DNA from: Sphingomonas sp. HMP6
GTDB lineage: Bacteria; Pseudomonadota; Alphaproteobacteria; Sphingomonadales; Sphingomonadaceae
Reading direction: 5' to 3'
DNA: 64,000 nt
NCBI RefSeq assembly: GCF_013374095.1
Contig: NZ_AP022672.1
Location: 744,001 to 808,000 of the forward strand
Part shown: piece by piece, positions 1-64,000 of the stretch
Position numbering within the stretch: position 1 is the first letter of the stretch
Layout: every line of letters begins with the position of its first letter
Program-made: the position numbers and the translations under genes
The notes under the pieces: generated by a model
Databases searched by the model: none
Told to the model about the DNA's origin: nothing
What the model saw: the letters and a program-made list of their open reading frames with translations, nothing else

Positions 1-294
1 GCGCTGCTCGGGATGGGGGCGTTGAAGCAGCTCGATCCGGGGCATGGCGAGTTGAAATCGATGCGGACTGCGCCCGCGCATGTGCGGCGGGGCGTTGCGC
101 GGGCGATGCTGGACCATCTGATCGCCGAGGCGCGCGGGCGGGGGTATCGGCGGGTGAGTCTGGAGACCGGGTCTAACGCGCCGTTTGCGCCTGCGCGGGC
201 GTTGTATGCGGGGGCGGGGTTTGTGGCGTGTGGGCCGTTTGCGGGGTACGTCGATACCGCGTTTAGTCGGTACTATCGGTTGGATTTACCTTAA
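1..294 (+). CDS. GNAT family N-acetyltransferase, C-terminal part (5' end outside window)
   Basis: The reading frame is open from the first base and ends at a TAA at 292-294, so only about the last 97 residues are present. The acetyl-CoA pyrophosphate-binding signature of GNAT enzymes is visible as RRGVARAMLDHLI, followed by the helix-strand pair around ARALYAGAGFVACGPF that closes the fold. This is typical of small-molecule or ribosomal-protein-like acetyltransferases; the substrate cannot be told from the sequence. An in-frame ATG at 13 is internal to the domain and is not the start. Family is fairly sure, function unknown. Confidence 0.85.
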   Translation, partial: ALLGMGALKQLDPGHGELKSMRTAPAHVRRGVARAMLDHLIAEARGRGYRRVSLETGSNAPFAPARALYAGAGFVACGPFAGYVDTAFSRYYRLDLP

Positions 295-296
295 AT

Positions 297-442
297 CCTC
301 CCCGGGACGGGGAGGGGGACCATTCGGCATCTTCTGCCGAATGGTGGAGGGGTAGCCATGAGCGCTGCGCTTCGTAACTACCCCTCCACCACCAGCCTGA
401 AGAAGGCTGGCGGTCCCCCTCCCCCAGCGAGCTGGGGGAGGA
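297..442. repeat. Dispersed palindromic repeat (nested inverted repeats)
   Basis: The gap between the acetyltransferase and the thiolase is filled by nested inverted repeats. GGTGGAGGGGTAG near 341-353 pairs with CTACCCCTCCACC near 378-390, and an outer GGGGAGGGGGACC pairs with GGTCCCCCTCCCC. Small hairpins lie inside the arms: CCATTCGGCA/TGCCGAATGG, CCAGCC/GGCTGG and, at the right end, CCTCCCCCAGC/GCTGGGGGAGG. The design (cruciform of several hairpins between convergent genes) is that of a non-autonomous dispersed element. It may also stop transcription from both sides, since the flanking genes converge. Confidence 0.75.
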
Positions 443-448
443 ATTAAG

Positions 449-1636
449 TCAGTTCATCAATTCCACTGCGACCGCGGTCGCTTCGCCGCCGCCGATGCAG
501 AGCGAGGCGAGGCCGCGCTTTTGGTCGTGGGTTTGTAGGGCAGACAGCAGCGTTGCGAGGATGCGGGCGCCGCTCGCGCCGATCGGGTGGCCGAGCGCGC
601 AGGCACCGCCGTTCACGTTGATCCTGTCATGCGCGATGTCGAGATCGCGCATTGCGATCATCGCGACGACCGCGAAGGCTTCGTTGACCTCGAACAGATC
701 GACATCCTTGGCCGACCAGCCTGCACGCTCGAGCGCCTTGCGCATCGCGAAGACGGGCGCGGTGGTGAAGAGCGATGGGGCGTGCGCGTGCGCCGCTTGC
801 GCCACGATCCGCGCGATGGGGGTGAGACCGAGCTTTTCGGCGACGCTCGCGCGCGTCATCACCAACGCGGCGGCACCGTCCGAGATGGACGAGGCGTTGG
901 CGGCGGTGATCGTGCCGTCCTTCGAGAAAGCGGGTTTCAGCGTCGGGATCTTGGCGACGTCGCCCTTTGCGGGTTGCTCGTCGAGGCTGACGGTGGTCGG
1001 GCCTTTGCGGCCGGCCACTTCGACCGCGACGATCTCGCGGTCGAATGCACCGGAGGTCTGCGCGCGTTGCGCGCGGTGGAGCGATTCGATCGCGTAATCG
1101 TCCATCTGGCCGCGGGTGAATTGATAGACGGCGGCGGTGTCCTCGGCGAAATTGCCCATCAATTTGCCGGGTTCATAGGCATCTTCGAGCCCGTCGAGAT
1201 ACATGTGATCCTTCAACACATCATGCCCGATCCGCGCGCCGCCGCGGTGGCGCAGCGAGAGGTAGGGCGCGTTGGTCATGCTCTCCATCCCGCCCGCGAT
1301 CAGCAAATCGGCCGAACCGGCAGCGAGCGCATCGGCGGCGAGCATCGTCGCCATCATGCCCGATCCGCACATCTTGTTGACGGTCGTCGCCTCGATATGC
1401 TGGCCGAGGCCGGCCTTGAGTGCGGCCTGACGCGCCGGGGCCTGGCCAAGGCCGGCGGCGAGCACGCAGCCCATATAGATCCGTTCGATCGCATCGCTCG
1501 ACAGGCCCGCGCGCGCGACCGCGCCGCCAACCGCAGCTGCGCCCAACTCGGTCGCGGTCGCGCCGGTCAGCGCGCCTTGGAACGACCCCATCGGGGTGCG
1601 GGCATACGAAACGATGACGACGGGATCGGTGGACAT
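449..1636 (-). CDS. Acetyl-CoA C-acyltransferase (thiolase)
   Basis: A full-length 395-residue thiolase catalysing acyl-CoA plus acetyl-CoA interconversion, either condensing two acetyl-CoA or cleaving 3-ketoacyl-CoA. All catalytic parts are visible: the nucleophilic cysteine at residue 90 in NKMCGSGM, the NEAFA loop, His350 in GHPIGASGAR, and the second cysteine Cys380 in CIGGGEATA. Length and motifs match the biosynthetic AtoB/PhaA type, but no polyhydroxyalkanoate or ketone-body genes are adjacent, so a role in fatty acid or amino acid breakdown is equally possible. It converges with the preceding gene across a palindromic repeat. Confidence 0.93.
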   Translation of the reverse strand: MSTDPVVIVSYARTPMGSFQGALTGATATELGAAAVGGAVARAGLSSDAIERIYMGCVLAAGLGQAPARQAALKAGLGQHIEATTVNKMCGSGMMATMLAADALAAGSADLLIAGGMESMTNAPYLSLRHRGGARIGHDVLKDHMYLDGLEDAYEPGKLMGNFAEDTAAVYQFTRGQMDDYAIESLHRAQRAQTSGAFDREIVAVEVAGRKGPTTVSLDEQPAKGDVAKIPTLKPAFSKDGTITAANASSISDGAAALVMTRASVAEKLGLTPIARIVAQAAHAHAPSLFTTAPVFAMRKALERAGWSAKDVDLFEVNEAFAVVAMIAMRDLDIAHDRINVNGGACALGHPIGASGARILATLLSALQTHDQKRGLASLCIGGGEATAVAVELMN

Positions 1637-1719
1637 TGTGGGCCTTTCGCGGCGGATGTGCCCGCGATCTAGGACAGCCGATCCCGGATTACAAACCCGC
1701 GCGCAACGCTTAAGGCGCT

Positions 1720-2490
1720 GTGATGCCCGACCTTGCGACAGCGACGATCCTTTGGCCGGTGCTGCTCGGCGGGCTGGGCGCGGTGGCGGGCAGTTTTCTG
1801 GCGACGCTGGTGATCCGCTGGCCGCACGAGCATTCCGTGCTCCACGGGCGGTCGCAGTGCGATGCGTGTCATGCGCCGCTGGGTGCGCGCGATCTGGTGC
1901 CGCTGTTGAGTGCTGCCGTGACGCGCGGGCTGTGCCGGGTGTGCGGCGCGCGGATCGACCCGCGCCACTGGCAGATCGAGCTTGGCTGTGTGTTCGTCGG
2001 CGTGCTGGCGGGGTTGGCGGTGCCGGGGCCGGTTGGGCTGGCGGGCGCGGTGTTCGGGTGGCTGTTGCTGACGCTCGCGGCGCTCGATCTGGCGTATTTC
2101 GTGTTGCCCAACGTGTTGACGGTGACGTTGGCGATCGGGGGGCTGGTCACCGGGGTGCTGGGTGTGGAACCGCCGCTTGCGGACCGGCTGATCGGCGGGG
2201 CCGCTGGCTTCGCGTCCTTGTGGCTGATCGGGGAGGGGTATCGCCTGATCCGCAAGCGCGTTGGGCTCGGCGGGGGTGACCCGAAGATGCTCGGCGCGAT
2301 CGGGCTGTGGCTGGGGTGGCAGATGCTGCCGGTGGTGCTGTTTCTCGCCGCGCTGACGGGGCTGGCGATCGTGCTGGTCGGAATGGTGACGGGGAAGAGT
2401 GCGGCGCTGACCGACGCCAAGCCGTTCGGCGCACTGCTCGCGATCGCCGCTTACCCGGCGTGGTTGTTCCTGTTAGGATCGGTGGCATGA
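1720..2490 (+). CDS. Prepilin peptidase (type IV leader peptidase, A24 family)
   Basis: An inner-membrane aspartyl protease that cuts the leader of type IV pilins or type II secretion pseudopilins, and in its bifunctional form N-methylates the new end. The two zinc-type cysteine pairs C47/C50 and C72/C75, the first catalytic aspartate D123 at the end of a membrane segment (LAALDLAYF) and the GGGDPK box with D187 are all present; about eight hydrophobic segments. The 256-residue length and retained CxxC pairs indicate the bifunctional class. Start is GTG at 1720, with an ATG one codon later as an equal alternative. No pilus or secretion genes are in the window, so its substrates lie elsewhere. 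The stop overlaps the next start (ATGA at 2487-2490). Confidence 0.9.
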   Translation: MMPDLATATILWPVLLGGLGAVAGSFLATLVIRWPHEHSVLHGRSQCDACHAPLGARDLVPLLSAAVTRGLCRVCGARIDPRHWQIELGCVFVGVLAGLAVPGPVGLAGAVFGWLLLTLAALDLAYFVLPNVLTVTLAIGGLVTGVLGVEPPLADRLIGGAAGFASLWLIGEGYRLIRKRVGLGGGDPKMLGAIGLWLGWQMLPVVLFLAALTGLAIVLVGMVTGKSAALTDAKPFGALLAIAAYPAWLFLLGSVA

Positions 2491-2927
2491 GCCTTTTTCT
2501 CTTTCTCGCCGCGCTCACCCAGGCTGCTCCGGCAGTGCCCGCGCCGTCGATCGATGGCTTGCCGATCGGGGCGATCCCGCGGCAGGATTTGCCCGCGCGG
2601 GGGTGTGCCGCTTACCTCTGGACCGCGACGGGGACGCGCGCTCTGGTGGCGATGGCGCAGGCCGATCCGGCGCGGTTGCGGCTGTCGATCGGGGGCACGA
2701 TCATCGACCTGGAACGCAGCGCGCAAGTCGGCGCGGGCGGCTTCGGCTTTGCCGAGACGAACGATTATGGCGGCGGCAGTACCGCTGCAAAGCTGACGCT
2801 AAAGATCGAGACGCGGGGGTCGATCGTCGGCGGGGCGATGGTGCCCGAGGGAATTTTGCAAATCGACCGGGCGGGGCAGGACAGCATCGTGGTGCCGGTC
2901 GCGGGGATGATAGGATGCGCAACATGA
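2487..2927 (+). CDS. Hypothetical secreted protein
   Basis: A 146-residue protein whose ATG at 2487 overlaps the stop of the prepilin peptidase gene (ATGA), implying translational coupling. It begins with a short signal peptide (MSLFLFLAALTQAAPA) and the mature part is predicted mostly beta, with a single cysteine near residue 40 and one at the C terminus. I do not recognise the family. Its stop overlaps the next start by the same ATGA arrangement, so the three genes 1720-4336 form one transcription unit. Possibly a periplasmic accessory protein; no function can be assigned. Confidence 0.7.
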   Translation: MSLFLFLAALTQAAPAVPAPSIDGLPIGAIPRQDLPARGCAAYLWTATGTRALVAMAQADPARLRLSIGGTIIDLERSAQVGAGGFGFAETNDYGGGSTAAKLTLKIETRGSIVGGAMVPEGILQIDRAGQDSIVVPVAGMIGCAT

Positions 2928-4336
2928 CGATGCAGGATGTTCTGAAACTCCAACGCGCGGGTTTCATGGAGGAATTGCCGGTTACGATCGGCGCGCGGAA
3001 AGACCGGCTGAAGCGCGCGGTCGCGATGATCGCCGACAATGCCGATGCGTTCTGCGACGCGCTGAGCGAGGATTTCGGGCATCGCAGCCGCGAACAATCG
3101 ATGCTGACCGATATCGCGTCGTCGATCGCGCCGTTGAAGCACGCGCTGAAATCGGTCGAGAAATGGATGCGGCGCGACACGCGCGCGGTGCAATTCCCGC
3201 TTGGGCTGCTTGGTGCCAAGGCGTGGGTCGAATATCAGCCCAAGGGCGTGGTCGGCGTGATCGCGCCGTGGAATTTCCCGGTCAATCTGGTGATGGGGCC
3301 GGTCGCGGGCGCGTTTGCGGCGGGCAACCGGGTGATGGTCAAGACGAGTGAGTTCACCCCGCGCACGGCGGCTTTGTTCGAAGAGGTGTGCCCCAAATAC
3401 TTTCCCACCGACGAACTCGCTTTCTTCAGCGGCGGGGCGGATGTGGGGAAAGCGTTTTCGGAGCTGCCGTTCGACCATCTGATCTTCACCGGCGCGACCG
3501 GGATCGGGCGGCACATCTTGCATGCGGCTGCCGACAATTTGACGCCGGTGACGCTGGAACTGGGCGGCAAATCGCCGGTGATCGTCGGCAAGGGTGCCGA
3601 TATCGCCAAGACGACCGAGCGCGTCGCGATCGGGAAGATGCTCAACGCCGGACAAATCTGCCTCGCACCCGATTACATGCTGGTGCCCGAGGCGCAGGAA
3701 CAAGCGGTAGTCGACGGGATCAAGGCGGCGGTGTCGGCGATGTATCCGACCTTGCTCGCCAACCCCGATTATACCGCGATCATCAACGACCGGCATCATC
3801 AGCGGCTGACCGACTGGGTCGCGGATGCGCGCGCCAAGGGGGCGACGGTCGAGGTGGTCAATCCGGCGGGCGAGGATTTCGCCGGATCGAACGCGCGGAA
3901 AATGCCGCTACACATCGTTCGGAACGCGACCGACGACATGATCGTGATGCAGGAGGAACTGTTCGGGCCGATCCTGCCGGTGCGCAGCTATCGCGCGATC
4001 GACGATGCGATCGGCGAGGTGAACCGGCGCGACCGGCCGCTGGGGCTCTATTATTTCGGGCCGGATGAAGCCGAGCGGCGGCGTGTGCTCGACCGGACGA
4101 TCTCAGGCGGGGTGACGCTCGACGATGTGGTGTTCCACGTCTCGATGGAGGAACTGCCGTTCGGCGGGATCGGGCCGTCGGGGATGGGGTCGTATCACGG
4201 GACCGACGGGTTCAAGACGTTCAGCCATGCCAAAGCGGTGTACAAGCAGGCGAAGCTCGACGTGGCGAAGCTGGCGGGGCTGAAGCCGCCTTATGGCAAG
4301 GCGACGATGGCTAGCGTGAAGCGGCAGATGAAGTAA
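2924..4336 (+). CDS. Coniferyl aldehyde dehydrogenase-type NAD(P)+ aldehyde dehydrogenase
   Basis: An aldehyde dehydrogenase of about 470 residues, oxidising an aldehyde to the acid with NAD(P)+. Visible are the cofactor-binding APWNFPVNL region, the FTGATGIG turn, the catalytic glutamate in LELGGKSP and the nucleophile Cys246 in NAGQICLAPDY. The NAGQICLAPDY and GMGSYHGTDGFKTFSH sequences are characteristic of the coniferyl aldehyde dehydrogenase/long-chain ALDH branch. The ATG at 2924 overlaps the upstream stop (ATGA) with AGG nine bases before it; an ATG at 2915 in the same frame is possible. Actual substrate is uncertain: aromatic aldehyde oxidation would fit the neighbouring tyrosine catabolism genes, but the enzyme class is broad. 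Confidence 0.9.
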   Translation: MTMQDVLKLQRAGFMEELPVTIGARKDRLKRAVAMIADNADAFCDALSEDFGHRSREQSMLTDIASSIAPLKHALKSVEKWMRRDTRAVQFPLGLLGAKAWVEYQPKGVVGVIAPWNFPVNLVMGPVAGAFAAGNRVMVKTSEFTPRTAALFEEVCPKYFPTDELAFFSGGADVGKAFSELPFDHLIFTGATGIGRHILHAAADNLTPVTLELGGKSPVIVGKGADIAKTTERVAIGKMLNAGQICLAPDYMLVPEAQEQAVVDGIKAAVSAMYPTLLANPDYTAIINDRHHQRLTDWVADARAKGATVEVVNPAGEDFAGSNARKMPLHIVRNATDDMIVMQEELFGPILPVRSYRAIDDAIGEVNRRDRPLGLYYFGPDEAERRRVLDRTISGGVTLDDVVFHVSMEELPFGGIGPSGMGSYHGTDGFKTFSHAKAVYKQAKLDVAKLAGLKPPYGKATMASVKRQMK

Positions 4337-4340
4337 CTTC

Positions 4341-4436
4341 CGTCATGCCGGACTTGTTCCGGCATCCACCGCGCCGTGCACGCAACCGATGGTTTGGCCA
4401 GACCGCGGTGGACCCCGGACCAAGTCCGGGGTGACG
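4341..4436. repeat. Dispersed inverted repeat, copy 1 of a two-copy family in this window
   Basis: Between two convergent genes. The sequence opens with CGTCATGCCGGACTTGTTCC and closes with GGACCAAGTCCGGGGTGACG, giving an imperfect palindrome whose arms also carry CCACCG / CGGTGG. A related copy lies at 47338-47428, sharing the CGTCAYGCC start, the CTTGTTCCGG segment, CCACCGCGCC and the CCGGGGTGACG end. Intergenic position and palindromic ends mark it as a REP-like or non-autonomous mobile repeat. Confidence 0.8.
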
Positions 4437-4452
4437 AAAGGTGTGGTCCGGC

Positions 4453-5037
4453 TCAATCGATCCGATATGCAATCGGCTTGAAGCTCCCGCCGTTGCTCGC
4501 CGGGGCGGAGCAGGCGGTGAGGCCGATGATCAGGTCCATTGCGGCGCGGAAGGTGATGTGGTCGCCGGCTTTGCTGATCGGCGGGAGGACCGAGAGCTTG
4601 CCCGAGGGATCGACGGGCACATTCATGAAGCAGTTGAACGCGATGGGAATATCGTCCTCGCCTATGTCGAACGGGGCGAGCGCCGCCGCGAGATTGCCGA
4701 AGCAGCCACGGTGCGGGGGCAGGTCTGGGTAAAAATGGTGGAAGGTGGCGTAGCTGCACGGGGTGAGCAGGAAATCGTGGACGCCGACGGTGTCCGCGAT
4801 GATTTCGAGCATCGGGCGCGAGCGGTTCGAATAGAGCGTGTGGCCGGTGGTGAGCCGGATCGTCTCGGCATAATCGAGCGTGCGGCCTGAAGAAATGACC
4901 TCGGCGATGTCATCGGCATTGTAGGCGAGCAGGTCGGCCACTTGCATCCCGCGTGGATCGATCACGGTCAGCGTTTGGCCGGCCGCTAGCCGAAAGGCGG
5001 TGCCGCTGCGCTCTGGAATTTCGATCGTGTCGCTCAA
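4453..5037 (-). CDS. DUF1989 (urea carboxylase-associated family) protein
   Basis: About 194 residues that align by eye with DUF1989 from end to end: the GMQVADLLAY segment, SxGRTLDYAET, the cysteine/histidine-rich CSYATFHHFYPDLPPHRGCF, NCFMNVPVDPSG, and the closing LIIGLTACSAPASNGG. The Cys/His cluster suggests a metal site. The best start is TTG at 5037: its TTGA overlaps the stop of the upstream YqcI/YcgG gene, the usual coupling geometry in this window; an ATG at 5067 would give ten more residues inside the upstream gene. DUF1989 proteins were named for neighbouring urea carboxylase, but no such gene is here. Biochemical activity unknown; the tight pairing suggests it acts on the product of its partner. 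Confidence 0.88.
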   Translation of the reverse strand: MSDTIEIPERSGTAFRLAAGQTLTVIDPRGMQVADLLAYNADDIAEVISSGRTLDYAETIRLTTGHTLYSNRSRPMLEIIADTVGVHDFLLTPCSYATFHHFYPDLPPHRGCFGNLAAALAPFDIGEDDIPIAFNCFMNVPVDPSGKLSVLPPISKAGDHITFRAAMDLIIGLTACSAPASNGGSFKPIAYRID

Positions 5038-5741
5038 TCGGGTGCGCCTGCATAAGAGAAGGGACACTTCCAGCCATCCTCGACCGCGCGGCCGCTATAT
5101 TGGCGCGCTTCGCTCGACTCGCCGTGGCGGGCGAGCATCGGGTTGCGCGACCCCGCCAGCGTTTCGTCGCGAACGAGGATCTTCTCGCGCATGCCCTCAT
5201 AGCGCCCCTGCGCGCGGAGCGTTTCGAACTGGTCGTGGAGGTTGAACACCATCGTCGGCTGCGCGAAACGCCGCGCAGGGCGGCTGGCGCGCGGGTGCAG
5301 GCCGACGATGAAGAACGCTTCGCCGCCGAAGCTCAGCGAGAAATGCGGGCTGTCGGGATCGGCGCTGACGCCGGCGTCATACCCCTGGCCGCGCCAATGG
5401 TCCTTGTCGGAGAGCGATTGCGCGCGTTGCCACAGCGCCGCCTCGAACGCTTCTTCGCTCAGATCGTCGGGGCCACCGAAGATCACCGCGAAGCTGCGGA
5501 AGAGGCCGGGATTTTTGCGATAATCGGCGGCGAAGTTGAGCAGGCCGTCGTGGATGCGAAGGTCGTCCCACGCGCTGTCGATCCGGTCGCAGGCGAGCAC
5601 CGATAGCGTGCCCTTGGCGAGCGCGGCCTTGGCACCGACGCAGGGGAATTCGGCCGCTGCGACATGGGCGTCGAGCAACGCCTGGAAATCACCCTGGGCG
5701 CGGTGACGCCAAGGGAAGAGGGGGGTCGATGGGGTAGGCAT
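5034..5741 (-). CDS. YqcI/YcgG family protein (GntA-like heme-dependent N-hydroxylase family)
   Basis: A 235-residue member of the YqcI/YcgG family. Recognisable pieces are FPCVGAKAAL near the N terminus, HFSLSFGGEAFFIVGLHP, the PARRFAQPTMVFNLHDQFE segment and the terminal RNPMLARHGESSEARQYSGR. The family contains GntA, a heme-dependent enzyme that N-hydroxylates a guanidino group in guanitoxin biosynthesis (established knowledge for that member; whether this protein shares it is inference). Start is ATG at 5741; the open frame continues upstream but that part overlaps nothing recognisable. It lies 56 bases downstream of hmgA on the same strand and overlaps the DUF1989 gene by four bases. Confidence 0.88.
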   Translation of the reverse strand: MPTPSTPLFPWRHRAQGDFQALLDAHVAAAEFPCVGAKAALAKGTLSVLACDRIDSAWDDLRIHDGLLNFAADYRKNPGLFRSFAVIFGGPDDLSEEAFEAALWQRAQSLSDKDHWRGQGYDAGVSADPDSPHFSLSFGGEAFFIVGLHPRASRPARRFAQPTMVFNLHDQFETLRAQGRYEGMREKILVRDETLAGSRNPMLARHGESSEARQYSGRAVEDGWKCPFSYAGAPD

Positions 5742-5797
5742 GCCCAATAAGACGCATTTTCGGGCGCTAAGTTCCGAAAGAATGGGTCTGATCTGGA

Positions 5798-7084
5798 TCA
5801 AGCGGCGGGGAGGATCGCCTTGGGGAAACCGTCCCACGCCTGATCGTACTCCGCATCCAGCGCGCTGGTTTGGAGCGCAAAATCGGTGGGGGTGAAGACC
5901 CAGCGGCTCTCGATCATGAACGCCATCGTGCTGTCGAGTTTTTGGGGCTTCAGGTCCGCATTGGTCGCACCTTGCCATGACGCTACGTCCGGACCGTGGC
6001 CGCTCATCTGATTGTGTAGCGACAGCGCGCCGGGGACGAAACCGTCGGCCTTGGCGTCATAGGCACCGTAGAGCAGGCCCATGCATTCGCTCATCGTGTT
6101 GCGGTGGAACCAGGGCGGGCGGAAGGTGTCCTCTGCCACGAGCCAGCGCGGCGGGAAGATTACGAAATCGACGTTCGCGGTGCCGGGCACGTCGCTGGGC
6201 GAGGTCAGCACGGTGAAGATCGACGGGTCGGGATGATCGAAGCTGATGCTGCCGATCGTGTTGAAGCGCGCGAGATCGTACTTCCACGGCGCGTAATTGC
6301 CGTGCCACGCGACGACATCGAGCGGGGAGCGACCGAGGTTGGTGGTCCATAGGCTGCCGAGAAATTTCTGGACGAGTTGGTAGTCGCCCTCGACATCCTC
6401 GAACCAGGCGACGGGGGTTTCGAAATCGCGCGGGTTGGCGAGGCCGTTCGCGCCGATCGGGCCGAGATCGGGCAGGCGGAAGGGCTGGCCGTGGTTTTCG
6501 GCGACATAGCCGCGCGCGGGGCCATCGGGGAGGGTGACGCGGAAGCGGACGCCGCGCGGGATGAGCGCGATCTCGCCGGGTTTCACGTCGATCCGGCCGA
6601 GTTCGGTGAGGAGGGTGAGCGCGCCCTGTTCGGGCAGGATCAGCAACTCGCCATCGGCCGAGGCGAAGGCGCGGTTCTCCATGTCCTTCGCGCAGCGGTA
6701 GAGGTGCATTGCTACGCCGGTCTGCGTGCGCGGGCCTTCGCCCGCGACGAGCATCGTGGTGAGGCTGTCGAGCCAGTCGGTGTCCTGCACGTCGAGCGGA
6801 CCCCAGCGGAGGCGGTTGGGGGCGAGCGGTTCTTTCGACTGGCCGGGCGCGAACAGCGGCGCGCCTTGGTAGCGCGTGAAGGCGGGGTGCGCGGCGCTCG
6901 GGCGCAGCCGGTAGAGCCATGAGCGGTGGTTCTCGTGGCGCGGCGCAGTGAAGGCGCTGCCGCTGATCTGCTCGGCGTAGAGGCCGAAGGCGGGGCGCTG
7001 CGGCGAGTTGCGGCCGATCGGGAGCGCGCCGGGGATGGCTTCGGTGGCGAAGTGGTTGCCGAAGCCGGTTTGGTAGGTGGTCAT
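5798..7084 (-). CDS. hmgA: Homogentisate 1,2-dioxygenase
   Basis: A non-heme iron dioxygenase that opens the ring of homogentisate to maleylacetoacetate, the central step of tyrosine and phenylalanine catabolism. At 428 residues it has family length and begins with the conserved [13 protein letters not shown]. The C-terminal cupin carries the iron ligands: [12 protein letters not shown], the [12 protein letters not shown] stretch, [10 protein letters not shown] with the His and Glu ligands, and [11 protein letters not shown]. Start is ATG at 7084, preceded by GGAG; 32 extra codons upstream would read into a palindromic repeat. It follows hppD on the same strand. The maleylacetoacetate isomerase and fumarylacetoacetase genes are not in the window. 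Confidence 0.98.
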
Positions 7085-7092
7085 CGTACACT

Positions 7093-7168
7093 CCGTTCGC
7101 TTCGAGCGCAGTCGAGAAGCCTGGCGGTGCGCTCGTTTCGGTTTCTCGACTGCGCTCGAAACGAACGG
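7093..7168. repeat. REP-like palindrome between hppD and hmgA
   Basis: A long hairpin-forming inverted repeat: CCGTTCG-TTCGAGCGCAGTCGAGAA on the left pairs with TTCTCGACTGCGCTCGAA-CGAACGG on the right, about 25 base pairs with one mismatch. It fills the gap between the two catabolic genes, with its left end close to the hmgA Shine-Dalgarno. It may stabilise or partly terminate the hppD message and so tune hmgA relative to hppD. A related palindrome with CCGTTCG ends is at 50938-51018. Confidence 0.85.
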
Positions 7169-7201
7169 TGGAGGGGGCACCCGGTTGCCCCCTCGGATCG
7201 G

Positions 7202-8299
7202 TTACGCCTCGACCTTGGCCGGGACCACGCCGCGGCGGATCTGGTCCAATTCAATCGACTCGAACAGCGCCTTGAAATTGCCCTCGCCAAAGCCGTCATT
7301 GCCTTTGCGCTGGATGATTTCGAAGAAGATTGGGCCGACCATGTTTTCGGTGAAGATCTGTAGCAGCAGCCCGCCGCCGGTCTCGGGCGCGCCGTCGATC
7401 AAGATGTCGCGCTTGCGCATTTCCTCGACGTCATGGCCGTGGCCGGGGAGGCGCTTGTCGATCAGGTCGAAATAGGTCTGCGGCGTCGTCTGGAAGCGGA
7501 TGCCGTTGGCGCGCAGCGTGTCGACCGTGGTGAAGATGTCGTCGGTGGCGAGCGCGAGATGCTGGATGCCTTCGCCCTTATAGTCCTTGATGAACTCTTC
7601 GATCTGCGAATGCTCGTCCTGGCTTTCGTTCAGCGGGATGCGGATCTTGTCGTCGGGCGCGGTCATCGCCTTGCTGAACAGGCCGGTCGATTGGCCCTCA
7701 ATGTCGAAATAGCGGATCTGGCGGAAGTTGAAGATGCGCTCGTAATAGTCAGCCCAATAGCTCATCCGCCCGCGCTGCAGATTGTGGGTGAGGTGGTCGA
7801 GCGTGTGGAGGCCGACGCTGTGATCGTCGACGCCGGCACCGGTGGGGGTAAAATCCGTGTCGTAGATTCGCGATGCTGCGTCGACCAGATAGAGGTTGGC
7901 GCCGCCAATGCCTTCGATCGCCGGGATGTCGAGCTCGCCGGGGCCGTGGTGGCCGGTGACCTGAGTCGCGCCGCGGTCGAGCGCGAGTTTTACCGCGTCC
8001 GCGCCGTTCGCAACGCGGAACGCCATCGCATTGGCGGAGGGTCCGTGCGCGTTGCGGAAGCCGGCGACTTGGCCCGCTTCATCCATGTTGAGCAGGAAGT
8101 TGATGTCGCCTTGTGCGTAGCGGCGGACATTCTTGGATTTGTGCGTGCCGACGTGCGTGAAGCCCATCTTCTCGAACAGATCGGCCATTGCCTCGGGGTT
8201 CGGCGAGGTGAATTCGACGAATTCGAAGCCGTTCAGGCCCATCGGATTTTCGGGCTTGGTCTCGGATGGGGTCACGCTATCCACTCCAACTGGTTTCAT
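7202..8299 (-). CDS. hppD: 4-hydroxyphenylpyruvate dioxygenase
   Basis: Converts 4-hydroxyphenylpyruvate to homogentisate, feeding the hmgA enzyme downstream. The 365 residues hold two VOC half-domains; iron ligands are visible in HTLDHLTHN, GIQHLALATDD and IFFEIIQRKG, and the C-terminal NFKALFESIELDQIRRG is diagnostic. The ATG at 8299 has no Shine-Dalgarno: upstream lie TGGACG (-35, 8335-8330) and TATATG (-10, 8312-8307) spaced 17 bases, which would place the transcription start at or next to the A of the ATG, i.e. a leaderless message. An internal ATG (MGLNGFEF, about 20 codons later) also lacks a ribosome site. A MarR gene diverges and a palindrome covers the start. Confidence 0.97.
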   Translation of the reverse strand: MKPVGVDSVTPSETKPENPMGLNGFEFVEFTSPNPEAMADLFEKMGFTHVGTHKSKNVRRYAQGDINFLLNMDEAGQVAGFRNAHGPSANAMAFRVANGADAVKLALDRGATQVTGHHGPGELDIPAIEGIGGANLYLVDAASRIYDTDFTPTGAGVDDHSVGLHTLDHLTHNLQRGRMSYWADYYERIFNFRQIRYFDIEGQSTGLFSKAMTAPDDKIRIPLNESQDEHSQIEEFIKDYKGEGIQHLALATDDIFTTVDTLRANGIRFQTTPQTYFDLIDKRLPGHGHDVEEMRKRDILIDGAPETGGGLLLQIFTENMVGPIFFEIIQRKGNDGFGEGNFKALFESIELDQIRRGVVPAKVEA

Positions 8300-8307
8300 A
8301 TGTAACC
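8292..8307. promoter_or_regulatory. Palindromic operator overlapping the hppD start codon (probable MarR site)
   Basis: GGTTTCATATGTAACC is a palindrome of the form GGTTN-CATATG-NAACC (only the two N positions break symmetry). It spans the hppD start codon (8297-8299) and touches the -10 box TATATG, in the 56-base gap between hppD and the divergent MarR gene. MarR proteins bind roughly 16-20 base AT-centred palindromes next to their own gene, so this is the natural candidate; homogentisate or 4-hydroxyphenylpyruvate would be plausible ligands (inference). Confidence 0.65.
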
Positions 8308-8335
8308 ATATAGCGGGCTTGCGCAGAGCCGTCCA
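8307..8335 (-). promoter_or_regulatory. Promoter of hppD, predicted leaderless
   Basis: Reading the minus strand, TGGACG (four of six matches to the -35 consensus) is separated by 17 bases from TATATG (-10). Seven bases separate the -10 box from the hppD ATG, so initiation would fall at the start codon. No purine-rich ribosome site is present in the interval, which supports a leaderless transcript. Confidence 0.5.
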
Positions 8336-8355
8336 TCCCGTAACGTCGCGGCATC

Positions 8356-8805
8356 ATGCCGGAACTCAAGCTCGACCATTTCCTCCCCTATCGCCTGTCG
8401 ATCGCCTCCAACCGGGTGTCGGCGGCGATTGCGAGCACCTATCAGGCGCTGTTCGGGCTCAAGATCCCCGAATGGCGGCTGATCGCGGTGATCGCCGAGG
8501 GGGCGGGCGCGACGCAGCAGGCGCTGGGCGTGGCGACGCGGATGGACAAGGTGACGGTCAGCCGGGCGGCGGCGACTTTGGTCGAGCGCGGGCTGGTCGA
8601 GCGGCGGCCCAATCCGGGGGACCAGCGGTCGCATCTGCTGGTGCTGACCGCCACGGGCCGCGCGCTGTACGAGGATGTCGCGCCGAAAGCGCTCGAGCTG
8701 GAGGCGGAGGTGTTTGCCGGCTTCACCCCCACGGAAATCGCGACGTTCGCCGCGATGCTCGAGCGGATCGAAGCGTCGGCGGCACCGTTCGATAGCGAGC
8801 GGTAG
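8356..8805 (+). CDS. MarR family transcriptional regulator of tyrosine catabolism (probable)
   Basis: A 149-residue winged-helix regulator. The core is clear: a dimerisation helix (RLSIASNRVSAAIAS), the recognition region GATQQALGVATRMDKVTVSRAAATLVERGLV, and the wing RRPNPGDQRSHLLVLT with the conserved D-R pair. It diverges from hppD with 56 bases between the starts, and a palindrome in that gap covers the hppD start. The simplest reading is a repressor of hppD-hmgA relieved by an aromatic pathway intermediate; the ligand is not visible in sequence. No strong ribosome site precedes the ATG. Confidence 0.9.
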   Translation: MPELKLDHFLPYRLSIASNRVSAAIASTYQALFGLKIPEWRLIAVIAEGAGATQQALGVATRMDKVTVSRAAATLVERGLVERRPNPGDQRSHLLVLTATGRALYEDVAPKALELEAEVFAGFTPTEIATFAAMLERIEASAAPFDSER

Positions 8806-8863
8806 TCGTGCTGCTGCGGAGGCCGGAGCTTTGGGTTGCGGGGGCTGCGCTTCGTTGATCAGG

Positions 8864-8883
8864 GCTCCTGCCTTCGCAGGAGC
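8864..8883. repeat. Short perfect hairpin (REP-like)
   Basis: GCTCCTGC and GCAGGAGC form a perfect eight-pair stem around a CTTC loop in the 175-base gap between the MarR gene and malate synthase. No T-run follows, so it resembles a small dispersed palindrome more than an intrinsic terminator, although it could act as one for the MarR gene. The rest of the gap holds only the AAGGAGG ribosome site of the next gene. Confidence 0.6.
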
Positions 8884-8980
8884 ACGGGTGCGCGGAACGG
8901 GGTTGATGCAGGCGCCCCTGCTGGCCTAAGCGCGGGGTCAGCCCTCCCCAGGCCGCGCTTACGTTTCCCAAGGAGGATTT

Positions 8981-11050
8981 ATGCCCGACATGCTCGACCG
9001 CGCCGGCCTTTCGGTCGCCGCCCCGCTCGCCAGCTTTATCGAAGACCGCGTGCTGCCCGGGCTCGGGATCGATGCGGCGGGCTGGTGGCAGGGTGTTGCG
9101 GGAATCTACGCGAGGTTCGCGCCGCGCAACCGCGCTTTGCTGGCGGTGCGCGACACGCTGCAAGCGCAGATCGACGCGCGCTATGAGGCGGGTGAGGCGG
9201 TCGATGAGGCGTTCCTGCGCGCGATCGGCTATCTCGTGCCCGAACCGGCGCCCTTCACGATCGGCACGGAAAATGTCGATGCCGAAGTCGCGACGATGGC
9301 CGGGCCGCAGCTCGTCGTGCCGATCCTCAATGCGCGCTTCCTGCTCAACGCCGCCAATGCGCGCTGGGGGAGCCTGTACGATGCCTTCTATGGCACCGAT
9401 GCGTTGCCGGGGATGGCGGTGCCGGGTGGCTATGATCCGGTGCGCGGGCGGCAGGTGGTGGCTGCGGCAAAGGCGTTTCTCGATCAGGCGGTGCCGCTGG
9501 CGCAGGGGCGTTGGGAAGACTTGCTGAATGACGATGCGCCGGTGTTGCGGACCCCGGCGCAATTGGTCGGGCGGAAGGGTGCGTCTTATCTTTTCGTGAA
9601 CAACGGGCTGCATATCGAGGTCGTGGTCGACGCCGCCAATCCGATCGGACGCGACGATCCCGCGCATATCGCCGACGTCATCCTCGAATCCGCGCTGACG
9701 ACGATTTGCGATCTCGAGGATTCGGTCGCGGCGGTCGATGCCGAGGACAAGGTCGCGGCTTATGCCAATTGGCTCGGGCTGATGCGGGGCGATTTGGCCG
9801 ACACGTTCGACAAGGGCGGTAAGGCGGTGACGCGGCGGCTCAATCCCGACCGGGTTTATGACGACGGCCTGACGCTGCCGGGGCGCAGCTTGCTGTTCGT
9901 GCGCAACGTCGGGCATTTGATGACCAACCCGGCGATCCGCCTGCCCGATGGCAGCGAAGCGCCCGAGGGGATTCTTGATGCAATCGTCACCAGCACGATC
10001 GCGCTGTACGATCTGCGCGGGCTGGGCACGTTCAGGAACAGCCGCGCGGGTTCGGTCTATATCGTCAAGCCGAAGATGCACGGGCCGGACGAGGCGGCGT
10101 TCACCAACGATCTGTTCGATGCGGTCGAGGATTTGCTCGGTTTGGCGCGTCATACGGTCAAGGTGGGCGTGATGGACGAGGAGCGGCGGACCTCGGCCAA
10201 TCTCGCCGCGTGCATTCGGGCGGTGAAGGACCGCGTGGTGTTCATCAACACCGGCTTCCTCGATCGCACCGGTGATGAAATGCACACCGCGATGCGCGCC
10301 GGGCCGATGATCCCCAAGGCCGAGATGAAGGCGAGCGACTGGATCAAGGCGTATGAGGATCGCAATGTGCGGATCGGGCTCGCCGCCGGGTTCGCGGGGC
10401 GGGCGCAGATCGGCAAGGGGATGTGGGCAGCACCCGACCGGATGGCCGACATGATGGAGCAGAAGATCGGCCACCCGATGTCGGGCGCGAACACCGCCTG
10501 GGTACCGTCGCCGACCGCCGCGACGTTGCACGCGATGCACTATCACAAGGTCGACGTTTTCGCGCGGCAGAAGGAGATTGCGAAGGAAGCCGTGCCGGGG
10601 CTCGATCGGTTGCTCGCCGTGCCGGTCGCGCAGGGGCGCAACTGGACGCCGGAGGAAGTGCGCGCGGAGCTCGACAACAATGCGCAGGGCATCCTCGGCT
10701 ATGTGGTGCGGTGGATCGACCAGGGGGTGGGGTGTTCGAAAGTGCCCGACATCCATGACATCGGCCTGATGGAGGATCGCGCGACGCTGCGCATTTCGTC
10801 GCAGCATATTGCGAACTGGCTGCTCCACGGTGTCGCGACGCGCGAGGAGGTGGATGCCGCGTTCGAGCGGATGGCGGCAAAGGTCGACGCGCAAAATGCG
10901 GGCGATCCGCTGTACCGGCCGATGGCGGGGCATCCCGAAAGCCTGGCCTTGCAGGCGGCGCGGGCGTTGGTCTTCGAGGGGATCACGCAACCGAGTGGCT
11001 ATACCGAGCCGCTGCTGCACGCTTATCGTTTGCGATTAAAGGCGGCTTAG
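8981..11050 (+). CDS. glcB: Malate synthase G
   Basis: Condenses glyoxylate with acetyl-CoA to malate, letting cells grow on two-carbon compounds and fatty acids. The 689 residues match the monomeric G isoform (E. coli enzyme is about 720): [14 protein letters not shown], the [14 protein letters not shown] substrate loop, [15 protein letters not shown], and the catalytic-region [20 protein letters not shown] near the C terminus. Strong AAGGAGG ribosome site just before the ATG. Isocitrate lyase is not in the window, as is common for the G form, which can also use glycolate-derived glyoxylate. A long open frame on the opposite strand is a composition shadow. Confidence 0.97.
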
Positions 11051-11101
11051 GGAAACGAACGGCGGCTCGCGCGTTGTAGGGACAAAGTACGGGCTGTTTG
11101 C

Positions 11102-13180
11102 GTGGCACCTGTGCAATCGAGCGGGGACGCAAACACTTTGTTTTTACGAGCTTTTTCGACAAGCGTGATCGCCATGTCGGCGCAGTCGCAGCAAGCGCCC
11201 CCGGTTGTCGTGGTGACCCCACCGGCGGCGCAGCAAACGGCAGAGCCGCCGATCGTAACCGACGATGCGTTCGACAAGGCGTTGCCGCCGCTGTCGAACG
11301 ACATCAACGCGCCGCTGGAGCCGATGCTGCCAGTAGCGCCAGCGGTGCCTGAAGTGGCTGCACCTCCCGAATTGATCCAACCGTTGCCGGCGTTGTCGGC
11401 GTTCGACACGACGCCGCTCAACGACGTGATCGTGACGGACGCAAAGGCGCCCGACATCCGCTATGATACCGCGCTGCGCGGGCTCGATGCGGTTGGCCTC
11501 ACCGGGCAGTTCAACGGCCTCTCGGCGTTGAAGAGTGGCGGCGGCAAGGCGCCCAATGCGACGGTCGTTTCGGCGCGCGCACGCGAGGATGAGGCGCTGG
11601 CGGTGCGGCTGATGAAGTCGCTCGGGTATTATGATGGGACTGCCGTTTCCACGTTGGAGGTGATTCCCGGTGAGACGGCGCGCGTGCGCGCAGTTGTTTC
11701 GGCGACGCCCGGCAAGCAATATACGCTCGGGTCGATCACCGTTCAGGCGCAGCCGACGACGCCGCCGGGGTTGGTGGAAAGTCAGCTTGCGCTCAAGATC
11801 GGCGATCCAATCGACGCCGCGCGCGTGCAGGGGGCGGAGGCGAACGTCGCGCTGATCCTGCCGCAACGGGGTTATCCGTTCACCAAGGTCGGCCAGCGCG
11901 ATATTCTGCTCGACGATCTGGCCGGGACGGGTGCGTACACCTTGCCGGTCGATACCGGCCCCCGCGCGTCGTTCGGCACGTTCACCACCGAGGGGCGGCT
12001 GGCGTTCGGGGCCGAGCATGTCAGCGTGCTGACACGCTTCAAGCCCGGTGAACTCTACGATAATCGCAAAGTCGACGATCTGCGCGCGGCGTTGATTGCG
12101 ACCGGGCTGTTTGCCACCGTCTCGGTCGAGCCGCTGCGGACCGGCAACCTCAATCCCGACGGGACCGAGCAGGTCAATTTGCTGATCGAGCAGGAACGCG
12201 GTCCGCCGCGGTCATTGTCGGTAAGCGGTGGCTACAGCACCGGGCAGGGTATCCGGCTGGAAGGTGCGTTCACGCACCGCAATTTGTTCCCGCCCGAAGG
12301 CGCGCTGATCGCGACGGCGGTGGCGGGGACGCAGGAACAGGGGGCGACCGTTACCTTCCGCCGCGCCAATGCCGGGCGGCGCGACAAGACGGTGACGCTG
12401 ACGGCAGGTGCCAACCATTCGAATTATGATGCGTTCGATGCTTTCACGACCACTGTTTCGGGTCGGATTTCGTACGATTCTACGCCGATCTGGCAGAAGA
12501 AATTCACCTATGCCTATGGCTTCGAACTGACCGGCACGAATGAGAGCGTGTTCGATTTCGGGCTGGGCGCGCGCAAGCGCGGCACCTATTTCATCGCTGC
12601 GCTCCCGGGGCAGGTCGAATTCGACCGGTCGGACAGCTTGCTCAATCCGACCAAGGGTTATCGCCTGAAATTCAGCCTCAGCCCGGAGACGTCGGTGCGC
12701 GGCGCGGTGCGGCCCTATGCGCGGACGCTGATCGAGGCGAGCGGCTATTATCCGGTCGGCGGCAGCATCGTGCTGGCCGGGCGCGTCCGCGCGGGGTCGA
12801 TCGCGGGGACGGGCCGCGACGATCTTGCGCCGTCGCGGCGCTATTATGGCGGCGGTGGCGGATCGGTGCGCGGCTACGGCTTCCAGCGGCTTGGGCCGCT
12901 CGACCCGCAGGGCAATCCGGTCGGCGGGCGATCGATCAACGAATTCGCGCTGGAGGCGCGCTATCGCTTCGGCAATTATGGGATCGTGCCGTTTATCGAC
13001 GGCGGCAATGCCTATGAAGGTTCGCTGCCCAAGGGTGGCGATTTGCGGCTGGGTGCCGGTATTGGCGGGCGCTTCTATACCAATTTCGGGCCGCTGCGCG
13101 TCGACGTCGCGACGCCGCTGAACCCACGCAAGGGCGACGGCAAGGTCGCGCTCTACATCTCGATCGGACAAGCGTTCTGA
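11102..13180 (+). CDS. tamA: TamA-type outer membrane assembly protein (BamA/Omp85 family)
   Basis: An Omp85-family protein of up to 692 residues: N-terminal POTRA repeats (about residues 120-370) followed by a beta-barrel ending in LYISIGQAF with the terminal phenylalanine expected of barrel proteins. The barrel carries SRRYYGGGGGSVRGYGFQRLGP, the lid-locking VRGY motif of Omp85. With TamB (next gene, overlapping by one base) it forms the translocation and assembly module that inserts some outer-membrane proteins and moves lipids. The start is uncertain: GTG at 11102 gives a poor N terminus, while TTG at 11138 (after GGGGA) gives a plausible signal peptide FLRAFSTSVIAMSAQ; ATG at 11174 is also in frame. 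Confidence 0.9.
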   Translation: MAPVQSSGDANTLFLRAFSTSVIAMSAQSQQAPPVVVVTPPAAQQTAEPPIVTDDAFDKALPPLSNDINAPLEPMLPVAPAVPEVAAPPELIQPLPALSAFDTTPLNDVIVTDAKAPDIRYDTALRGLDAVGLTGQFNGLSALKSGGGKAPNATVVSARAREDEALAVRLMKSLGYYDGTAVSTLEVIPGETARVRAVVSATPGKQYTLGSITVQAQPTTPPGLVESQLALKIGDPIDAARVQGAEANVALILPQRGYPFTKVGQRDILLDDLAGTGAYTLPVDTGPRASFGTFTTEGRLAFGAEHVSVLTRFKPGELYDNRKVDDLRAALIATGLFATVSVEPLRTGNLNPDGTEQVNLLIEQERGPPRSLSVSGGYSTGQGIRLEGAFTHRNLFPPEGALIATAVAGTQEQGATVTFRRANAGRRDKTVTLTAGANHSNYDAFDAFTTTVSGRISYDSTPIWQKKFTYAYGFELTGTNESVFDFGLGARKRGTYFIAALPGQVEFDRSDSLLNPTKGYRLKFSLSPETSVRGAVRPYARTLIEASGYYPVGGSIVLAGRVRAGSIAGTGRDDLAPSRRYYGGGGGSVRGYGFQRLGPLDPQGNPVGGRSINEFALEARYRFGNYGIVPFIDGGNAYEGSLPKGGDLRLGAGIGGRFYTNFGPLRVDVATPLNPRKGDGKVALYISIGQAF

Positions 13181-16100
13181 TGGCCGACGAAGAGGTGATC
13201 GTGGTGCGCGCGCCGCTTTGGCAACGCGTGCTGAAATGGACCGGCGTCGCGTTGATCGGGTTGGTGGCGCTGGTCGGGCTGGTCGTGCTGGGGCTGAACA
13301 CCGCTCCCGGGCGACGGGTCATCGCGAACTATCTGGGCGACTATACCACCGCCGCAGGACTCAACATCAAGGTCGGGCGGATCGAGGGTTCGCTTTACGG
13401 GAAGATGGTGCTGACCGACGTACGTGTCAGCGATCCGCAGGGGGTGTTCCTGAGTTCGCCCCGGATCGCGGTCGATTGGCGACCGTTCGCCTATGCCAGC
13501 AACCATATCGATGTGAAGTCGGCGCAGGCGGCACGGGTGACGATGGCGCGCTCGCCGGTGTTCAAGCCAGTACCGAGCGACCCCAATGCGCCGATCCTGC
13601 CCGATCTCGACATCGATATCGGGCGGCTGACGGTCGACCGGATGGTCCTGGCCAAGCCGGTGACGGGGACAGTGCATATCCTCAGGATCGACGGGGCGAC
13701 GCATATTGCCGACCGTCGCGCGCAAGTGACGGCGGATGTGGCCGCGTTGACCGGGGCGGGCGTCGCGGGTGGGGATCGGTTGCGCTTCAAGCTCGACGCG
13801 GTACCCGATCGCGATTTGCTCGACATCGACACGCGGCTGACGGCGCCCGCAAATGGCGTGGTCGCGGCGATGAGCGGGATCAAGGCGCCGGTAGATTTCA
13901 CGGTTGGCGGCACGGGAAGCTGGAAGGCGTGGACCGGCAAGGCCTCGGGGACGCTGGGCGGTGCATCGTTTGCCGATCTGGCGCTGACCGCGAAGAGCGG
14001 GCGCTTCACGGTGCGCGGCTCGGCGAATCCCGGACTCTATCCAGGCGGCGCGCCGAAGGATCAGGCGACGCCGACCAATCCGCTCGCGCGGTTGACCGCG
14101 CCACGCCTCGATATTGCGGCCGATGCGACGCTCGATCAGCGCAAGATGACGCTGTCGGCGACCGCGCGTTCCGATGCGCTGGCGGTCGATGCCAAGGGCT
14201 TGCTCGACTTTGCGGCGAGCACGTTCGGGCAGTTCGCGGTCAATGCGCGGCTGCTCACCCCCGGCGCGATCGCCCCCAATTTGAACGGGCGCGATGTTAC
14301 CGCGCGCGTGGTGCTCGACGGCAAATTCGCCACGCCGACGGTTAATTATGTCGTGACGGCGGGCGTGCTCGGCTTTGGCGAGACGCGGGTCGAGCGGCTC
14401 TATGCGTCGGGGCTGGCGCGGATCGACACCGACCATATCATCGTTCCGGTCGCCGCGCGTGCTGCGCGCGTGACGGGGCTGAACGCGGCGGCGGGCGGCT
14501 TGCTCGATAACGTGACGATCAACGGCGACTTCGCGATTGCGGGTGACAAGCTGCTGTCGGACAATTTGAAGATCCGATCGCGCAAGATCGATGCGACTGC
14601 CCTGGTCGTCGCCGATCTGTCGACCGGCCTGTATCGCGGTGCGCTGAACGGGCGCGTCAACGATTACCGGATCGACGGGGTCGGGATCGTATCGCTGCGC
14701 ACCGATGCCAAATTGATAACGGTGCCGAGCGGCGGGTTCGGGATTACCGGCCATGTCGCGGCGCGGACGTCGCAGATTTTCAACGAAGGCGCGCGGAGCT
14801 TCCTGGGCGGGAATGCGGTGGCGACGGCGGATGTCGGCTATGATCCGAACGGGATTATCACCTTTCGCAATTTGCGGCTGAATGCGCCGCAATTCCGCGT
14901 GACGCGCGGGCAGGGGCGGTACGATCCGAAGGGGCCTTTGCTGGTCGATGCCGATGCCTATTCGACAGCCTACGGGCCGCTGTTCGCGCGGGTTTCGGGC
15001 ACGGCGACGCAGCCCGTCGTTTTGCTGCGCGCGCCGCGTCCGGGTGTCGGGGTCGGGCTCGTAAACCTCGAGGCGCGGGTGCGCGGGACCGGCTCCGCCT
15101 ACGCAGTCCTGGCCAAGGGTGGGACGCAATATGGCCCGTTCAGCGCCGATTTGCTGGTCAATCCGGCCAAGCAATTGACCGTCGATATCCGCAACGCGCG
15201 CTTCGCTGGGGTCGATTTCAAGGGGCGCGTCCAGCAACTTGGCAGCGGTCCGTTCGGCGGGCGCGTGACCTTTGCCGGGTCTGGCATCAGCGGCGCGGCG
15301 TTGCTGGGTGCGCAAGGGTCAGTGCAGCGCGTCGATGTTGCGGCGCGGGCGAACAACGCGAAGATTCCGGGCGATGTGGATTTCACGATCGGCCGCGCAA
15401 TCATCAACGCGCGCGCGGTGCTCTATGCCAACGCACCGCAGATTGTCGCCGACGCGCAGGTCGCCGACCTGCGGTATGGGCCGACGGTGCTATCCACTGC
15501 ACGCGCGAAGGTGAATTACACCGGCGGCAGCGGCACCGCGCAGGTTGTGGCGCAAGGATCGAACGGCGTGCCGTTCCGCGTCGCCGCCAACGCGCGGCTC
15601 AGCCCGAAATTGTGGCTGGTCGCGACGCAGGGCCAGGCGAACGGGATCGATTTCAAGACCGATACCCCGGCGCGGATCGAGATCGACCGCGGCGTGTATC
15701 GACTGCAGCCAACACGCATCGGGTTCGGCGCGGGTAAGAGCGCCGGATCGGCGCGGATTGCAGCGGATTATGGCTCCGGCCTGTCAGCGAAATTGCGGCT
15801 CGATGCGCTCGATCTGTCAGTCGCCAATGCGCTGATCCCCGATCTTGGGCTGGGGGGATCGGCAACAGGATCGCTCGATTACACGCAGCCGCGCGGTGCT
15901 TCGGTCCCGCAGATCGCCGGGCAATTCCGGGTGAAGAACTTCACGCGCTCCAGCCTCGCCAGCGTATCCGAGCCGGTCGATCTGGTGGCGCAGGTCGGGC
16001 TGAGCAACGCCGGTGGCGAGGCGCGCGCGCTGATCCAGCGCGGCGGCACGACGGTCGGGCGGCTGGTCGCGGCGCTGCGGCCGCTGGGCGGTGGCGCGAG

Positions 16101-17418
16101 TTGGACCGAGCGGCTGCTGTCGGCACCGCTGTCTGGCGGCATTCGCTACAATGGTCCCTCGGGCGTGCTGTTTTCTTTCGCCGGGCTGTCGAAGCAACAA
16201 TTGTCGGGCCCGATCGCGCTTGCCGCCGATTTCGGCGGGCGCGTGGATGCGCCGCAACTGACCGGGCTGATCCGTGCCGATTCGCTGACCTATGACAATG
16301 AGACATATGGCACGCGGCTGACGCAGATGAAGCTGGCCGGGCGTTTCACCAGCGACCGGCTGGAGATCACACAAATGTCGGCGCGCGCGGGCGAGGGGAC
16401 CGTGCAGGCGCAGGGTTCGGTCGGATTTTCCTCGGCCGCGGGCTTCCCGATCGATTTCCGCGCGACGCTCAACAATGCGCGATTGGCGCGCAGCGATGCG
16501 CTCGGCGCGACGGCGACGGGCACGATCGCGGTCACCAACAGCAAGGCCAATGGCGGACTGATCAAGGGCGATTTGCGCATTCCCGAGGCGCGCTACGAGA
16601 TCATCCGTCAGGGCCAGGCCGAAGTCGCCGAACTGACCGGGGTCCGCCGCAAGAGCGACCTAGTCAAGGCCGCCGCCGCCGGACCTGCCGAGGCACCGGT
16701 CGGTTTGTTCAAGCTCGATCTGCGCGTCCGCTCCGACAATCAATTGTTCGTGTCGGGCATGGGGCTCGAGTCCGAATGGGAGATGGACTTGCGCGTCCAG
16801 GGGACGTCGGCGGCACCGCGCATCGTCGGGCGGCTGCAGATCGTGCGCGGCACCTATTCGTTCGCGGGCAAGCGTTTCGACGTGACCAAGGGGGATGTGC
16901 GCTTCGACGGCGGTCCGCTGGCCGATCCGCAGATCGCACTCAGCGCCACCACGACGACCAACGACATCACGGTGGTGATCGACGTTACCGGCACTGGGCA
17001 GAAGCCGCAGATCGCGTTCAACTCAACCCCCGCGCTGCCGCAGGATGAGGTGCTGAGCCGCTTGCTGTTTGGGGATTCTGTGACGAATCTGTCGGCGATC
17101 CAGGCGATCCAGCTCGCCTCCGCGCTCAATTCGCTGCGCGGATCGGGCGGCGGGCTCAATCCGCTCGGCAAATTGCGCTCGGTGGCGGGAATCGACCGGC
17201 TTCGAATTCTGGGTGCGGACGAAGCGACCGGGCGCGGGACGTCGCTGGCTGCGGGCAAGTACATCACTAACAACATCTATGTCGAAGTGATCACCGACTC
17301 GCGCGGGTTTACCGCGACGCAGTTGGAAGTCTCACTGACCAAGGCGCTCAGCGTGCTGTCGCAGGCGGGGTCGTTTGGCGGTTCGAATATCACGGTGCGC
17401 TACAAGAAAGATTTCTAA
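13180..17418 (+). CDS. tamB: TamB-type translocation and assembly module protein (DUF490)
   Basis: A 1412-residue protein with one N-terminal membrane anchor (about residues 20-42, VALIGLVALVGLVVLGL) followed by over a thousand residues of repetitive beta structure, and the C-terminal TamB/DUF490 domain: GTYSFAGKRFDVTKGDVRFDGG, ALPQDEVLSRLLFG and the final ALSVLSQAGSFGGSNITVRYKKDF. It spans the periplasm to meet TamA. The ATG overlaps the tamA stop by one base (TGATGG), so the two are coupled. The periplasmic bridge structure suggests a lipid-conducting groove, as known for TamB/AsmA/VPS13-like proteins. No truncation or frameshift. Confidence 0.95.
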   Translation: MADEEVIVVRAPLWQRVLKWTGVALIGLVALVGLVVLGLNTAPGRRVIANYLGDYTTAAGLNIKVGRIEGSLYGKMVLTDVRVSDPQGVFLSSPRIAVDWRPFAYASNHIDVKSAQAARVTMARSPVFKPVPSDPNAPILPDLDIDIGRLTVDRMVLAKPVTGTVHILRIDGATHIADRRAQVTADVAALTGAGVAGGDRLRFKLDAVPDRDLLDIDTRLTAPANGVVAAMSGIKAPVDFTVGGTGSWKAWTGKASGTLGGASFADLALTAKSGRFTVRGSANPGLYPGGAPKDQATPTNPLARLTAPRLDIAADATLDQRKMTLSATARSDALAVDAKGLLDFAASTFGQFAVNARLLTPGAIAPNLNGRDVTARVVLDGKFATPTVNYVVTAGVLGFGETRVERLYASGLARIDTDHIIVPVAARAARVTGLNAAAGGLLDNVTINGDFAIAGDKLLSDNLKIRSRKIDATALVVADLSTGLYRGALNGRVNDYRIDGVGIVSLRTDAKLITVPSGGFGITGHVAARTSQIFNEGARSFLGGNAVATADVGYDPNGIITFRNLRLNAPQFRVTRGQGRYDPKGPLLVDADAYSTAYGPLFARVSGTATQPVVLLRAPRPGVGVGLVNLEARVRGTGSAYAVLAKGGTQYGPFSADLLVNPAKQLTVDIRNARFAGVDFKGRVQQLGSGPFGGRVTFAGSGISGAALLGAQGSVQRVDVAARANNAKIPGDVDFTIGRAIINARAVLYANAPQIVADAQVADLRYGPTVLSTARAKVNYTGGSGTAQVVAQGSNGVPFRVAANARLSPKLWLVATQGQANGIDFKTDTPARIEIDRGVYRLQPTRIGFGAGKSAGSARIAADYGSGLSAKLRLDALDLSVANALIPDLGLGGSATGSLDYTQPRGASVPQIAGQFRVKNFTRSSLASVSEPVDLVAQVGLSNAGGEARALIQRGGTTVGRLVAALRPLGGGASWTERLLSAPLSGGIRYNGPSGVLFSFAGLSKQQLSGPIALAADFGGRVDAPQLTGLIRADSLTYDNETYGTRLTQMKLAGRFTSDRLEITQMSARAGEGTVQAQGSVGFSSAAGFPIDFRATLNNARLARSDALGATATGTIAVTNSKANGGLIKGDLRIPEARYEIIRQGQAEVAELTGVRRKSDLVKAAAAGPAEAPVGLFKLDLRVRSDNQLFVSGMGLESEWEMDLRVQGTSAAPRIVGRLQIVRGTYSFAGKRFDVTKGDVRFDGGPLADPQIALSATTTTNDITVVIDVTGTGQKPQIAFNSTPALPQDEVLSRLLFGDSVTNLSAIQAIQLASALNSLRGSGGGLNPLGKLRSVAGIDRLRILGADEATGRGTSLAAGKYITNNIYVEVITDSRGFTATQLEVSLTKALSVLSQAGSFGGSNITVRYKKDF

Positions 17419-17489
17419 TCGCAACCTATCTCTTCCCGTAAGCCGAAAAATCGAATATCGGGTATCCTCGAACGAGGACGGTGCCGGAT

Positions 17490-18974
17490 ATGACAATCGA
17501 ACATTTCGACGTTGTGGTGGTCGGCGCAGGCCTGTCCGGGATCGGCGCGGCCTATCATCTGCAGACGATGAGCCCGGATCGCTCTTACGTCATTCTCGAA
17601 GGGCGGGCGGCGCTTGGCGGGACGTGGGATCTGTTCCGCTATCCCGGCATCCGTTCGGATTCGGACATGTACACGCTTGGCTATTCGTTCAAGCCGTGGA
17701 CCGAGGCCAAGGCAATCGCCGATGGCCCGTCGATCCTCAAGTATGTCAGCGACACGGCGCGCGACTTCGGAATCGACCAGCACATTCGCTTCAAGCACCA
17801 TGTCAAGCGCGCCGCCTGGTCGACCGCCGACGCACGCTGGACAGTCGATGCCGAGGGGCCGGACGGGCCGGTGAGCTACACCTGCAATTTCCTCTTCATG
17901 TGCAGCGGCTATTATAATTACGCGCGTGGCCACACGCCCGAGTGGAAAGGCGCCGATAGCTTTGCCGGGCGGATCGTGCATCCGCAATTCTGGCCGAACG
18001 ATCTCGATTACGCGGGCAAGAAGGTCGTGGTGATCGGCAGTGGCGCGACGGCGGTCACCTTGATCCCGGCGATGGCGGATACGGCAGCGCATGTGACGAT
18101 GCTGCAGCGCTCCCCGACCTATGTCGTCTCGCGCCCGGCCGAGGATGCGGCCGCGAACTGGCTGCGCTCCAAACTGCCTGCGAAACTTGCCTATAGCCTG
18201 GTGCGCTGGCGCAACGTGCTGTTCGGGATGTTCTTTTTCAACATGGCGCGAAAGCGCCCGGCGAAGGTGAAAGACCGGCTGATCGGGATGGTCCGCGATG
18301 AGCTCGGGCCGGAGTACGACATCGACCGGCACTTCACGCCGAAATACAATCCGTGGGATCAGCGACTGTGCCTCGTCCCCGATTCCGATCTGTTCGAAGT
18401 GTTGCGCAGCGGCAAGGCCTCGGTCGTGACCGACACGATCGACCATTTCACACCCGGCGGCATCGCGCTCGCATCGGGCGAGGAGCTGGCAGCGGACGTG
18501 GTCGTCACCGCGACCGGGCTGGAATTGCAATTGCTGAGCGACGTGACGTTCAGCGTCGACGGCGCGCCGGTCGATTTGTCCAAGACGTTCAATTACAAGG
18601 GTATGATGTTCTCGGACCTGCCGAACATGGCGACCTCGTTCGGCTATACCAATGCGTCGTGGACGCTGAAGGCGGACCTCACCTGCGCCTATGTCTGTCG
18701 CTTGCTCAATACGATGAAGGCGCGCGGGCTGCGGCAGGCGACGCCGCGGGTCGGCGATGTCGAACTGACGCCGGCGCCGTTCCTCGATTTCAGCTCGGGT
18801 TACGTGACGCGCGCGATGGAGAAATTCCCCAAGCAGGGCAGCAAAGCGCCGTGGCGCGTGCATCAGAATTACGCGCGCGATCTGCTCGCGCTGCGCTACG
18901 GATCGGTCGACGACGGGATGGAGTTCTCCAACCCCGCGCCGGTCGCTGTGGCGCGCGAGACCGCTTCGGTCTGA
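17490..18974 (+). CDS. Flavin-containing Baeyer-Villiger-type monooxygenase
   Basis: A 494-residue FAD/NADPH enzyme that inserts oxygen into a ketone or oxidises a heteroatom. The FAD Rossmann motif VVVGAGLSGIGAAYHL is at the N terminus; the Baeyer-Villiger fingerprint FxGxxxHxxxWP is present as FAGRIVHPQFWP, followed directly by the NADPH-binding VVVIGSGATAVTLIP; ATG-type end motif VVTATGLEL. The ATG at 17490 has GAGGA eleven bases ahead; a GTG at 17481 sits too close to that site. It stands alone between tamB and a TetR gene. Natural substrate unknown; sphingomonad paralogues attack cyclic or steroid ketones, but that is only a class-level guess. Confidence 0.9.
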   Translation: MTIEHFDVVVVGAGLSGIGAAYHLQTMSPDRSYVILEGRAALGGTWDLFRYPGIRSDSDMYTLGYSFKPWTEAKAIADGPSILKYVSDTARDFGIDQHIRFKHHVKRAAWSTADARWTVDAEGPDGPVSYTCNFLFMCSGYYNYARGHTPEWKGADSFAGRIVHPQFWPNDLDYAGKKVVVIGSGATAVTLIPAMADTAAHVTMLQRSPTYVVSRPAEDAAANWLRSKLPAKLAYSLVRWRNVLFGMFFFNMARKRPAKVKDRLIGMVRDELGPEYDIDRHFTPKYNPWDQRLCLVPDSDLFEVLRSGKASVVTDTIDHFTPGGIALASGEELAADVVVTATGLELQLLSDVTFSVDGAPVDLSKTFNYKGMMFSDLPNMATSFGYTNASWTLKADLTCAYVCRLLNTMKARGLRQATPRVGDVELTPAPFLDFSSGYVTRAMEKFPKQGSKAPWRVHQNYARDLLALRYGSVDDGMEFSNPAPVAVARETASV

Positions 18975-19030
18975 CGCCTACGCAACGTGTCGCTCGACGG
19001 GATGCTTGCACGTCCTAGCGACATTGTTGC

Positions 19031-19059
19031 TTGCGGTGTTCGTTCGAACGAACTAATAG
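19031..19059 (+). promoter_or_regulatory. Promoter with perfect 16-base palindromic TetR operator in the spacer
   Basis: GTTCGTTCGAACGAAC at 19038-19053 is a perfect palindrome. It fills almost exactly the 17-base spacer between TTGCGG (19031-19036) and TAATAG (19054-19059), the classic location for a TetR repressor to block RNA polymerase. The ATG of the TetR gene begins eight bases after the -10-like box and has no ribosome site, so the message may be leaderless. The -35 and -10 boxes are weak matches; the palindrome is unambiguous. Confidence 0.7.
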
Positions 19060-19067
19060 CGCGCGCT

Positions 19068-19706
19068 ATGCTGCAACACCGACTGCTCGAGATCGCGATC
19101 GCCGAATTCGCCGCCAAGGGGCTGGAGGGCGCGAGCACGCGTGGCATCGCCACCGCGGCGGGCACGGCGATGTCGTCGATTACCTATCATTATGGCGGCA
19201 AGGAAGGGCTTTACCTCGCCGCGGCGGATTACATCGCGGTGCAACTCTGCGAAGAAATGGCCCCCGTCATCGACGAGATCGATCTCTCGGCGGAGATCGG
19301 TGCGGTTGAGGCGCGGCGCCGCATCCACGATATCTTGCGCCAGATGATCGACACGATGGCCGGCGACAAGAGCGCGGCCTGGTCTTTGTTCATCATGCGC
19401 GAGCAAATGGCGCCGACCGAAGCGTTCGACCGGATTTACGGCGGGTTGATGGGCAAGATGCTCGAAACGCTCTGCGAATTGGTGTGCATCGCGACGCGGG
19501 GCGAGGATCGCGATGCTGCGCGGATCGTGGTCATCACGCTGATGGGCCAAGTTCTTGTCCTGCGTGCGTCGCGTGCGACGGTGTTGAAGCTGATGAAGCG
19601 CGACACGATCGATGCGGATGCCGTTGCCACGCTGCAGCAACGCATTGCTGCCAATACCGATGCCATACTCGACCGGTTGATCACCGAAGGCCAGGACCGT
19701 TCATGA
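19068..19706 (+). CDS. TetR family regulator of the downstream efflux operon (CerR/DUF1956-like)
   Basis: About 212 residues. The HTH is clear: LEIAIAEFAAKGLEGASTRGIATAAGTAMSSI-TYHYGGKEGLYLAA, where the YHYGGKEGLY ending is typical of the CerR/YbiH group with a DUF1956 C-terminal domain. ATG at 19068 is chosen because an upstream GTG at 18987 would put the operator palindrome inside the coding region. Its stop overlaps the adaptor gene start (ATGA at 19703), so regulator and pump are cotranscribed and autoregulated. Ligand unknown; likely a pump substrate. Confidence 0.92.
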   Translation: MLQHRLLEIAIAEFAAKGLEGASTRGIATAAGTAMSSITYHYGGKEGLYLAAADYIAVQLCEEMAPVIDEIDLSAEIGAVEARRRIHDILRQMIDTMAGDKSAAWSLFIMREQMAPTEAFDRIYGGLMGKMLETLCELVCIATRGEDRDAARIVVITLMGQVLVLRASRATVLKLMKRDTIDADAVATLQQRIAANTDAILDRLITEGQDRS

Positions 19707-20812
19707 GCGCCGACCAGAGCAAGCAGCCGCAAGACGACACCGCCAAGCCCGACGACGCCCCCAAGAAACCCTCGATCTTCAGCAAGCCGTTGTTCTGGGT
19801 CGTGCTGGTGGTCGTGGTGGGTGCGATCGTGATCGGGTCGGTGCTCTATTATCTCGACGCGCGGCAATATGAGACGACCGACGATGCGTTCGTCGATGCG
19901 CATATCGTGCGGATTTCGCCGACCGTGGCGGGGACTCTGAAACAAGTGGCGGACGTCGACAATCGCCATGTCGAGGCAGGGCGTCTGCTCGCGGTGATTA
20001 GCGCGTCAGGACCGGAAGCGCGGCTTTCGGAAGCGGCCGCCGATGTGAAGCAGGCCGAGGCACAGTTCGAGCAGGCGCGCGCGCAGGTCGCCGCAGCACA
20101 GGCGACGCGCGATCAGGCTGCGGCGCAGGCGCGCGGTCCGCTCGCCACCGCGGCCAAGGCGCAGCAGGACCTGGCCCGTTATGAGGCGCTGCAGCGGATC
20201 GATTCGGCTGCGGTGGCCGGGCAACAGCTTGATGCCGCCCGCGCCGTCGCGCGTTCGACCGCTGCCGAAGCGACCGCTGCGCGCCAGCAAATTGGCAGTG
20301 CCGCCGCCAATGTCGAAGTTGCCCGGCGTCAAGTCACCGCCGCGCGCGCCGTGATCGAGGCGCGGCAAGCTTCGGTGCGTCAGGCCAATGTCACGCTTGG
20401 CGACAACCGGCTGACCGCGCCGGTTTCCGGCCAGGTCGTCAACCGGCAAGTCAATGTCGGATCCTATGTCGGGCCGGGGACGCAATTGATGGCGATCGTG
20501 CCGGATCACATCTGGGTTACTGCGAATTTCAAGGAAACCCAGTTGCAGCGGATGAAGATCGGCCAGCCAGTCATGATCACGGTCGATGCCTATCCCGATG
20601 TGAAATTCACCGGGCATGTCGATTCGGTCCAGCGTGGGGCAGGGCAGGCGTTCGCGCTGCTGCCGCCACAAAATGCGACGGGGAATTACGTGAAGGTCGT
20701 GCAGCGCGTCCCGGTTCGGATCGAGTTCGACGTGAAGCCGGGTGGCCCCGATCCGCGTAAATACCCGCTCGGGCCGGGCATGTCGGTCGTGCCGACGGTG
20801 AAGGTCCGCTAG
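19703..20812 (+). CDS. EmrA/HlyD-family membrane fusion protein
   Basis: A 369-residue periplasmic adaptor joining the inner-membrane MFS pump to the outer-membrane channel. It has a cytoplasmic charged tail, one membrane helix (about 29-50, FWVVLVVVVGAIVIGSVLYYL), the lipoyl half-motifs YETTDDAFVDAHIVRISPTVAG and LTAPVSGQVVNRQVNVG, a long alanine/glutamine-rich coiled coil between them, and the beta-barrel region IWVTANFKETQL. Start ATG overlaps the TetR stop. The next gene begins one base after its stop. Confidence 0.94.
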   Translation: MSADQSKQPQDDTAKPDDAPKKPSIFSKPLFWVVLVVVVGAIVIGSVLYYLDARQYETTDDAFVDAHIVRISPTVAGTLKQVADVDNRHVEAGRLLAVISASGPEARLSEAAADVKQAEAQFEQARAQVAAAQATRDQAAAQARGPLATAAKAQQDLARYEALQRIDSAAVAGQQLDAARAVARSTAAEATAARQQIGSAAANVEVARRQVTAARAVIEARQASVRQANVTLGDNRLTAPVSGQVVNRQVNVGSYVGPGTQLMAIVPDHIWVTANFKETQLQRMKIGQPVMITVDAYPDVKFTGHVDSVQRGAGQAFALLPPQNATGNYVKVVQRVPVRIEFDVKPGGPDPRKYPLGPGMSVVPTVKVR

Positions 20813-20813
20813 G

Positions 20814-22403
20814 ATGGCGACGGCCGGCGCGCAGGACGGCTGGGATCCCTCACGATCGGCGGCGGGCAGCTACAGCCCGTGGCTGATCGTGGCGATCATT
20901 TCGATCCCCACCTTCATGGAAGTGCTCGACACCTCGATCGCGAACGTCGCGCTCGATCATATCGCCGGTGGCCTGTCGATTTCGAACGACCAGGCGACGT
21001 GGGTGCTGACCAGCTATCTCGTCGCCAATGCGATCATCATCCCGATCAGCGGCTGGCTGTCCGACGTGATCGGGCGGAAACGCTATTTCATGATCTCGAT
21101 CGCGTTGTTCACCCTGTCGTCGTTGCTGTGCGGGCTTGCGCCCAATCTGACGACGCTGGTGATCGCGCGCGTGCTGCAGGGCATCGGCGGAGGCGGTCTC
21201 GCCCCGGTCGAGCAGTCGATTCTAGCCGACACCTTCCCGCCGCGGTTGCGCGGGATGGCGTTTGCTGCCTTTGCGATCGTGGTGGTGGTGGGGCCGGTGC
21301 TCGGACCGACGCTGGGTGGATACATCACCGAAAATTCGAGCTGGCACTGGGTGTTTTTGATCAATGTGCCGATCGGGATCGCGTCGCTGTTTCTGGTCAA
21401 TATCTTCGTCGACGAGCCCAAAGCGATAAAGGACGACCACGCCAAGCTGCTGAAGCGCGGCATTAGGGTCGATTATATCGGGATCATCCTGATCATTCTC
21501 GGGCTCGGCTTCTTCGAATATACGCTGGACCGCGGGCTTCGCGAGGATTGGTTCGCCAGCAGCTTTATCGTGACGACAGCAACGATCTCGGCGGTCTCGC
21601 TGATCGCGCTGGTGCTGTGGGAGCTGAATAACGACGATCCGGTGATCGATCTGAAATTGCTGAAGAGCCGCAATCTTTCGCTCACGCTGCTGATGATGGG
21701 GGTGACGGGCATGATCCTGTTCGGCACGACGCAGCTTATCCCGCAGATGTTGCAGCAAGTGCTCGGGTACACGTCGTTTCAGGCGGGGCTGGCGTTGACG
21801 TTCGGCGGGCTTGCGACGCTAGCGGCCGTGCCGTTTGCGGGGCGCCTGTCCGGCAAAGTCGATGTGCGGTTGCTGCTGTTTCCGGCGTTGCTCGTGCAGG
21901 CGTTTGCATTGTGGAACATGACGCACCTGAATGCCGACATCACCTTTCACGATGCGGCGATCGCGCGGCTGTTCCAGGCCATGGCGCTGCCGTTCCTGTT
22001 CGTGCCAATCAACGCCGTCGCCTATGTCGGCCTGCCGCAGAACAAGACCGCGCAGGCATCGAGCTTGCTCAATATCGCGCGCAATTTGGGTGGATCGATC
22101 GGAATTTCGATCTCGCAGACGTTGTTGGCGACCGGGTTGCAGCGGCATCAATCGAATTTGGTCAATCCGCTCAACCCGTTGAATCCCAATTACAATGACT
22201 GGATGCAAAAGGCGCAAGGGGCGTTCGGCGACGCGACGACGCCGCTTGCCGTGCTGTATCAGACGGTGCAGCGGCAGGCGGCGATGCTCGCCTTTCTCGA
22301 TGTGTTCCAATCGTTGATGATCGTGGTGCTGTGCGTGGCACCGCTGGTATTCTTTATGCGCCCCGGCAAGGCCGGTGGCGGTGGTGGAGGCATGGGACAT
22401 TGA
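20814..22403 (+). CDS. DHA2-family MFS multidrug transporter (EmrB/QacA type)
   Basis: A 529-residue proton-driven drug exporter with about 14 membrane helices. Motif D1 is seen as LDTSIANVALDHIAGG in helix 1, motif A as GWLSDVIGRKRYF between helices 2 and 3, and motif C as VVVVGPVLGPTLGGYI in helix 5. The glycine-rich cytoplasmic tail ends in GGGGGGMGH. It works with the adjacent EmrA-like adaptor and NodT-like channel as a tripartite pump across both membranes. Its stop overlaps the TTG start of the channel gene. Confidence 0.95.
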   Translation: MATAGAQDGWDPSRSAAGSYSPWLIVAIISIPTFMEVLDTSIANVALDHIAGGLSISNDQATWVLTSYLVANAIIIPISGWLSDVIGRKRYFMISIALFTLSSLLCGLAPNLTTLVIARVLQGIGGGGLAPVEQSILADTFPPRLRGMAFAAFAIVVVVGPVLGPTLGGYITENSSWHWVFLINVPIGIASLFLVNIFVDEPKAIKDDHAKLLKRGIRVDYIGIILIILGLGFFEYTLDRGLREDWFASSFIVTTATISAVSLIALVLWELNNDDPVIDLKLLKSRNLSLTLLMMGVTGMILFGTTQLIPQMLQQVLGYTSFQAGLALTFGGLATLAAVPFAGRLSGKVDVRLLLFPALLVQAFALWNMTHLNADITFHDAAIARLFQAMALPFLFVPINAVAYVGLPQNKTAQASSLLNIARNLGGSIGISISQTLLATGLQRHQSNLVNPLNPLNPNYNDWMQKAQGAFGDATTPLAVLYQTVQRQAAMLAFLDVFQSLMIVVLCVAPLVFFMRPGKAGGGGGGMGH

Positions 22404-23875
22404 CCCGCTTATCCGTGGCAATTGCGCTCCTCGGAGCGACGCTGCTTGCCGGCTGCACCGTTGGCCCAGACTATCGCGCGCCGACGCTGGCCGTGCCGCC
22501 GAGTTTTGCCGAGCCGCAAGGCAGCGCGTCCGGCGCGGCGGTCGATCCCGCGCGGTGGTGGACCACGTTTGGTGATCCGGTGCTGACCGCGCTGGTCGAG
22601 CGCGCTTTGAAGGACAGCCCCGACGTTGCGATCGCGGCATCCCGTGTGCGGCAAGCACGGCTGCAGGAGATTGCGGCTTACGCGGTCGGTCGACCCACGG
22701 TCCACGCGGTCGGCAATGTGTCGCACGTCGAATTTAGCAAGAATGCGGGGTTTTCTTCGCTCGCAAGCCTGTTCTCGGGCGGGAGCGGTGGCGGGAGTTC
22801 CTCGGGCGGCGGCATCGCTTTGCCCGGCGGTGGCATCACCACCTTTGCCGCCGGGTTCGATGCAAGTTGGGAGATCGACCTGTTCGGCGGTGGGCGGCGT
22901 GGGGTGGAGAGCGCGGTTGCGCGAACCGATGCCGCGATCTGGTCGCAGCGCGATGCCGCGGTGACGCTGAGCGCCGAAGTGGCGCAAGCCTATTTCGCGT
23001 TGCGTCAGGATCAGGCGCAGATTGCCGTCGTCGAGGAAGAGCGCGGGCACCAGCGGCGCGCGCTGGAGATTGCCGGGAACATCGCGAAGGTTGGCTTGAG
23101 CCCGCAGATCGATGTGACACGACAGCGCCAGTCGATCACCAGCCTCGAGGCGCGGCTCGAGCCGTTGCGCGCCGATACGCGCGTCCGCATCCATGCGCTC
23201 GGTATCCTGCTCGGTGCCGAGCCCGAAAGCCTGAGCGCGGTGTTGAAGGCCCTGCCGGTCGCGCCTGCGTCGATCCCGGTGGTGCCGGCGGGCCTGCCGT
23301 CGGACTTGCTCCGCCGCCGCCCGGATATCCGCGCGGCCGAGCGCCAACTGGCCGCGTCCACCGCCGACATCGGGGTGGCCGTTGCCGATCTGTATCCGAA
23401 GTTCAGGCTGACGGGGATGGCGGAATTCCTGTCGACTTCGCTTGCGTCGCTGCTGTCGCGTGACAGCATCCAGGCGACCGGTGTCGGCGGCGTCAGTTTC
23501 CCGCTGCTCGATTGGGGGCGACGCAAGGCGACGGTGGGCATCCGCAAGGAAGACCGCGAACAGGCGTATCTGCGTTACAAGGCGACCGTTCTTGGCGCAC
23601 TCCGCGACGTTGAAGACCCGCTGGCGCGGATCGATGCGGAACGGCGGCGCAATGCTGCGCTGACGCGCGCCGTTGCCGATGCCGAAGCGACCGCCCGCGC
23701 CGTGAACGCGCAATATCGCACCGGTTTCGTCGCGCAGACCGCGCTGATCGACGCACAAGTCAGCGTACTGATCGCGCGCGAGCAGCTGGTTGCCAGCGAC
23801 GCCCAATTGCGGGTGGACACGGCGGCGCTGTTCAAGGCGATCGGCGGCGGCTGGGACGAAACGCCGAGCGGGTGA
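22400..23875 (+). CDS. NodT-family outer membrane efflux lipoprotein (TolC-like)
   Basis: About 491 residues. The start is TTG at 22400, with GGAGG nine bases before it and a TTGA overlap with the transporter stop; this gives a clean lipoprotein signal, SVAIALLGATLLAGC, cut before the cysteine. Two outer-membrane efflux repeats follow, recognisable by WWTTFGDPVL, AASRVRQARLQEIAA, LRQDQAQI and DLLRRRPDIRAAERQLAASTADIGVA. A glycine/serine-rich loop (about residues 130-145) lies in the first half, probably extracellular. It is the exit duct of the pump encoded by the two preceding genes. Confidence 0.95.
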   Translation: MTRLSVAIALLGATLLAGCTVGPDYRAPTLAVPPSFAEPQGSASGAAVDPARWWTTFGDPVLTALVERALKDSPDVAIAASRVRQARLQEIAAYAVGRPTVHAVGNVSHVEFSKNAGFSSLASLFSGGSGGGSSSGGGIALPGGGITTFAAGFDASWEIDLFGGGRRGVESAVARTDAAIWSQRDAAVTLSAEVAQAYFALRQDQAQIAVVEEERGHQRRALEIAGNIAKVGLSPQIDVTRQRQSITSLEARLEPLRADTRVRIHALGILLGAEPESLSAVLKALPVAPASIPVVPAGLPSDLLRRRPDIRAAERQLAASTADIGVAVADLYPKFRLTGMAEFLSTSLASLLSRDSIQATGVGGVSFPLLDWGRRKATVGIRKEDREQAYLRYKATVLGALRDVEDPLARIDAERRRNAALTRAVADAEATARAVNAQYRTGFVAQTALIDAQVSVLIAREQLVASDAQLRVDTAALFKAIGGGWDETPSG

Positions 23876-23912
23876 CTGGCACGGGCGGGCATAAGGGCCT
23901 AAAGTCCAGGCC

Positions 23913-25079
23913 ATGGATACCAAGGACTTACGCGCCGCCGCGCTCACCCATCTCGGAGCGCTGATCGCGTTCGACACCACGTCGCGTGATTCAAACCTGA
24001 CGCTTATCCAATATGTCGAGGCCTTTCTGGACGGATATGGCGTGGCCAGCCGCCGGGTGGTGAACGCGGATCGCACAAAATCCAATCTTTACGCGACAAT
24101 CGGGCCTTCGGTGCCGGGCGGCGTGGTCTTGTCGGGGCATACCGATGTCGTGCCGGTCGATGGGCAGGCATGGAGCAGCGATCCATTCACGCTGACCCGG
24201 CGCGGCGAGCGGCTGTACGGGCGCGGCACGTGCGACATGAAGGGGTTTCTGGCGCTTGCGCTGGCGGCAGTGCCGGCCTTTGCAAAGGGGCAGACCGCGC
24301 GTCCGCTGCACCTGGCTTTCTCGTATGACGAAGAAGTGGGCTGCCTCGGCGCCCCGTCGATGATCCGCGAACTCGTCACCGGTCTGCCGAGCCCGCTCGC
24401 GGTGATCGTGGGCGAACCGACGAACATGGAGGTCGTCAGCGGGCACAAGGGCATCTCGACCTGGCGCGTGACCGTGACCGGCCACGAAGCGCATTCGAGC
24501 CTGACGCACCTCGGCATCTCGGCCAATATGGTCGCGGTCGGCCTGATGGCGCGGTTGCGCGACCTGGCGACCGCGCTGGAAGACCATGGCAATCCGGCAT
24601 CGCTTTACCATCCGGCACACGCGACCCTTACAATCGGGCTGATCCAGGGTGGGACCGCGGTCAACATCCTCGCGCGCGAATGCAGCTTCGTGTTCGATTT
24701 GCGCACGCCACCCGGTCAGGACCCAGATGCGATCATCGCCCCGTTTCTCGCCGCCTGCGGGGCGGAGGATACGGCTTTGAAGCGGCAGTTTTCCGACGCC
24801 GGGGTCCAAGTCCAGCGGCGCTCCGCCACGCCGTCCTTCGCGCCCGAGATCGACGGTCCGGCCGAGTTGCTCGCGCGGCGGCTGGCCGGTGACAATGGAC
24901 CTGCGCGCGCGGTTGCCTATGCGGCGGAAGCGGGCCAGTTTCAGGGGGCTGGCTTCTCGACGATCATCTGCGGCCCCGGCTCGATCGAGCAAGCACATCA
25001 AGCCGATGAATATATGGAAATTACGCAATTCGAGCGTGGCGCGGCGTTCATGACGCGGCTTTGTGACGCGATGGCGTGA
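23913..25079 (+). CDS. argE: Acetylornithine deacetylase
   Basis: A zinc amidohydrolase of peptidase family M20 that releases ornithine from N-acetylornithine in arginine synthesis. The 388 residues show the metal and catalytic residues in order: SGHTDVVPVDG, GRGTCDMKGFLAL, the general-base pair DEEVGCLG, GEPTNMEVVSGHKG, the dimer-domain HEAHSS, and the C-terminal metal ligand CGPGSIEQAHQADEY. That C-terminal motif distinguishes ArgE from DapE. It stands as a single gene after the efflux operon; the long non-coding stretch downstream contains eight Ts at 25120-25127 but no convincing stem before them. Confidence 0.93.
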   Translation: MDTKDLRAAALTHLGALIAFDTTSRDSNLTLIQYVEAFLDGYGVASRRVVNADRTKSNLYATIGPSVPGGVVLSGHTDVVPVDGQAWSSDPFTLTRRGERLYGRGTCDMKGFLALALAAVPAFAKGQTARPLHLAFSYDEEVGCLGAPSMIRELVTGLPSPLAVIVGEPTNMEVVSGHKGISTWRVTVTGHEAHSSLTHLGISANMVAVGLMARLRDLATALEDHGNPASLYHPAHATLTIGLIQGGTAVNILARECSFVFDLRTPPGQDPDAIIAPFLAACGAEDTALKRQFSDAGVQVQRRSATPSFAPEIDGPAELLARRLAGDNGPARAVAYAAEAGQFQGAGFSTIICGPGSIEQAHQADEYMEITQFERGAAFMTRLCDAMA

Positions 25080-25310
25080 TTTTCAACGCTACAAAAGCGC
25101 CAAAATTCTTACTTAGCTCTTTTTTTTGACCAATTCCGCCGGGGTTTCTTGGAAACTTCGTGTGTCCCGAATCGGGAAAGAAACGGCCTGAGTAGACTCA
25201 ATACATAATTCGGATTGGAGCGTTGTCGGATGTGAGAGTTCCGATCCGATCCGGCAATAACCCGTTCAAAAGTCGACCGAGTTAGCTCCGCATCGGATCG
25301 GATGGTCGGT

Positions 25311-25364
25311 TTACCAGGGGCGCGAAGTTTCGCCGTAAACCAGTTTCAGAATGAAGCTCAACAT
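25311..25364 (-). CDS. Candidate 17-residue peptide
   Basis: ATG at 25364 preceded by GGGAGAAACGTT, a good ribosome site at proper spacing, opens a frame MLSFILKLVYGETSRPW ending at TAA (25311-25313). The sequence is an amphipathic or membrane-prone segment with a charged tail. Just upstream on the same strand are two stacked inverted repeats (25376-25418), so its message would begin with hairpins. I do not recognise it. It could be a leader peptide, a small membrane protein or chance; the ribosome site is the main reason to list it. Confidence 0.35.
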   Translation of the reverse strand: MLSFILKLVYGETSRPW

Positions 25365-25375
25365 AACGTTTCTCC

Positions 25376-25418
25376 CTTGTGCACTCAGGCGAGTGCACAA
25401 GATTCTTAATGGAATCTT
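25376..25418. repeat. Two abutting perfect inverted repeats
   Basis: CTTGTGCACTC (25376-25386) pairs perfectly with GAGTGCACAAG (25391-25401) around AGGC, and AAGATTC (25399-25405) pairs perfectly with GAATCTT (25412-25418) around TTAATG; the two share the bases AAG. They precede the candidate peptide on the minus strand and lie about 90 bases before the phosphodiesterase on the plus strand. Either a double operator or two RNA hairpins. Confidence 0.7.
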
Positions 25419-25509
25419 AAGGACAAAGCAAATCAAGATCGGCCAAGGTCGGGAGTCGCGGAAAGACTGCTTAACCGTTCGTTGAGGCCTTTGGAGTACC
25501 GCGATTGCC

Positions 25510-26928
25510 ATGGGAAACGCCCGGCATCCACCAGCGGCAACGCGCCGACCGACACAAGCGGTCTTACGCCAGCCCGATGACAGGATTGAGGCGCCACAAC
25601 TCGCTGGCCCAATCCCCCGGCGTAATTCGGGAAATAGTGGGTCGGCGCCGTGGATACTACCCGCGCTATCCGATGGGGTCGGCCGCGATCTAACCTGGAC
25701 CTTCATCGCCTTTGTTGAGATAACGAACTTTGCGGCGTTGCGGCGATATCTCGGTCGGACGCGCGCCGACGCGTTGGTACTTGACCTAGAAAAACGGATC
25801 GTCTCCGCTTTGCCGACAACAATATCGACAGTAATCGGTCGGCCGACGATCGAACTAACGTTCGACGGTGCTTCCTACGCCGACCTCGAAACCACGAATG
25901 CACAATTGCGTGCTGCGATTTCAGCGCCGTTCGATATCGACAATGAAATGCACACGATCGAGATTGTCATCGGCGCTGCCGGTGCGCCGATCGGTACGAC
26001 CGAGGATGTCCGGCTTACCGAAGAAGCCGAAGGAGCGTTGGAGGAAGCGCGGCAAGAGCGCCGCAGCGTGCTTCGCGACCTGTCCGCTGGAACGCCGGCG
26101 TTCGACCGTCTGACGCTCACGCGCGAACTGCCGCTTGCCATCGTAAATGGCGAGATGTTTCTACAATATCAGCCCAAGCTGCATGTGCGCGATCAAAAAG
26201 TCGCGAGTGCGGAGGCGCTAGTGCGCTGGCAGCACCCGACGCGCGGCCTGATCCTGCCAAGCGATTTCATCACGGTAGCCGAGGAAGCGCGGCAAATTTC
26301 GGCGCTGACGCTTTGGACGCTGGATGAAGTCATTCGAGACCAGCGGACGATTGCCAAAGATGGGCACGATCTTACGATTTTCGTCAACATTTCTGGGCAG
26401 TTGCTGGGTGAAAAATCGTTCGTTGAAGCGGCGTGCGAAAAGGTCCGCGACGGCGGCGCTAAAATCGGATTCGAAATTACCGAGACTGCCGTTATTCGCG
26501 ACCCCGACTGCGCGATTGCGAATTTGAAGATCTTCGCAGACCAAGGCATCACCATTGCAATCGATGATTATGGTGCCGGCCTTTCGTCGCTCGCCTATCT
26601 CAAACAATTGCCGGCGCGCGAACTGAAAATTGACAAGATGTTCGTGCTGCAGTTGACGAGCAGCAACCGCGATCCGCTTATCGTTCGCTCGACGATCGAT
26701 CTCGCCCATGCACTGGATATGGAAGTCACCGCGGAGGGTGTCGAAACCCAGGCGGCAATGGCGCTTTTGTCGGTGATGGGATGCGACATGATCCAAGGGT
26801 ACCTGATCAGTCGTCCGGTCTCCATCGACGCGTTTCGGCGGTACTTGCGCGACGATGTTGCGCGCCCGCTGGAGGACGCGCGCCAGTCGATGTTCAAGCG
26901 CCCAGCGACCTTTTGGAAAAGCGCTTGA
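25510..26928 (+). CDS. EAL-domain cyclic-di-GMP phosphodiesterase with degenerate N-terminal GGDEF-like domain
   Basis: Hydrolyses the second messenger c-di-GMP. The EAL domain (about residues 205-450) keeps the active-site set: AEALVRWQHP, FVNISGQLL, FEITETAV, DDYGAGLSSLAYLKQLPARELKIDK, AEGVET and MIQGYLISRP, so it should be active. The preceding about 130 residues look like a GGDEF fold without a GGDEF motif. The start is doubtful: the first roughly 60 residues from ATG 25510 are proline/arginine-rich and unlike a protein domain, but no better in-frame start with a ribosome site is seen before the domain begins at LTWTFIAFVEI. A histidine kinase follows after 45 bases. Confidence 0.88.
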   Translation: MGNARHPPAATRRPTQAVLRQPDDRIEAPQLAGPIPRRNSGNSGSAPWILPALSDGVGRDLTWTFIAFVEITNFAALRRYLGRTRADALVLDLEKRIVSALPTTISTVIGRPTIELTFDGASYADLETTNAQLRAAISAPFDIDNEMHTIEIVIGAAGAPIGTTEDVRLTEEAEGALEEARQERRSVLRDLSAGTPAFDRLTLTRELPLAIVNGEMFLQYQPKLHVRDQKVASAEALVRWQHPTRGLILPSDFITVAEEARQISALTLWTLDEVIRDQRTIAKDGHDLTIFVNISGQLLGEKSFVEAACEKVRDGGAKIGFEITETAVIRDPDCAIANLKIFADQGITIAIDDYGAGLSSLAYLKQLPARELKIDKMFVLQLTSSNRDPLIVRSTIDLAHALDMEVTAEGVETQAAMALLSVMGCDMIQGYLISRPVSIDAFRRYLRDDVARPLEDARQSMFKRPATFWKSA

Positions 26929-26973
26929 ACATAAGTGTTAGCCGCTTAGCCCGGTCTTAACGACTTCACGAGC

Positions 26974-29448
26974 ATGGTCGCCGTGATGAGGCGCCTTTAC
27001 CTCCGCGCGTTTGCGATCTTGCTGCTTGCCTCGGTCGAGCCACGCCTCGTCATAGCTGCCGCAACCGCGCAAGCGCCAGTGGCATCCAGCGCCCTGTTCG
27101 AGACGTTGATCGCCGATGCACGGGCACAAATGCTGATTGATCCGGCGCAGACCATCGTCCAGGCGAAAGCGGCCGAGCAGATGGCATCCACGATGCCGGA
27201 CCGGCAGAAAACCGTCGCAATCGCGACAGCGAAATGGTTGCAAGGCGAAGCCTATGTCCGTCTAAATAACGCTGCCGCCGCCGCGCCGCTGATCGACAGC
27301 GCCATCAGGATGGTTTCCAAGGCAGGGGTGGTCACCAAATTGAATGGCGACCTCTTGCTATCGCGTGGTGGGTTGATGACAGCGCAGGCAGACGTGGCGG
27401 GCGCATTAGCTGCCTATCAACAAGCGCACGATGTGTTTCGTTCGATCGGCGAAACCCGCAGCCAAGCGATCGCATTGGTATTGATGGGTGTCCTTTACAC
27501 GGAAGCGGACGATCACGAGAATGCGCTGAAATACTTCAAGCAAGCGCTGGATGTATATCAGGCAGATCAGCAGCTTCTTTTCTCGGTATATACAAATCGC
27601 GGGGTGTCGCTGCAGGAACTTCATCGTTTTGCCGCGGCGCAAGTTGAGTTCCGCGAAGCGCTAAAGGTCGCCCGCGCGCTGAAAAGCCCTAATCTTGAAG
27701 GCCAGACGCTGCGCAATATCGCGCGTGGTCAATTGGAGGCGGGGCAACTCAGCGCCGCTGATCGCAGCATCGCATTGGGGTTCCAGGCTTCACGGGGTGG
27801 CGATGCCGCGTCGTCGCGCGCGCACTTTCTCGTGCTTTCGGCTTGGTCGGCGCGGCTCCACGGACGCATGGGTGAGGCGGAGCGTCTGATCCGGCGGGCA
27901 TTTGGCATGGTCGGCACCGAAAGCTCCACGCTTGATCTGCGCGAGGGACACCAGACGGCGTACGACATCTTCAAGAAAACCGGAAACCAGGGGCAAGCGC
28001 TGCTCCACCTGGAGGCGCTCAAGAAATTTGATGACAAGACCTCCACGCTGGCGGCGTCGGCCAATACGTCGCTTGCCGCCGCGCGGTTCGATTTTGCCAA
28101 TCAGGAACTAAAGATCGAAAAGCTGAAGCGCGCGCAGTTGCAGCGCAATATCGATGACGCGAAGCAACGCGCCCAGACGCAGCAGCAAATCTTTGCGGTG
28201 CTTGGTCTCGCGTCGCTGATCATCGTCGCGATGCTTGCGTTCGGTTTGATCACAATCCGGCGCAGCCGTAACGAAGTGCGCGCTGCCAACGTCGATCTTG
28301 GCCTGACCAACGCCGCACTCGGCAAGGCGCTGGCCGCCAAGACCGAATTCCTTGCCACGACCAGCCATGAGATCCGCACGCCGCTCAATGGCATTCTCGG
28401 GATGACGCAAGTGATGTTGGCCGATGCGGCGCTCAGCGCGCCGCTGCGTGACCGGATCGGCGTCGTGCACGGCGCGGGCCTCACGATGCGCGCGCTGGTC
28501 GATGACATTCTCGATATTGCGAAGATGGAAACCGGGAATCTGACGATCGAGCGCGTGCCGTTCGATCTGACGGCGACGTTGCGCGACGTTTGCCGGATGT
28601 GGGAGGAGCAAGCCCGCGCCAAGGGTCTGGACTTCACGCTGGACGTGCAAGAGGCACCGACGATGATCGAAGGCGATCCGGCGCGGATCCGCCAGATCGC
28701 GTTCAACCTGCTGTCCAATGCGCTGAAGTTTACCGATAGTGGCGATGTCACCGTGCGCGCCTTTGCCAGCGATACGATGCTGTCGATATCGGTCGCGGAC
28801 ACCGGCCTCGGCATTCCCCCGGACAAGTTGGACATCATCTTCGAATCGTTTCGCCAGGTCGATGCGGGGACGACGCGCAAATATGGCGGCACTGGCCTGG
28901 GGCTGGCGATTTGTCGCAACCTCGCGCAGGCGATGGACGGCGATGTTCGCGTCTCGAGCACGCCAAATGCCGGGACCATTTTCACGCTCGAAATTCCGCT
29001 GCTGCTCGCTGAAGCACCCGACGCCACGCCCGACGAAGCCCCGAGCGGGCCTGGCGCGCTGTTGATTCTGGACCGCAATCCGATTTCACGCGCGATGCTG
29101 CGCGCTGTCCTGGAAGCGCGCGCCGGGACTGTGCTGTTCGCGTCGAGCGCCGATGAGGCGATTGCGCACATCGGCACCCGCCGCGTGGCCCGCGTGCTAA
29201 TCGATGATGCGACGATCAAAGCGGCGGACGATGTCGACGCTGCGTTGCAAGCGCTGGGCGGACTCGACGTGATAACGGCATTGCTGTGGCCTGCGCCGGA
29301 TGCGGCCGATCGCGATCGGTTCACCGCACTCGGCATCGACCATGTCATCGCCAAGCCGATCGCCGGTGCAGCGCTTGCCGCCATCTTGTTCAATGCGCCA
29401 AGTCGCGGCGAAGCCGGGCTCAATCGACTTGTATCGCAAGCGGCGTGA
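26974..29448 (+). CDS. TPR-containing hybrid sensor histidine kinase
   Basis: An 824-residue membrane sensor. Order: signal peptide (LYLRAFAILLLASVEP), periplasmic TPR-like repeats (about 60-340), a coiled segment, one membrane helix (407-428, FAVLGLASLIIVAMLAFGLITI), HisKA with phospho-accepting His465 in TSHEIRTPLNGILGM, HATPase with the N box (FNLLSNALKFT), G1 (DTGLGIP) and G2 (GGTGLGLAI), and a C-terminal receiver-like domain (about 690-800). The receiver keeps an aspartate in VLIDDATI and lysine in IAKPI, but its N-terminal acidic pair is reduced to LDRN, so phosphotransfer there is uncertain. It likely signals to the response regulator encoded 63 bases downstream. Confidence 0.9.
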   Translation: MVAVMRRLYLRAFAILLLASVEPRLVIAAATAQAPVASSALFETLIADARAQMLIDPAQTIVQAKAAEQMASTMPDRQKTVAIATAKWLQGEAYVRLNNAAAAAPLIDSAIRMVSKAGVVTKLNGDLLLSRGGLMTAQADVAGALAAYQQAHDVFRSIGETRSQAIALVLMGVLYTEADDHENALKYFKQALDVYQADQQLLFSVYTNRGVSLQELHRFAAAQVEFREALKVARALKSPNLEGQTLRNIARGQLEAGQLSAADRSIALGFQASRGGDAASSRAHFLVLSAWSARLHGRMGEAERLIRRAFGMVGTESSTLDLREGHQTAYDIFKKTGNQGQALLHLEALKKFDDKTSTLAASANTSLAAARFDFANQELKIEKLKRAQLQRNIDDAKQRAQTQQQIFAVLGLASLIIVAMLAFGLITIRRSRNEVRAANVDLGLTNAALGKALAAKTEFLATTSHEIRTPLNGILGMTQVMLADAALSAPLRDRIGVVHGAGLTMRALVDDILDIAKMETGNLTIERVPFDLTATLRDVCRMWEEQARAKGLDFTLDVQEAPTMIEGDPARIRQIAFNLLSNALKFTDSGDVTVRAFASDTMLSISVADTGLGIPPDKLDIIFESFRQVDAGTTRKYGGTGLGLAICRNLAQAMDGDVRVSSTPNAGTIFTLEIPLLLAEAPDATPDEAPSGPGALLILDRNPISRAMLRAVLEARAGTVLFASSADEAIAHIGTRRVARVLIDDATIKAADDVDAALQALGGLDVITALLWPAPDAADRDRFTALGIDHVIAKPIAGAALAAILFNAPSRGEAGLNRLVSQAA

Positions 29449-29511
29449 CCCGATAGAGATGGCCGATATGCCCGCACCCTCCACCTTTGATCGTCGCGCG
29501 AGCCGCAGACG

Positions 29512-29901
29512 ATGAACATCCTGTTCATCGAAGATGACCCGATGAACCGGCGTGTCGTGAAGGATATGCTGGATGTCGCCGGTGCGACCATGACCGGTGC
29601 GGAAAGTGCCGAAATCGGGCTCGAGCTGATCGGCAAGCATGATTTCGAAATGGTCCTCCTCGATTTGCGCATGCCGGGCATGGATGGGTTCGAAGCGTTG
29701 CGGCACATCCGCGCGCGTGGCGATGCGAAAGCGCAACTTCCGGTTATCATTCTGACCGCCGATACAGCGGTCGATCTGCGCGAGCGGTGTCTCGCCGACG
29801 GTGCGGATGAAGTGTTGTTCAAGCCGGTCGCGATGGATTCGCTGTTCGATGCGATCGGGCGGATGCTCGCGAAAGGTGCCGGAGACGGCATGATCGGCTG
29901 A
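29512..29901 (+). CDS. Single-domain response regulator (CheY-like)
   Basis: A 129-residue stand-alone receiver with every catalytic residue: acidic cluster E7-D8-D9, phospho-acceptor D51 in LLDLRMPGMDGF, T82 in IILTADT and K104 in LFKPVA. No output domain. It lies just after the hybrid kinase and is the likely phosphorylation partner or phosphorelay intermediate. The element inserted at 29948 begins 46 bases after its stop, so anything formerly cotranscribed downstream has been separated. Confidence 0.93.
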   Translation: MNILFIEDDPMNRRVVKDMLDVAGATMTGAESAEIGLELIGKHDFEMVLLDLRMPGMDGFEALRHIRARGDAKAQLPVIILTADTAVDLRERCLADGADEVLFKPVAMDSLFDAIGRMLAKGAGDGMIG

Positions 29902-29947
29902 TCCGGTGCCGGATCGTCCAGCAATCGTATAGCGCGGAGCCGACTAG

Positions 29948-31584
29948 CCTGATCTATTCACCGGCAGCGTTTCTCAGCCGATGGGTCAGCGCAGGCGTCG
30001 TGTAGCCGCAGGCAGGGCGCATGGGTCCCAAGCGCCTGTCTCATCGCGGGTTCACAGTTTGGGGCGGAGTTGATGGGCGGGGTTCGTTTGGCGGCCACTG
30101 CCGCATCGATCATGGTCCCGTGGTGCGCAAGTTGAGCGCGATGGATCGGAACAGCGCGGCATCGGGACAGGCGCTTGCGAAGGCGATGCGGATGCGGCTG
30201 GTGGTTTCGACGACGCGCGCGGCGACCTTGAGCAGCCGCAGGCGGATGGTCGCGAACTCGGCGGTGCGGAGCGTGGCGGTTGCGGGCATAGCGTGCCGCA
30301 CGGCCCACATCAGCCAGTAGGCGGCGGTGTGAAGGATGAGCCGCATCTGATTGGCGTTGGCCGAGCAGCAGGAGGTTCGGTCGCTCTTCAGCTGCGTTTT
30401 ATGCAGCTTGATCAAGTTTTCCGCCTGGCCGCGGGCGCAGTAAAGCGTGTCATAGATCCGTTCAGCGCTGCCCTCGGCAAGCGAGGTGACAACGAGGCGG
30501 ATGTCGAGGCCGAGGCTGCTCGCCTCGATGCGAGCAACGACGCGACGTTCGGTATTCCCCCAGGTTTTCGCAGCGTAGCGCGTCTCTGCGTAACGCCTTA
30601 GTTCGACCAGTCCCTGCAATGCCCGGTCGGTCGCGCAGGCATCGCCTTCCCGAACGATGACGGGATCGGCGTGGAGCGTGCGGTTGCCGGGCAGCCCGAA
30701 GATGTAGTCGATTCCGTTCGCCTCGCACCAGGCCATCGGCTCTGGCCGACCGTAATGACCATCGCCGCGCAGCGTGATCCGGGTATCGGGCCAGTGGCGA
30801 CGGATACGTCGCACGAGCCGGCGAACATGGCCGGCGACTTCCTTGCCCGACGGCGTTTTGCCGGTGCGCAGCAGCATCGCAACCGGCCGCCCGGTAGCGG
30901 TGTCGTAGACATGGATCGGCAGGAAGCAGCGCTCGCCGTAGTGGCCGTTCCAGAAAGAGAGCTGCTGCGCGCCGTGTACGACGTCGACGGTATCATCGAT
31001 GTCGAGCGTCACCGCCGCAGGTGGCACGGGGTAGCTCGCGCAATAAAGGTCGACCAGCGTACCGGTCAGACGGATCAACTCGCGCGTAGTCGGCGCGTTT
31101 TCCCACCGGCTCATCGTCGGCTGGCTGGCCAGCCCGAACGGATCACCCGGCAGTTTGCCGAGCGCCAGCTTGAACCCTGGATCATGCCGCAGGGCGTCGA
31201 GATCATTGGCGTCTTCATACCCACACGAGATCGCGAGCATGCGGGCGCGCAAGATGTCGGCGACCCGGTGGATCACCCGACCCTGATCGCGCGGATCAGC
31301 GATGCAGGCGGCGAGCCGATCCGCGATCCCCAACCGCCGCTCGGCCTGTGCGAGCAGTAGCACGCCGCCGTCCGACGTCAGCCGACCGCCGTCGAACGCG
31401 GCGGTGATTTTTCGACCACGAATGGCTGGGAAGGTGAAGGAGAACCCACTATCGTCGGCCATGGCGGTCGTGGCACTTTCTGTCTGGAGCAGAGGGATGG
31501 CGTAAGCACCCTTTCTCTACTCCAAACCAAAGACTTAGACCACGATCGCCACCACCGATTATCGCTCCCGATGAATAATCCGGG
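29948..31584. mobile_element. Complete IS1380-family insertion sequence, 1637 bp, with TSD CTAG
   Basis: Both ends can be read. The left end begins CCTGATCTATTCACCGGC and the right end, read inwards on the minus strand, begins CCCGGATTATTCATCGGG; they match at about three quarters of their first 22 positions, the usual imperfect IS1380-type terminal repeats. Each end is flanked by CTAG (29944-29947 and 31585-31588), a four-base target duplication. The single transposase gene is intact. Length, single ORF and four-base duplication fit the IS1380 family. It sits in an intergenic site between the response regulator and an AraC gene, so it breaks no visible gene. Confidence 0.92.
30110..31462 (-). 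CDS. IS1380 family DDE transposase
   Basis: A 450-residue cut-and-paste transposase. Conserved pieces of the family: TSDGGVLLLAQAERRLG near the N terminus, the first catalytic aspartate region LDIDDTVD, the second in LRGDGHYGRPEPM followed by DYIFGLPGN, and the glutamate region YCARGQAENLIKLHK. No internal stops or frameshifts, so the element is probably functional. It reads against the flanking genes. Confidence 0.95.
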   Translation of the reverse strand: MADDSGFSFTFPAIRGRKITAAFDGGRLTSDGGVLLLAQAERRLGIADRLAACIADPRDQGRVIHRVADILRARMLAISCGYEDANDLDALRHDPGFKLALGKLPGDPFGLASQPTMSRWENAPTTRELIRLTGTLVDLYCASYPVPPAAVTLDIDDTVDVVHGAQQLSFWNGHYGERCFLPIHVYDTATGRPVAMLLRTGKTPSGKEVAGHVRRLVRRIRRHWPDTRITLRGDGHYGRPEPMAWCEANGIDYIFGLPGNRTLHADPVIVREGDACATDRALQGLVELRRYAETRYAAKTWGNTERRVVARIEASSLGLDIRLVVTSLAEGSAERIYDTLYCARGQAENLIKLHKTQLKSDRTSCCSANANQMRLILHTAAYWLMWAVRHAMPATATLRTAEFATIRLRLLKVAARVVETTSRIRIAFASACPDAALFRSIALNLRTTGP

Positions 31585-31653
31585 CTAGATCGGCCGCGTA
31601 ACGATCGACCGATAAGTGGCGTATAGCGCGCATTCCCCTCGCTGGAGTGCGTC

Positions 31654-32640
31654 ATGCCCGAACCTCTTCTCGATCACCTACTGGCGACGATGGACGTCGC
31701 CGTCGAGGCATTCGCGGTGTGCGAGGTGCGCAAGGGTCTCCGACTGATCGGTGGTGCGAGCAAGGCGATCGAGGTGCATTATGTGCTGTCGGGCACGATG
31801 TACCTGACCGTGCCGGGCCAGCCGGTCATGATCTGCCCGCCCGGCAGCGTCGTCATTGTTCCACCCGGCGTCTCCCAAGTGATCGCGGCGGACCAGCACC
31901 CTGCGCGCGATGTCGGTGCGGCCGACAATTGTCGGATGACCCGCGACGGCCTGATGCTGTTCGATGCTGCCGAGGGAGCACCCGGCGACGTACGCGTCGT
32001 GTGCGGCCTGGTGTTCGCGAACATCTCGGGCTCGTTCGGCTTGCTTGACGCGGTAAGACGCCCGATCGTCGAGGATCTCTCCGATCTGGCGATCGTCCAG
32101 AGCGGCTATCGCATGATGATCGAGGAGATTGGCGGCGGCGCGCTGGGCACGCGTGCATTGACAGGCGCCTTGATGAAGGCGTGCCTCATCATCGTGCTGC
32201 GCCGGCATTTCGCGCGCGCCGGGCATGGCTCGGGCGTGCTCGGAACGTTGCGCGATCCGCGGCTGGGCAAGGCGATCACGGCGATCCTCGACACGCCGGC
32301 CGCGCAGCACAGCGTCGCGAGCCTTGCCAGCATTGCGGGGATGAGCCGATCGGCCTTCGCGCGTGAATTTTCGACTACCTTGTCGATGAGCCCGATGGCC
32401 TTCGTAGCCAAAACGCGGCTGCATCATGCCGCCGAATTGCTGAAATCGACGCGCTTGCCGGTGAAAGTGATCGCCGCCAGCATCGGCTTTGCCAGTCGCA
32501 GCCATTTCAGCCGCGCCTTCGCCTTGGCTTATGGGGCGGACCCGAGCCGCTTTCGCAGCGGCGCGTCGGCTCCGACGCAGCCTGTAACGCCGCACGCGCT
32601 TTCCGCGAATGAGCGGCATGTCGCGTCGATGACGGTGTGA
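31654..32640 (+). CDS. AraC family transcriptional regulator with N-terminal cupin
   Basis: A 328-residue regulator: a cupin-like sensor domain (about 15-190; VLSGTMYLTVPGQPVMICPPGSVVIVPPG) and a C-terminal double HTH (about 215-305; SVASLASIAGMSRSAFAREFSTTLSMSPMAFV and the second signature IAASIGFASRSHFSRAFALAYG). The sensor matches the cupin_6 type that often controls oxidoreductase genes. It is followed 27 bases on by a DUF1223 gene in the same direction. The IS right end lies 65 bases before the start, so its promoter may have been altered or supplied by the insertion. Confidence 0.9.
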   Translation: MPEPLLDHLLATMDVAVEAFAVCEVRKGLRLIGGASKAIEVHYVLSGTMYLTVPGQPVMICPPGSVVIVPPGVSQVIAADQHPARDVGAADNCRMTRDGLMLFDAAEGAPGDVRVVCGLVFANISGSFGLLDAVRRPIVEDLSDLAIVQSGYRMMIEEIGGGALGTRALTGALMKACLIIVLRRHFARAGHGSGVLGTLRDPRLGKAITAILDTPAAQHSVASLASIAGMSRSAFAREFSTTLSMSPMAFVAKTRLHHAAELLKSTRLPVKVIAASIGFASRSHFSRAFALAYGADPSRFRSGASAPTQPVTPHALSANERHVASMTV

Positions 32641-32667
32641 CGCATCGCCCGCCGGAGATTTGATACC

Positions 32668-33435
32668 ATGACTCGCACCGCATCGTTTTCCCTGCTGTTC
32701 GCCAGTGCCGCATTAGCCGTAAGCGGCGCTTTTGCGTTCGGCGGGTTCAATCCGATCGATCCGAGCGGCGGGGTAACCGCGGCGGTGGCAGCGCCGGCGG
32801 TATCGACCGGGGCCGATGCCGTGCATCCGACCGTGGTCGAGCTGTTCGAGAGCCAGGGCTGTTCGGATTGCCCGCCTGCCAATGCGAACGTCAACGCGCT
32901 CGCGGCGCGCCCCGACATCCTCGCGCTCAATTTTGCGGTGACCTATTGGGATCAGCTCGGCTGGAAGGACACGTTCGCCAAGCCCGCTTACACCGCGCGG
33001 CAGTGGGATTATTCGAATGCCGCCGGGCGCGGGCAAGTCGCGACGCCGCAGGTCATCATCAACGGCGGCGGCACTGTGGTCGGCGCGAACCCGCAAACCC
33101 TCGCGCGCGCGATCCACGATAACGCGCGTGGCCTCGGCGGCCCGCAGATCATGGCAGCCAACGGCAAGGTCACCGTCGGCAAGGGCAGGGGGCATGCGAC
33201 CGTGTGGATCGTGCAATACGATCCGCGCACGCTGACGGTACCGATCCGTGCGGGGGAAAATGGCGGGCGGTCGCTCGATCATCGCAACGTCGTCCGCTCG
33301 CTCGTCGCGCTCGGACATTGGAACGGCGCGCCCGTAACGTTCGGCGTCCCGGCACCCGGCGACCGGGCTTATCGCAGCGCCATCCTCGTTCAGCAGGGCA
33401 AGGGCGGCAAGATCATCGCCGCATCTCGCATCTAA
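32668..33435 (+). CDS. DUF1223 secreted thioredoxin-fold protein
   Basis: A 255-residue exported protein: signal peptide (FSLLFASAALAVSGAFA), then the DUF1223 core, which has a thioredoxin-like fold. The motif VELFESQGCSDCPPANAN carries a CxxC (Cys-Ser-Asp-Cys) in the position of the redox site, with the following VTYWDQLGWKDTFA and TPQVIINGG, the latter equivalent to the cis-proline loop. Redox activity is inference; the family has no settled function. CGGAGA ribosome site before the ATG. Its stop shares bases with the stop of the convergent methyltransferase gene (CTAA). Confidence 0.88.
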   Translation: MTRTASFSLLFASAALAVSGAFAFGGFNPIDPSGGVTAAVAAPAVSTGADAVHPTVVELFESQGCSDCPPANANVNALAARPDILALNFAVTYWDQLGWKDTFAKPAYTARQWDYSNAAGRGQVATPQVIINGGGTVVGANPQTLARAIHDNARGLGGPQIMAANGKVTVGKGRGHATVWIVQYDPRTLTVPIRAGENGGRSLDHRNVVRSLVALGHWNGAPVTFGVPAPGDRAYRSAILVQQGKGGKIIAASRI

Positions 33436-34301
33436 CCCTCCCCGACCCCCGGAGGACGGCGGAGTGCCCCCTCCAGCGACGCCGTTCCGCTGCCCCGTCG
33501 CGCCGGTTTTGGCTGCGATGGGGCAGGGGACCAACCCGTCAGGTAGACCAGGTCGAAACGCTCGGGCGTTTTCCCGTCCGGGTCGGCGCGCGCAGCGAAC
33601 AGCTCGGCGGCGCGCGCCAGCGTATCGCGGCGCAGCGGGGTGCGTGCGCGCAGAACGTTGGTCGCACCCATACCGCGCAGATCGCGCAGAATGCCGCCAA
33701 TCGAGCCATAGCGCACCGTCAACGTTTCGACATCCGCGACGGGCAGCGCGAAGCCCGCGCGCATCAACAGATCGCCCGATGAACGTACGTCGATCTGCGG
33801 GTGGATCCGCGCGGCGGGGCGGTCGCGCTCTGCTTCGCGCAGCACGGCGCGCAGGGTGGAGAGCGTGCCGGCACCGCAGAACGCCGCGAGGAACAGCCCG
33901 TCCGGCCGCAACGCGCGGCGGATCAGCGTCAGGGCACCGGGAAGATCATCGACGCTATCAAGCACGCCGGCCGAAATCACGAGATCGAAGCTGCCGGGCG
34001 CAAAGGGCAAGCGGTCTTCATCGGCTTGCACGCCGCCCGCTTGTGCAGCGAATAGCGCGCCCGCGTCGCAGCGCGTGACCGTCGCGCCATCGGGCGCCGG
34101 CATGGCACCGTCGAAGCAGCCGAGATCGAGCATATCGGTGAAACGGTGCGTCACGCTCGCGAGGCGTTCCGCAATCCCGTCGAGCATAGTCGCGCGGAGG
34201 AAATCGAAGTCGGCAAAGATCGGCGCGGCACGGTCGCGGCGCACGCGGCGTGCGGCGCGATCGAAGATTTCCGGAACATCGGTTGAGGGGGAGAGCGACA
34301 T
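33432..34301 (-). CDS. SAM-dependent methyltransferase (BioC/NDUFAF5-like)
   Basis: A class I methyltransferase of 289 residues from ATG 34301 (SLSPSTDVPEIFDRA). Motif I is MLDLGCFDGAMP, motif II region DEDRLPFAPGSFDLVISAGVLDSVDDLP, then IRRALRPDGLFLAAFCG. The N-terminal VPEIFDRAARRVRRDRAAP is characteristic of the NDUFAF5/BioC-like group, which in bacteria includes malonyl-ACP methyltransferase and, in mitochondria, an arginine hydroxylase for complex I. Which applies here is open. It diverges from comF with only 10 bases between the starts. Confidence 0.85.
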   Translation of the reverse strand: MSLSPSTDVPEIFDRAARRVRRDRAAPIFADFDFLRATMLDGIAERLASVTHRFTDMLDLGCFDGAMPAPDGATVTRCDAGALFAAQAGGVQADEDRLPFAPGSFDLVISAGVLDSVDDLPGALTLIRRALRPDGLFLAAFCGAGTLSTLRAVLREAERDRPAARIHPQIDVRSSGDLLMRAGFALPVADVETLTVRYGSIGGILRDLRGMGATNVLRARTPLRRDTLARAAELFAARADPDGKTPERFDLVYLTGWSPAPSQPKPARRGSGTASLEGALRRPPGVGEG

Positions 34302-34311
34302 CGGGTGGCTT

Positions 34312-35070
34312 GTGCCGTTCCGCCGCGCACGCGACAAGGGCGATGTGTCGCTCTGGCTCGCCCCCTTTCGCTATATCGCCGATTTCGCGCTGCCGCCGCG
34401 CTGCCCCGGCTGTGGCGCGGTAACGGGCGAAGACCACCGCTTCTGCGCGACGTGCTGGGGGTCGTTGCGATTTCTGGGGCCGCCGTGGTGCGCCGGGTGC
34501 AATGTGCCGTTCGACTATGATCGTGGATCGGACGCGCACTGCGCGCGGTGCCTCGCCGATCCGCCGCGCCATGCCGGGATCCGCGCGGCGGTGGCGTACG
34601 GAGATGTCGCGCGCACCGTCGTGCTGCGGCTGAAGTATGGCGGGCGCACCGCCTTTGCCGAAACGGTCGGGCGGCAAATGGCGCGGTTGATGCCCGAGGC
34701 TCCCGATCTGCTGGTGCCGGTGCCGCTCCACCGCTGGCGCATCTGGTCGCGCGGGTTCAACCAGTCGGCCTTGATCGCGAGCGCGCTCACCCGGGCGACG
34801 GGGGTGCCGAACGATCCACTGCTGCTGCGCCGGGTCAAGGCCACGCCGCCCTTGCGCGGGATGGGGGCCAAGGCGCGGGCGCGCGCGGTTGCGGGCGTGT
34901 TTCGCGTGGTTGATCCGCACGCCGTGCTGAAGGGCCAGTCGGTCGTGTTGATCGACGATGTCCACACCAGCGGCGCGACCACCGATGGGTGCGTTCGGGT
35001 GCTGCTCCGCGCCGGTGCCGCGCGCGTGACGATCCTGTGCTGGACGCGCGTGCTGGACGATGAAGAATGA
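34312..35070 (+). CDS. comF: ComF family phosphoribosyltransferase-like protein
   Basis: About 252 residues: an N-terminal double zinc knuckle (PPRCPGCG...FCATCW and PPWCAGC...HCARC) and a C-terminal phosphoribosyltransferase fold with the PRPP loop VVLIDDVHTSGAT and GFNQSALIA. ComF supports DNA uptake in competent bacteria and is found in many non-competent ones too. The start is not certain: GTG 34312 is used; GTG 34345 would leave a shorter lead into the zinc domain. The start region abuts the divergent methyltransferase gene, so their promoters must overlap. Confidence 0.88.
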   Translation: MPFRRARDKGDVSLWLAPFRYIADFALPPRCPGCGAVTGEDHRFCATCWGSLRFLGPPWCAGCNVPFDYDRGSDAHCARCLADPPRHAGIRAAVAYGDVARTVVLRLKYGGRTAFAETVGRQMARLMPEAPDLLVPVPLHRWRIWSRGFNQSALIASALTRATGVPNDPLLLRRVKATPPLRGMGAKARARAVAGVFRVVDPHAVLKGQSVVLIDDVHTSGATTDGCVRVLLRAGAARVTILCWTRVLDDEE

Positions 35071-35124
35071 CTCTCACGGGCGCTGGGAATTGACAATCAC
35101 CCGGTCAGCCCACATTTCTGCCCC

Positions 35125-35382
35125 ATGGCCAAGATCGAAATCTACACCAAAGCCTTCTGTCCGTATTGCTCGCGCGCGCTGAAATTGCTCGCGGCGAAGG
35201 GCACTTCGCCTGAGGAATTCGACATCACGATGGGCGGGCCGAAGCGCGCCGAGATGCTCGAACGTTCGGGCGGTGCGAGTACGGTGCCGCAGATCTTCAT
35301 CAACGGGCAGCATGTCGGCGGATCGGATGATCTTGCCGCGCTCGATCGTGCGGGCAAGCTGGACGCGCTGCTCGCCGCATGA
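35125..35382 (+). CDS. grxC: Glutaredoxin 3
   Basis: An 85-residue class I glutaredoxin, reducing disulfides with glutathione. The dithiol active site is CPYC (Cys12, Cys15) and the glutathione-binding TVPQIFINGQHVGGSDDL is complete. Start ATG overlaps nothing; stop overlaps the start of the nitrilase gene (ATGA at 35379-35382), so the three genes grxC, nitrilase and DUF1178 form a coupled operon, an arrangement widely kept in alphaproteobacteria. Confidence 0.96.
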   Translation: MAKIEIYTKAFCPYCSRALKLLAAKGTSPEEFDITMGGPKRAEMLERSGGASTVPQIFINGQHVGGSDDLAALDRAGKLDALLAA

Positions 35383-36200
35383 AGATCGCGCTCGCTCAGG
35401 TGACGAGCGGGATCGACCCCGAGGCCAATGCGCGCATCCTGGTAGACGCGGTTGCGAGCGCAGCGGCGGACGGGGCGGTGATGCTGTTCACGCCCGAAAT
35501 GTCCGGATTGCTCGATCGCGACCGGGCGCGGGCAGCGGCGGTGCTGCGCAGCGAGGACGAGGATGTCGTGCTGGCGGCGGTACGCGCGGCGGCGGCGGCG
35601 CATCGCATGTGGGTCCATATCGGTTCGCTCGCGGTGCTGAACGGCGGCGGTAAGCTCGCCAATCGCGCCTTCGTGATCGACGATACGGGTGCGATCCGCG
35701 CGCGTTACGACAAGCTCCATTTGTTCGACGTGGATTTGCCGACCGGTGAGAGTTGGCGCGAATCCGCCTCCTATGCGCCGGGCGAGGGGGCGGTGGTCGT
35801 ACAGACGCCGATCGGCGCGATCGGCCTGTCGATTTGCTACGATCTGCGCTTCGCCGATCTGTACCGTGCCCTCAGCAATGCGGGTGCAACGGTGCTGGCG
35901 ATCCCCGCCGCTTTCACACGCCCGACCGGCGCCGCGCATTGGCACGTGCTGATGCGCGCGCGTGCGATTGAAGCGGGGGCCTATGTCGTTGCCGCCGCGC
36001 AGACCGGTGACCATGCCGATGGCCGCGCCACCTATGGCCATTCGCTGGTGGTCGATCCGTGGGGTGAGATTCTCCTCGACATGGGTGAGAGCGCCGGCAT
36101 CGGCTATGCCGAGATCGACCCGGCGCGGATCGCCGATGTGCGCGCCCGCGTGCCGGTCATCGCGCATCGCCGCCCGATCCCTGTCGTGACGCAGGCGTGA
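35379..36200 (+). CDS. Carbon-nitrogen hydrolase (Nit1/Nit2-like, probable deaminated-glutathione amidase)
   Basis: A 273-residue nitrilase-superfamily amidase with the full triad: Glu in FTPEMSGL, Lys in RYDKLHLFDV and Cys in GLSICYDLRFADLYR. The CYDLRF and KLHLFDVD sequences match the Nit1/Nit2 branch, which removes the amide from deaminated glutathione or from alpha-ketoglutaramate. The neighbouring glutaredoxin gene supports a glutathione-repair role (inference). Coupled to both neighbours by four-base overlaps. Confidence 0.92.
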   Translation: MKIALAQVTSGIDPEANARILVDAVASAAADGAVMLFTPEMSGLLDRDRARAAAVLRSEDEDVVLAAVRAAAAAHRMWVHIGSLAVLNGGGKLANRAFVIDDTGAIRARYDKLHLFDVDLPTGESWRESASYAPGEGAVVVQTPIGAIGLSICYDLRFADLYRALSNAGATVLAIPAAFTRPTGAAHWHVLMRARAIEAGAYVVAAAQTGDHADGRATYGHSLVVDPWGEILLDMGESAGIGYAEIDPARIADVRARVPVIAHRRPIPVVTQA

Positions 36201-36655
36201 TCGTCTTCGATCTGCGCTGTCCGCAAAGCCATGTGTTCGAGGCGTGGTTCGGGTCAGGCGCGGCGTATGAGGATCAGCGCGCGCGCGGACTGCTGGCGTG
36301 CCCAATATGCGGCGATGTCGAGATCGTGAAGGCGGTGATGGCGCCCAACGTCGGCGCAAAGGGTAATACGCGCACGGTGGTCGCTCCGACCCCGCAGACC
36401 AACGCTTTGCCAAGCCCGGCGGCGTTGAAGGCAGCACTCCACGCGCTCGCCACGGCGCAGGCACAGGCGTTGGCCAAGTCGCGATGGGTCGGCCGCGCCT
36501 TTGCCGATACGGCGCGTGCGATGCACGAGGGCGATGTGGCCACTGCGCCGATCCACGGCGAAACCACCTTGGCGGAAGCGAAGGCGCTGATCGACGAGGG
36601 TGTGCCCGTGGCCGCTCTACCGCTGCCGATCGTGCCGCCGGAGGCGGTAAATTGA
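36197..36655 (+). CDS. DUF1178 family protein
   Basis: A 152-residue protein starting at GTG (GTGA overlap with the nitrilase stop). It contains the DUF1178 N-terminal zinc-ribbon-like segment IVFDLRCPQSHVFEAWF...LLACPICGDVEIVKAVMAPNV and the C-terminal IHGETTLAEAKALIDEGVPVAALP. Function unknown; it is a conserved partner of grxC and the nitrilase in alphaproteobacteria. The cysteine pairs suggest zinc binding. Confidence 0.93.
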   Translation: MIVFDLRCPQSHVFEAWFGSGAAYEDQRARGLLACPICGDVEIVKAVMAPNVGAKGNTRTVVAPTPQTNALPSPAALKAALHALATAQAQALAKSRWVGRAFADTARAMHEGDVATAPIHGETTLAEAKALIDEGVPVAALPLPIVPPEAVN

Positions 36656-36665
36656 TCGAAAGACG

Positions 36666-37091
36666 TTAGTGGAGGCGCTGATCGGTGCGCGCGACCGTGG
36701 CGCAGGCGGGCGTGCCGTCTTTAGCCGTTCCGTTGACGGTGATTTCCAGCACGCCTTCGCCACGGATAGCGCGGTCCAACAGATCTTTCGCAATATCGTG
36801 GACGTCGATTTTCATGCGCCGGTTCCATGTCGACTGGCCATCGCCCGCCGATTGACCGATGCGGACATAGACGAAGCGGCGCACAGGACCCTCCCGCCGA
36901 ACTTGGTCCCCGAAAAATTTCGGCCCCGGCCCGACGCGAACCGTAATGTTGAACGCAAGCGGTTCTCCAGCCAGTGAAACCTTGGGATCGAGCGGCGTGT
37001 CGTCCTTGGCCTGCAGGCTGTGGGGTACGCCTGGCACGGGATGTTCGACGACGATCCGCAAGGCGATTTCGGTCTGGTCGTTCGGGGTCAT
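36666..37091 (-). CDS. DUF5990 family protein
   Basis: A 141-residue cytoplasmic protein. ATG 37091 opens MTPNDQTEIALRIVVEHPVPGVPHSLQ, followed by GEPLAFNITVRVG, RRFVYVRIGQSAGDGQS and WNRRMKIDVHDI, which fits my memory of DUF5990. No catalytic motif seen. The gene ends 10 bases after the convergent DUF1178 gene. Function unknown. Confidence 0.75.
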   Translation of the reverse strand: MTPNDQTEIALRIVVEHPVPGVPHSLQAKDDTPLDPKVSLAGEPLAFNITVRVGPGPKFFGDQVRREGPVRRFVYVRIGQSAGDGQSTWNRRMKIDVHDIAKDLLDRAIRGEGVLEITVNGTAKDGTPACATVARTDQRLH

Positions 37092-37214
37092 GCGGCATGG
37101 TAGGCGGGCGGCGTACGATCTGGAAGGTCTTGCTCTCGCAATCCTAATCCGCCAGCCAACGCGCCAACCCGCCGATTGACCGTCCCGAGCGTGCGCTTTA
37201 CCAAAGCCCACGAT

Positions 37215-37291
37215 GCCCCCGTAGCTCAGGTGGATAGAGCGACGGTTTCCTAAACCGCAGGCCGGTGGTTCGAATCCACTCGGGGGCACCA
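37215..37291 (+). tRNA. tRNA-Arg (anticodon CCT)
   Basis: A complete 77-base cloverleaf: acceptor GCCCCCG pairs with CGGGGGC (37281-37287), D arm GCTC...GAGC, anticodon loop TTCCTAA with CCT at positions 34-36, T arm GGTGG-TTCGAATC-CCACT and an encoded CCA end. It reads the rare AGG codon. The first base pair of the anticodon stem (A27-C43) is mismatched, which is tolerated. The gene lies in a 280-base gap between two minus-strand genes. Confidence 0.97.
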
Positions 37292-37317
37292 TTCTCAGCG
37301 CATGTCCAACAACGCGA

Positions 37318-37349
37318 AACGCCGACGCCCCGCGAGGGACGCCGGCGTT
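37318..37349 (-). terminator. Hairpin terminator for the SWIB gene (possibly bidirectional)
   Basis: On the minus strand AACGCCGGCGTCCC pairs with GGGGCGTCGGCGTT around TCGC, fourteen pairs including two G-U, followed by a short TTT. It lies 28 bases after the SWIB stop and 27 bases after the tRNA, so it can stop transcription from either side. Confidence 0.65.
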
Positions 37350-37376
37350 CGGCAGCACAAATCGATCCGGGGAGGA

Positions 37377-37658
37377 TCAGGCCTTCATGTGGCCGGCCAG
37401 ATGCTTGTTCATTTCGAACATCGTCACCTTGTCCTTGCCGAAGATCTTCCGGAGATTGTCGTCGGCGACGATCTCGCGCTTGTTCTCTGGATTCTGCAGG
37501 TCGTGCTTCTTGATGTAAGCCCACACCTTGCTGATGACTTCGCTCCGCGGCAGCTTGTCGGTGCCGACGATCGCGCCGAGCTCGGCCGAGGGGGTGATCG
37601 GTGCAAAGATGCCGCCGGTCTTGGGAGCGTCACTCTTTGCGGTTGGGGTCTTCGCCAT
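37377..37658 (-). CDS. SWIB/MDM2 domain protein
   Basis: A 93-residue protein made almost wholly of one SWIB domain: GAIVGTDKLPRSEVISKVWAYIKKHDLQNPENKREIVADDNLRKIFG-KDKVTMFEMNKHLAGHM. SWIB is a chromatin-remodelling fold in eukaryotes and occurs in chlamydiae and some proteobacteria, where its role is unclear; nucleoid association is a guess. ATG 37658 has a clear GGAAGGA ribosome site; longer in-frame starts upstream do not. A hairpin terminator follows. Confidence 0.93.
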   Translation of the reverse strand: MAKTPTAKSDAPKTGGIFAPITPSAELGAIVGTDKLPRSEVISKVWAYIKKHDLQNPENKREIVADDNLRKIFGKDKVTMFEMNKHLAGHMKA

Positions 37659-37855
37659 TTTTTGTCCTTCCTGTCGTGCCGTTGCAACCGACATCGGTTC
37701 CACGCCTTCGTCAGCGCTGCCGCCTTGTGCGCTGCCTTTTTGCCCTTGTCCACGCCCACAATGCCGTGTGGACGCGCAAATAGAGCTATGAATCGAACGA
37801 CCCGCCATTCCTGGCTCCAAGACGGCGGGTCGCGTGATTTCTGATCGCGGCTGGA

Positions 37856-40531
37856 TCAGAACTTAAAGCGAACGGTCCCGCCGTAGGTGACGGGCTGGTT
37901 CGGATAGGCCGAAACGCTGCCCGATTGCGCGACCGACGAGAAGATCGTCGTGATGTAGCGGTTATTGGTCACGTTGCGGCCCCAGGCCGAGACTTCCAGC
38001 CCATTCTGGAACTGGAGCGTGGCGGCGAGGTTGAGTTCCTGCACCTCACGCGTGAGCCCGATGATGGCGGGGGCCGTGCTCTCCGCAATCTGGACCGGCG
38101 ACTGATAGTTGAAGTCGGTCCGGAACAGCAGCTTGATCGATTCGGTCAGCTGTCGCGTGTAAGTGCCGCCGACCGACACCGCGAATTTCGGGATACCTGC
38201 CGGCCGCGTGCCGGTCAGATTAGCCGAAACGACGGTAAAGTTCGGCAAAGCGATCGCGCCGCCGTTCGGGAAGGAATCATATTTCGGATCGAGATACGTC
38301 ACCGCACCGTTCAGGGTCAGCTCCTTGAACGGCGTCACGCTGCCGTCGAATTCGATACCGAAGGTCGATTGCTTGGGCGCATTCGCCAGGATGAAGCCGG
38401 TGCCCGAGAAGACATTGCTCTGGAACCCGGTGATTTCCTGCTGGAAGATCGCGGCATTGAACGCGAAGTTCCGATACTGGCCCTTGATGCCGCCCTCGAT
38501 CACGCGTGACTTCTCAGGCCCCGCAAAGCGCGAACCGGAGGAGAGATTGACCACCGCCAGACCCGCCGTGCGCAAGGCCGCCGCATCGGCTGGGGACGGG
38601 CGGGAGTCACGCGACAGGTTGACCGAGCTGGCTTTGAAACCGGTTGCGTAGGTCGCGTAGACGTTCAGATGACTGTCGAACTTGTACGCGGCACGCAGCG
38701 TGTAGGAGAAATTCCCGTCGCTGGTCCGGCCTGGCTCGACCGCATTGGGCAAGTTCTGGAACGGCGGCACGAACTGCAGCGGACGAAGCCCACCCAGCGG
38801 ATTGGCGGCCGGATTGTTCTGGTTGGCGTTCGCATTGGCCTGCGCGCCGGCGTTGATCGCACCAAAAGCCGCCGGGTTGGCGCCTGCGAAGGCACCGATC
38901 TCGGCTGCGGTGGCCGACCGGCCGAGCCCCAATTGCGTACCGACCAATTGGGCAAGCCCGCCCTGGTAAAGCAGCTGATTGCGGAACGGCGCATATTGCG
39001 GCGCGTCGAAATTGATGCCCGAGAACACGTCGGTGCTGACGTTGTTGGTCGAGAAGCGCTTGCGATCGTCGGTGTAGTTGAAGCCGGCGGTCAGCGTTAG
39101 CTTTTCGAAGGGCTTGAAATCGGCATTGCCGAAAATCGAGAAGCTTTCGTCGGCGAGGCGATAGCGCTCGGTCATCCCGTCGCCCGCGCGGAAGAACGCG
39201 TTCTGATACTTGAGTGGATTGCCTTCGAGCGCGCCGAAGGTGTTCTCCAGCGTCGTGACATTGAGCGCGCCGCCGGTGCCGCCCTGGATCAGTGCATTGC
39301 CATAAGTCCGGAAGTCGCGGCCGAACAGGAGCTGGTTCCCCTGGTTGATCTTCTCGTTGAAATAGAAGCCGCCGAGCAGGAAGTTGATCGGTCCTTCGAA
39401 ATCGGTCGCCAGACGCAATTCCTGCGTGAACGTGTCGATCTTCAGGTCCTGCGAGTTGCGGCCGATCAGATCGGCACCGGTGAAATCCGAGTCCTGGTTG
39501 GTGACGGCATTGATCTTACGATAGGCGGTGATCGAGGTCAGGCCTACCTTTCCGAGATTGTAATCGGCCTGGATCGATCCGCCGTAATTTTCGATCTTGT
39601 TGCTCGACAGGAAGTTATTGAACACGCGGTAGGAAAACAGGTTGTTCGGGTTGATCTTGTCGGTTCCGACGGGCGCGATCAACCCATTGATGATGGCCCC
39701 GGTCGGCCCGTTTATGAGGTTGCCGGCAACGCAGCAATTCTCGTCGATTTTGTCATAATCGCCGATGATGCGGATCTTGAAGTCCGAGTTCGGCTGGAAC
39801 AGCAACTGCCCGCGCAGACCCCAGCGATCGCGATCGTTGACGTCCTTGTTCAACTGCGCGTCATAGGCATAGCCATCGCGGCGGTTGTAATTGCCGCCGA
39901 AGCTGAACGCGACGGTGTCGCTGATCGGTCCGGTGACATTGGCCTTCAGGACGACGGCATTGTAATTGCCATAGGTGGCCTCGGCCGCGCCGCCGAATTT
40001 GAACGCGGGTTCGGCGGTCACGATGCTGATGATGCCGGCCGAAGCGTTCTTGCCGAACAGCGTCGACTGCGGCCCGCGTAGCACTTCGACGCGCTTCAGA
40101 TTGGGGAGATCGGCAATCTGTGCGGCTGAACGCGAGCGATATACGCCATCGATGAACACGCCGACCGAAGGCTCGATCCCCGCATTGTTGGCGCCGTTGC
40201 CGAAGCCGCGGATGATGAAGTTGGTGTTGGCCGAGCTTTGCAGCTGGTTGACGCGCAGCGACGGGACGACCGTCTGCAGATCCTTAAGATCGCGGATCTG
40301 TGCTTGCTCGATCGTCGCGCCGCTGGTGACCGACACCGCGACCGGCGTATCGAGCAAGGTTTGTTCGCGCTTCGTCGCGGTGACGATAATGTCGCTCTCG
40401 GTGTTGTCTGCGGTATCGGCCGGCGCGGTCTGCGGTGCCGCTCGGGTTGGTGCGGGAGCGGTCTGCGCATATGCTGGGGTGGCGGCCAGTAGGACCACCG
40501 CAGAAGCGGCAAGCAGTTCGAATTTCTTCAT
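37856..40531 (-). CDS. TonB-dependent outer membrane receptor
   Basis: An 891-residue transporter: signal peptide cut after AYA, TonB box SDIIVTATKREQ, plug domain (NTNFIIRGFGNGANNAGIEPSVGVFIDGVYR; LKRVEVLRGPQSTLFGKNASAGIISI) and a 22-strand barrel ending TYGGTVRFKF. No N-terminal STN signalling domain. A loop around 570-600 is unusually rich in Asn, Ala and Gln. The barrel belongs to the large sphingomonad group without a known ligand; no siderophore, cobalamin or sugar genes are beside it. Product is secure, substrate unknown. Confidence 0.95.
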   Translation of the reverse strand: MKKFELLAASAVVLLAATPAYAQTAPAPTRAAPQTAPADTADNTESDIIVTATKREQTLLDTPVAVSVTSGATIEQAQIRDLKDLQTVVPSLRVNQLQSSANTNFIIRGFGNGANNAGIEPSVGVFIDGVYRSRSAAQIADLPNLKRVEVLRGPQSTLFGKNASAGIISIVTAEPAFKFGGAAEATYGNYNAVVLKANVTGPISDTVAFSFGGNYNRRDGYAYDAQLNKDVNDRDRWGLRGQLLFQPNSDFKIRIIGDYDKIDENCCVAGNLINGPTGAIINGLIAPVGTDKINPNNLFSYRVFNNFLSSNKIENYGGSIQADYNLGKVGLTSITAYRKINAVTNQDSDFTGADLIGRNSQDLKIDTFTQELRLATDFEGPINFLLGGFYFNEKINQGNQLLFGRDFRTYGNALIQGGTGGALNVTTLENTFGALEGNPLKYQNAFFRAGDGMTERYRLADESFSIFGNADFKPFEKLTLTAGFNYTDDRKRFSTNNVSTDVFSGINFDAPQYAPFRNQLLYQGGLAQLVGTQLGLGRSATAAEIGAFAGANPAAFGAINAGAQANANANQNNPAANPLGGLRPLQFVPPFQNLPNAVEPGRTSDGNFSYTLRAAYKFDSHLNVYATYATGFKASSVNLSRDSRPSPADAAALRTAGLAVVNLSSGSRFAGPEKSRVIEGGIKGQYRNFAFNAAIFQQEITGFQSNVFSGTGFILANAPKQSTFGIEFDGSVTPFKELTLNGAVTYLDPKYDSFPNGGAIALPNFTVVSANLTGTRPAGIPKFAVSVGGTYTRQLTESIKLLFRTDFNYQSPVQIAESTAPAIIGLTREVQELNLAATLQFQNGLEVSAWGRNVTNNRYITTIFSSVAQSGSVSAYPNQPVTYGGTVRFKF

Positions 40532-40768
40532 GATGGCATCCCCTATGAGCGCCGGTCCTAGTCTAAAGGCTAGGTTCCGGTTTTTCGAAAGATCGGTAGT
40601 TGGAAATAGCGTGTCGCTAAATGAAGCGTCAATGACATAATCTTAGGCAATCTGCGGGCTTGCGCGGCCGTTGCCCAAATGAGACAGTTTCGAAACGATA
40701 CTTTTTGCATGTTGCAGTACGGCGAAACCCGCGTGCCGTAACGTCAGCAGCGACTGATTTTAGAAGGA

Positions 40769-41395
40769 ATGACGATGGACGACAGCTCTGACGGACCCGG
40801 CAATGGCGACCTAGTGGCGCCCCCGGCCAAGCTTCCGGTTCCCGAAGAGGTTGCCGATGCGGTCCGCACGCTGATCCGTTGGGCGGGAGACGACCCGACG
40901 CGGGAAGGATTGCTGGATACGCCGCAGCGAGTCGCGCGGGCGTGGAAAGAGTATTGTTCGGGCTATTCGGACGACCCGTCGGTGCATTTGTCGCGCATCT
41001 TCGAGGAGGTCGGCGGCTATGACGAAATCGTTTTGTTGAAGGACATTCCGTTCCAGTCGCATTGCGAGCATCACATGGCGCCGATCATCGGCAAGGCACA
41101 TATCGCCTATCTGCCGAGCAATTGGGTGGTCGGCATCTCCAAATTGGCGCGCGTGCTCCACACCTATGCGCGGCGGCTGCAAGTGCAGGAACGCCTCACC
41201 GCCGAGGTGGCGAACTGCATCTGGGAGCATTTGCGGCCGCACGGCGTGGCGGTGGTGATCGAGGCGAGCCATGCCTGCATGACCGCGCGCGGCGTGCGCA
41301 CCCCCGGCGTCACGATGGTGACGAGCCGGATGATGGGCGTGTTCCGCGACGATGAGCGCAGCCGCAAGGAAATCCTCGCGTTGATGGGCTGCTGA
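40769..41395 (+). CDS. folE: GTP cyclohydrolase I
   Basis: Converts GTP to 7,8-dihydroneopterin triphosphate, the first step of folate synthesis. The 208 residues carry the zinc and catalytic set: [42 protein letters not shown] and the closing [10 protein letters not shown]. First gene of a folate operon with an SDR and folB. The 237-base gap before it, divergent from the TonB receptor, holds no obvious riboswitch; it carries only weak promoter-like sequences and an AGAAGGA ribosome site. Confidence 0.97.
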
Positions 41396-41401
41396 AACCC
41401 G

Positions 41402-42172
41402 ATGCGGACGGTGTTGGTGACGGGCGCGGCGCGGCGGCTGGGCGCGGTGATCGCGCGGCATCTGGCCGGGCCGGAGTCGGCAGGCGGTGCGTGGCGGGTG
41501 GCGATCCATCATCTGCATTCCGCCGACGATGCCGAGGCGCTGTCGGCGGAACTGCCGGGGTCGATCGTGCTGGCGGGCGATCTGGCCGATGCGGAGACGC
41601 CGGTGGCGTTGATCGCTGCGGCGCGGGCTGGGTTCGATGCGCCGCTAATGGCGGTCGTCAACAGCGCGTCGCTGTTCGAATATGACACACCGCCTGCGCT
41701 GACCGCGGCGTCGCTGCAGCGGCATCATGCGGTCAACCTTGAGGCACCTGTGCTGCTGGCGTCGGCGCTGGCGGCGCAGGATGATCTGGCGGAGGGGGCG
41801 GTGGTCAACATTCTCGACCAGAAGCTTGCCAATCCGAACCCCGATTTCTTCTCCTACAGTTGCGCCAAGTTCGCGTTGAGTGGCGCGACGACGATGCTGG
41901 CGCAGGCGCTTGGGCCCCGCATTCGCGTCAACGCCGTATCGCCGGGCCTGTCGTTGCCGAGCGCCGACCAGACCGAGGCGGAGTTTGCGGCGGCGGCCTC
42001 GCGCAATCTGCTGCGCCGCCCGGTCGATCCGCAGGACATTGCTCGCGCAGTGGCGTTCCTGCTGGAGGCGCGGGGCGTGCAGGGGCAGGATCTGTTCGTC
42101 GATTGCGGCCAGCGCTTCGTGGCCAAGACCCGCGATGTGATGTTCGAAGACCGTATGAGGGCAGGGGCATGA
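41402..42172 (+). CDS. SDR family oxidoreductase, pteridine reductase-like
   Basis: A 256-residue short-chain dehydrogenase. The glycine-rich TGAARRLGAVIARHL with the paired Arg is the form seen in FolM/PTR1 pteridine reductases; the catalytic YSCAK is present, and VNSASLFEYD replaces the usual NNAG. Its position between folE and folB makes reduction of dihydrobiopterin/dihydrofolate, or of dihydromonapterin, the most likely role (inference). It starts six bases after folE and its stop overlaps the folB start (ATGA). Confidence 0.88.
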   Translation: MRTVLVTGAARRLGAVIARHLAGPESAGGAWRVAIHHLHSADDAEALSAELPGSIVLAGDLADAETPVALIAAARAGFDAPLMAVVNSASLFEYDTPPALTAASLQRHHAVNLEAPVLLASALAAQDDLAEGAVVNILDQKLANPNPDFFSYSCAKFALSGATTMLAQALGPRIRVNAVSPGLSLPSADQTEAEFAAAASRNLLRRPVDPQDIARAVAFLLEARGVQGQDLFVDCGQRFVAKTRDVMFEDRMRAGA

Positions 42173-42528
42173 GCGTTCGCTTCACCACCATTCTTGAAGG
42201 GCTCGAGGTCATCATGGGCCTGGGCATCCATCCGGAGGAATTGGCCGCCCCGCAGCGCGTGATCGTCTCGGTGCGGATGGACGTGGTGTATCCCGAGGCT
42301 CCCGCTGAGGACCGGATCGATGCTGTGCTCGATTACGATTTCGTGCGGAGCGGCGTGCAGGCGCTGGTCGCCGACCGGCATTTCCACCTGCAGGAAACGC
42401 TGTGCGAGGCGATCGCGGCACTGTGTTTGAGCGATGCGCGGGTCGAGCAGGTTACGGTGCGGACGAGCAAGCCGGATATCTATCCAGATGCTGCGGTCGG
42501 GTGCGAAGTGGTGCGGGGGCGGGGATAG
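42169..42528 (+). CDS. folB: Dihydroneopterin aldolase
   Basis: A 119-residue FolB-type enzyme splitting dihydroneopterin to 6-hydroxymethyl-dihydropterin and glycolaldehyde. Visible are the GLEVIMGLGIHPEEL substrate region with the glutamate after HP, LDYDFVRSGVQALVADRHFHLQETL and VTVRTSKPDIYPDA. The start ATG overlaps the SDR stop. It completes a three-gene pterin operon; folP and folK are elsewhere. Confidence 0.92.
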   Translation: MSVRFTTILEGLEVIMGLGIHPEELAAPQRVIVSVRMDVVYPEAPAEDRIDAVLDYDFVRSGVQALVADRHFHLQETLCEAIAALCLSDARVEQVTVRTSKPDIYPDAAVGCEVVRGRG

Positions 42529-42542
42529 GGCTGCCGCTGCGT

Positions 42543-42627
42543 AAAGTCGCATAGAGTCGCACCAACGACGGTGGACGGGCAGTTGGAGATGCCTGTTTTT
42601 GTGGCTAAAGTCGCACGAGTCACACCA
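42543..42627. repeat. Imperfect direct repeat of about 21 bases
   Basis: AAAGTCGCATAGAGTCGCACCA (first copy, 42543-42564) recurs as AAAGTCGCAC-GAGTCACACCA (42607-42627), 42 bases apart, in the 256-base gap between folB and the orphan low-GC gene. No gene or hairpin is seen here. The repeats could be regulatory half-sites or remnants of an integration event that brought the next gene. Confidence 0.55.
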
Positions 42628-42784
42628 TCCGCGCCATGTTTGAAGCGCGGGTCGGCGGGCAAATCGACGGTTTGAAAGAGCGGACTTGCCGAGGCTGACA
42701 CGTTGCCGCGCTGTAGGACAGCGCGAAGGTCCGAAAGTGGTGGAAAGCTGCCGTTGCGTGTTAAACGCGCCGTGGGGGTGACCA

Positions 42785-43117
42785 ATGCATATTTCTGAGA
42801 ACAATCGCACGTTCACTGCGCAGCATGTGACCGGTCCGACACACAACATGCTTCGTTTGAAAATTGGTCGCGGCAAATCGCAAGGTTTCGTCGTTACAGT
42901 TCTCCCGCCAATCGGTGCATTCCGTCATGACGACGGTTTGACGGCGCAAGAGATTGCTTTGGCAATCGAGGTGGGTCTTGCAGATGCGAATGCCGCTCTA
43001 AATGCCGACTACATCGTGGAGGCTGCCGCTATTGTCGAGAATGACACTCGGCAACGCGGCATCTACGAATATCTGACCCGAAAAATCATCGAAACGGCAG
43101 CAGCGCGAGCGGAGTAA
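42785..43117 (+). CDS. Hypothetical protein, orphan
   Basis: A 110-residue protein I do not recognise. Predicted soluble, mixed alpha/beta, with an N-terminal HVTGPTHNMLRLKIG segment and a helical C terminus. Base composition is clearly less GC-rich than its neighbours and it lies after a gap containing direct repeats, which suggests acquisition. The ATG at 42785 is preceded by GGGGGTGACC, a usable ribosome site. Confidence 0.55.
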   Translation: MHISENNRTFTAQHVTGPTHNMLRLKIGRGKSQGFVVTVLPPIGAFRHDDGLTAQEIALAIEVGLADANAALNADYIVEAAAIVENDTRQRGIYEYLTRKIIETAAARAE

Positions 43118-43167
43118 TGTCCGCAACTGGGCGATAGTTGACCTCACCCCAGTCTAAGGCACCACCC

Positions 43168-44826
43168 TCACACCCTGTTCGCCGCGCTCAACACAGCCCG
43201 CACGCTCGCGGTCGCGATGTCGGCGTCGATGCCGACGCCGAACACCGTTCGCCCGTCGCTGGTGCGGCATTCGACATAGGCGGCGGCTTGGGCGTCGGCG
43301 CCGTGGCCGATGGCGTGTTCGCTGTAATCGACGACGTCGAGCGCCGGGCCGGTCGACCCGCCGAGGGCGTCGATCACGCCCGAGATAAGGCCGTTGCCGC
43401 GCCCGGAGATCGAGCGTTCCTCGCCATCGACCGCGACATGGCCGACGAACAGGCGGTCGCCGACGCTGCCGCTCTCGTTGTAATCGAGCAGGCGGAAGCG
43501 GTCTGCATCGCGGGCGAGATACGTCGCTTCGAACAGGCTCCAGATATCGGCCGCGTTTAGCTCGCGGCTGGTCTCGTCGGCCATGCGCTGGACGTGGCGG
43601 CTGAAATGGGCCTGCAGGCGCTTGGGCAGTTTGAGGCCCTTGTCCTGTTCGATCACCCAGGCGACGCCGCCCTTGCCGGATTGTGAATTGACGCGGATCA
43701 CCGCTTCGTAACTGCGCCCGAGATCGGCCGGGTCGATCGGCAGATAGGGCACTTCCCACAGCGGATCGTTCTTGGCTTCCTGCGCCGCGAAGCCCTTCTT
43801 GATCGCGTCCTGATGGCTGCCCGAGAAGGCGGTGAAGACCAGATCGCCGGCATAGGGTGTGCGCGGGTGGACGGGGAGTTGCGTGCAATAGTTCACCGTG
43901 TTGACGATCTCATCGATGTCCGAGAAATCGAGCTTCGGGTCGAGCCCTTGCGTGTACATGTTGAGCGCGACCGTCACGAGATCGCAATTGCCGGTGCGCT
44001 CGCCATTGCCGAGCAGGCAGCCTTCGACCCGGTCCGCGCCCGCCATCAGGCCGAGCTCGGCGGCGGCGACGCCGGTGCCGCGGTCGTTATGCGGATGGAG
44101 GCTCAAAGCGACGGTATCGCGGCCCCGGATATTGCGGCCGAACCATTCGATCTGGTCGGCATAGACGTTGGGCGTCGCGCATTCGACCGTGGCGGGGAGA
44201 TTGAGGATCAATTTGTGGTCGGGCGTGGGGCGCAGCACGTCCATCACCGCCTCGCAGACTTCGAGACTGAAATCGAGTTCGGCGGTCGAGAAGGTCTCGG
44301 GGCTGTATTCGAAGAACCAGTCGGTGTCGGGCTGGGCGGCGGCCTGATCCCGTAGGATCATCGCGCCTTCGATCGCGATCTTCTTTACCTCGGCGCGGGT
44401 CATGCCGAAGACGATCTTGCGCCACGCCGGGCTGACGGCGTTGTAGAGATGGACGATCGCGCGCGGGGCGCCGCGCAGGGATTTGAAACTGGTCTCGATC
44501 AAATCGCGGCGCGACTGGGTGAGGACCTGAATCATGGTGTCGTCGGGGATGCGGCCCGATTGCACGAGGCCGGAGATGAAATCGAACTCGGTCGCGCCCG
44601 CGGCGGGAAAGCCGACTTCGATCTCCTTGATGCCGATCTTGACGATCAGGTCGAACATGCGGGTCTTCTTTTCCGCATCCATCGGATCGATCAGCGCCTG
44701 ATTGCCGTCGCGCAGATCGGTCGAGAGCCAGCGCGGGGCGGTGGTGATCGTCTGCGACGGCCAGCGCCGGTCGGGCAAAGCGATGGTGGGGAAGGGGCGG
44801 TATTTGGTCGACGGGTCACGCAGCAT
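43168..44826 (-). CDS. leuA: 2-isopropylmalate synthase
   Basis: Catalyses the committed step of leucine synthesis from 2-ketoisovalerate and acetyl-CoA. About 552 residues of the long fungal/actinobacterial-like class (LeuA type 2): [36 protein letters not shown] with the metal histidines, and the C-terminal regulatory domain (about 430-550). ATG 44826 is used; a TTG two codons before is possible. Together with ilvBNC nearby it supplies the branched-chain pathway; leuB/C/D are not in the window. Confidence 0.95.
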
Positions 44827-45067
44827 GGTCAATCTCGCTCGGCAATCGCAAGGGTCGCTAGGGGCGGTGGTTCCTCAGGCGCGCCGCGCTGGCCGTGATC
44901 GGCGCGCAGCAGTGTACACGCCTAAGGGCGCGTAAGTCGAAGCGAGGTAAGAGCCGGGGCGAGGTACACGCGTGTTGAATAGCGCCCGGAGGGCGCGGCT
45001 GTCCAGTACGATCGGCGGGTTGATCGACATCATTTTCGCGGCGATGGCGCACGCGTAGGACGCGGCA

Positions 45068-45460
45068 ATGCGGCAAATCATTTATACCAGCGTCACGACC
45101 AACCCCACCGGTCGTGCCGAGGACGATGCCGTGGGCATTACGCGGCAAGCGTTGCTGCGCAACGGTCTCGATGGGATTACCGGGTTGCTCTACGCGCAGG
45201 ACGGCGATTTCCTGCAAGCGATCGAAGGTCCGGACGACAGCATCGCCGACCTGCTGGCGAGCCTTGCGAACGACCCGCGGCACCGTGATTTGCGGATCCT
45301 CATCGATCGCGAAACCGAGGAGCGCGAGTTTGGCGACTGGATGATGGTGTTCCGCGAGCGCCGCGAAACCGTCGATGCGTTCGACCGCCGCCTGCGCGCG
45401 CTGCTGCTAGGCGTGTCGCGCGAAATGGCGGGCTATTTTCGCGCGCTGGTGCCGGCCTGA
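45068..45460 (+). CDS. BLUF-domain blue-light sensor
   Basis: A 130-residue stand-alone BLUF protein binding FAD. The photocycle residues are in place: Tyr6 (IIYTSVT), Asn32 (RNGLDGITG), Gln50 (FLQAIEG) and Trp91/Met92 (WMM). Such short BLUF proteins signal through protein partners because they lack an output domain; none is adjacent, though the nearby EAL protein family is a frequent partner elsewhere. It diverges from leuA. Confidence 0.93.
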   Translation: MRQIIYTSVTTNPTGRAEDDAVGITRQALLRNGLDGITGLLYAQDGDFLQAIEGPDDSIADLLASLANDPRHRDLRILIDRETEEREFGDWMMVFRERRETVDAFDRRLRALLLGVSREMAGYFRALVPA

Positions 45461-45472
45461 GCCTGAGCGCCG

Positions 45473-45496
45473 CCGGTGCCCTTCACGAGGCACCGG
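45473..45496. terminator. Bidirectional hairpin between convergent genes
   Basis: CCGGTGCC and GGCACCGG form a perfect eight-pair stem around CTTCACGA, placed in the 49-base gap between the BLUF gene and the convergent YceI gene. There is no T-run; it is likely a shared stop or a small dispersed palindrome. Confidence 0.55.
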
Positions 45497-45509
45497 TGAC
45501 GCGGTCCGG

Positions 45510-46139
45510 TTACTGGCGTTCGAACGCCGCGTTGATGACGAGCACGGTTTCGTCCGACACCATCGGCACATATTTGCTGACGCCGAAGTCCGCGCGATGG
45601 ATCACCATCTGGCCGAGGAAGCCGATCGAGGCCTTCTTGCTCATCGGGTTGGTCGCCGCACCGAACAGCTTGGCGCGGAACGAGACGGGCTTGGTCACGC
45701 CGTGCAGCGTCAGCGTGCCGTCGACCTTCACAGAACCCGCGCCGACCGGGGTTACCTTGGTCGATTTGAACGTCGCGGTCGGGAATTGCGCGGCATCGAA
45801 CCAGTCGGCGCCTTTCAGTTCACCGGTCAGCACGCTGCTGGTGGTCTGGACGCTCGCGATCGGGATCGTCACGTCGAGCTTGGTGGCGGCGGGCTTGGCG
45901 GGATCGACGATCAGCGTGCCGCTCGCCTCCGAAAAGGTGCCAGCATAAGGCGAGATGCCGAAGTGGCTGACACTGAACGTGACCTGGGTGTGGTTCGGCT
46001 CGATGGCATAGGTGCCCGCCTTGATATCGGCGACCTTGCCCGCACCCTGCAACATTTCAGGCAGGGTCGTTTGGGCCAGCAGCGGCGTGCCGAAAAGCAG
46101 GATAGCGGCGGTGGCGGCGTAGAGGTGGACGAGGCGCAT
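45510..46139 (-). CDS. YceI family periplasmic protein
   Basis: A 209-residue exported lipocalin-like protein. ATG 46139 opens a signal peptide (MRLVHLYAATAAILLFGTPLLAQ); the mature part has the YceI pattern GTYAIEPNHTQVTFSVSHFGISPYAGTF ... FPTATFKSTKVTPVG ... VDGTLTLHGVTKPVSF and ends VLVINAAFERQ. Members bind polyprenyl lipids such as ubiquinone precursors. No operon partner. Upstream lies a 14-base tandem repeat. Confidence 0.93.
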   Translation of the reverse strand: MRLVHLYAATAAILLFGTPLLAQTTLPEMLQGAGKVADIKAGTYAIEPNHTQVTFSVSHFGISPYAGTFSEASGTLIVDPAKPAATKLDVTIPIASVQTTSSVLTGELKGADWFDAAQFPTATFKSTKVTPVGAGSVKVDGTLTLHGVTKPVSFRAKLFGAATNPMSKKASIGFLGQMVIHRADFGVSKYVPMVSDETVLVINAAFERQ

Positions 46140-46245
46140 GGGGTGTCTCCTGTTGGTGACAGCCCAAATGGTGCGCGCCGCGGGTAGCGTCAAACGCCGT
46201 TTCGGCAACGGACCGTTTCACTAGGCGCCCCGCGCATTCCCTGTT

Positions 46246-46282
46246 TTAGCGGGCCCGTCTTAGCGGGCCCGTCTTAGCGGGG
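46246..46282. repeat. Short tandem repeat, 14-base unit, 2.6 copies
   Basis: TTAGCGGGCCCGTC occurs twice in exact tandem (46246-46259, 46260-46273) followed by a partial TTAGCGGGG. The unit contains the palindrome GGGCCC. It lies 18 bases after the ilvC stop, between ilvC and YceI. Probably a slippage-prone spacer; could differ in copy number between strains. Confidence 0.75.
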
Positions 46283-46299
46283 ATGCGCGGGCGGCGGCC

Positions 46300-47331
<1,032 letters not shown>

Positions 47332-47337
47332 CTAAGT

Positions 47338-47428
47338 CGTCACGCCAGACTTGTTCCGGGGTCCACCGCGCCTCACGCACGGTGGTATGTTGGGATAAGG
47401 GAACCCCGGCACAGGGCCGGGGTGACGG
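47338..47428. repeat. Dispersed inverted repeat, copy 2
   Basis: Related to the element at 4341-4436: both start CGTCAYGCC, contain CTTGTTCCGG and CCACCGCGCC, and end CCGGGGTGACG. This one lies between ilvN and ilvC, on the transcript, where its hairpins could partly stop or protect the message. Confidence 0.8.
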
Positions 47429-47439
47429 ATCATGCTTGG

Positions 47440-47955
47440 TCAGACGCCGGAATTCCCCCGCGCGATCGCGACGATGCCGGTGCGGGCGACTTCGATCAGC
47501 CCGACTTCGCGCATCAGCGTGATGAAGGTGTCGATCTTCTCGCGCCCGCCGGTCACTTCGAACACGAAGCTGCTGGTCGTCGCATCGACCACGCGGGCGC
47601 GGTAGACATCGGCGAGACGCAGCGCCTCGATCCGGTGATCGCCGGTGCCCGCGACCTTGAGCAGCGCGAGTTCGCGCTCGACATGGGGCCCGAGCGCGGT
47701 GAGATCGGTGACCGAATGCACCGGCACCAGCCGGTCGAGCTGCGCGAGGATCTGCTCCATCGTCGCATCGCTGGCGGTCGTGACGATCGTGATGCGGCTG
47801 ACCGCCTTGTCGGCGGTGACGTCCGACACGGTCAGGCTCTCGATATTATAGCCGCGCGCGGTGAACAGCCCCGCGATCCGCGCGAGGATGCCGGGTTCAT
47901 TGTCGACCATCACGGCGAGCGTGTGGCGCGAGGCGGGGGCGGTGGTGATGTGCAT
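47440..47955 (-). CDS. ilvN: Acetolactate synthase small (regulatory) subunit
   Basis: A 171-residue subunit (IlvN/IlvH type) that activates the catalytic subunit and confers feedback inhibition by valine. The N-terminal ACT domain reads LAVMVDNEPGILARIAGLFTARGYNIESLTVS, and a second ACT-like domain follows. The start lies three bases after the stop of a small membrane-protein gene (47959-48171), which itself overlaps ilvB; so catalytic and regulatory subunit genes are separated by that insert rather than adjacent. Confidence 0.95.
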   Translation of the reverse strand: MHITTAPASRHTLAVMVDNEPGILARIAGLFTARGYNIESLTVSDVTADKAVSRITIVTTASDATMEQILAQLDRLVPVHSVTDLTALGPHVERELALLKVAGTGDHRIEALRLADVYRARVVDATTSSFVFEVTGGREKIDTFITLMREVGLIEVARTGIVAIARGNSGV

Positions 47956-47958
47956 GGC

Positions 47959-48171
47959 TTACCGTGGCAAATCTATTTTAATGGCGTGGGTTGGGATCGG
48001 TATGAGGATCGCGATGAGAGCCCCGATGGTGACGACTAAGCTTATCGTCCCCCAGGTCACGTTGCCGCTGGCGAAATCACGATAGGTTCGAACGCCGCAG
48101 AAGATCGTGACGACAATCATCAGCCAACCCTGAATTTGCATCATCCAAAATTGATTTTGTATACTCTCCAT
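47959..48171 (-). CDS. 70-residue two-helix membrane protein inside the ilvBN operon
   Basis: The ATG at 48171 overlaps the ilvB stop by one base (TGATGG), and the stop lies three bases before ilvN, so it is locked into the operon. Two hydrophobic helices: about 15-27 (GWLMIVVTIFCGV) and 41-61 (GTISLVVTIGALIAILIPIP), joined by a polar loop with RTYRDFASGN; N terminus rich in Gln/Met. Codon use is less GC-rich than the neighbours. I do not recognise a family. The arrangement argues that it is translated; its role in branched-chain amino acid synthesis, export or membrane attachment of the synthase is unknown. Confidence 0.8.
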   Translation of the reverse strand: MESIQNQFWMMQIQGWLMIVVTIFCGVRTYRDFASGNVTWGTISLVVTIGALIAILIPIPTHAIKIDLPR

Positions 48172-49916
48172 CACACCAGCGCCTTCGCTTCGTCGTCCAT
48201 CTCGCCTGACACTTCGCTCGATTGCAGGATCATGTCGGTATGGGCGGCACCCGACGGGATCATCGGGAAGCAGTTGGCGAGCTTCGCGACGCGGCAATCG
48301 ACGATTACCGGGCCGTCATGATCGAGCATCGCGGCGATGCCGTCGTCGAGCTGGTCGATCTTCTCGATCCGGATTCCCTTCCAGCCATACGCCTCGCCCA
48401 GCTTCACGAAGTCCGGCAAAGAATCGCTGTAGCTCTCGGAATAACGGCTGGAATAGGTCAGCTCCTGCCACTGGCGGACCATGCCCATATATTCGTTGTT
48501 GAGGATGAAGATCTTGACCGGCAGGCGATATTGCGTCGCGGTCGCCAGTTCCTGGATGTTCATCTGGATCGACGCTTCACCGGCGATATCGATCACCAGC
48601 GCTTTGGGGTTGCCGAGCTGCGCGCCGATCGCGGCGGGTAGGCCGTAGCCCATCGTGCCAAGCCCGCCGCTCGTCAGCCACTTGTTCGGGCCTTCGAAGC
48701 CGAAATGCTGTGCTGCCCACATCTGATGCTGGCCGACTTCGGTGGTGATGATCGGGTTCCGCTTGTGCGTCGCCTCCCACAGCGCACGGATCGCGCGTTG
48801 CGGGGCGATTTCCGGGACCGTTTCTGTGAAATCGAGGCTCTTCACTGCGCGCCAGCCCGCGATCATCCGCCACCATTCGTTGAGATCGGGCTTGGGATGC
48901 CGCCGCGCCTTGAACACGCGGACCATATCCTCGAGCGCATGGCCGACATCGGCGACGATCGGCAGATCGACGCGGACGTTCTTGTTGATGCTGGAACGGT
49001 CGATATCGACGTGAATCTTGCGGCTGAACGGCGAGAAGGCATCGAGCCGTCCCGTCACGCGATCATCGAAGCGCGCGCCGAGGCACAGGATCAGATCGGC
49101 CTTGTTCATCGCCAGATTGGCTTCGTAGGTGCCGTGCATGCCGAGCATGCCGAGCCACTGGTCGCCGCTTGCCGGATAAGCACCGAGGCCCATCAGCGTC
49201 GACGTGACCGGCGCGCCGCTGATCCGCGCGAGTTCGCGCAGTAACTGGCTCGCCGCTGGCCCGGCATTGATGATGCCGCCACCGGTGTAGAGGATCGGGC
49301 GTTCCGCCGCGGCGAGCATGTCCATCGCCGCTTCTATGCTCGGCTGGTCGGCCTTTATCTGCGGGCGATAGGTCTTGTGGCGGATCGGGCCGGGCTTGCT
49401 GTAGCGTGCGGTCGCGACCTGCACGTCCTTCGGGATGTCGATCACGACCGGGCCGGGGCGGCCCGAGGTCGCGATGTGGAATGCCTCGTGGATCGTCTCG
49501 CCGAGCCGCGCGGGGTCTTTTACCAGATAATTGTGCTTGCTGCAGTGGCGCGTGATGCCGACGGTGTCGGCTTCCTGGAACGCGTCGGTGCCAATCAAGG
49601 CGGTCGGCACCTGGCCGGTGATGACGACCATCGGGATCGAGTCCATCAGCGCATCGGTAATGCCGGTCACGGCATTGGTCGCGCCGGGGCCGGAGGTGAC
49701 GAGCACGACGCCGCACTTGCCGGTCGAGCGGGCATAGCCCTCGGCCGCGTGCGTCGCGGCCTGTTCGTGGCGCACCAGAATGTGCTTGATCCGCCCGGAA
49801 CGGAACAGCGCGTCGTAAATCGGCAGGACGGCGCCACCGGGATAGCCGAAGATGACCTCCACGCCGAGATCGCACAGCGCCTCGATCAGGATGTCTGCTC
49901 CGCTTTTCTCGGTCAC
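48171..49916 (-). CDS. ilvB: Acetolactate synthase large (catalytic) subunit
   Basis: The thiamine-diphosphate enzyme condensing pyruvate into acetolactate or acetohydroxybutyrate. 581 residues from GTG 49916, which has GGGAGA seven bases ahead; the frame stays open 29 codons upstream but without a ribosome site. Visible: N-terminal IFGYPGGAVLPIYDAL, the catalytic Glu in RHEQAATHAAEGYARSTGK, and the cofactor region IDIAGEASIQMNIQEL...LNNEYMGMVRQWQ. The metal-binding Asp usual in the GDG motif is Glu here (GEAS), a variant that I believe is common in alphaproteobacteria. First gene of the operon ilvB-small protein-ilvN. Confidence 0.97.
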   Translation of the reverse strand: MTEKSGADILIEALCDLGVEVIFGYPGGAVLPIYDALFRSGRIKHILVRHEQAATHAAEGYARSTGKCGVVLVTSGPGATNAVTGITDALMDSIPMVVITGQVPTALIGTDAFQEADTVGITRHCSKHNYLVKDPARLGETIHEAFHIATSGRPGPVVIDIPKDVQVATARYSKPGPIRHKTYRPQIKADQPSIEAAMDMLAAAERPILYTGGGIINAGPAASQLLRELARISGAPVTSTLMGLGAYPASGDQWLGMLGMHGTYEANLAMNKADLILCLGARFDDRVTGRLDAFSPFSRKIHVDIDRSSINKNVRVDLPIVADVGHALEDMVRVFKARRHPKPDLNEWWRMIAGWRAVKSLDFTETVPEIAPQRAIRALWEATHKRNPIITTEVGQHQMWAAQHFGFEGPNKWLTSGGLGTMGYGLPAAIGAQLGNPKALVIDIAGEASIQMNIQELATATQYRLPVKIFILNNEYMGMVRQWQELTYSSRYSESYSDSLPDFVKLGEAYGWKGIRIEKIDQLDDGIAAMLDHDGPVIVDCRVAKLANCFPMIPSGAAHTDMILQSSEVSGEMDDEAKALV

Positions 49917-49943
49917 GTCTCGTCTCCCTTGGCAATGCCTTGG

Positions 49944-49978
49944 CGCTGCGGGCTTTAGCAGCGTTGGAGCGGCGCTGC
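49944..49978 (-). promoter_or_regulatory. Mutually exclusive hairpins in the ilvB leader (possible attenuation-like control)
   Basis: On the minus strand three segments occur before ilvB: GCAGCG (49978-49973), CGCTGC (49963-49958) and GCAGCG (49949-49944). The middle one can pair with either neighbour, giving two alternative six-pair hairpins 28 bases before the start codon. No Leu/Ile/Val leader peptide is visible, so the classical attenuator is not shown. Confidence 0.3.
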
Positions 49979-50006
49979 TAGAGAAACGAAACATGCGCGT
50001 CAAGCG

Positions 50007-50927
50007 CTAACCACGTAATAATGTTGCTATTTGATCGATGCGAGCGGTGTTTTCTATCGCGTCGCTGCGGTGCCAGGTGGCCGGCGGTTGATTGCGGAAC
50101 CACGTATATTGGCGTTTCGCGTATTGGCGTGTTGCGAGGCTGGTCAGGGCAAGCGCCTGGGCTTTGGTGCTTTCTCCGGCGATCAGCGCGGCGATTTCGG
50201 GCACCCCGATCGCGCGGCGGATCGGTGCAGAAGGCGTGATGTCGGTGCGGGCGAGGAGCGCGCGGACTTCATCAGGCGCGCCTTCCGCAAACATCGCGGC
50301 GGCGCGCGCGTCGCAGCGTTCCATCAGCCAGTCGCGGTCGGGCAACAGAATGAGCGCGGCGAGGGTGATGCGGTCCCCGATTCCGCCGGTTTTCGCCGCC
50401 TGCCAGTCGTGCAGCGTCCGCCCGGTTGAGCGCACGACCTCCAGCGCGCGGGCGACGCGGGTGGTATCGGCGGGGGCGAGGCGTGCTGCGGCGTCCGGGT
50501 CGCGTTGGGCCAGCGCCGCGTGTGCCTCCGCCACCGGGAGCGCGCGGACCTCGGCGCGGATCGCCGGGTCGATCTCGGGGACGGGCGCGATGCCGTCGAG
50601 CAGCGTGCGCATATAGAGGCCGGTGCCGCCGACCAGAACCGGCAGCTTTCCCGCGGCGTGGGCGAGGTCGATCTCGGCGCGCGCTTCGTACGCCCAACGC
50701 GCGGCGGAATAGCTCTCCGCGCCGTCGATATGGCCGAACAGCCGGTGCGGGGCACGGCCTTCCTCTTCAGGAGCGGGACGGGCGGTGAGCACGCGCAGGT
50801 CGCGATAGACTTGCGCCGAATCCGCGTTAACCACGATGCCGTCATGGCGTTCCGCCACGGCACAAGCCAGCGCGGACTTGCCGCTGGCGGTCGGCCCTGC
50901 GATGAGCACCACTTTCGGCAGCTTCAC
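50007..50927 (-). CDS. miaA: tRNA dimethylallyltransferase
   Basis: Attaches a dimethylallyl group to A37 of tRNAs reading UNN codons. 306 residues from GTG 50927 (GGAG nine bases ahead): P-loop [16 protein letters not shown], the DSAQVYRDL motif with the catalytic Asp, [16 protein letters not shown], and the C-terminal [16 protein letters not shown] longer start at 50969 would read through a palindromic repeat. Same strand as ilvB, which begins 90 bases downstream of its stop. Confidence 0.96.
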
Positions 50928-50937
50928 GCCCCAAACT

Positions 50938-51018
50938 CCGTTCGGGCTGAGCCTGTCGAAGCCCTGCAATGACTGACGGTGGCGAAGAACAGCCCTTCGA
51001 CAGACTCAGGGCGAACGG
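50938..51018. repeat. REP-like palindrome between divergent miaA and serB
   Basis: CCGTTCGGGCTGAGCCTGTCGAA and TTCGACAGACTCAGGGCGAACGG form an almost perfect inverted repeat with a 33-base loop. It occupies nearly all of the 108 bases between the divergent starts, so the promoters of both genes must lie in or around it. The same CCGTTCG/CGAACGG ends are found in the repeat at 7093-7168. The half-site is a widely seen dispersed palindrome in proteobacteria. Confidence 0.85.
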
Positions 51019-51035
51019 AAGAAGGGGACGCGCGC

Positions 51036-51917
51036 ATGTTCATTGCCACGCTGATAGCATCGGATTCCTTGAGCGCAGGCGATATTTCGGCGGCAATGGA
51101 TCGGCTGGAGGCGGCGGGTTGCGCACCGAGCGTCCACGGTTGGATCGACACGGACAAGGCCGCGGACATCTTTTTCGGCGCCGCTCCGGACGCGGCTCGC
51201 GCTGCACTGGAAGGCGCATTGGGAGGGATCGACGTCGTCGTGCAAGCGGTCGCCGGACGCGAGAAGAAGCTGCTGATCGCCGACATGGATTCGACGATGA
51301 TCACGGTCGAGTGCATCGACGAGCTCGCCGATTATGCCGGGATCAAGCCGCAGATCGCCGCGATTACCGAGGCCGCGATGCGCGGCGAGCTCGATTTCGA
51401 GGGCGCGCTTGATGCGCGGGTGGCGCTGCTCGCCGGGCTTGAGGAGGCCGTGATCGAGCGCTGCCTGGCCGAGCGAGTCAAGATCATGGCCGGTGCTGAG
51501 GTGTTGATCCGCACGATGCGCGCGCGGGGTGCTACCGCCATTCTTGTGTCCGGCGGCTTCACGCGCTTTGCCGAGCCGGTCGCGGCGCAGATCGGCTTCC
51601 ACCGCGCGATCGCCAACCGACTGGAGATCGCCGACGGCATGCTGACAGGCGCGGTCGCCAAGCCGATCGTCGGTTCCGACACCAAATTGCAGACGTTGCT
51701 TGCGGCGAGCCTGGAACTCGGGCTGTTGCCCGAGCAGACGCTCGCGGTCGGCGACGGCGCGAACGATCTGGCGATGATCAAGGCCGCTGGGCTCGGCGTC
51801 GCCTATCACGCAAAACCGATCGTCGCCGCCGCCGCCGCCGCGCGGATCGATCATGGCGATCTGTCGGCGTTGCTCTACGCGCAGGGCATTCCGCGGGGGG
51901 AGTGGGTGCTGGGCTAG
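51036..51917 (+). CDS. serB: Phosphoserine phosphatase
   Basis: Last step of serine synthesis, dephosphorylating phosphoserine. 293 residues from ATG 51036 (GAAGGGGA ahead), with an N-terminal ACT-like domain (about 1-75) and a HAD phosphatase: LLIADMDSTMITVECIDELAD (nucleophile Asp), VSGGFTRFAEPVA, and GDGANDLAMIKAAGLGVAY. The ACT-like N terminus and family length are normal. Diverges from miaA over a palindrome. Confidence 0.96.
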   Translation: MFIATLIASDSLSAGDISAAMDRLEAAGCAPSVHGWIDTDKAADIFFGAAPDAARAALEGALGGIDVVVQAVAGREKKLLIADMDSTMITVECIDELADYAGIKPQIAAITEAAMRGELDFEGALDARVALLAGLEEAVIERCLAERVKIMAGAEVLIRTMRARGATAILVSGGFTRFAEPVAAQIGFHRAIANRLEIADGMLTGAVAKPIVGSDTKLQTLLAASLELGLLPEQTLAVGDGANDLAMIKAAGLGVAYHAKPIVAAAAAARIDHGDLSALLYAQGIPRGEWVLG

Positions 51918-52005
51918 GGCGTGACATGGCCACCAAAATCCGTAGTTTGCGCGTGCGCACGCATCTGGGTGGACATCCGTGAGACCGCGCCGCTAATGCC
52001 CCGGA

Positions 52006-52206
52006 ATGGGTATCACAGCGACGATCATCAACACCGTAACCGGTCAGCCAATACAACGATTCACCTTTGGCCGGATGCCGAAACCGTGGGTTTCCTTCAA
52101 TCTGGAAAGCGGCGAGTTGGTGACTGCCGACCGCGTCGAAGTCGGAAAACCTGCACCGGGCAAATTCGTCGCGCCGGTAACGGTCTGGGTCACGCCGAAA
52201 GGCTGA
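52006..52206 (+). CDS. Hypothetical small protein
   Basis: A 66-residue open frame, MGITATIINTVTGQPIQRFTF..., beta-rich, ending TVWVTPKG. No membrane segment or recognised domain. The ribosome site is weak (CCCCGGA). A competing frame overlaps it. Lower GC than the flanking serB. Possibly a real small soluble protein, but chance cannot be excluded. Confidence 0.4.
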   Translation: MGITATIINTVTGQPIQRFTFGRMPKPWVSFNLESGELVTADRVEVGKPAPGKFVAPVTVWVTPKG

Positions 52207-52369
52207 TTCGAGGCGTGGCGGTTATGGCGGGTTACCGCACGTTTCGTCGGTCCCGTGGTGCCGTCGCGATCACGTCGCCTAAAAGCCGACCCGCAGGTTT
52301 CGACATCAAAAGCGGCCAGACTGGTTCCGCCCAATAGCGGACAGGCTGCTAACGTGCTTAACTTCGCCG

Positions 52370-52747
52370 ATGGGCCGTCACATACTCCCTTCCATTATGC
52401 TTCCTGCCATTGCAGCACTAACGCTGCTTAGCGGCTGCCGGTCGCCCATTTCAGATCAGGCAAAGCTGAAAAGGGCTGGTATGGAGGCCATATCTTTGAT
52501 GGCGACTCATCCGGCAAAGCCGCCCCTTCGCTACACGGACGTCCCGAAAGTTCAATGGCCCGCCGCCATCGCAAGCCTCGACCCTGAACGGGTCGTAGTT
52601 CACGAGTGGGGCGTCGACATCTTAGTCAAATCCTATTTCGACGGGGGATGGGGCTATCATGTTGCCAGGCAGAGGCGCGACCTACCAATGCTCGACGGGT
52701 GCTACTCTGAGGTCAGCAAAGGAGTGTTCTGGCACGACCCTTGTTGA
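52370..52747 (+). CDS. Putative lipoprotein
   Basis: A 125-residue protein with a lipoprotein signal LPAIAALTLLSGC (cleavage before Cys) and a mature part of about 100 residues with WHDPC at the end. It resembles small Sphingomonas lipoproteins of unknown function. An internal ATG at 52397 would keep the signal peptide intact and might be the real start. Composition is less GC-rich than the genes on either side. The 160 bases before it show nothing else. Confidence 0.65.
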   Translation: MGRHILPSIMLPAIAALTLLSGCRSPISDQAKLKRAGMEAISLMATHPAKPPLRYTDVPKVQWPAAIASLDPERVVVHEWGVDILVKSYFDGGWGYHVARQRRDLPMLDGCYSEVSKGVFWHDPC

Positions 52748-52809
52748 TCCGGGAACGTCCGCTTGCCACCACTTTCAGACCTTCAGTCTATACTCTGACT
52801 TCCAAAACC

Positions 52810-53808
52810 TCACTCGTTCACCGGGACGCAGGGTTTGACCGAGTCGCACGCTGCCACCGCCGCCGCGCGTGATCCGTACGGTCCGACCATGACGCGGGTG
52901 AGCGCGCCGACTTTCACATACGTCACGCTCGCGCCGGGGAAGCGACCGGCGACCTGGCCACCGAGTTTGCGGGCATTGCCGGGGTCTCCGAAGGCGCCGA
53001 GCTGCAAGCGCCAGCCACCACGGCCGCTGGCGACCGGGCCGGGGGCAGGGGTGCGCACCGCGGCCACCGTCGGTGGCGCGGCGCGCGGTGTGGATGTGGG
53101 CCGTTCGGGGCGCATCGCAACGACCTCGGGCTTGCGCTCAACGCTCGGATCATAGTTCGACGGCGGTAGATCGGTCCCGCGGATCGATGCGACGCTGCCC
53201 TGGCCTGACATCTCGGACGGCAATTGTGGGCGTTGCGCGTCGGCCTCATATTGCCGCGCGAGCTCAAGCCCGCGCTGGCGCTGATCGGTCGGGATCATCG
53301 TGTCCATCTTCGCTTGCACTTCGGATGCGTTGGGCATCCCGGCGGCGGCGGAGCGGACGAGGAACGCGTAGGCGCGCGGCCAATCCTTCTCCACCCCGTC
53401 GCCGTTGAACAGCATGGTGCCGAGCACCAGTTCGGCGCGCGGTTCGCCCCGTTTCGCGGCTTTCTCCAGCCACGGTGCGGCTTCGCTGCGCTTGCCCTGA
53501 TCGAACAGCACCAGGCCCAATTTCGCCTCGGCCTCGAAATGGCCCTGCAACGCCGCCTTGCGGAACCAGCTCGCGGCCATCGCGATATCGACCGGTACGC
53601 CGCGCCCGAGCGTATAGGCCTGTCCGAGGTTGAATTGCGCATCGGCGTCGCCGGCATTCGCCGCAGGGCGCCATTCCTCGATCGCCTTGCGATATTCGCC
53701 GCGGCCATAGGCATCGACGCCCTGCTTCACATCCGCAAGCGCAGGCGCGACTGCCATCGCTAGCCCGCCTACTGCGGCCAGCACCCCAAACATTGCACGG
53801 CTTCGCAT
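52810..53808 (-). CDS. Sel1-repeat and SPOR-domain periplasmic protein
   Basis: 332 residues: signal peptide (MFGVLAAVGGLAMAVAPALA), Sel1-like TPR repeats (about 30-170; DAQFNLGQAYTLGRGVPVDIAMAASWFRKAA and the next WLEKAAKRGEPRAELVLG), a proline-rich linker, and a C-terminal SPOR domain (about 255-325; GWRLQLGAFGDPGNARKLG...VTYVKVGALTRVMVGPYGSRAAA). SPOR binds denuded peptidoglycan at the division septum. It diverges from the parA gene with 178 bases between the starts, and a second SPOR protein lies in that operon. Confidence 0.9.
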   Translation of the reverse strand: MRSRAMFGVLAAVGGLAMAVAPALADVKQGVDAYGRGEYRKAIEEWRPAANAGDADAQFNLGQAYTLGRGVPVDIAMAASWFRKAALQGHFEAEAKLGLVLFDQGKRSEAAPWLEKAAKRGEPRAELVLGTMLFNGDGVEKDWPRAYAFLVRSAAAGMPNASEVQAKMDTMIPTDQRQRGLELARQYEADAQRPQLPSEMSGQGSVASIRGTDLPPSNYDPSVERKPEVVAMRPERPTSTPRAAPPTVAAVRTPAPGPVASGRGGWRLQLGAFGDPGNARKLGGQVAGRFPGASVTYVKVGALTRVMVGPYGSRAAAVAACDSVKPCVPVNE

Positions 53809-53986
53809 CGTCTTTGTCCCGTCTCGTCCCGTGTCTGCCACCCTACAATGCCCTCTAGCCGAAGTTTGGCAAAGATTTCGTTATGGACGCTCATCCGAAA
53901 GTACGAAGTCGCTGCAGCCGTTAACCTTTCCTTGACCCCTGCCATGGCATTTCAGGGTCTCGAATAGCGGGTTTCAAAGGGGCAAC

Positions 53987-54706
53987 ATGCGCGTTCTCGC
54001 GATGGCATCTCAAAAAGGCGGTTCGGGCAAGACAACCTTGTCCGGGCATCTGGCCGTGCAGGCACAGCTTGCAGGAGCAGGACCGGTCGTGCTGATCGAT
54101 ATCGATCCGCAAGGCTCGCTGTCAGATTGGTGGAATGAGCGGAGCGCGGAATATCCGGCGTTCGCGCAGACCACTGTCGCGCGGCTTTCCGCCGATCTGG
54201 AGGTGCTGCGCCAGCAGGGCTTCCGCCTGGCGATGATCGATACACCGCCCGCCATTACGATGGCGATCCAGAGCGTGATCGCCGTCGCCGAACTGATCGT
54301 CATCCCGACGCGCCCGAGCCCGCACGATCTGCGCGCGGTCGGCGCCACCGTCGATCTGTGCGAACGCGCGGGCAAACCGCTGCTGTTCGTCGTCAACGGC
54401 GCGACACCCAAGGCCAAGATCACCTCCGAAGCCGCTGTCGCTTTGTCGCAGCATGGCACGGTCGCACCGATCACGATCCACCATCGTACCGATTTCGCCG
54501 CATCGATGATCGATGGTCGAACCGTTATGGAGTGCGACGGCAACAGCAAATCGGCGCAGGAAGTGCGCGATCTGTGGACGTATATCTCCGACCGGCTCGA
54601 AAAGAATTTCCGCCGTACCGTGTTTGCCGCACCCACTGCGGTCAACGGATATGGCGCGCAGCGGCCTTCGGCAGGCGGTGGCTTCGGCCGCCGGGTGGTG
54701 AGCTGA
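53987..54706 (+). CDS. ParA-family positioning ATPase
   Basis: A 239-residue ParA/MinD-superfamily ATPase. The deviant Walker A KGGSGKTT starts at Lys10, the switch I/Walker A' aspartates Asp38 and Asp40 sit in VVLIDIDPQGSLSDWW, and Walker B is LAMIDTPP (about 78-85). It lacks the MinD-type membrane helix at the C terminus, and the extra glycine/proline tail is not conserved. No parS-like sequences or ParB are next to it, so it is not the main chromosomal partition ParA. It ends one base before an RHH-like gene and belongs to a three-gene operon with a SPOR protein. AAGGGG ribosome site. Confidence 0.92.
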   Translation: MRVLAMASQKGGSGKTTLSGHLAVQAQLAGAGPVVLIDIDPQGSLSDWWNERSAEYPAFAQTTVARLSADLEVLRQQGFRLAMIDTPPAITMAIQSVIAVAELIVIPTRPSPHDLRAVGATVDLCERAGKPLLFVVNGATPKAKITSEAAVALSQHGTVAPITIHHRTDFAASMIDGRTVMECDGNSKSAQEVRDLWTYISDRLEKNFRRTVFAAPTAVNGYGAQRPSAGGGFGRRVVS

Positions 54707-54707
54707 A

Positions 54708-55292
54708 ATGAATATGTTCAGCCAATCCAAACCGACCGCGTCGTTGTCTTCGACGTTGCTCGCTCGCAAGGGCCAGGCGAAACCCGCGATGCGGCCGCAA
54801 GGCTTTGGCGGATTCGGCACCTTCCCCGGTGCTGGCCCCGAAGGGCAGGACGATCTCGGCTGGAACGACATGGGCCACCCGGTCGATGCACCGCAGCACT
54901 CCTATGCCCCGCATCAGCCGGTTCCGCCGGTGCTCGTTCAGCGCGAAGTGCTGCGTGAGGAATTCGCGATGCCGGCACCCATGCCGGTGGCGTACGAACC
55001 CGAACCGGAGCCCGAGCCCGAAGCACCGGCGCCTGCGATGATCAAGCCGATCTCGGTCGCGACCGCCGCCCGGATCGGGCGCGAGACGACCAAGAAGCAT
55101 ACCAAGAAACATGCGAAATCCGCCTTCACGCTGCGGCTGGACCATGATCGGCACTTGCGACTGCGATTGGCGAGTGCGCTCCACAATGCCTCGGCCCAGA
55201 CGCTGGTGACCGCGGCGCTCGACCAATTCCTGCAATCACTGCCCGAAGTCGACGATCTGGTCCGCCAGATTCCGACGCGGTCGGCGCGATGA
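54708..55292 (+). CDS. Hypothetical protein with C-terminal ribbon-helix-helix-like segment, partner of ParA
   Basis: 194 residues beginning MNMFSQSKPTASL. The first 115 residues are low-complexity, Pro/Gly-rich, with an acidic PEPEPEPE run (98-107). Residues 139-178, AFTLRLDHDRHLRLRLASAL-HNASAQTLVTAALDQFLQSL, look like a ribbon-helix-helix: a beta-strand with alternating residues, then two helices. Such DNA-binding partners regulate ParA in plasmid systems (ParG/Omega-like). It starts one base after parA. Inferred to be a centromere-binding or adaptor protein; the RHH call needs a structure comparison. Confidence 0.6.
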   Translation: MNMFSQSKPTASLSSTLLARKGQAKPAMRPQGFGGFGTFPGAGPEGQDDLGWNDMGHPVDAPQHSYAPHQPVPPVLVQREVLREEFAMPAPMPVAYEPEPEPEPEAPAPAMIKPISVATAARIGRETTKKHTKKHAKSAFTLRLDHDRHLRLRLASALHNASAQTLVTAALDQFLQSLPEVDDLVRQIPTRSAR

Positions 55293-55314
55293 ACGTCCCT
55301 GGGGGAGAGCTACG

Positions 55315-56640
55315 ATGAAGACCCGGTCCGCCATCACTTTCGGCCCCCTCACGCTGGGCCTATCCGTTCTCGCACTCGTCGGCACGGTCGGTGCGGTTGC
55401 CACCTCGACGATCGCCGCGGCCAGCGCACGCGAGCAATCGCGCGGCGAAAAGAAGGGGGCAGGGGAAGCCAAGGCAGCGCAGATCGCGCTGTCGCAACGG
55501 CAGATCGGATCTGCAATCCGCCATGCCGAGGCCGCCGTCGCCTATCAGCCACAAGTCGTGTCGTACCGCATGACGCTGGGTCAAAGTTATCTCAAGGCCG
55601 GGCGCTTCGCCTCGGCGCGCGACGCGTTTGCCGATGCGCTGACGCTCGATTCGGGCAATGGCAAGGCCGCGCTCGATTGTGCGCTGGCGCAGATCGCGAC
55701 GGGTGATTGGGCCGGAGCACGAAAGACGCTCGACGCGCATGCCGACACGATTGCGGTTGCCGACCGTGGCCTCGCGATCGCGCTGACCGGGGATCCGGCG
55801 GCGGCGGTCGAATTGCTCGCCACTGCCGCACGCGCCCCCGATGCCGATGCGACGCTGCGGCAGAATTTCGCGCTGAGCCTCGCGCTGGCGGGGCGCTGGC
55901 GTGAGGCGCGCACGGTGGTTGGGGTCGATCTCGCGCCGGTCGATGCCGACAAGCGCATTCTCGAATGGGCGAATTTTGCACAGCCGAAATCGGCATCGGA
56001 TCAGGTCGCCAGCCTGCTTGGTGTGACGCCGTCGATGGATCCGGGCCGGCCGGTTGCGCTGGCGCTGAACACGCCGCAAGTCGCCACGACCGCGATGGCT
56101 GCGGCGGAGCCGATCGATACTTATATGCCCGGCAAGGTCGAGGCTGCTGCCCCGGTCGAAGTGGCCGCGGTATCCGAAATGCAGGCGGCGCCGGTCGGGC
56201 CGAGCATCGCCGGCGTGGTGTTTGCCGAGCGCAAGGAGGTCGTCCAGGCGATCCCGGTGTCTGCGCGCGGCGTGCGCAAGGCCGTCGTGGCGCGCGTTGC
56301 GCTCGCTAAGGTTGCGCCAGCCGCAGTGCAGCCGCGCGTGGCTGCAAAGGGGAATTTCTACGTCCAGCTCGGCGCTTATGAAAATGCCGGTGTCGCACAC
56401 GATGCGTGGGGCCGGGTCACGCGGCGCAATGCTGCGTTCGGGGGGCACACACCGCAGGGCATGAGCGTCACGGCCGCGGGCAAGACCTTCTATCGTCTGT
56501 CGGTCGGCGGGTTCGCGCGTCCTGATGCGGTCGCCTTGTGCCAGACCTATCGCGCGAAGGGCGGGGCGTGCTTCGTTCGCGCAGGCGCGGGCGATCAGGT
56601 CGCGATGTGGGCCAAGGGCCGCGAACTCGCCTCGCGCTAA
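55315..56640 (+). CDS. TPR-like protein with C-terminal SPOR domain
   Basis: 441 residues: an N-terminal hydrophobic segment (about 8-34, FGPLTLGLSVLALVGTVGAVATSTIAA) acting as signal peptide or anchor, TPR-like helices (about 50-215; VVSYRMTLGQSYLKAGRFASARDAF...), an Ala/Pro-rich linker and a C-terminal SPOR domain (about 345-425; NFYVQLGAYENAGVAHDAW...FYRLSVGGFARPDAVAL). It lies 22 bases after the RHH-like gene. Together with ParA it links cytoplasmic positioning to the septal cell wall. The stop overlaps the convergent pyrX stop (CTAA). Confidence 0.88.
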   Translation: MKTRSAITFGPLTLGLSVLALVGTVGAVATSTIAAASAREQSRGEKKGAGEAKAAQIALSQRQIGSAIRHAEAAVAYQPQVVSYRMTLGQSYLKAGRFASARDAFADALTLDSGNGKAALDCALAQIATGDWAGARKTLDAHADTIAVADRGLAIALTGDPAAAVELLATAARAPDADATLRQNFALSLALAGRWREARTVVGVDLAPVDADKRILEWANFAQPKSASDQVASLLGVTPSMDPGRPVALALNTPQVATTAMAAAEPIDTYMPGKVEAAAPVEVAAVSEMQAAPVGPSIAGVVFAERKEVVQAIPVSARGVRKAVVARVALAKVAPAAVQPRVAAKGNFYVQLGAYENAGVAHDAWGRVTRRNAAFGGHTPQGMSVTAAGKTFYRLSVGGFARPDAVALCQTYRAKGGACFVRAGAGDQVAMWAKGRELASR

Positions 56641-57878
56641 ACCCGCGACGGCAAGGGGAGAGCGGTGCCGCCCTTAAACAGGCGTAGCACCTTGCCCTGA
56701 ACCGGCAGCCCGTCGAAGGGCGTATTGCCGGCGCGGGCGTGGAAACGCTCGCCATTCACTTGCCACGGGGCGTCGTGATCGATCAGCACCAGGTCAGCGG
56801 GCGCGCCGCGCGTTAGCGTGCCCGCATCGACGCCCAGTACCCTGGCCGGATGGGCCGCGAGCAACGCGAACAGCCGCTGCAGATCGATCGTCTCGTCGCG
56901 CACCAGTCCCAGCCCAAGCGCAAGCAGCGTCTCCGCCCCGGCCATGCCCGACGCCGAATCGGCGAAGGGCAAGCGCTTCTCCTCCGGCCCGCGCGGATCG
57001 TGCCCAGAACAGAGCACGTCGATTGTCCCGTCGGCCAGTGCTGCGACCGCGGCCTGGCGGTCGCTTTCCGAGCGCAGCGGCGGCGAAAGATGCGCGAAGG
57101 TGCGGAAGTCGCTCATCGCGATGTCGGATAGGAAAAGGTGCGCGGGCGTGATGCCGCACGTCACCCGCACGCCGCGCCGTTTCGCCGCGCGGACCAGATC
57201 AAACCCAGCGGCCGTCGTGACTTGGCGGATATGGAGGGCCGCGCCGGTTTCCTCCGCCAGCATCAGGTCGCGCGCGACGGCGAGCGCCTCGGCGACCGCT
57301 GGAGCCGATGGCAAGCCCATCCGCGTTGCCGTCTCGCCCGCGGTCGCGACGGCGCCTGCGGTGATCCCGGCATCCTCGGCATGGGCGATGACGGTCAGCC
57401 CGAGGTCCCCGGCATACGCTAGCACTTTGCGCATCAGCCCCGAATCGGCGATCCATCCGGCACCGGTGCCGATCGCGCGGGCGCCGGCATCGCGGTTGAT
57501 CGCCATTTCGGCGAGATCCTTGCCCGCCAGTCCGCGCGTTGCCGCGGCAATCGGGTGGATCCACAGCCCCGGGCGACCGATCAGCGCGGCACGCTGTACC
57601 ACGCCCGGATCGTCAAGCACGGGTGACTGATCGGGCATCAATCCGACGCGGACGATGCCGCCGGCATGGAACGCGGGGACGTCGATCGCGAACACGCCGA
57701 GATCGACGATGGCAGGCGCGAGCAGCGCGCCATTGCATGCGATCACCTCGGCACCTTCGGGAATTTCGATCACGCCGGTCGCGACGATACAGTCGTCCGC
57801 AACCAGCACGCCGCCGTGCGACTGGCCCGCCACCGGGCAGACCAACGTCGCGTCGGTCAAGGCCAGCATCCGGCTCAT
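56637..57878 (-). CDS. pyrX: Dihydroorotase-like protein, catalytically inactive (PyrX/pseudo-DHOase)
   Basis: A 413-residue dihydroorotase homologue lacking the metal site: where active enzymes have DxHxH after the start of the barrel, this one reads [21 protein letters not shown], without the HxH pair. Later residues, HAEDA and [12 protein letters not shown], are retained in part. Such inactive partners (PyrC' in Pseudomonas) are required for aspartate carbamoyltransferase to assemble. It is coupled to pyrB by an ATGA overlap, in the same order. Annotated by default as dihydroorotase, it probably has no such activity; a working pyrC must lie elsewhere. Confidence 0.88.
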
Positions 57879-58861
57879 GCCCAGCCCGCCACGCCGCGCG
57901 ACCGGCGCGTCAGCACGTCGAGGCACGCCATTCGCACCGCGACGCCCATTTCGACTTGCTCGGTAATCGCCGAACGCGCGTGATCCGCGACGTTCGAATC
58001 GATTTCGACCCCGCGGTTCATCGGTCCGGGGTGCATCACCAGCGCATCGGGCGCGGCGCGTTCCAGTCGGGCGAGCGTCAGCCCGTAGCGCAAATGGAAT
58101 TCGCGGTTCGAGGGGACGAAGCCACCGCTCATCCGCTCGGTCTGCAAACGCAGCATCATGACCACGTCGGCCCCCTCCAGCGCCTTGTCGAAATCGGTGA
58201 AGGGGGTAACACCCATCCGCTCGAGACCCGCTGGCATCAGCGTGGCGGGCGCACAGACGCGAACTTCGGCGGCGAGTGCTGTGAGCGCCAGGATGTTCGA
58301 GCGCGCCACGCGGCTGTGCAGCAGATCGCCGCAGATCACCACGCGCTGCCCCTCGATCCGGCCACGCCGACGGCGGATCGTGAGCGCGTCGAGCAGGGCT
58401 TGGGTCGGGTGTTCATGCTGCCCGTCGCCGGCATTCAGAACCGGGCAATCGACCTTGTCGGCGATCAGCCGTACCGCGCCCGAGCTCATGTGCCTGATGA
58501 CGATCGCATCGGCGCGCATCGCGTTGATCGTCATAGCCGTGTCGATCAGCGTTTCGCCTTTCTTCACCGAACTTTGTGCGGCGTGCATGTTGACGACGTC
58601 GGCTCCTAGCCGCTTGCCCGCGATCTCGAACGACAGCAGCGTCCGCGTCGAATTTTCGAAAAAGGCGTTGATCACGGTCAGCCCGCCGAGCCGCTTGTCG
58701 GCGATCGCCCGCGTCCGGTTCGCCGCGACCCAGCCATCGGCTTCATCGAGCAGGAACAGAATTTCGTGCGGCTGCAATCCGTCGATGCCGGTGAGGTGCC
58801 GATGCGGAAAAACAGCGCGGCCCGGGATGAGCGAGGCGGGGCGGTGATCGGAGGGCTGCAT
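57875..58861 (-). CDS. pyrB: Aspartate carbamoyltransferase, catalytic subunit
   Basis: First committed step of pyrimidine synthesis. 328 residues with the carbamoyl-phosphate motif [30 protein letters not shown] for aspartate binding, and the [11 protein letters not shown] loop. No pyrI regulatory gene; the downstream pyrX, starting at the overlapping ATGA, fits the class A/B holoenzyme made of PyrB and inactive dihydroorotase. Confidence 0.97.
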
Positions 58862-59052
58862 CGAAGCTGCGCCTTAATGCCACGAGCGGCGGGTGGCAAG
58901 ATCGGCCGGCCGGCGGATGTCGCGTTGGACGCCCGGGGCGCTAGCCCGATTGTTTCGGCACCGAATGCATAAGTCGCTAAGATTTCAGCAATTAAAACGG
59001 CCTAAGATCCGAGTCGGTTCACCAATGTACGGTGGCCGCGAGGGGGTGTAGT

Positions 59053-59466
59053 GTGCTGGATCGCCTAATTTTATCAAAAGAGCACGCAGAACTCGAAGCG
59101 TTGGCGGTGAAATTGCTCGAGGAGGTTGAAGCCGCCGCGCCGGGCAAGACTTTGTCGGCGCTACGCTGGCGGCTGAACCATGTCCTGATGGTTCACCTCG
59201 CGAAGGAAGATAAGGTTCTGTACCCCTATCTTCAGCTTCTCCCAGAAACGCGGGCCTTGGCACTGCGGTTTGAAATCGAGATGGGGGCACTTGCACAGAC
59301 GTATCTCGCCTATGCATCGAGTTGGCCGATCGAGCGCGTCGAGGCGGATTGGCGCGGGTTCGGTGATGCAACGCGGACCATCATGCGCGCTCTACGCCGC
59401 CGGATTCTGCGCGAGGAGCGCGATCTGTATCCCCGGATCACGCTTATCTCTTCGGCCGCGGCTTAA
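59053..59466 (+). CDS. Hemerythrin-domain protein
   Basis: A 137-residue all-helical protein starting at GTG 59053 (GAGGGGG six bases ahead; GTG 59032 would add seven residues). It carries hemerythrin-like metal residues: His in [10 protein letters not shown], then [18 protein letters not shown] with HxxxE, and a last ERDLYPRI. These bind a di-iron centre that senses or stores oxygen or nitric oxide. Function here is unknown. Stop overlaps the convergent ruvX stop (TTAA). Confidence 0.8.
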
Positions 59467-59927
59467 ACTGCCACCAGCGCGTCGATTGCACCTTGCAAGA
59501 TGTAAGCAGCCGCCATCTTGTCGACCAGTTCGGCGCGTTTCGCGCGGCTGGCATCCTGTTCGATCAGCGTGCGCGTGACCGCGACGGTCGACCAGCGTTC
59601 GTCCTGCAGGAAGATCGGCAAGCCGAGATCCGCCATGTTGCGCGCGAACGCGCGGCTCGATTGGCTGCGTGGGCTTTCGCTGCCGTCGTTCAGGTTGAGC
59701 GGCAGGCCGATGACGATGCCCTTCACCTGCTGCGCCGCGATCAGCTCGGCCAGCGCGAGCTTGTCCTTCTGAAACTTGGTGCGGCGGACCAGCACGGCAG
59801 GGGAGGCGAAGCTCCACCCCGCGTCGCAGAGCGCAGTGCCGATCGTCTTGGTGCCAACGTCGAGCCCGATCAGCCGCCCGCCGCCCGGCAGCGCAGCACG
59901 GAATTCGGCGCGGTCGGTGGTGATCAT
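59463..59927 (-). CDS. ruvX: Holliday junction resolvase-like YqgF/RuvX
   Basis: A 154-residue RNase H-fold nuclease family member (YqgF), implicated in 16S rRNA maturation and proposed to resolve Holliday junctions. Visible: [17 protein letters not shown] (first Asp), [16 protein letters not shown] and [13 protein letters not shown], and the C-terminal [15 protein letters not shown] with the last acidic residue. Its ATG overlaps the stop of the upstream DUF3089 gene (ATGA). Confidence 0.95.
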
Positions 59928-61027
59928 TTGCGACCGAACGCCGCCAGACGCCGCGCGGCATCGGCCCGCACGTTCGCCCAGAACAGGCTGTAATCATAGA
60001 CGTGGTAATTGTTGCCCGGCAGGACATAGCTGCCCACCTCGGGCGGCTCCCCGATCAAAAGCAGCCCGCGTGCGTCGCAGCGTGCGGACACGCGCTTCGG
60101 CTCGATCGTCGCGCTGGCGAGGTCCTTGGTGGGGAACAGCGTACCGAGATTGGCGCTGGCGGGCGCAGCGGCATCCGGCGTCCCGGTCAGTGGGTTGGTG
60201 CAGACCATCGGCGTGCCGCGGCGCGGTTTGCCGTCCACGCCGTTGCTGGCATCATAGGCATCGATCACCAGCGACGGCTCGGCCGGCTCGGCGAAGCTTT
60301 GCCACGATAGCAGGCAGCCTGCTTGATCGGCGGTCTTGCATTCGGCGAGCCCAAGCGCGGGCAGATCGACCGTCCGCGACACTGGCCAGCCGACGACATA
60401 GGCCGCGACCACACGCTTCGCGAGCGGGGTTCCGGCGACCTTCTCGCGGAGCAAGCGGATCAGGTGCAGCGCGCCCTGGCTGTGACCGGCCAGGATGATC
60501 GGCCGATCGCCCGCTTGTGCCACGAACGCGTCGAATGCCGCCGCGACGTCGCGATAGGCGAGGTCGAGCGCCTTGGCGGCGTTGCCATCGGTGGTGAGGA
60601 ATGCGCCGAAAGCCGCCTGGCGATAGCGCGGTGCCCAGATTGCACCGACCTCGTTGAACGCACTTGCCTGTGCCCGCAGGAACAGTTCCGCGCGGGCATT
60701 CGCCTCCGGGTCGTCGAGCGGCGCATTCCAGTGCGTGCGGGCGAGGAACGAGGTCGGGTGAATGAAGAACACCGCCGCCTTCGGGGCAGCCCCTACCTTG
60801 TACCCTGCGGGTGTCCACAGCGCCGGATTGCCCGGCTTGTCGGGCCGCGCGAGCCACATCCTGGCATCGCGATATGCCTCAGCGCGTTGCGCGGGCAGCG
60901 TCTCGAACTGCGCGGTGGGCACCGTCGCCAGCGCGAGCAATTCCTTGCCCCAGATGCGATACGCGAACGCCCCCGCGATCGTCAGCACGATCAACACCGC
61001 CACGAAATAGATGAATTTGCGCGCCAC
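59924..61027 (-). CDS. DUF3089 alpha/beta-hydrolase-like membrane-anchored protein
   Basis: A 367-residue protein with an N-terminal membrane anchor ([21 protein letters not shown]) and the DUF3089 domain, which has an alpha/beta-hydrolase fold: oxyanion region [19 protein letters not shown] and the nucleophile elbow [15 protein letters not shown] (GxSxG). Start GTG 61027 is followed by a good hydrophobic segment; the frame extends upstream but without support. Substrate unknown, lipid or ester hydrolysis is a guess. Translationally coupled to ruvX. Confidence 0.88.
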
Positions 61028-61159
61028 GAACCTGTCATCTCCCCCGCCGGCCGGCACAAGAGGTGCAGCAGCGGTGTGATTTCCGTGCAGCAGGATCGCG
61101 ACGCTTGCAATCGGCTTCGCGGGCGCGTTGTTGCCAAGTGAGGGCAGGGGTAACGACCG

Positions 61160-62959
61160 ATGAGCGCAGTGCACGACTTTCAACCCGCGCGGGCCGGCTG
61201 GCGGTTACGCCCGCCGCTGCTGGCCCTTGTCGGGGCACTTGCCGCGCTGGCCGTGCAGCAACTGCTCGACCGCGGCCAGTCGGGCACGTTCCCCTATATC
61301 GAACCCGCCGCGTGGCGAATCGCGCTGGCGACCGGGATTGGCACAGCCGCGGGCGCACTCGGTTTCGGGATGGAGCGCAGCCGCTGGCCGTGGGCGGCGG
61401 TGTTCGCGGCCGTGGCCGGTGCCCTCGCCGGACTGATCTTCTATTGGAATGGCGGCGGATGGCGGGCGTGGAGCGACTGGCACACCGCCAGCCTGTTCCT
61501 GGCCATCGCCATCGCCGTGCCGCTGTTTCAGACCGCGCGCGACGAGGGGGCGTGGCGCTTTCCCTATGCCGAAGTCCACGGCCATGCCTGGACCAACGTG
61601 GTGCTGTGGGTCGCGTGCTGGCTGTTCGTAGGCGTTGTGTTCGCGCTTGCCTGGCTGCTGGCGGCGCTGTTCGATCTGATCGGCCTGCATTTCCTGCGCG
61701 ACCTACTGCGGGAGAGCTGGTTCATCGCGCTGCTGTTCGGTGGCGGGTTCGGCGCGGCGCTGGGCTTGCTGCGCGAACGTGATCACGTTGTGCGCTTGCT
61801 CCAGCGCGTGGTGACAGCGGTGTTGGCAGTGCTCGCGCCGGTGCTCGGTGTCGGGCTGCTGATTTTCCTCGTCTCCTTGCCCTTCACCGGGCTGAACGCT
61901 TTGTGGGACGCCACGCGATCGACCACGCCGATTTTGCTCAGTTGCGTCATTGGCGCGCTGATCCTCGCCAATGCGGTGATCGGCAATGGCGAGGATGAGG
62001 AAGCGACGAATCCGGTGCTGCGCTATGGCGCGATGGCGCTGGCGGTCGCGATCTTTCCGCTCGCCGTGGTGGCGGCGAATGCGACAGGACTTCGGGTCAG
62101 CCAATATGGCCTGACGCCCGACCGGCTCTGGGCCGTGGTCTTCGTCGCCTTGGCGAGCGCTTACGGCCTCGTGTATCTGCTCGCCGTGGTACGCGGGCGG
62201 GGGCGCTGGGCGACGCTGGTCCGGCCGGGCAACATTCGTCTGGCGTTGGGTGTAGTGGTGATCGCTTTGGTGCTCGCAACGCCGCTTCTCAGCTTCAATG
62301 CGCTTTCGACTGCGGATCAGGTTGCGCGACTGGAGTCGGGCAAGATCGCGCCCGACAAATTCGATTGGGCGGCGCTCGCGTTCGATTTCGGCGATCCGGG
62401 GAAGGCTGCGCTGAGGCGCCTGGCGAGCTCCAAGAACCCTGCGGTGGCAACGCGAGCGAGGGACGTGGCGAAGAAGGAGACCCGCTGGGATGTGGCCGTG
62501 ATTGATGAGGAGGAACGCGATGCCGACTCGCTGATGAAGCGCTTGCGGGTCTTACCCGCCCAGGTCGCGGTGCCGCGTCCGTTGGTCAAACAACTTACCG
62601 GTTGGCAGGGGTGCAGCAACGCCGCGCAAGATCGCTGCACGTTGCTTTACGCGACCGGAGCCACTGAGGCGATCGCGATCGCCCAAACGTGCATCGATAA
62701 CATCGCGCGCGATCCGGTGGAGAAAGGCGACGCGCGCGGTTCAATCAAAATGCCAGCGTTCGAAGGCTGCGGACCGTCGCGCTATCGGCTTGTCGGTGAC
62801 CGATGGGAGCGGGTCGTCGAGGAGCAGAACCCCACACTGACCGCAGCACAGCGCGCCGCGCTCAAGGCCGGGGCTGTCTCGGGCAGGGTCGAAATCCGCA
62901 TGGCGCCAGCGCGTCGCATGTTCATCGGCGGCGTTCCCGTCGGTGACCCGTTCGAATAG
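61160..62959 (+). CDS. DUF4153 multi-pass membrane protein
   Basis: 599 residues: about ten to eleven membrane helices in the first 400 residues, DUF4153-like ([22 protein letters not shown] and [24 protein letters not shown]), then a roughly 200-residue soluble C-terminal domain ([34 protein letters not shown]...). The family has no known biochemical role. It diverges from the DUF3089 gene with 132 bases between the starts. Confidence 0.85.
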
Positions 62960-63024
62960 GTTGCGCGCGCGGCGCTCGCTCTGCTAGCCGCCCGTCACGC
63001 ACTCGTGACAAACCAAAGGCCATC

Positions 63025-63327
63025 ATGTCAGTCACCATCGCAACCGTCACCAAGATCGCGAGCCTAGCCCGGATCGCCATCACCGAGGAAGAGGCCGCGC
63101 GGATTGCGCCGGAGCTCGAGAACATCATGGGCTGGATCGAACAATTGGGCGAGGTCGATACGACCGACGTCGCGCCGATGATGGCGGTGATCCCCAACCA
63201 TCTCCGGCTGCGCGACGATGTCGTCAATGCCGATCCGCTGACCGGCGGCAATATCCGCGACGCGGTGCTCGCAAACGCCCCGCAGGGCGAACACGGCTTC
63301 TTCACCGTGCCGAAGGTGATCGAATAA
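63025..63327 (+). CDS. gatC: Asp-tRNA(Asn)/Glu-tRNA(Gln) amidotransferase subunit C
   Basis: A 100-residue small subunit that clamps GatA to GatB in the transamidase that makes Gln-tRNA and/or Asn-tRNA. Conserved [31 protein letters not shown] at the N-terminal half, and LRLRDDVV toward the end. Stop overlaps the gatA start by one base (TAATGA). Confidence 0.97.
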
Positions 63328-64000
63328 TGACCGACCTTACTGATCTCGGCGTTGCCGCCATCCGTGACGGCGTACGCGACGGCACGTTTTCCGCGCGCGA
63401 AGTGGCCGAGGGCTTCATCGCCAACGTCTCGAACGCCAAGGCGCTGAATGCGTTTCTGGTCGAAACCCCGGATCACGCGCTCGCCGCTGCCGATGCCGCC
63501 GATGCCGCGCGCGCGGCGGGCGAGACGTTGAAGCCGCTCGCGGGCGTGCCGATCGGCATGAAGGATTTGTTCTGCACCAAGGGGGTGCCGACCACCGCCG
63601 CGAGCTTGATCCTCGAGACGTTTACGCCGCCCTATGAATCGACCGTCTCCGCCAATTTGTGGGCGGCGGGCGCGGGGATGCTCGGCAAGCTGAACATGGA
63701 TCAGTTCGCGATGGGATCGTCCAACGAGACCTCCGCGTTCGGCAACGTCATCTCGCCGTGGCGGCGCAATGACGGCGGCAACGCGCCGCTTGCGCCCGGC
63801 GGCTCCTCGGGGGGAAGCTCCTCGGCAATTGCCGCGCGGCTGTGCCCGGCGGCGACCGGCACCGATACCGGCGGATCGATCCGCCAGCCTGCCGCCTTTA
63901 CCGGCATCAGCGGGATCAAGCCGACCTATGGCCGCTGCTCGCGCTGGGGCACGATTGCGTTTGCCTCCTCGCTAGACCAGGCCGGTCCGATGGCGCGCGA
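63327..64000 (+). CDS. gatA: Asp-tRNA(Asn)/Glu-tRNA(Gln) amidotransferase subunit A (3' end outside window)
   Basis: The amidase subunit, open to the last base of the window, so about 224 of an expected roughly 490 residues are visible. The amidase-signature triad region is present: catalytic Lys79 in [11 protein letters not shown], the cis-Ser in [11 protein letters not shown] (about 157-167) and the nucleophile Ser in [11 protein letters not shown] (about 180-190). ATG 63327 overlaps the gatC stop. gatB is presumably downstream. Confidence 0.96.

Follow-up and report, generated by a model that had tools for sequence, protein, structure and literature searches.

A conserved chromosomal cluster of a ParA ATPase, a motif-bearing RHH-like partner and two SPOR-domain proteins in Sphingomonadales

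The coupling of chromosome segregation to septal wall remodelling in bacteria is a long-standing question. A 64,000-nucleotide stretch of DNA from Sphingomonas sp. HMP6 (hereafter the window) raises it in concrete form, as it carries side by side the genes for a ParA ATPase, a small partner protein and two proteins with SPOR domains. The original prediction held that this cluster ties a nucleoid-bound ParA to septal cell-wall sites, in a manner distinct from both ParABS and Min. Do these four genes form one positioning system, and does the ParA act on the SPOR proteins directly?

The ParA gene (53,987–54,706, plus strand) encodes a 239-residue ATPase with the deviant Walker A sequence KGGSGKT at residues 10–16 and no N-terminal HTH. 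Only 1 bp downstream begins the gene for a 194-residue partner (54,708–55,292, plus strand), followed by a gene for a protein with TPR and a C-terminal SPOR domain (TPR-SPOR; 55,315–56,640, plus strand; SPOR domain 56,344–56,580). On the minus strand lies a gene for a protein with Sel1 repeats and a C-terminal SPOR domain (Sel1-SPOR; 52,810–53,841, likely start ATG at 53,808; SPOR domain 52,834–53,022). The two SPOR domains score 54.9 and 37.2 bits against a Pfam cut-off of 21, and these two genes represent two of the five SPOR genes of the genome. The gene content is thus as originally described. The Sel1-SPOR and ParA genes have in common a 145-bp divergent promoter region (53,842–53,986) with two conserved elements on the plus strand: a CtrA-like box, TTAA-N7-TTGA with one mismatch (53,921–53,935), 66 bp ahead of the ParA start, and the sequence CATGGCA (53,943–53,949). 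A CtrA-like site with at most one mismatch to the consensus, as given in the available text of PMC9437464, lies upstream of ParA in 75 of 80 relatives.

The ParA matches ParF over residues 1–192 (E=1e-14), and with 161.1 bits against a cut-off of 180 it is related to, but falls slightly below the curated line of, the NCBIfam ParA_partition equivalog. Its score against the MinD model is 22.4 bits (cut-off 212.9), and the separation from Min therefore stands. The separation from ParABS also holds, since no ParB domain was found in the partner; the parB gene of the genome is located elsewhere (2,734,994–2,735,491). However, the ParA/partner half of the cluster is not of a new kind, as it resembles the ParA/RHH partition pairs of small plasmids. 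Type Ib partition systems (ParF-ParG and relatives) likewise use a small ParA with a deviant Walker A and no HTH, and a short partner encoded directly downstream with a basic, flexible N-terminus. They differ from the pair in the window, which is chromosomal, occurs in one copy per genome across most of an order, includes a partner with a long acidic linker, has SPOR genes attached and lacks an upstream repeat array.

Assignment of the partner to the RHH proteins is by fold model only. Its C-terminal segment (residues 137–178; 55,116–55,241, plus strand) is RHH-like in the AF2 helices and in the top VIA-align rows, which agrees with the fold originally expected, whereas it is below every Pfam cut-off, its Foldseek E-value is not significant and its sequence has no significant match among solved structures. 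An in-house RHH profile was built from the partners of 80 close loci, a further selected set and three plasmid partners; its E-values for these source partners hold by construction, and two sets of loci (L151–L170 and L171–L175) lie outside the profile.

Near its N-terminus the partner carries a basic, near-invariant motif at residues 11–31, ASLSxxLLARKGxAxPAMRxQ (54,738–54,800, plus strand). It is followed by a linker modelled with low confidence, which includes a second motif, [DE]DLGWNDMG (residues 48–56; 54,849–54,875, plus strand), present only in close loci. When a strict form of the N-terminal motif, composed after most partners had been seen, was run against 2592 ORFs of at least 90 residues from 60 loci, it matched 39, all of which lie directly downstream of ParA. 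Partners of ParA/MinD ATPases are described, in the portions of PMC7993993 and PMC10241942 available, as carrying short basic N-terminal extensions on diverse modules. This motif, which includes LLARKGxA, is the putative ParA docking peptide.

The cluster is widely conserved, with ParA present in 123 of 147 Sphingomonadales genomes. Among loci with sufficient flanking sequence, all of them close kin, ParA is linked to Sel1-SPOR in 73 of 74, to TPR-SPOR in 74 of 74 and to the partner in 79 of 79. A SPOR gene also lies within 1.7 kb of ParA in 19 of 20 further loci chosen to span families. The cluster thus survives the survey that would have spoken against it had ParA usually stood apart from SPOR genes. 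The genes serB, miaA, pyrC and pyrB are often retained near the cluster as well. There are exceptions: one genome (G132) retains both SPOR genes at the locus with ParA and the RHH partner absent, and three others (G105, G121 and G133) retain a Sel1-SPOR-like gene with ParA, partner and TPR-SPOR absent. The SPOR proteins can therefore do without ParA and its partner. In addition, G135 has ParA and TPR-SPOR with no match to Sel1-SPOR, and two loci (L048 and L112) lack one or both SPOR genes.

Could the ParA contact these SPOR proteins? Hydropathy, the sole basis of our topology assignments, predicts that both carry an export signal at the start and have no cytoplasmic domain, and direct ParA contact is therefore unlikely. 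A strongly hydrophobic stretch is found in 74 of 79 TPR-SPOR and 73 of 78 Sel1-SPOR relatives. A second stretch further on occurs in 16 of the 79 TPR-SPOR relatives versus none of the 78 Sel1-SPOR relatives, and those 16 may take a membrane-spanning form. None of the five SPOR proteins encoded in the genome contains the putative docking motif, in strict or loose form, and the product of its own FtsN-like gene (L197) likewise lacks it.

A different arrangement is encountered outside Sphingomonadales. Of 20 loci selected by ParA alone, seven, all outside the order, have a related ParA followed by a SPOR protein whose single hydrophobic helix is preceded by this motif; the motifs of the 20 loci were already known when the strict pattern was written. 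Of 104 relatives of one of these motif-bearing SPOR proteins taken from a database, 60 carry the motif as well. Motif-bearing SPOR proteins next to related ParAs are what is new here, and a putative docking signal built into the SPOR protein itself hints at a connection of DNA positioning with cell division, although it is no proof of one. By contrast, the ParA-RHH pair outside the order has a SPOR neighbour in none of 19 ParA-holding loci, and four genomes (G155, G288, G268 and G352) hold ParA-RHH and ParA-SPOR as separate loci, which indicates that the two may be separate systems. The proposed tie between a nucleoid ParA and septal wall sites thus gains from the conserved linkage and from the motif-SPOR proteins elsewhere, but loses from the predicted export of the SPOR proteins in the window and from the persistence of SPOR genes without the ParA pair in four genomes.

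We favour a model, to which we give an even chance of being right, in which ParA and an adaptor form a positioning module, fixed in the chromosome, and take part in a cell-cycle process in which two SPOR proteins of the periplasm also work. ParA in its ATP form would bind the nucleoid, as is typical of the family. The 194-residue protein would be its adaptor, using the basic N-terminal peptide (LLARKGxAxPAMR) to dock on ParA and stimulate ATP hydrolysis, with the flexible linker spacing this peptide from an RHH dimer that might bind DNA or a nucleoprotein cargo. The two SPOR proteins would act on the septal wall; what joins them to ParA and its partner would be a shared operon, promoter region and timing, not contact. 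In other lineages, whose SPOR protein has both a predicted membrane helix and this peptide, the link might be physical. This model is favoured because of the linkage, the near-invariant motif, the RHH-like model, the motif-SPOR proteins elsewhere and the CtrA-like box. Against it we count the absence of a cytoplasmic part on the SPOR proteins of the window, the SPOR genes found without the ParA pair, the genome and two loci that lack one or both SPOR genes, the lack of SPOR neighbours in the 19 loci outside the order, and the four genomes in which ParA-RHH and ParA-SPOR stand apart.

Plasmids use ParA-type DNA-riding motors to spread through cells, and here a motor of this kind has a permanent place in the chromosome across a large group of bacteria. 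In one rival reading the ParA pair descends from the partition genes of a plasmid and continues to move DNA, in which case the RHH protein would bind dispersed chromosomal sites, ParA would segregate the region and the SPOR genes would be stable neighbours of other function. Plasmid-borne ParAs reach 66% identity to that of the window, and in most of ten plasmid loci read, a short motif-bearing partner is encoded just downstream, even though the partner of the window finds nothing among plasmids at E<=0.01. In Deefgea, Comamonas and Thiothrix plasmids the partner carries the motif and then an RHH-like end, a call made by reading and with the profile built including all three; Pfam finds no RHH in the Deefgea and Comamonas partners. 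The SPOR-free ParA-RHH pairs outside the order, and the joint absence of ParA and partner in four genomes that keep SPOR genes, fit the same explanation. However, no direct repeats were found upstream of ParA (53,830–54,000), where there is one imperfect inverted repeat with arms 93 nt apart, and the three short arrays within 52,700–56,800 are all in coding DNA. A local centromere is therefore not supported, and a centromere, if present, would be a distant site. Nor does ParA have a fixed place relative to parB: across 20 genomes assembled as a single contig (several sizes rounded), the two lie between 0.03 and 0.50 of the genome length apart, which also argues against a Ter-proximal role like that of MatP, another RHH protein. 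A dif pattern matched six of the 20 genomes and none of 12 from one family (f1), and was left unused. Finally, two of five SPOR genes lie at this single locus and are retained across the order. We regard this explanation as unlikely, though the most probable of the rivals.

RHH proteins often act as repressors, and the partner might instead repress the divergent promoter region to set SPOR expression, with ParA modulating the repressor. The conserved elements of a promoter region common to both sides are consistent with such a unit. However, one of these elements better fits a CtrA-like box, the SPOR genes are still in place in genome G132, which lacks the RHH protein, and the N-terminal motif is probably more conserved than a plain repressor needs. 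These points make a regulatory unit rather improbable.

The direct tether as first proposed, in which ParA on the nucleoid would anchor or shift the SPOR proteins encoded in the window, draws on the membrane-helix SPOR proteins with the same motif beside related ParAs elsewhere. It is very improbable here, as it would need a further membrane protein to reach SPOR proteins that are predicted to be exported and lack the motif. Chance or passive co-inheritance, for which the retention of serB, miaA, pyrC and pyrB might speak, is the least probable explanation and is not supported, given the SPOR linkage counts, the share of SPOR genes at the locus and loci (L103, L104, L105, L106, L108 and others) where the four genes stay together with none of those neighbours found in the stretch examined.

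The favoured positioning module has partial parallels among characterized systems. PomX/PomY/PomZ of Myxococcus xanthus similarly combine a nucleoid ParA-like ATPase with a partner that acts via a basic N-terminal peptide in cell division, but the partners are unrelated, Pom positions FtsZ and no SPOR protein is named in the available portion of PMC7993993. PpfA/TlpT, ParC/ParP and McdA/McdB are also ParA-type ATPases serving protein cargo, although, from what is accessible of PMC9178275 and PMC10241942, the cargo is chemoreceptors or carboxysomes and the partners are others. FtsN-like SPOR proteins such as RgsS of Sinorhizobium meliloti resemble the motif-bearing SPOR partners in having a transmembrane segment and a C-terminal SPOR domain, whereas the accessible text of PMC7327166 mentions no ParA docking motif. 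Our literature searches returned no paper joining Sphingomonas, ParA and the SPOR domain; a published description of such a system is absent only as far as these searches reach.

A broader possibility, which we offer tentatively, is that an alphaproteobacterial ParA subfamily uses one docking peptide on interchangeable cargo modules (RHH, HTH-like or membrane-spanning SPOR). Its coupling to septal SPOR proteins would take two forms, peptide-SPOR fusion in some lineages (including Parvibaculum and Rhodobiaceae) and the fixed cluster in Sphingomonadales, and the system would read chromosome state to place or time wall constriction. The idea that one basic peptide on different modules yields new ParA partners has been voiced for PomX (in the part of PMC7993993 available), and this subfamily may be a natural case of it. 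The locus is widespread, occurs in one copy and has a clear candidate docking peptide, and the natural motif-SPOR proteins make a link between ParA and the septum directly testable. If the interchangeable-module reading is true, these bacteria would possess a nucleoid-to-septum positioning system coupled to wall constriction.

Four genes named in the original prediction lie where it placed them in the window, and its observation was right: a Sel1-SPOR gene (52810..53841, minus strand) diverges from genes for ParA (53987..54706, plus strand), a 194-residue partner (54708..55292, plus strand) and a TPR-SPOR protein (55315..56640, plus strand). The 239-residue ParA retains its deviant Walker A motif (KGGSGKT), its stop lies 1 base from the partner gene, 22 bases separate the latter from the TPR-SPOR gene, and the divergent starts are 145 bases apart. 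The Sel1, TPR and both SPOR domains score above the Pfam cut-offs. The single-contig genome of 3.64 Mb encodes five SPOR proteins, these two included; of the remainder, one resembles an RlpA-type protein, one (its gene lying between argS-like and nagZ-like genes) a short FtsN-like protein and one another TPR-SPOR protein. A small lipoprotein-like ORF (52370-52747) adjoins the Sel1-SPOR gene, with no Pfam family above cut-off and no match at E<=1e-3 among 80 close relatives.

The proposed linkage between SPOR and ParA genes proved far stronger than a view from the sequence alone could tell. ParA is present once per genome in 123 of 147 Sphingomonadales genomes at E<=1e-40 (109 of 124 of good quality), in a sampling whose order may be broader than that of NCBI; the order is taken from the nearest named relatives, which are Sphingomonas. 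A partner profile matched 104 of the 147, and several ParA-positive genomes lacking this match belong to family f5, whose partners are short and divergent (as read by eye at locus L111). Among the 80 loci with the best ParA matches, which are hence close kin of the window locus, Sel1-SPOR adjoins ParA in 73 of the 74 whose upstream DNA suffices (L048 being the exception); where the downstream DNA reaches far enough, TPR-SPOR is beside ParA in all 74 loci and the partner in all 79. In a wider set of 20 loci, hand-picked to cover further families and unusual members (family f1 contributes two), 19 carry a SPOR gene at most 1.7 kb from ParA; L112 has none. Gene order varies, because three f5 loci (L111, L115 and L121) carry both SPOR genes downstream of the partner. 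A ParA tree of 76 rows, built by a quick method with 32 of 73 inner branches open, requires two changes for the order's proteins, which broadly track families.

Partner residues 11-31 are nearly invariant in the close loci (ASLSxxLLARKGxA[KR]PAMRxQ), and a strict pattern for this putative docking motif matches all but one of the 80 (L016, truncated at its start as called). That pattern, composed after most of its matches were already known, occurs in the first 70 residues of 39 of 2592 ORFs (>=90 residues) from 60 loci, in 59 of which ParA was found. Each of the 39 lies immediately downstream of ParA, as a distance rule showed for 38; L127 is counted with them because its ORF over-extends by 66 bp. 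In the 20 loci without a strict match, the motif has a looser form, the ORF is over-extended, the contig ends or there is no partner. The WNDM core of a second motif, [DE]DLGWNDMG, is present in 78 of 80 close loci, in 0 of 18 partners from other loci of the order and in 0 of the 15 from beyond it; the partners of these last two groups were chosen in 33 of 40 loci. Near the C-terminus of the same partners (L103-L142), C-x-C occurs in 15 of 18 and 11 of 15, and in 0 of 80 close loci; it is perhaps a metal site lost in the window's family. The C-terminal third of the window partner is modelled as an extended stretch followed by two high-confidence helices, for which RHH proteins are the best structural matches; on sequence alone, the RHH falls below all Pfam cut-offs.

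The pair resembles a known small-plasmid type, because plasmid ParAs are 53-66% identical to the window ParA (25 listed of 3270 records) and most of the plasmid partners read share both partner features. In ten plasmid stretches, seven partners (L145, L146, L149, L171-L174) pass a loose motif and our own RHH profile, into whose building three of them (L145, L146, L149) went; L147 passes only the profile, L148 only the motif, and L175 neither. Pfam RHH was not found in the two plasmid partners checked.

Outside the order, 39 of the 43 ParA matches were read, 19 through partner hits (a fetch of 20 stretches, of which L139 lacks ParA) and 20 through ParA alone. The subfamily is patchy in Alphaproteobacteria (39 of 289 genomes at E<=1e-60, four in the order), and no fetched stretch outside the order has a separate SPOR gene next to ParA. 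In seven of the 20 loci chosen by ParA alone (L151, L156, L157, L163, L164, L165 and L169), the next gene, 1-41 bp downstream, itself encodes a SPOR protein, in which the same putative docking motif at the N-terminus precedes an acidic, Pro-rich segment, a single hydrophobic helix and the SPOR domain at the C-terminus. This domain exceeds the Pfam cut-off in all three that were scanned and in P0168, a motif-bearing SPOR protein whose single-sequence model (weak, mean pLDDT 56) places an isolated helix at 92-114 and folds the SPOR end. When one of the seven proteins was searched against a database, 104 relatives came back: 60 combine the strict motif with a hydrophobic helix (the organisms named among them are Rhodobiaceae, Parvibaculum and Tepidicaulis), and 44 lack the motif. 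On the ParA tree the seven linked ParAs need three changes, and five form one supported clade; they may have a single origin, because supported branches alone force only one change. A separate ParA-RHH locus also occurs in the stretches read from four of these genomes (G155, G288, G268, G352) and, by coordinates, in G371. The L154 partner (genome G307) combines the docking motif with a weak HTH-like end below cut-off. Three ParA-RHH pairs outside the order (L128, L137, L141) lie near genes that match DUF2336 (E about 1e-46 to 1e-50), a different recurrent neighbour.

Gene losses were traced through SPOR-protein searches in 15 genomes, nine without a ParA match and six ParA-positive controls, where TPR-SPOR was matched in 6/6 and Sel1-SPOR in 5/6 (no match in G135). 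In G132, of the same genus, serB, Sel1-SPOR and TPR-SPOR are kept in place with ParA and RHH missing from between them. Three genomes (G105, G121, G133) retain a Sel1-SPOR-like gene next to pyrC-pyrB, and ParA, RHH and TPR-SPOR were not found there; in genome searches of five more (G049, G058, G006, G013, G066), TPR-SPOR went unmatched and Sel1-SPOR was matched weakly or not at all. In most cases ParA and RHH are missing together, and this loss pattern indicates that the SPOR proteins are useful even without them. In G125 (L118, same genus), ParA is retained, TPR-SPOR comes directly after it, and the partner was not found. The L118 ParA evolves fast, with a branch of 0.59 versus 0.03 for the window ParA.

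The control region upstream of ParA was scanned for TTAA-N7-TTAA, the CtrA consensus in a passage of PMC9437464. Counted over relatives that are not independent, copies with at most one mismatch occur in 75 of 80 close loci (2.4 expected from Markov samples), 18 of 20 in the wider set (4.9 expected, likewise), 10 of 39 outside the order (3.4 expected) and 0 of 10 on plasmids (1.2 expected). A perfect copy was never seen in these sets, and in the wider set the site lies 65 to 149 bp from the ParA start. Because of this non-independence, the enrichment is only a lead towards putative cell-cycle timing by CtrA. Between the CtrA-like box and the start of ParA lies a conserved heptamer, CATGGCA (53943-53949).

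Partners of ParA/MinD proteins are described, in sections of PMC7993993 and PMC10241942, as short basic N-terminal extensions on diverse modules. The window partner, with its conserved basic start, acidic low-confidence linker and RHH-like end, matches that plan and would therefore act as a ParA adaptor, whose cargo would be DNA sites or a nucleoprotein complex. The original prediction had a nucleoid-bound ParA gradient tied to septal sites of the cell wall. A direct tether to the window's SPOR proteins is unlikely in Sphingomonas sp. HMP6, where the docking motif is absent from all five SPOR proteins under strict and loose patterns. A link through shared process and timing is favoured, because both window SPOR proteins look exported, without a cytoplasmic tail (by hydropathy), and relatives of them are retained where ParA is absent. 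What argues most for the window's ParA-SPOR neighbourhood being functional is that other lineages have the same putative docking peptide joined to a SPOR protein. As a general idea, a ParA system may serve septal SPOR proteins, and this idea is now testable.
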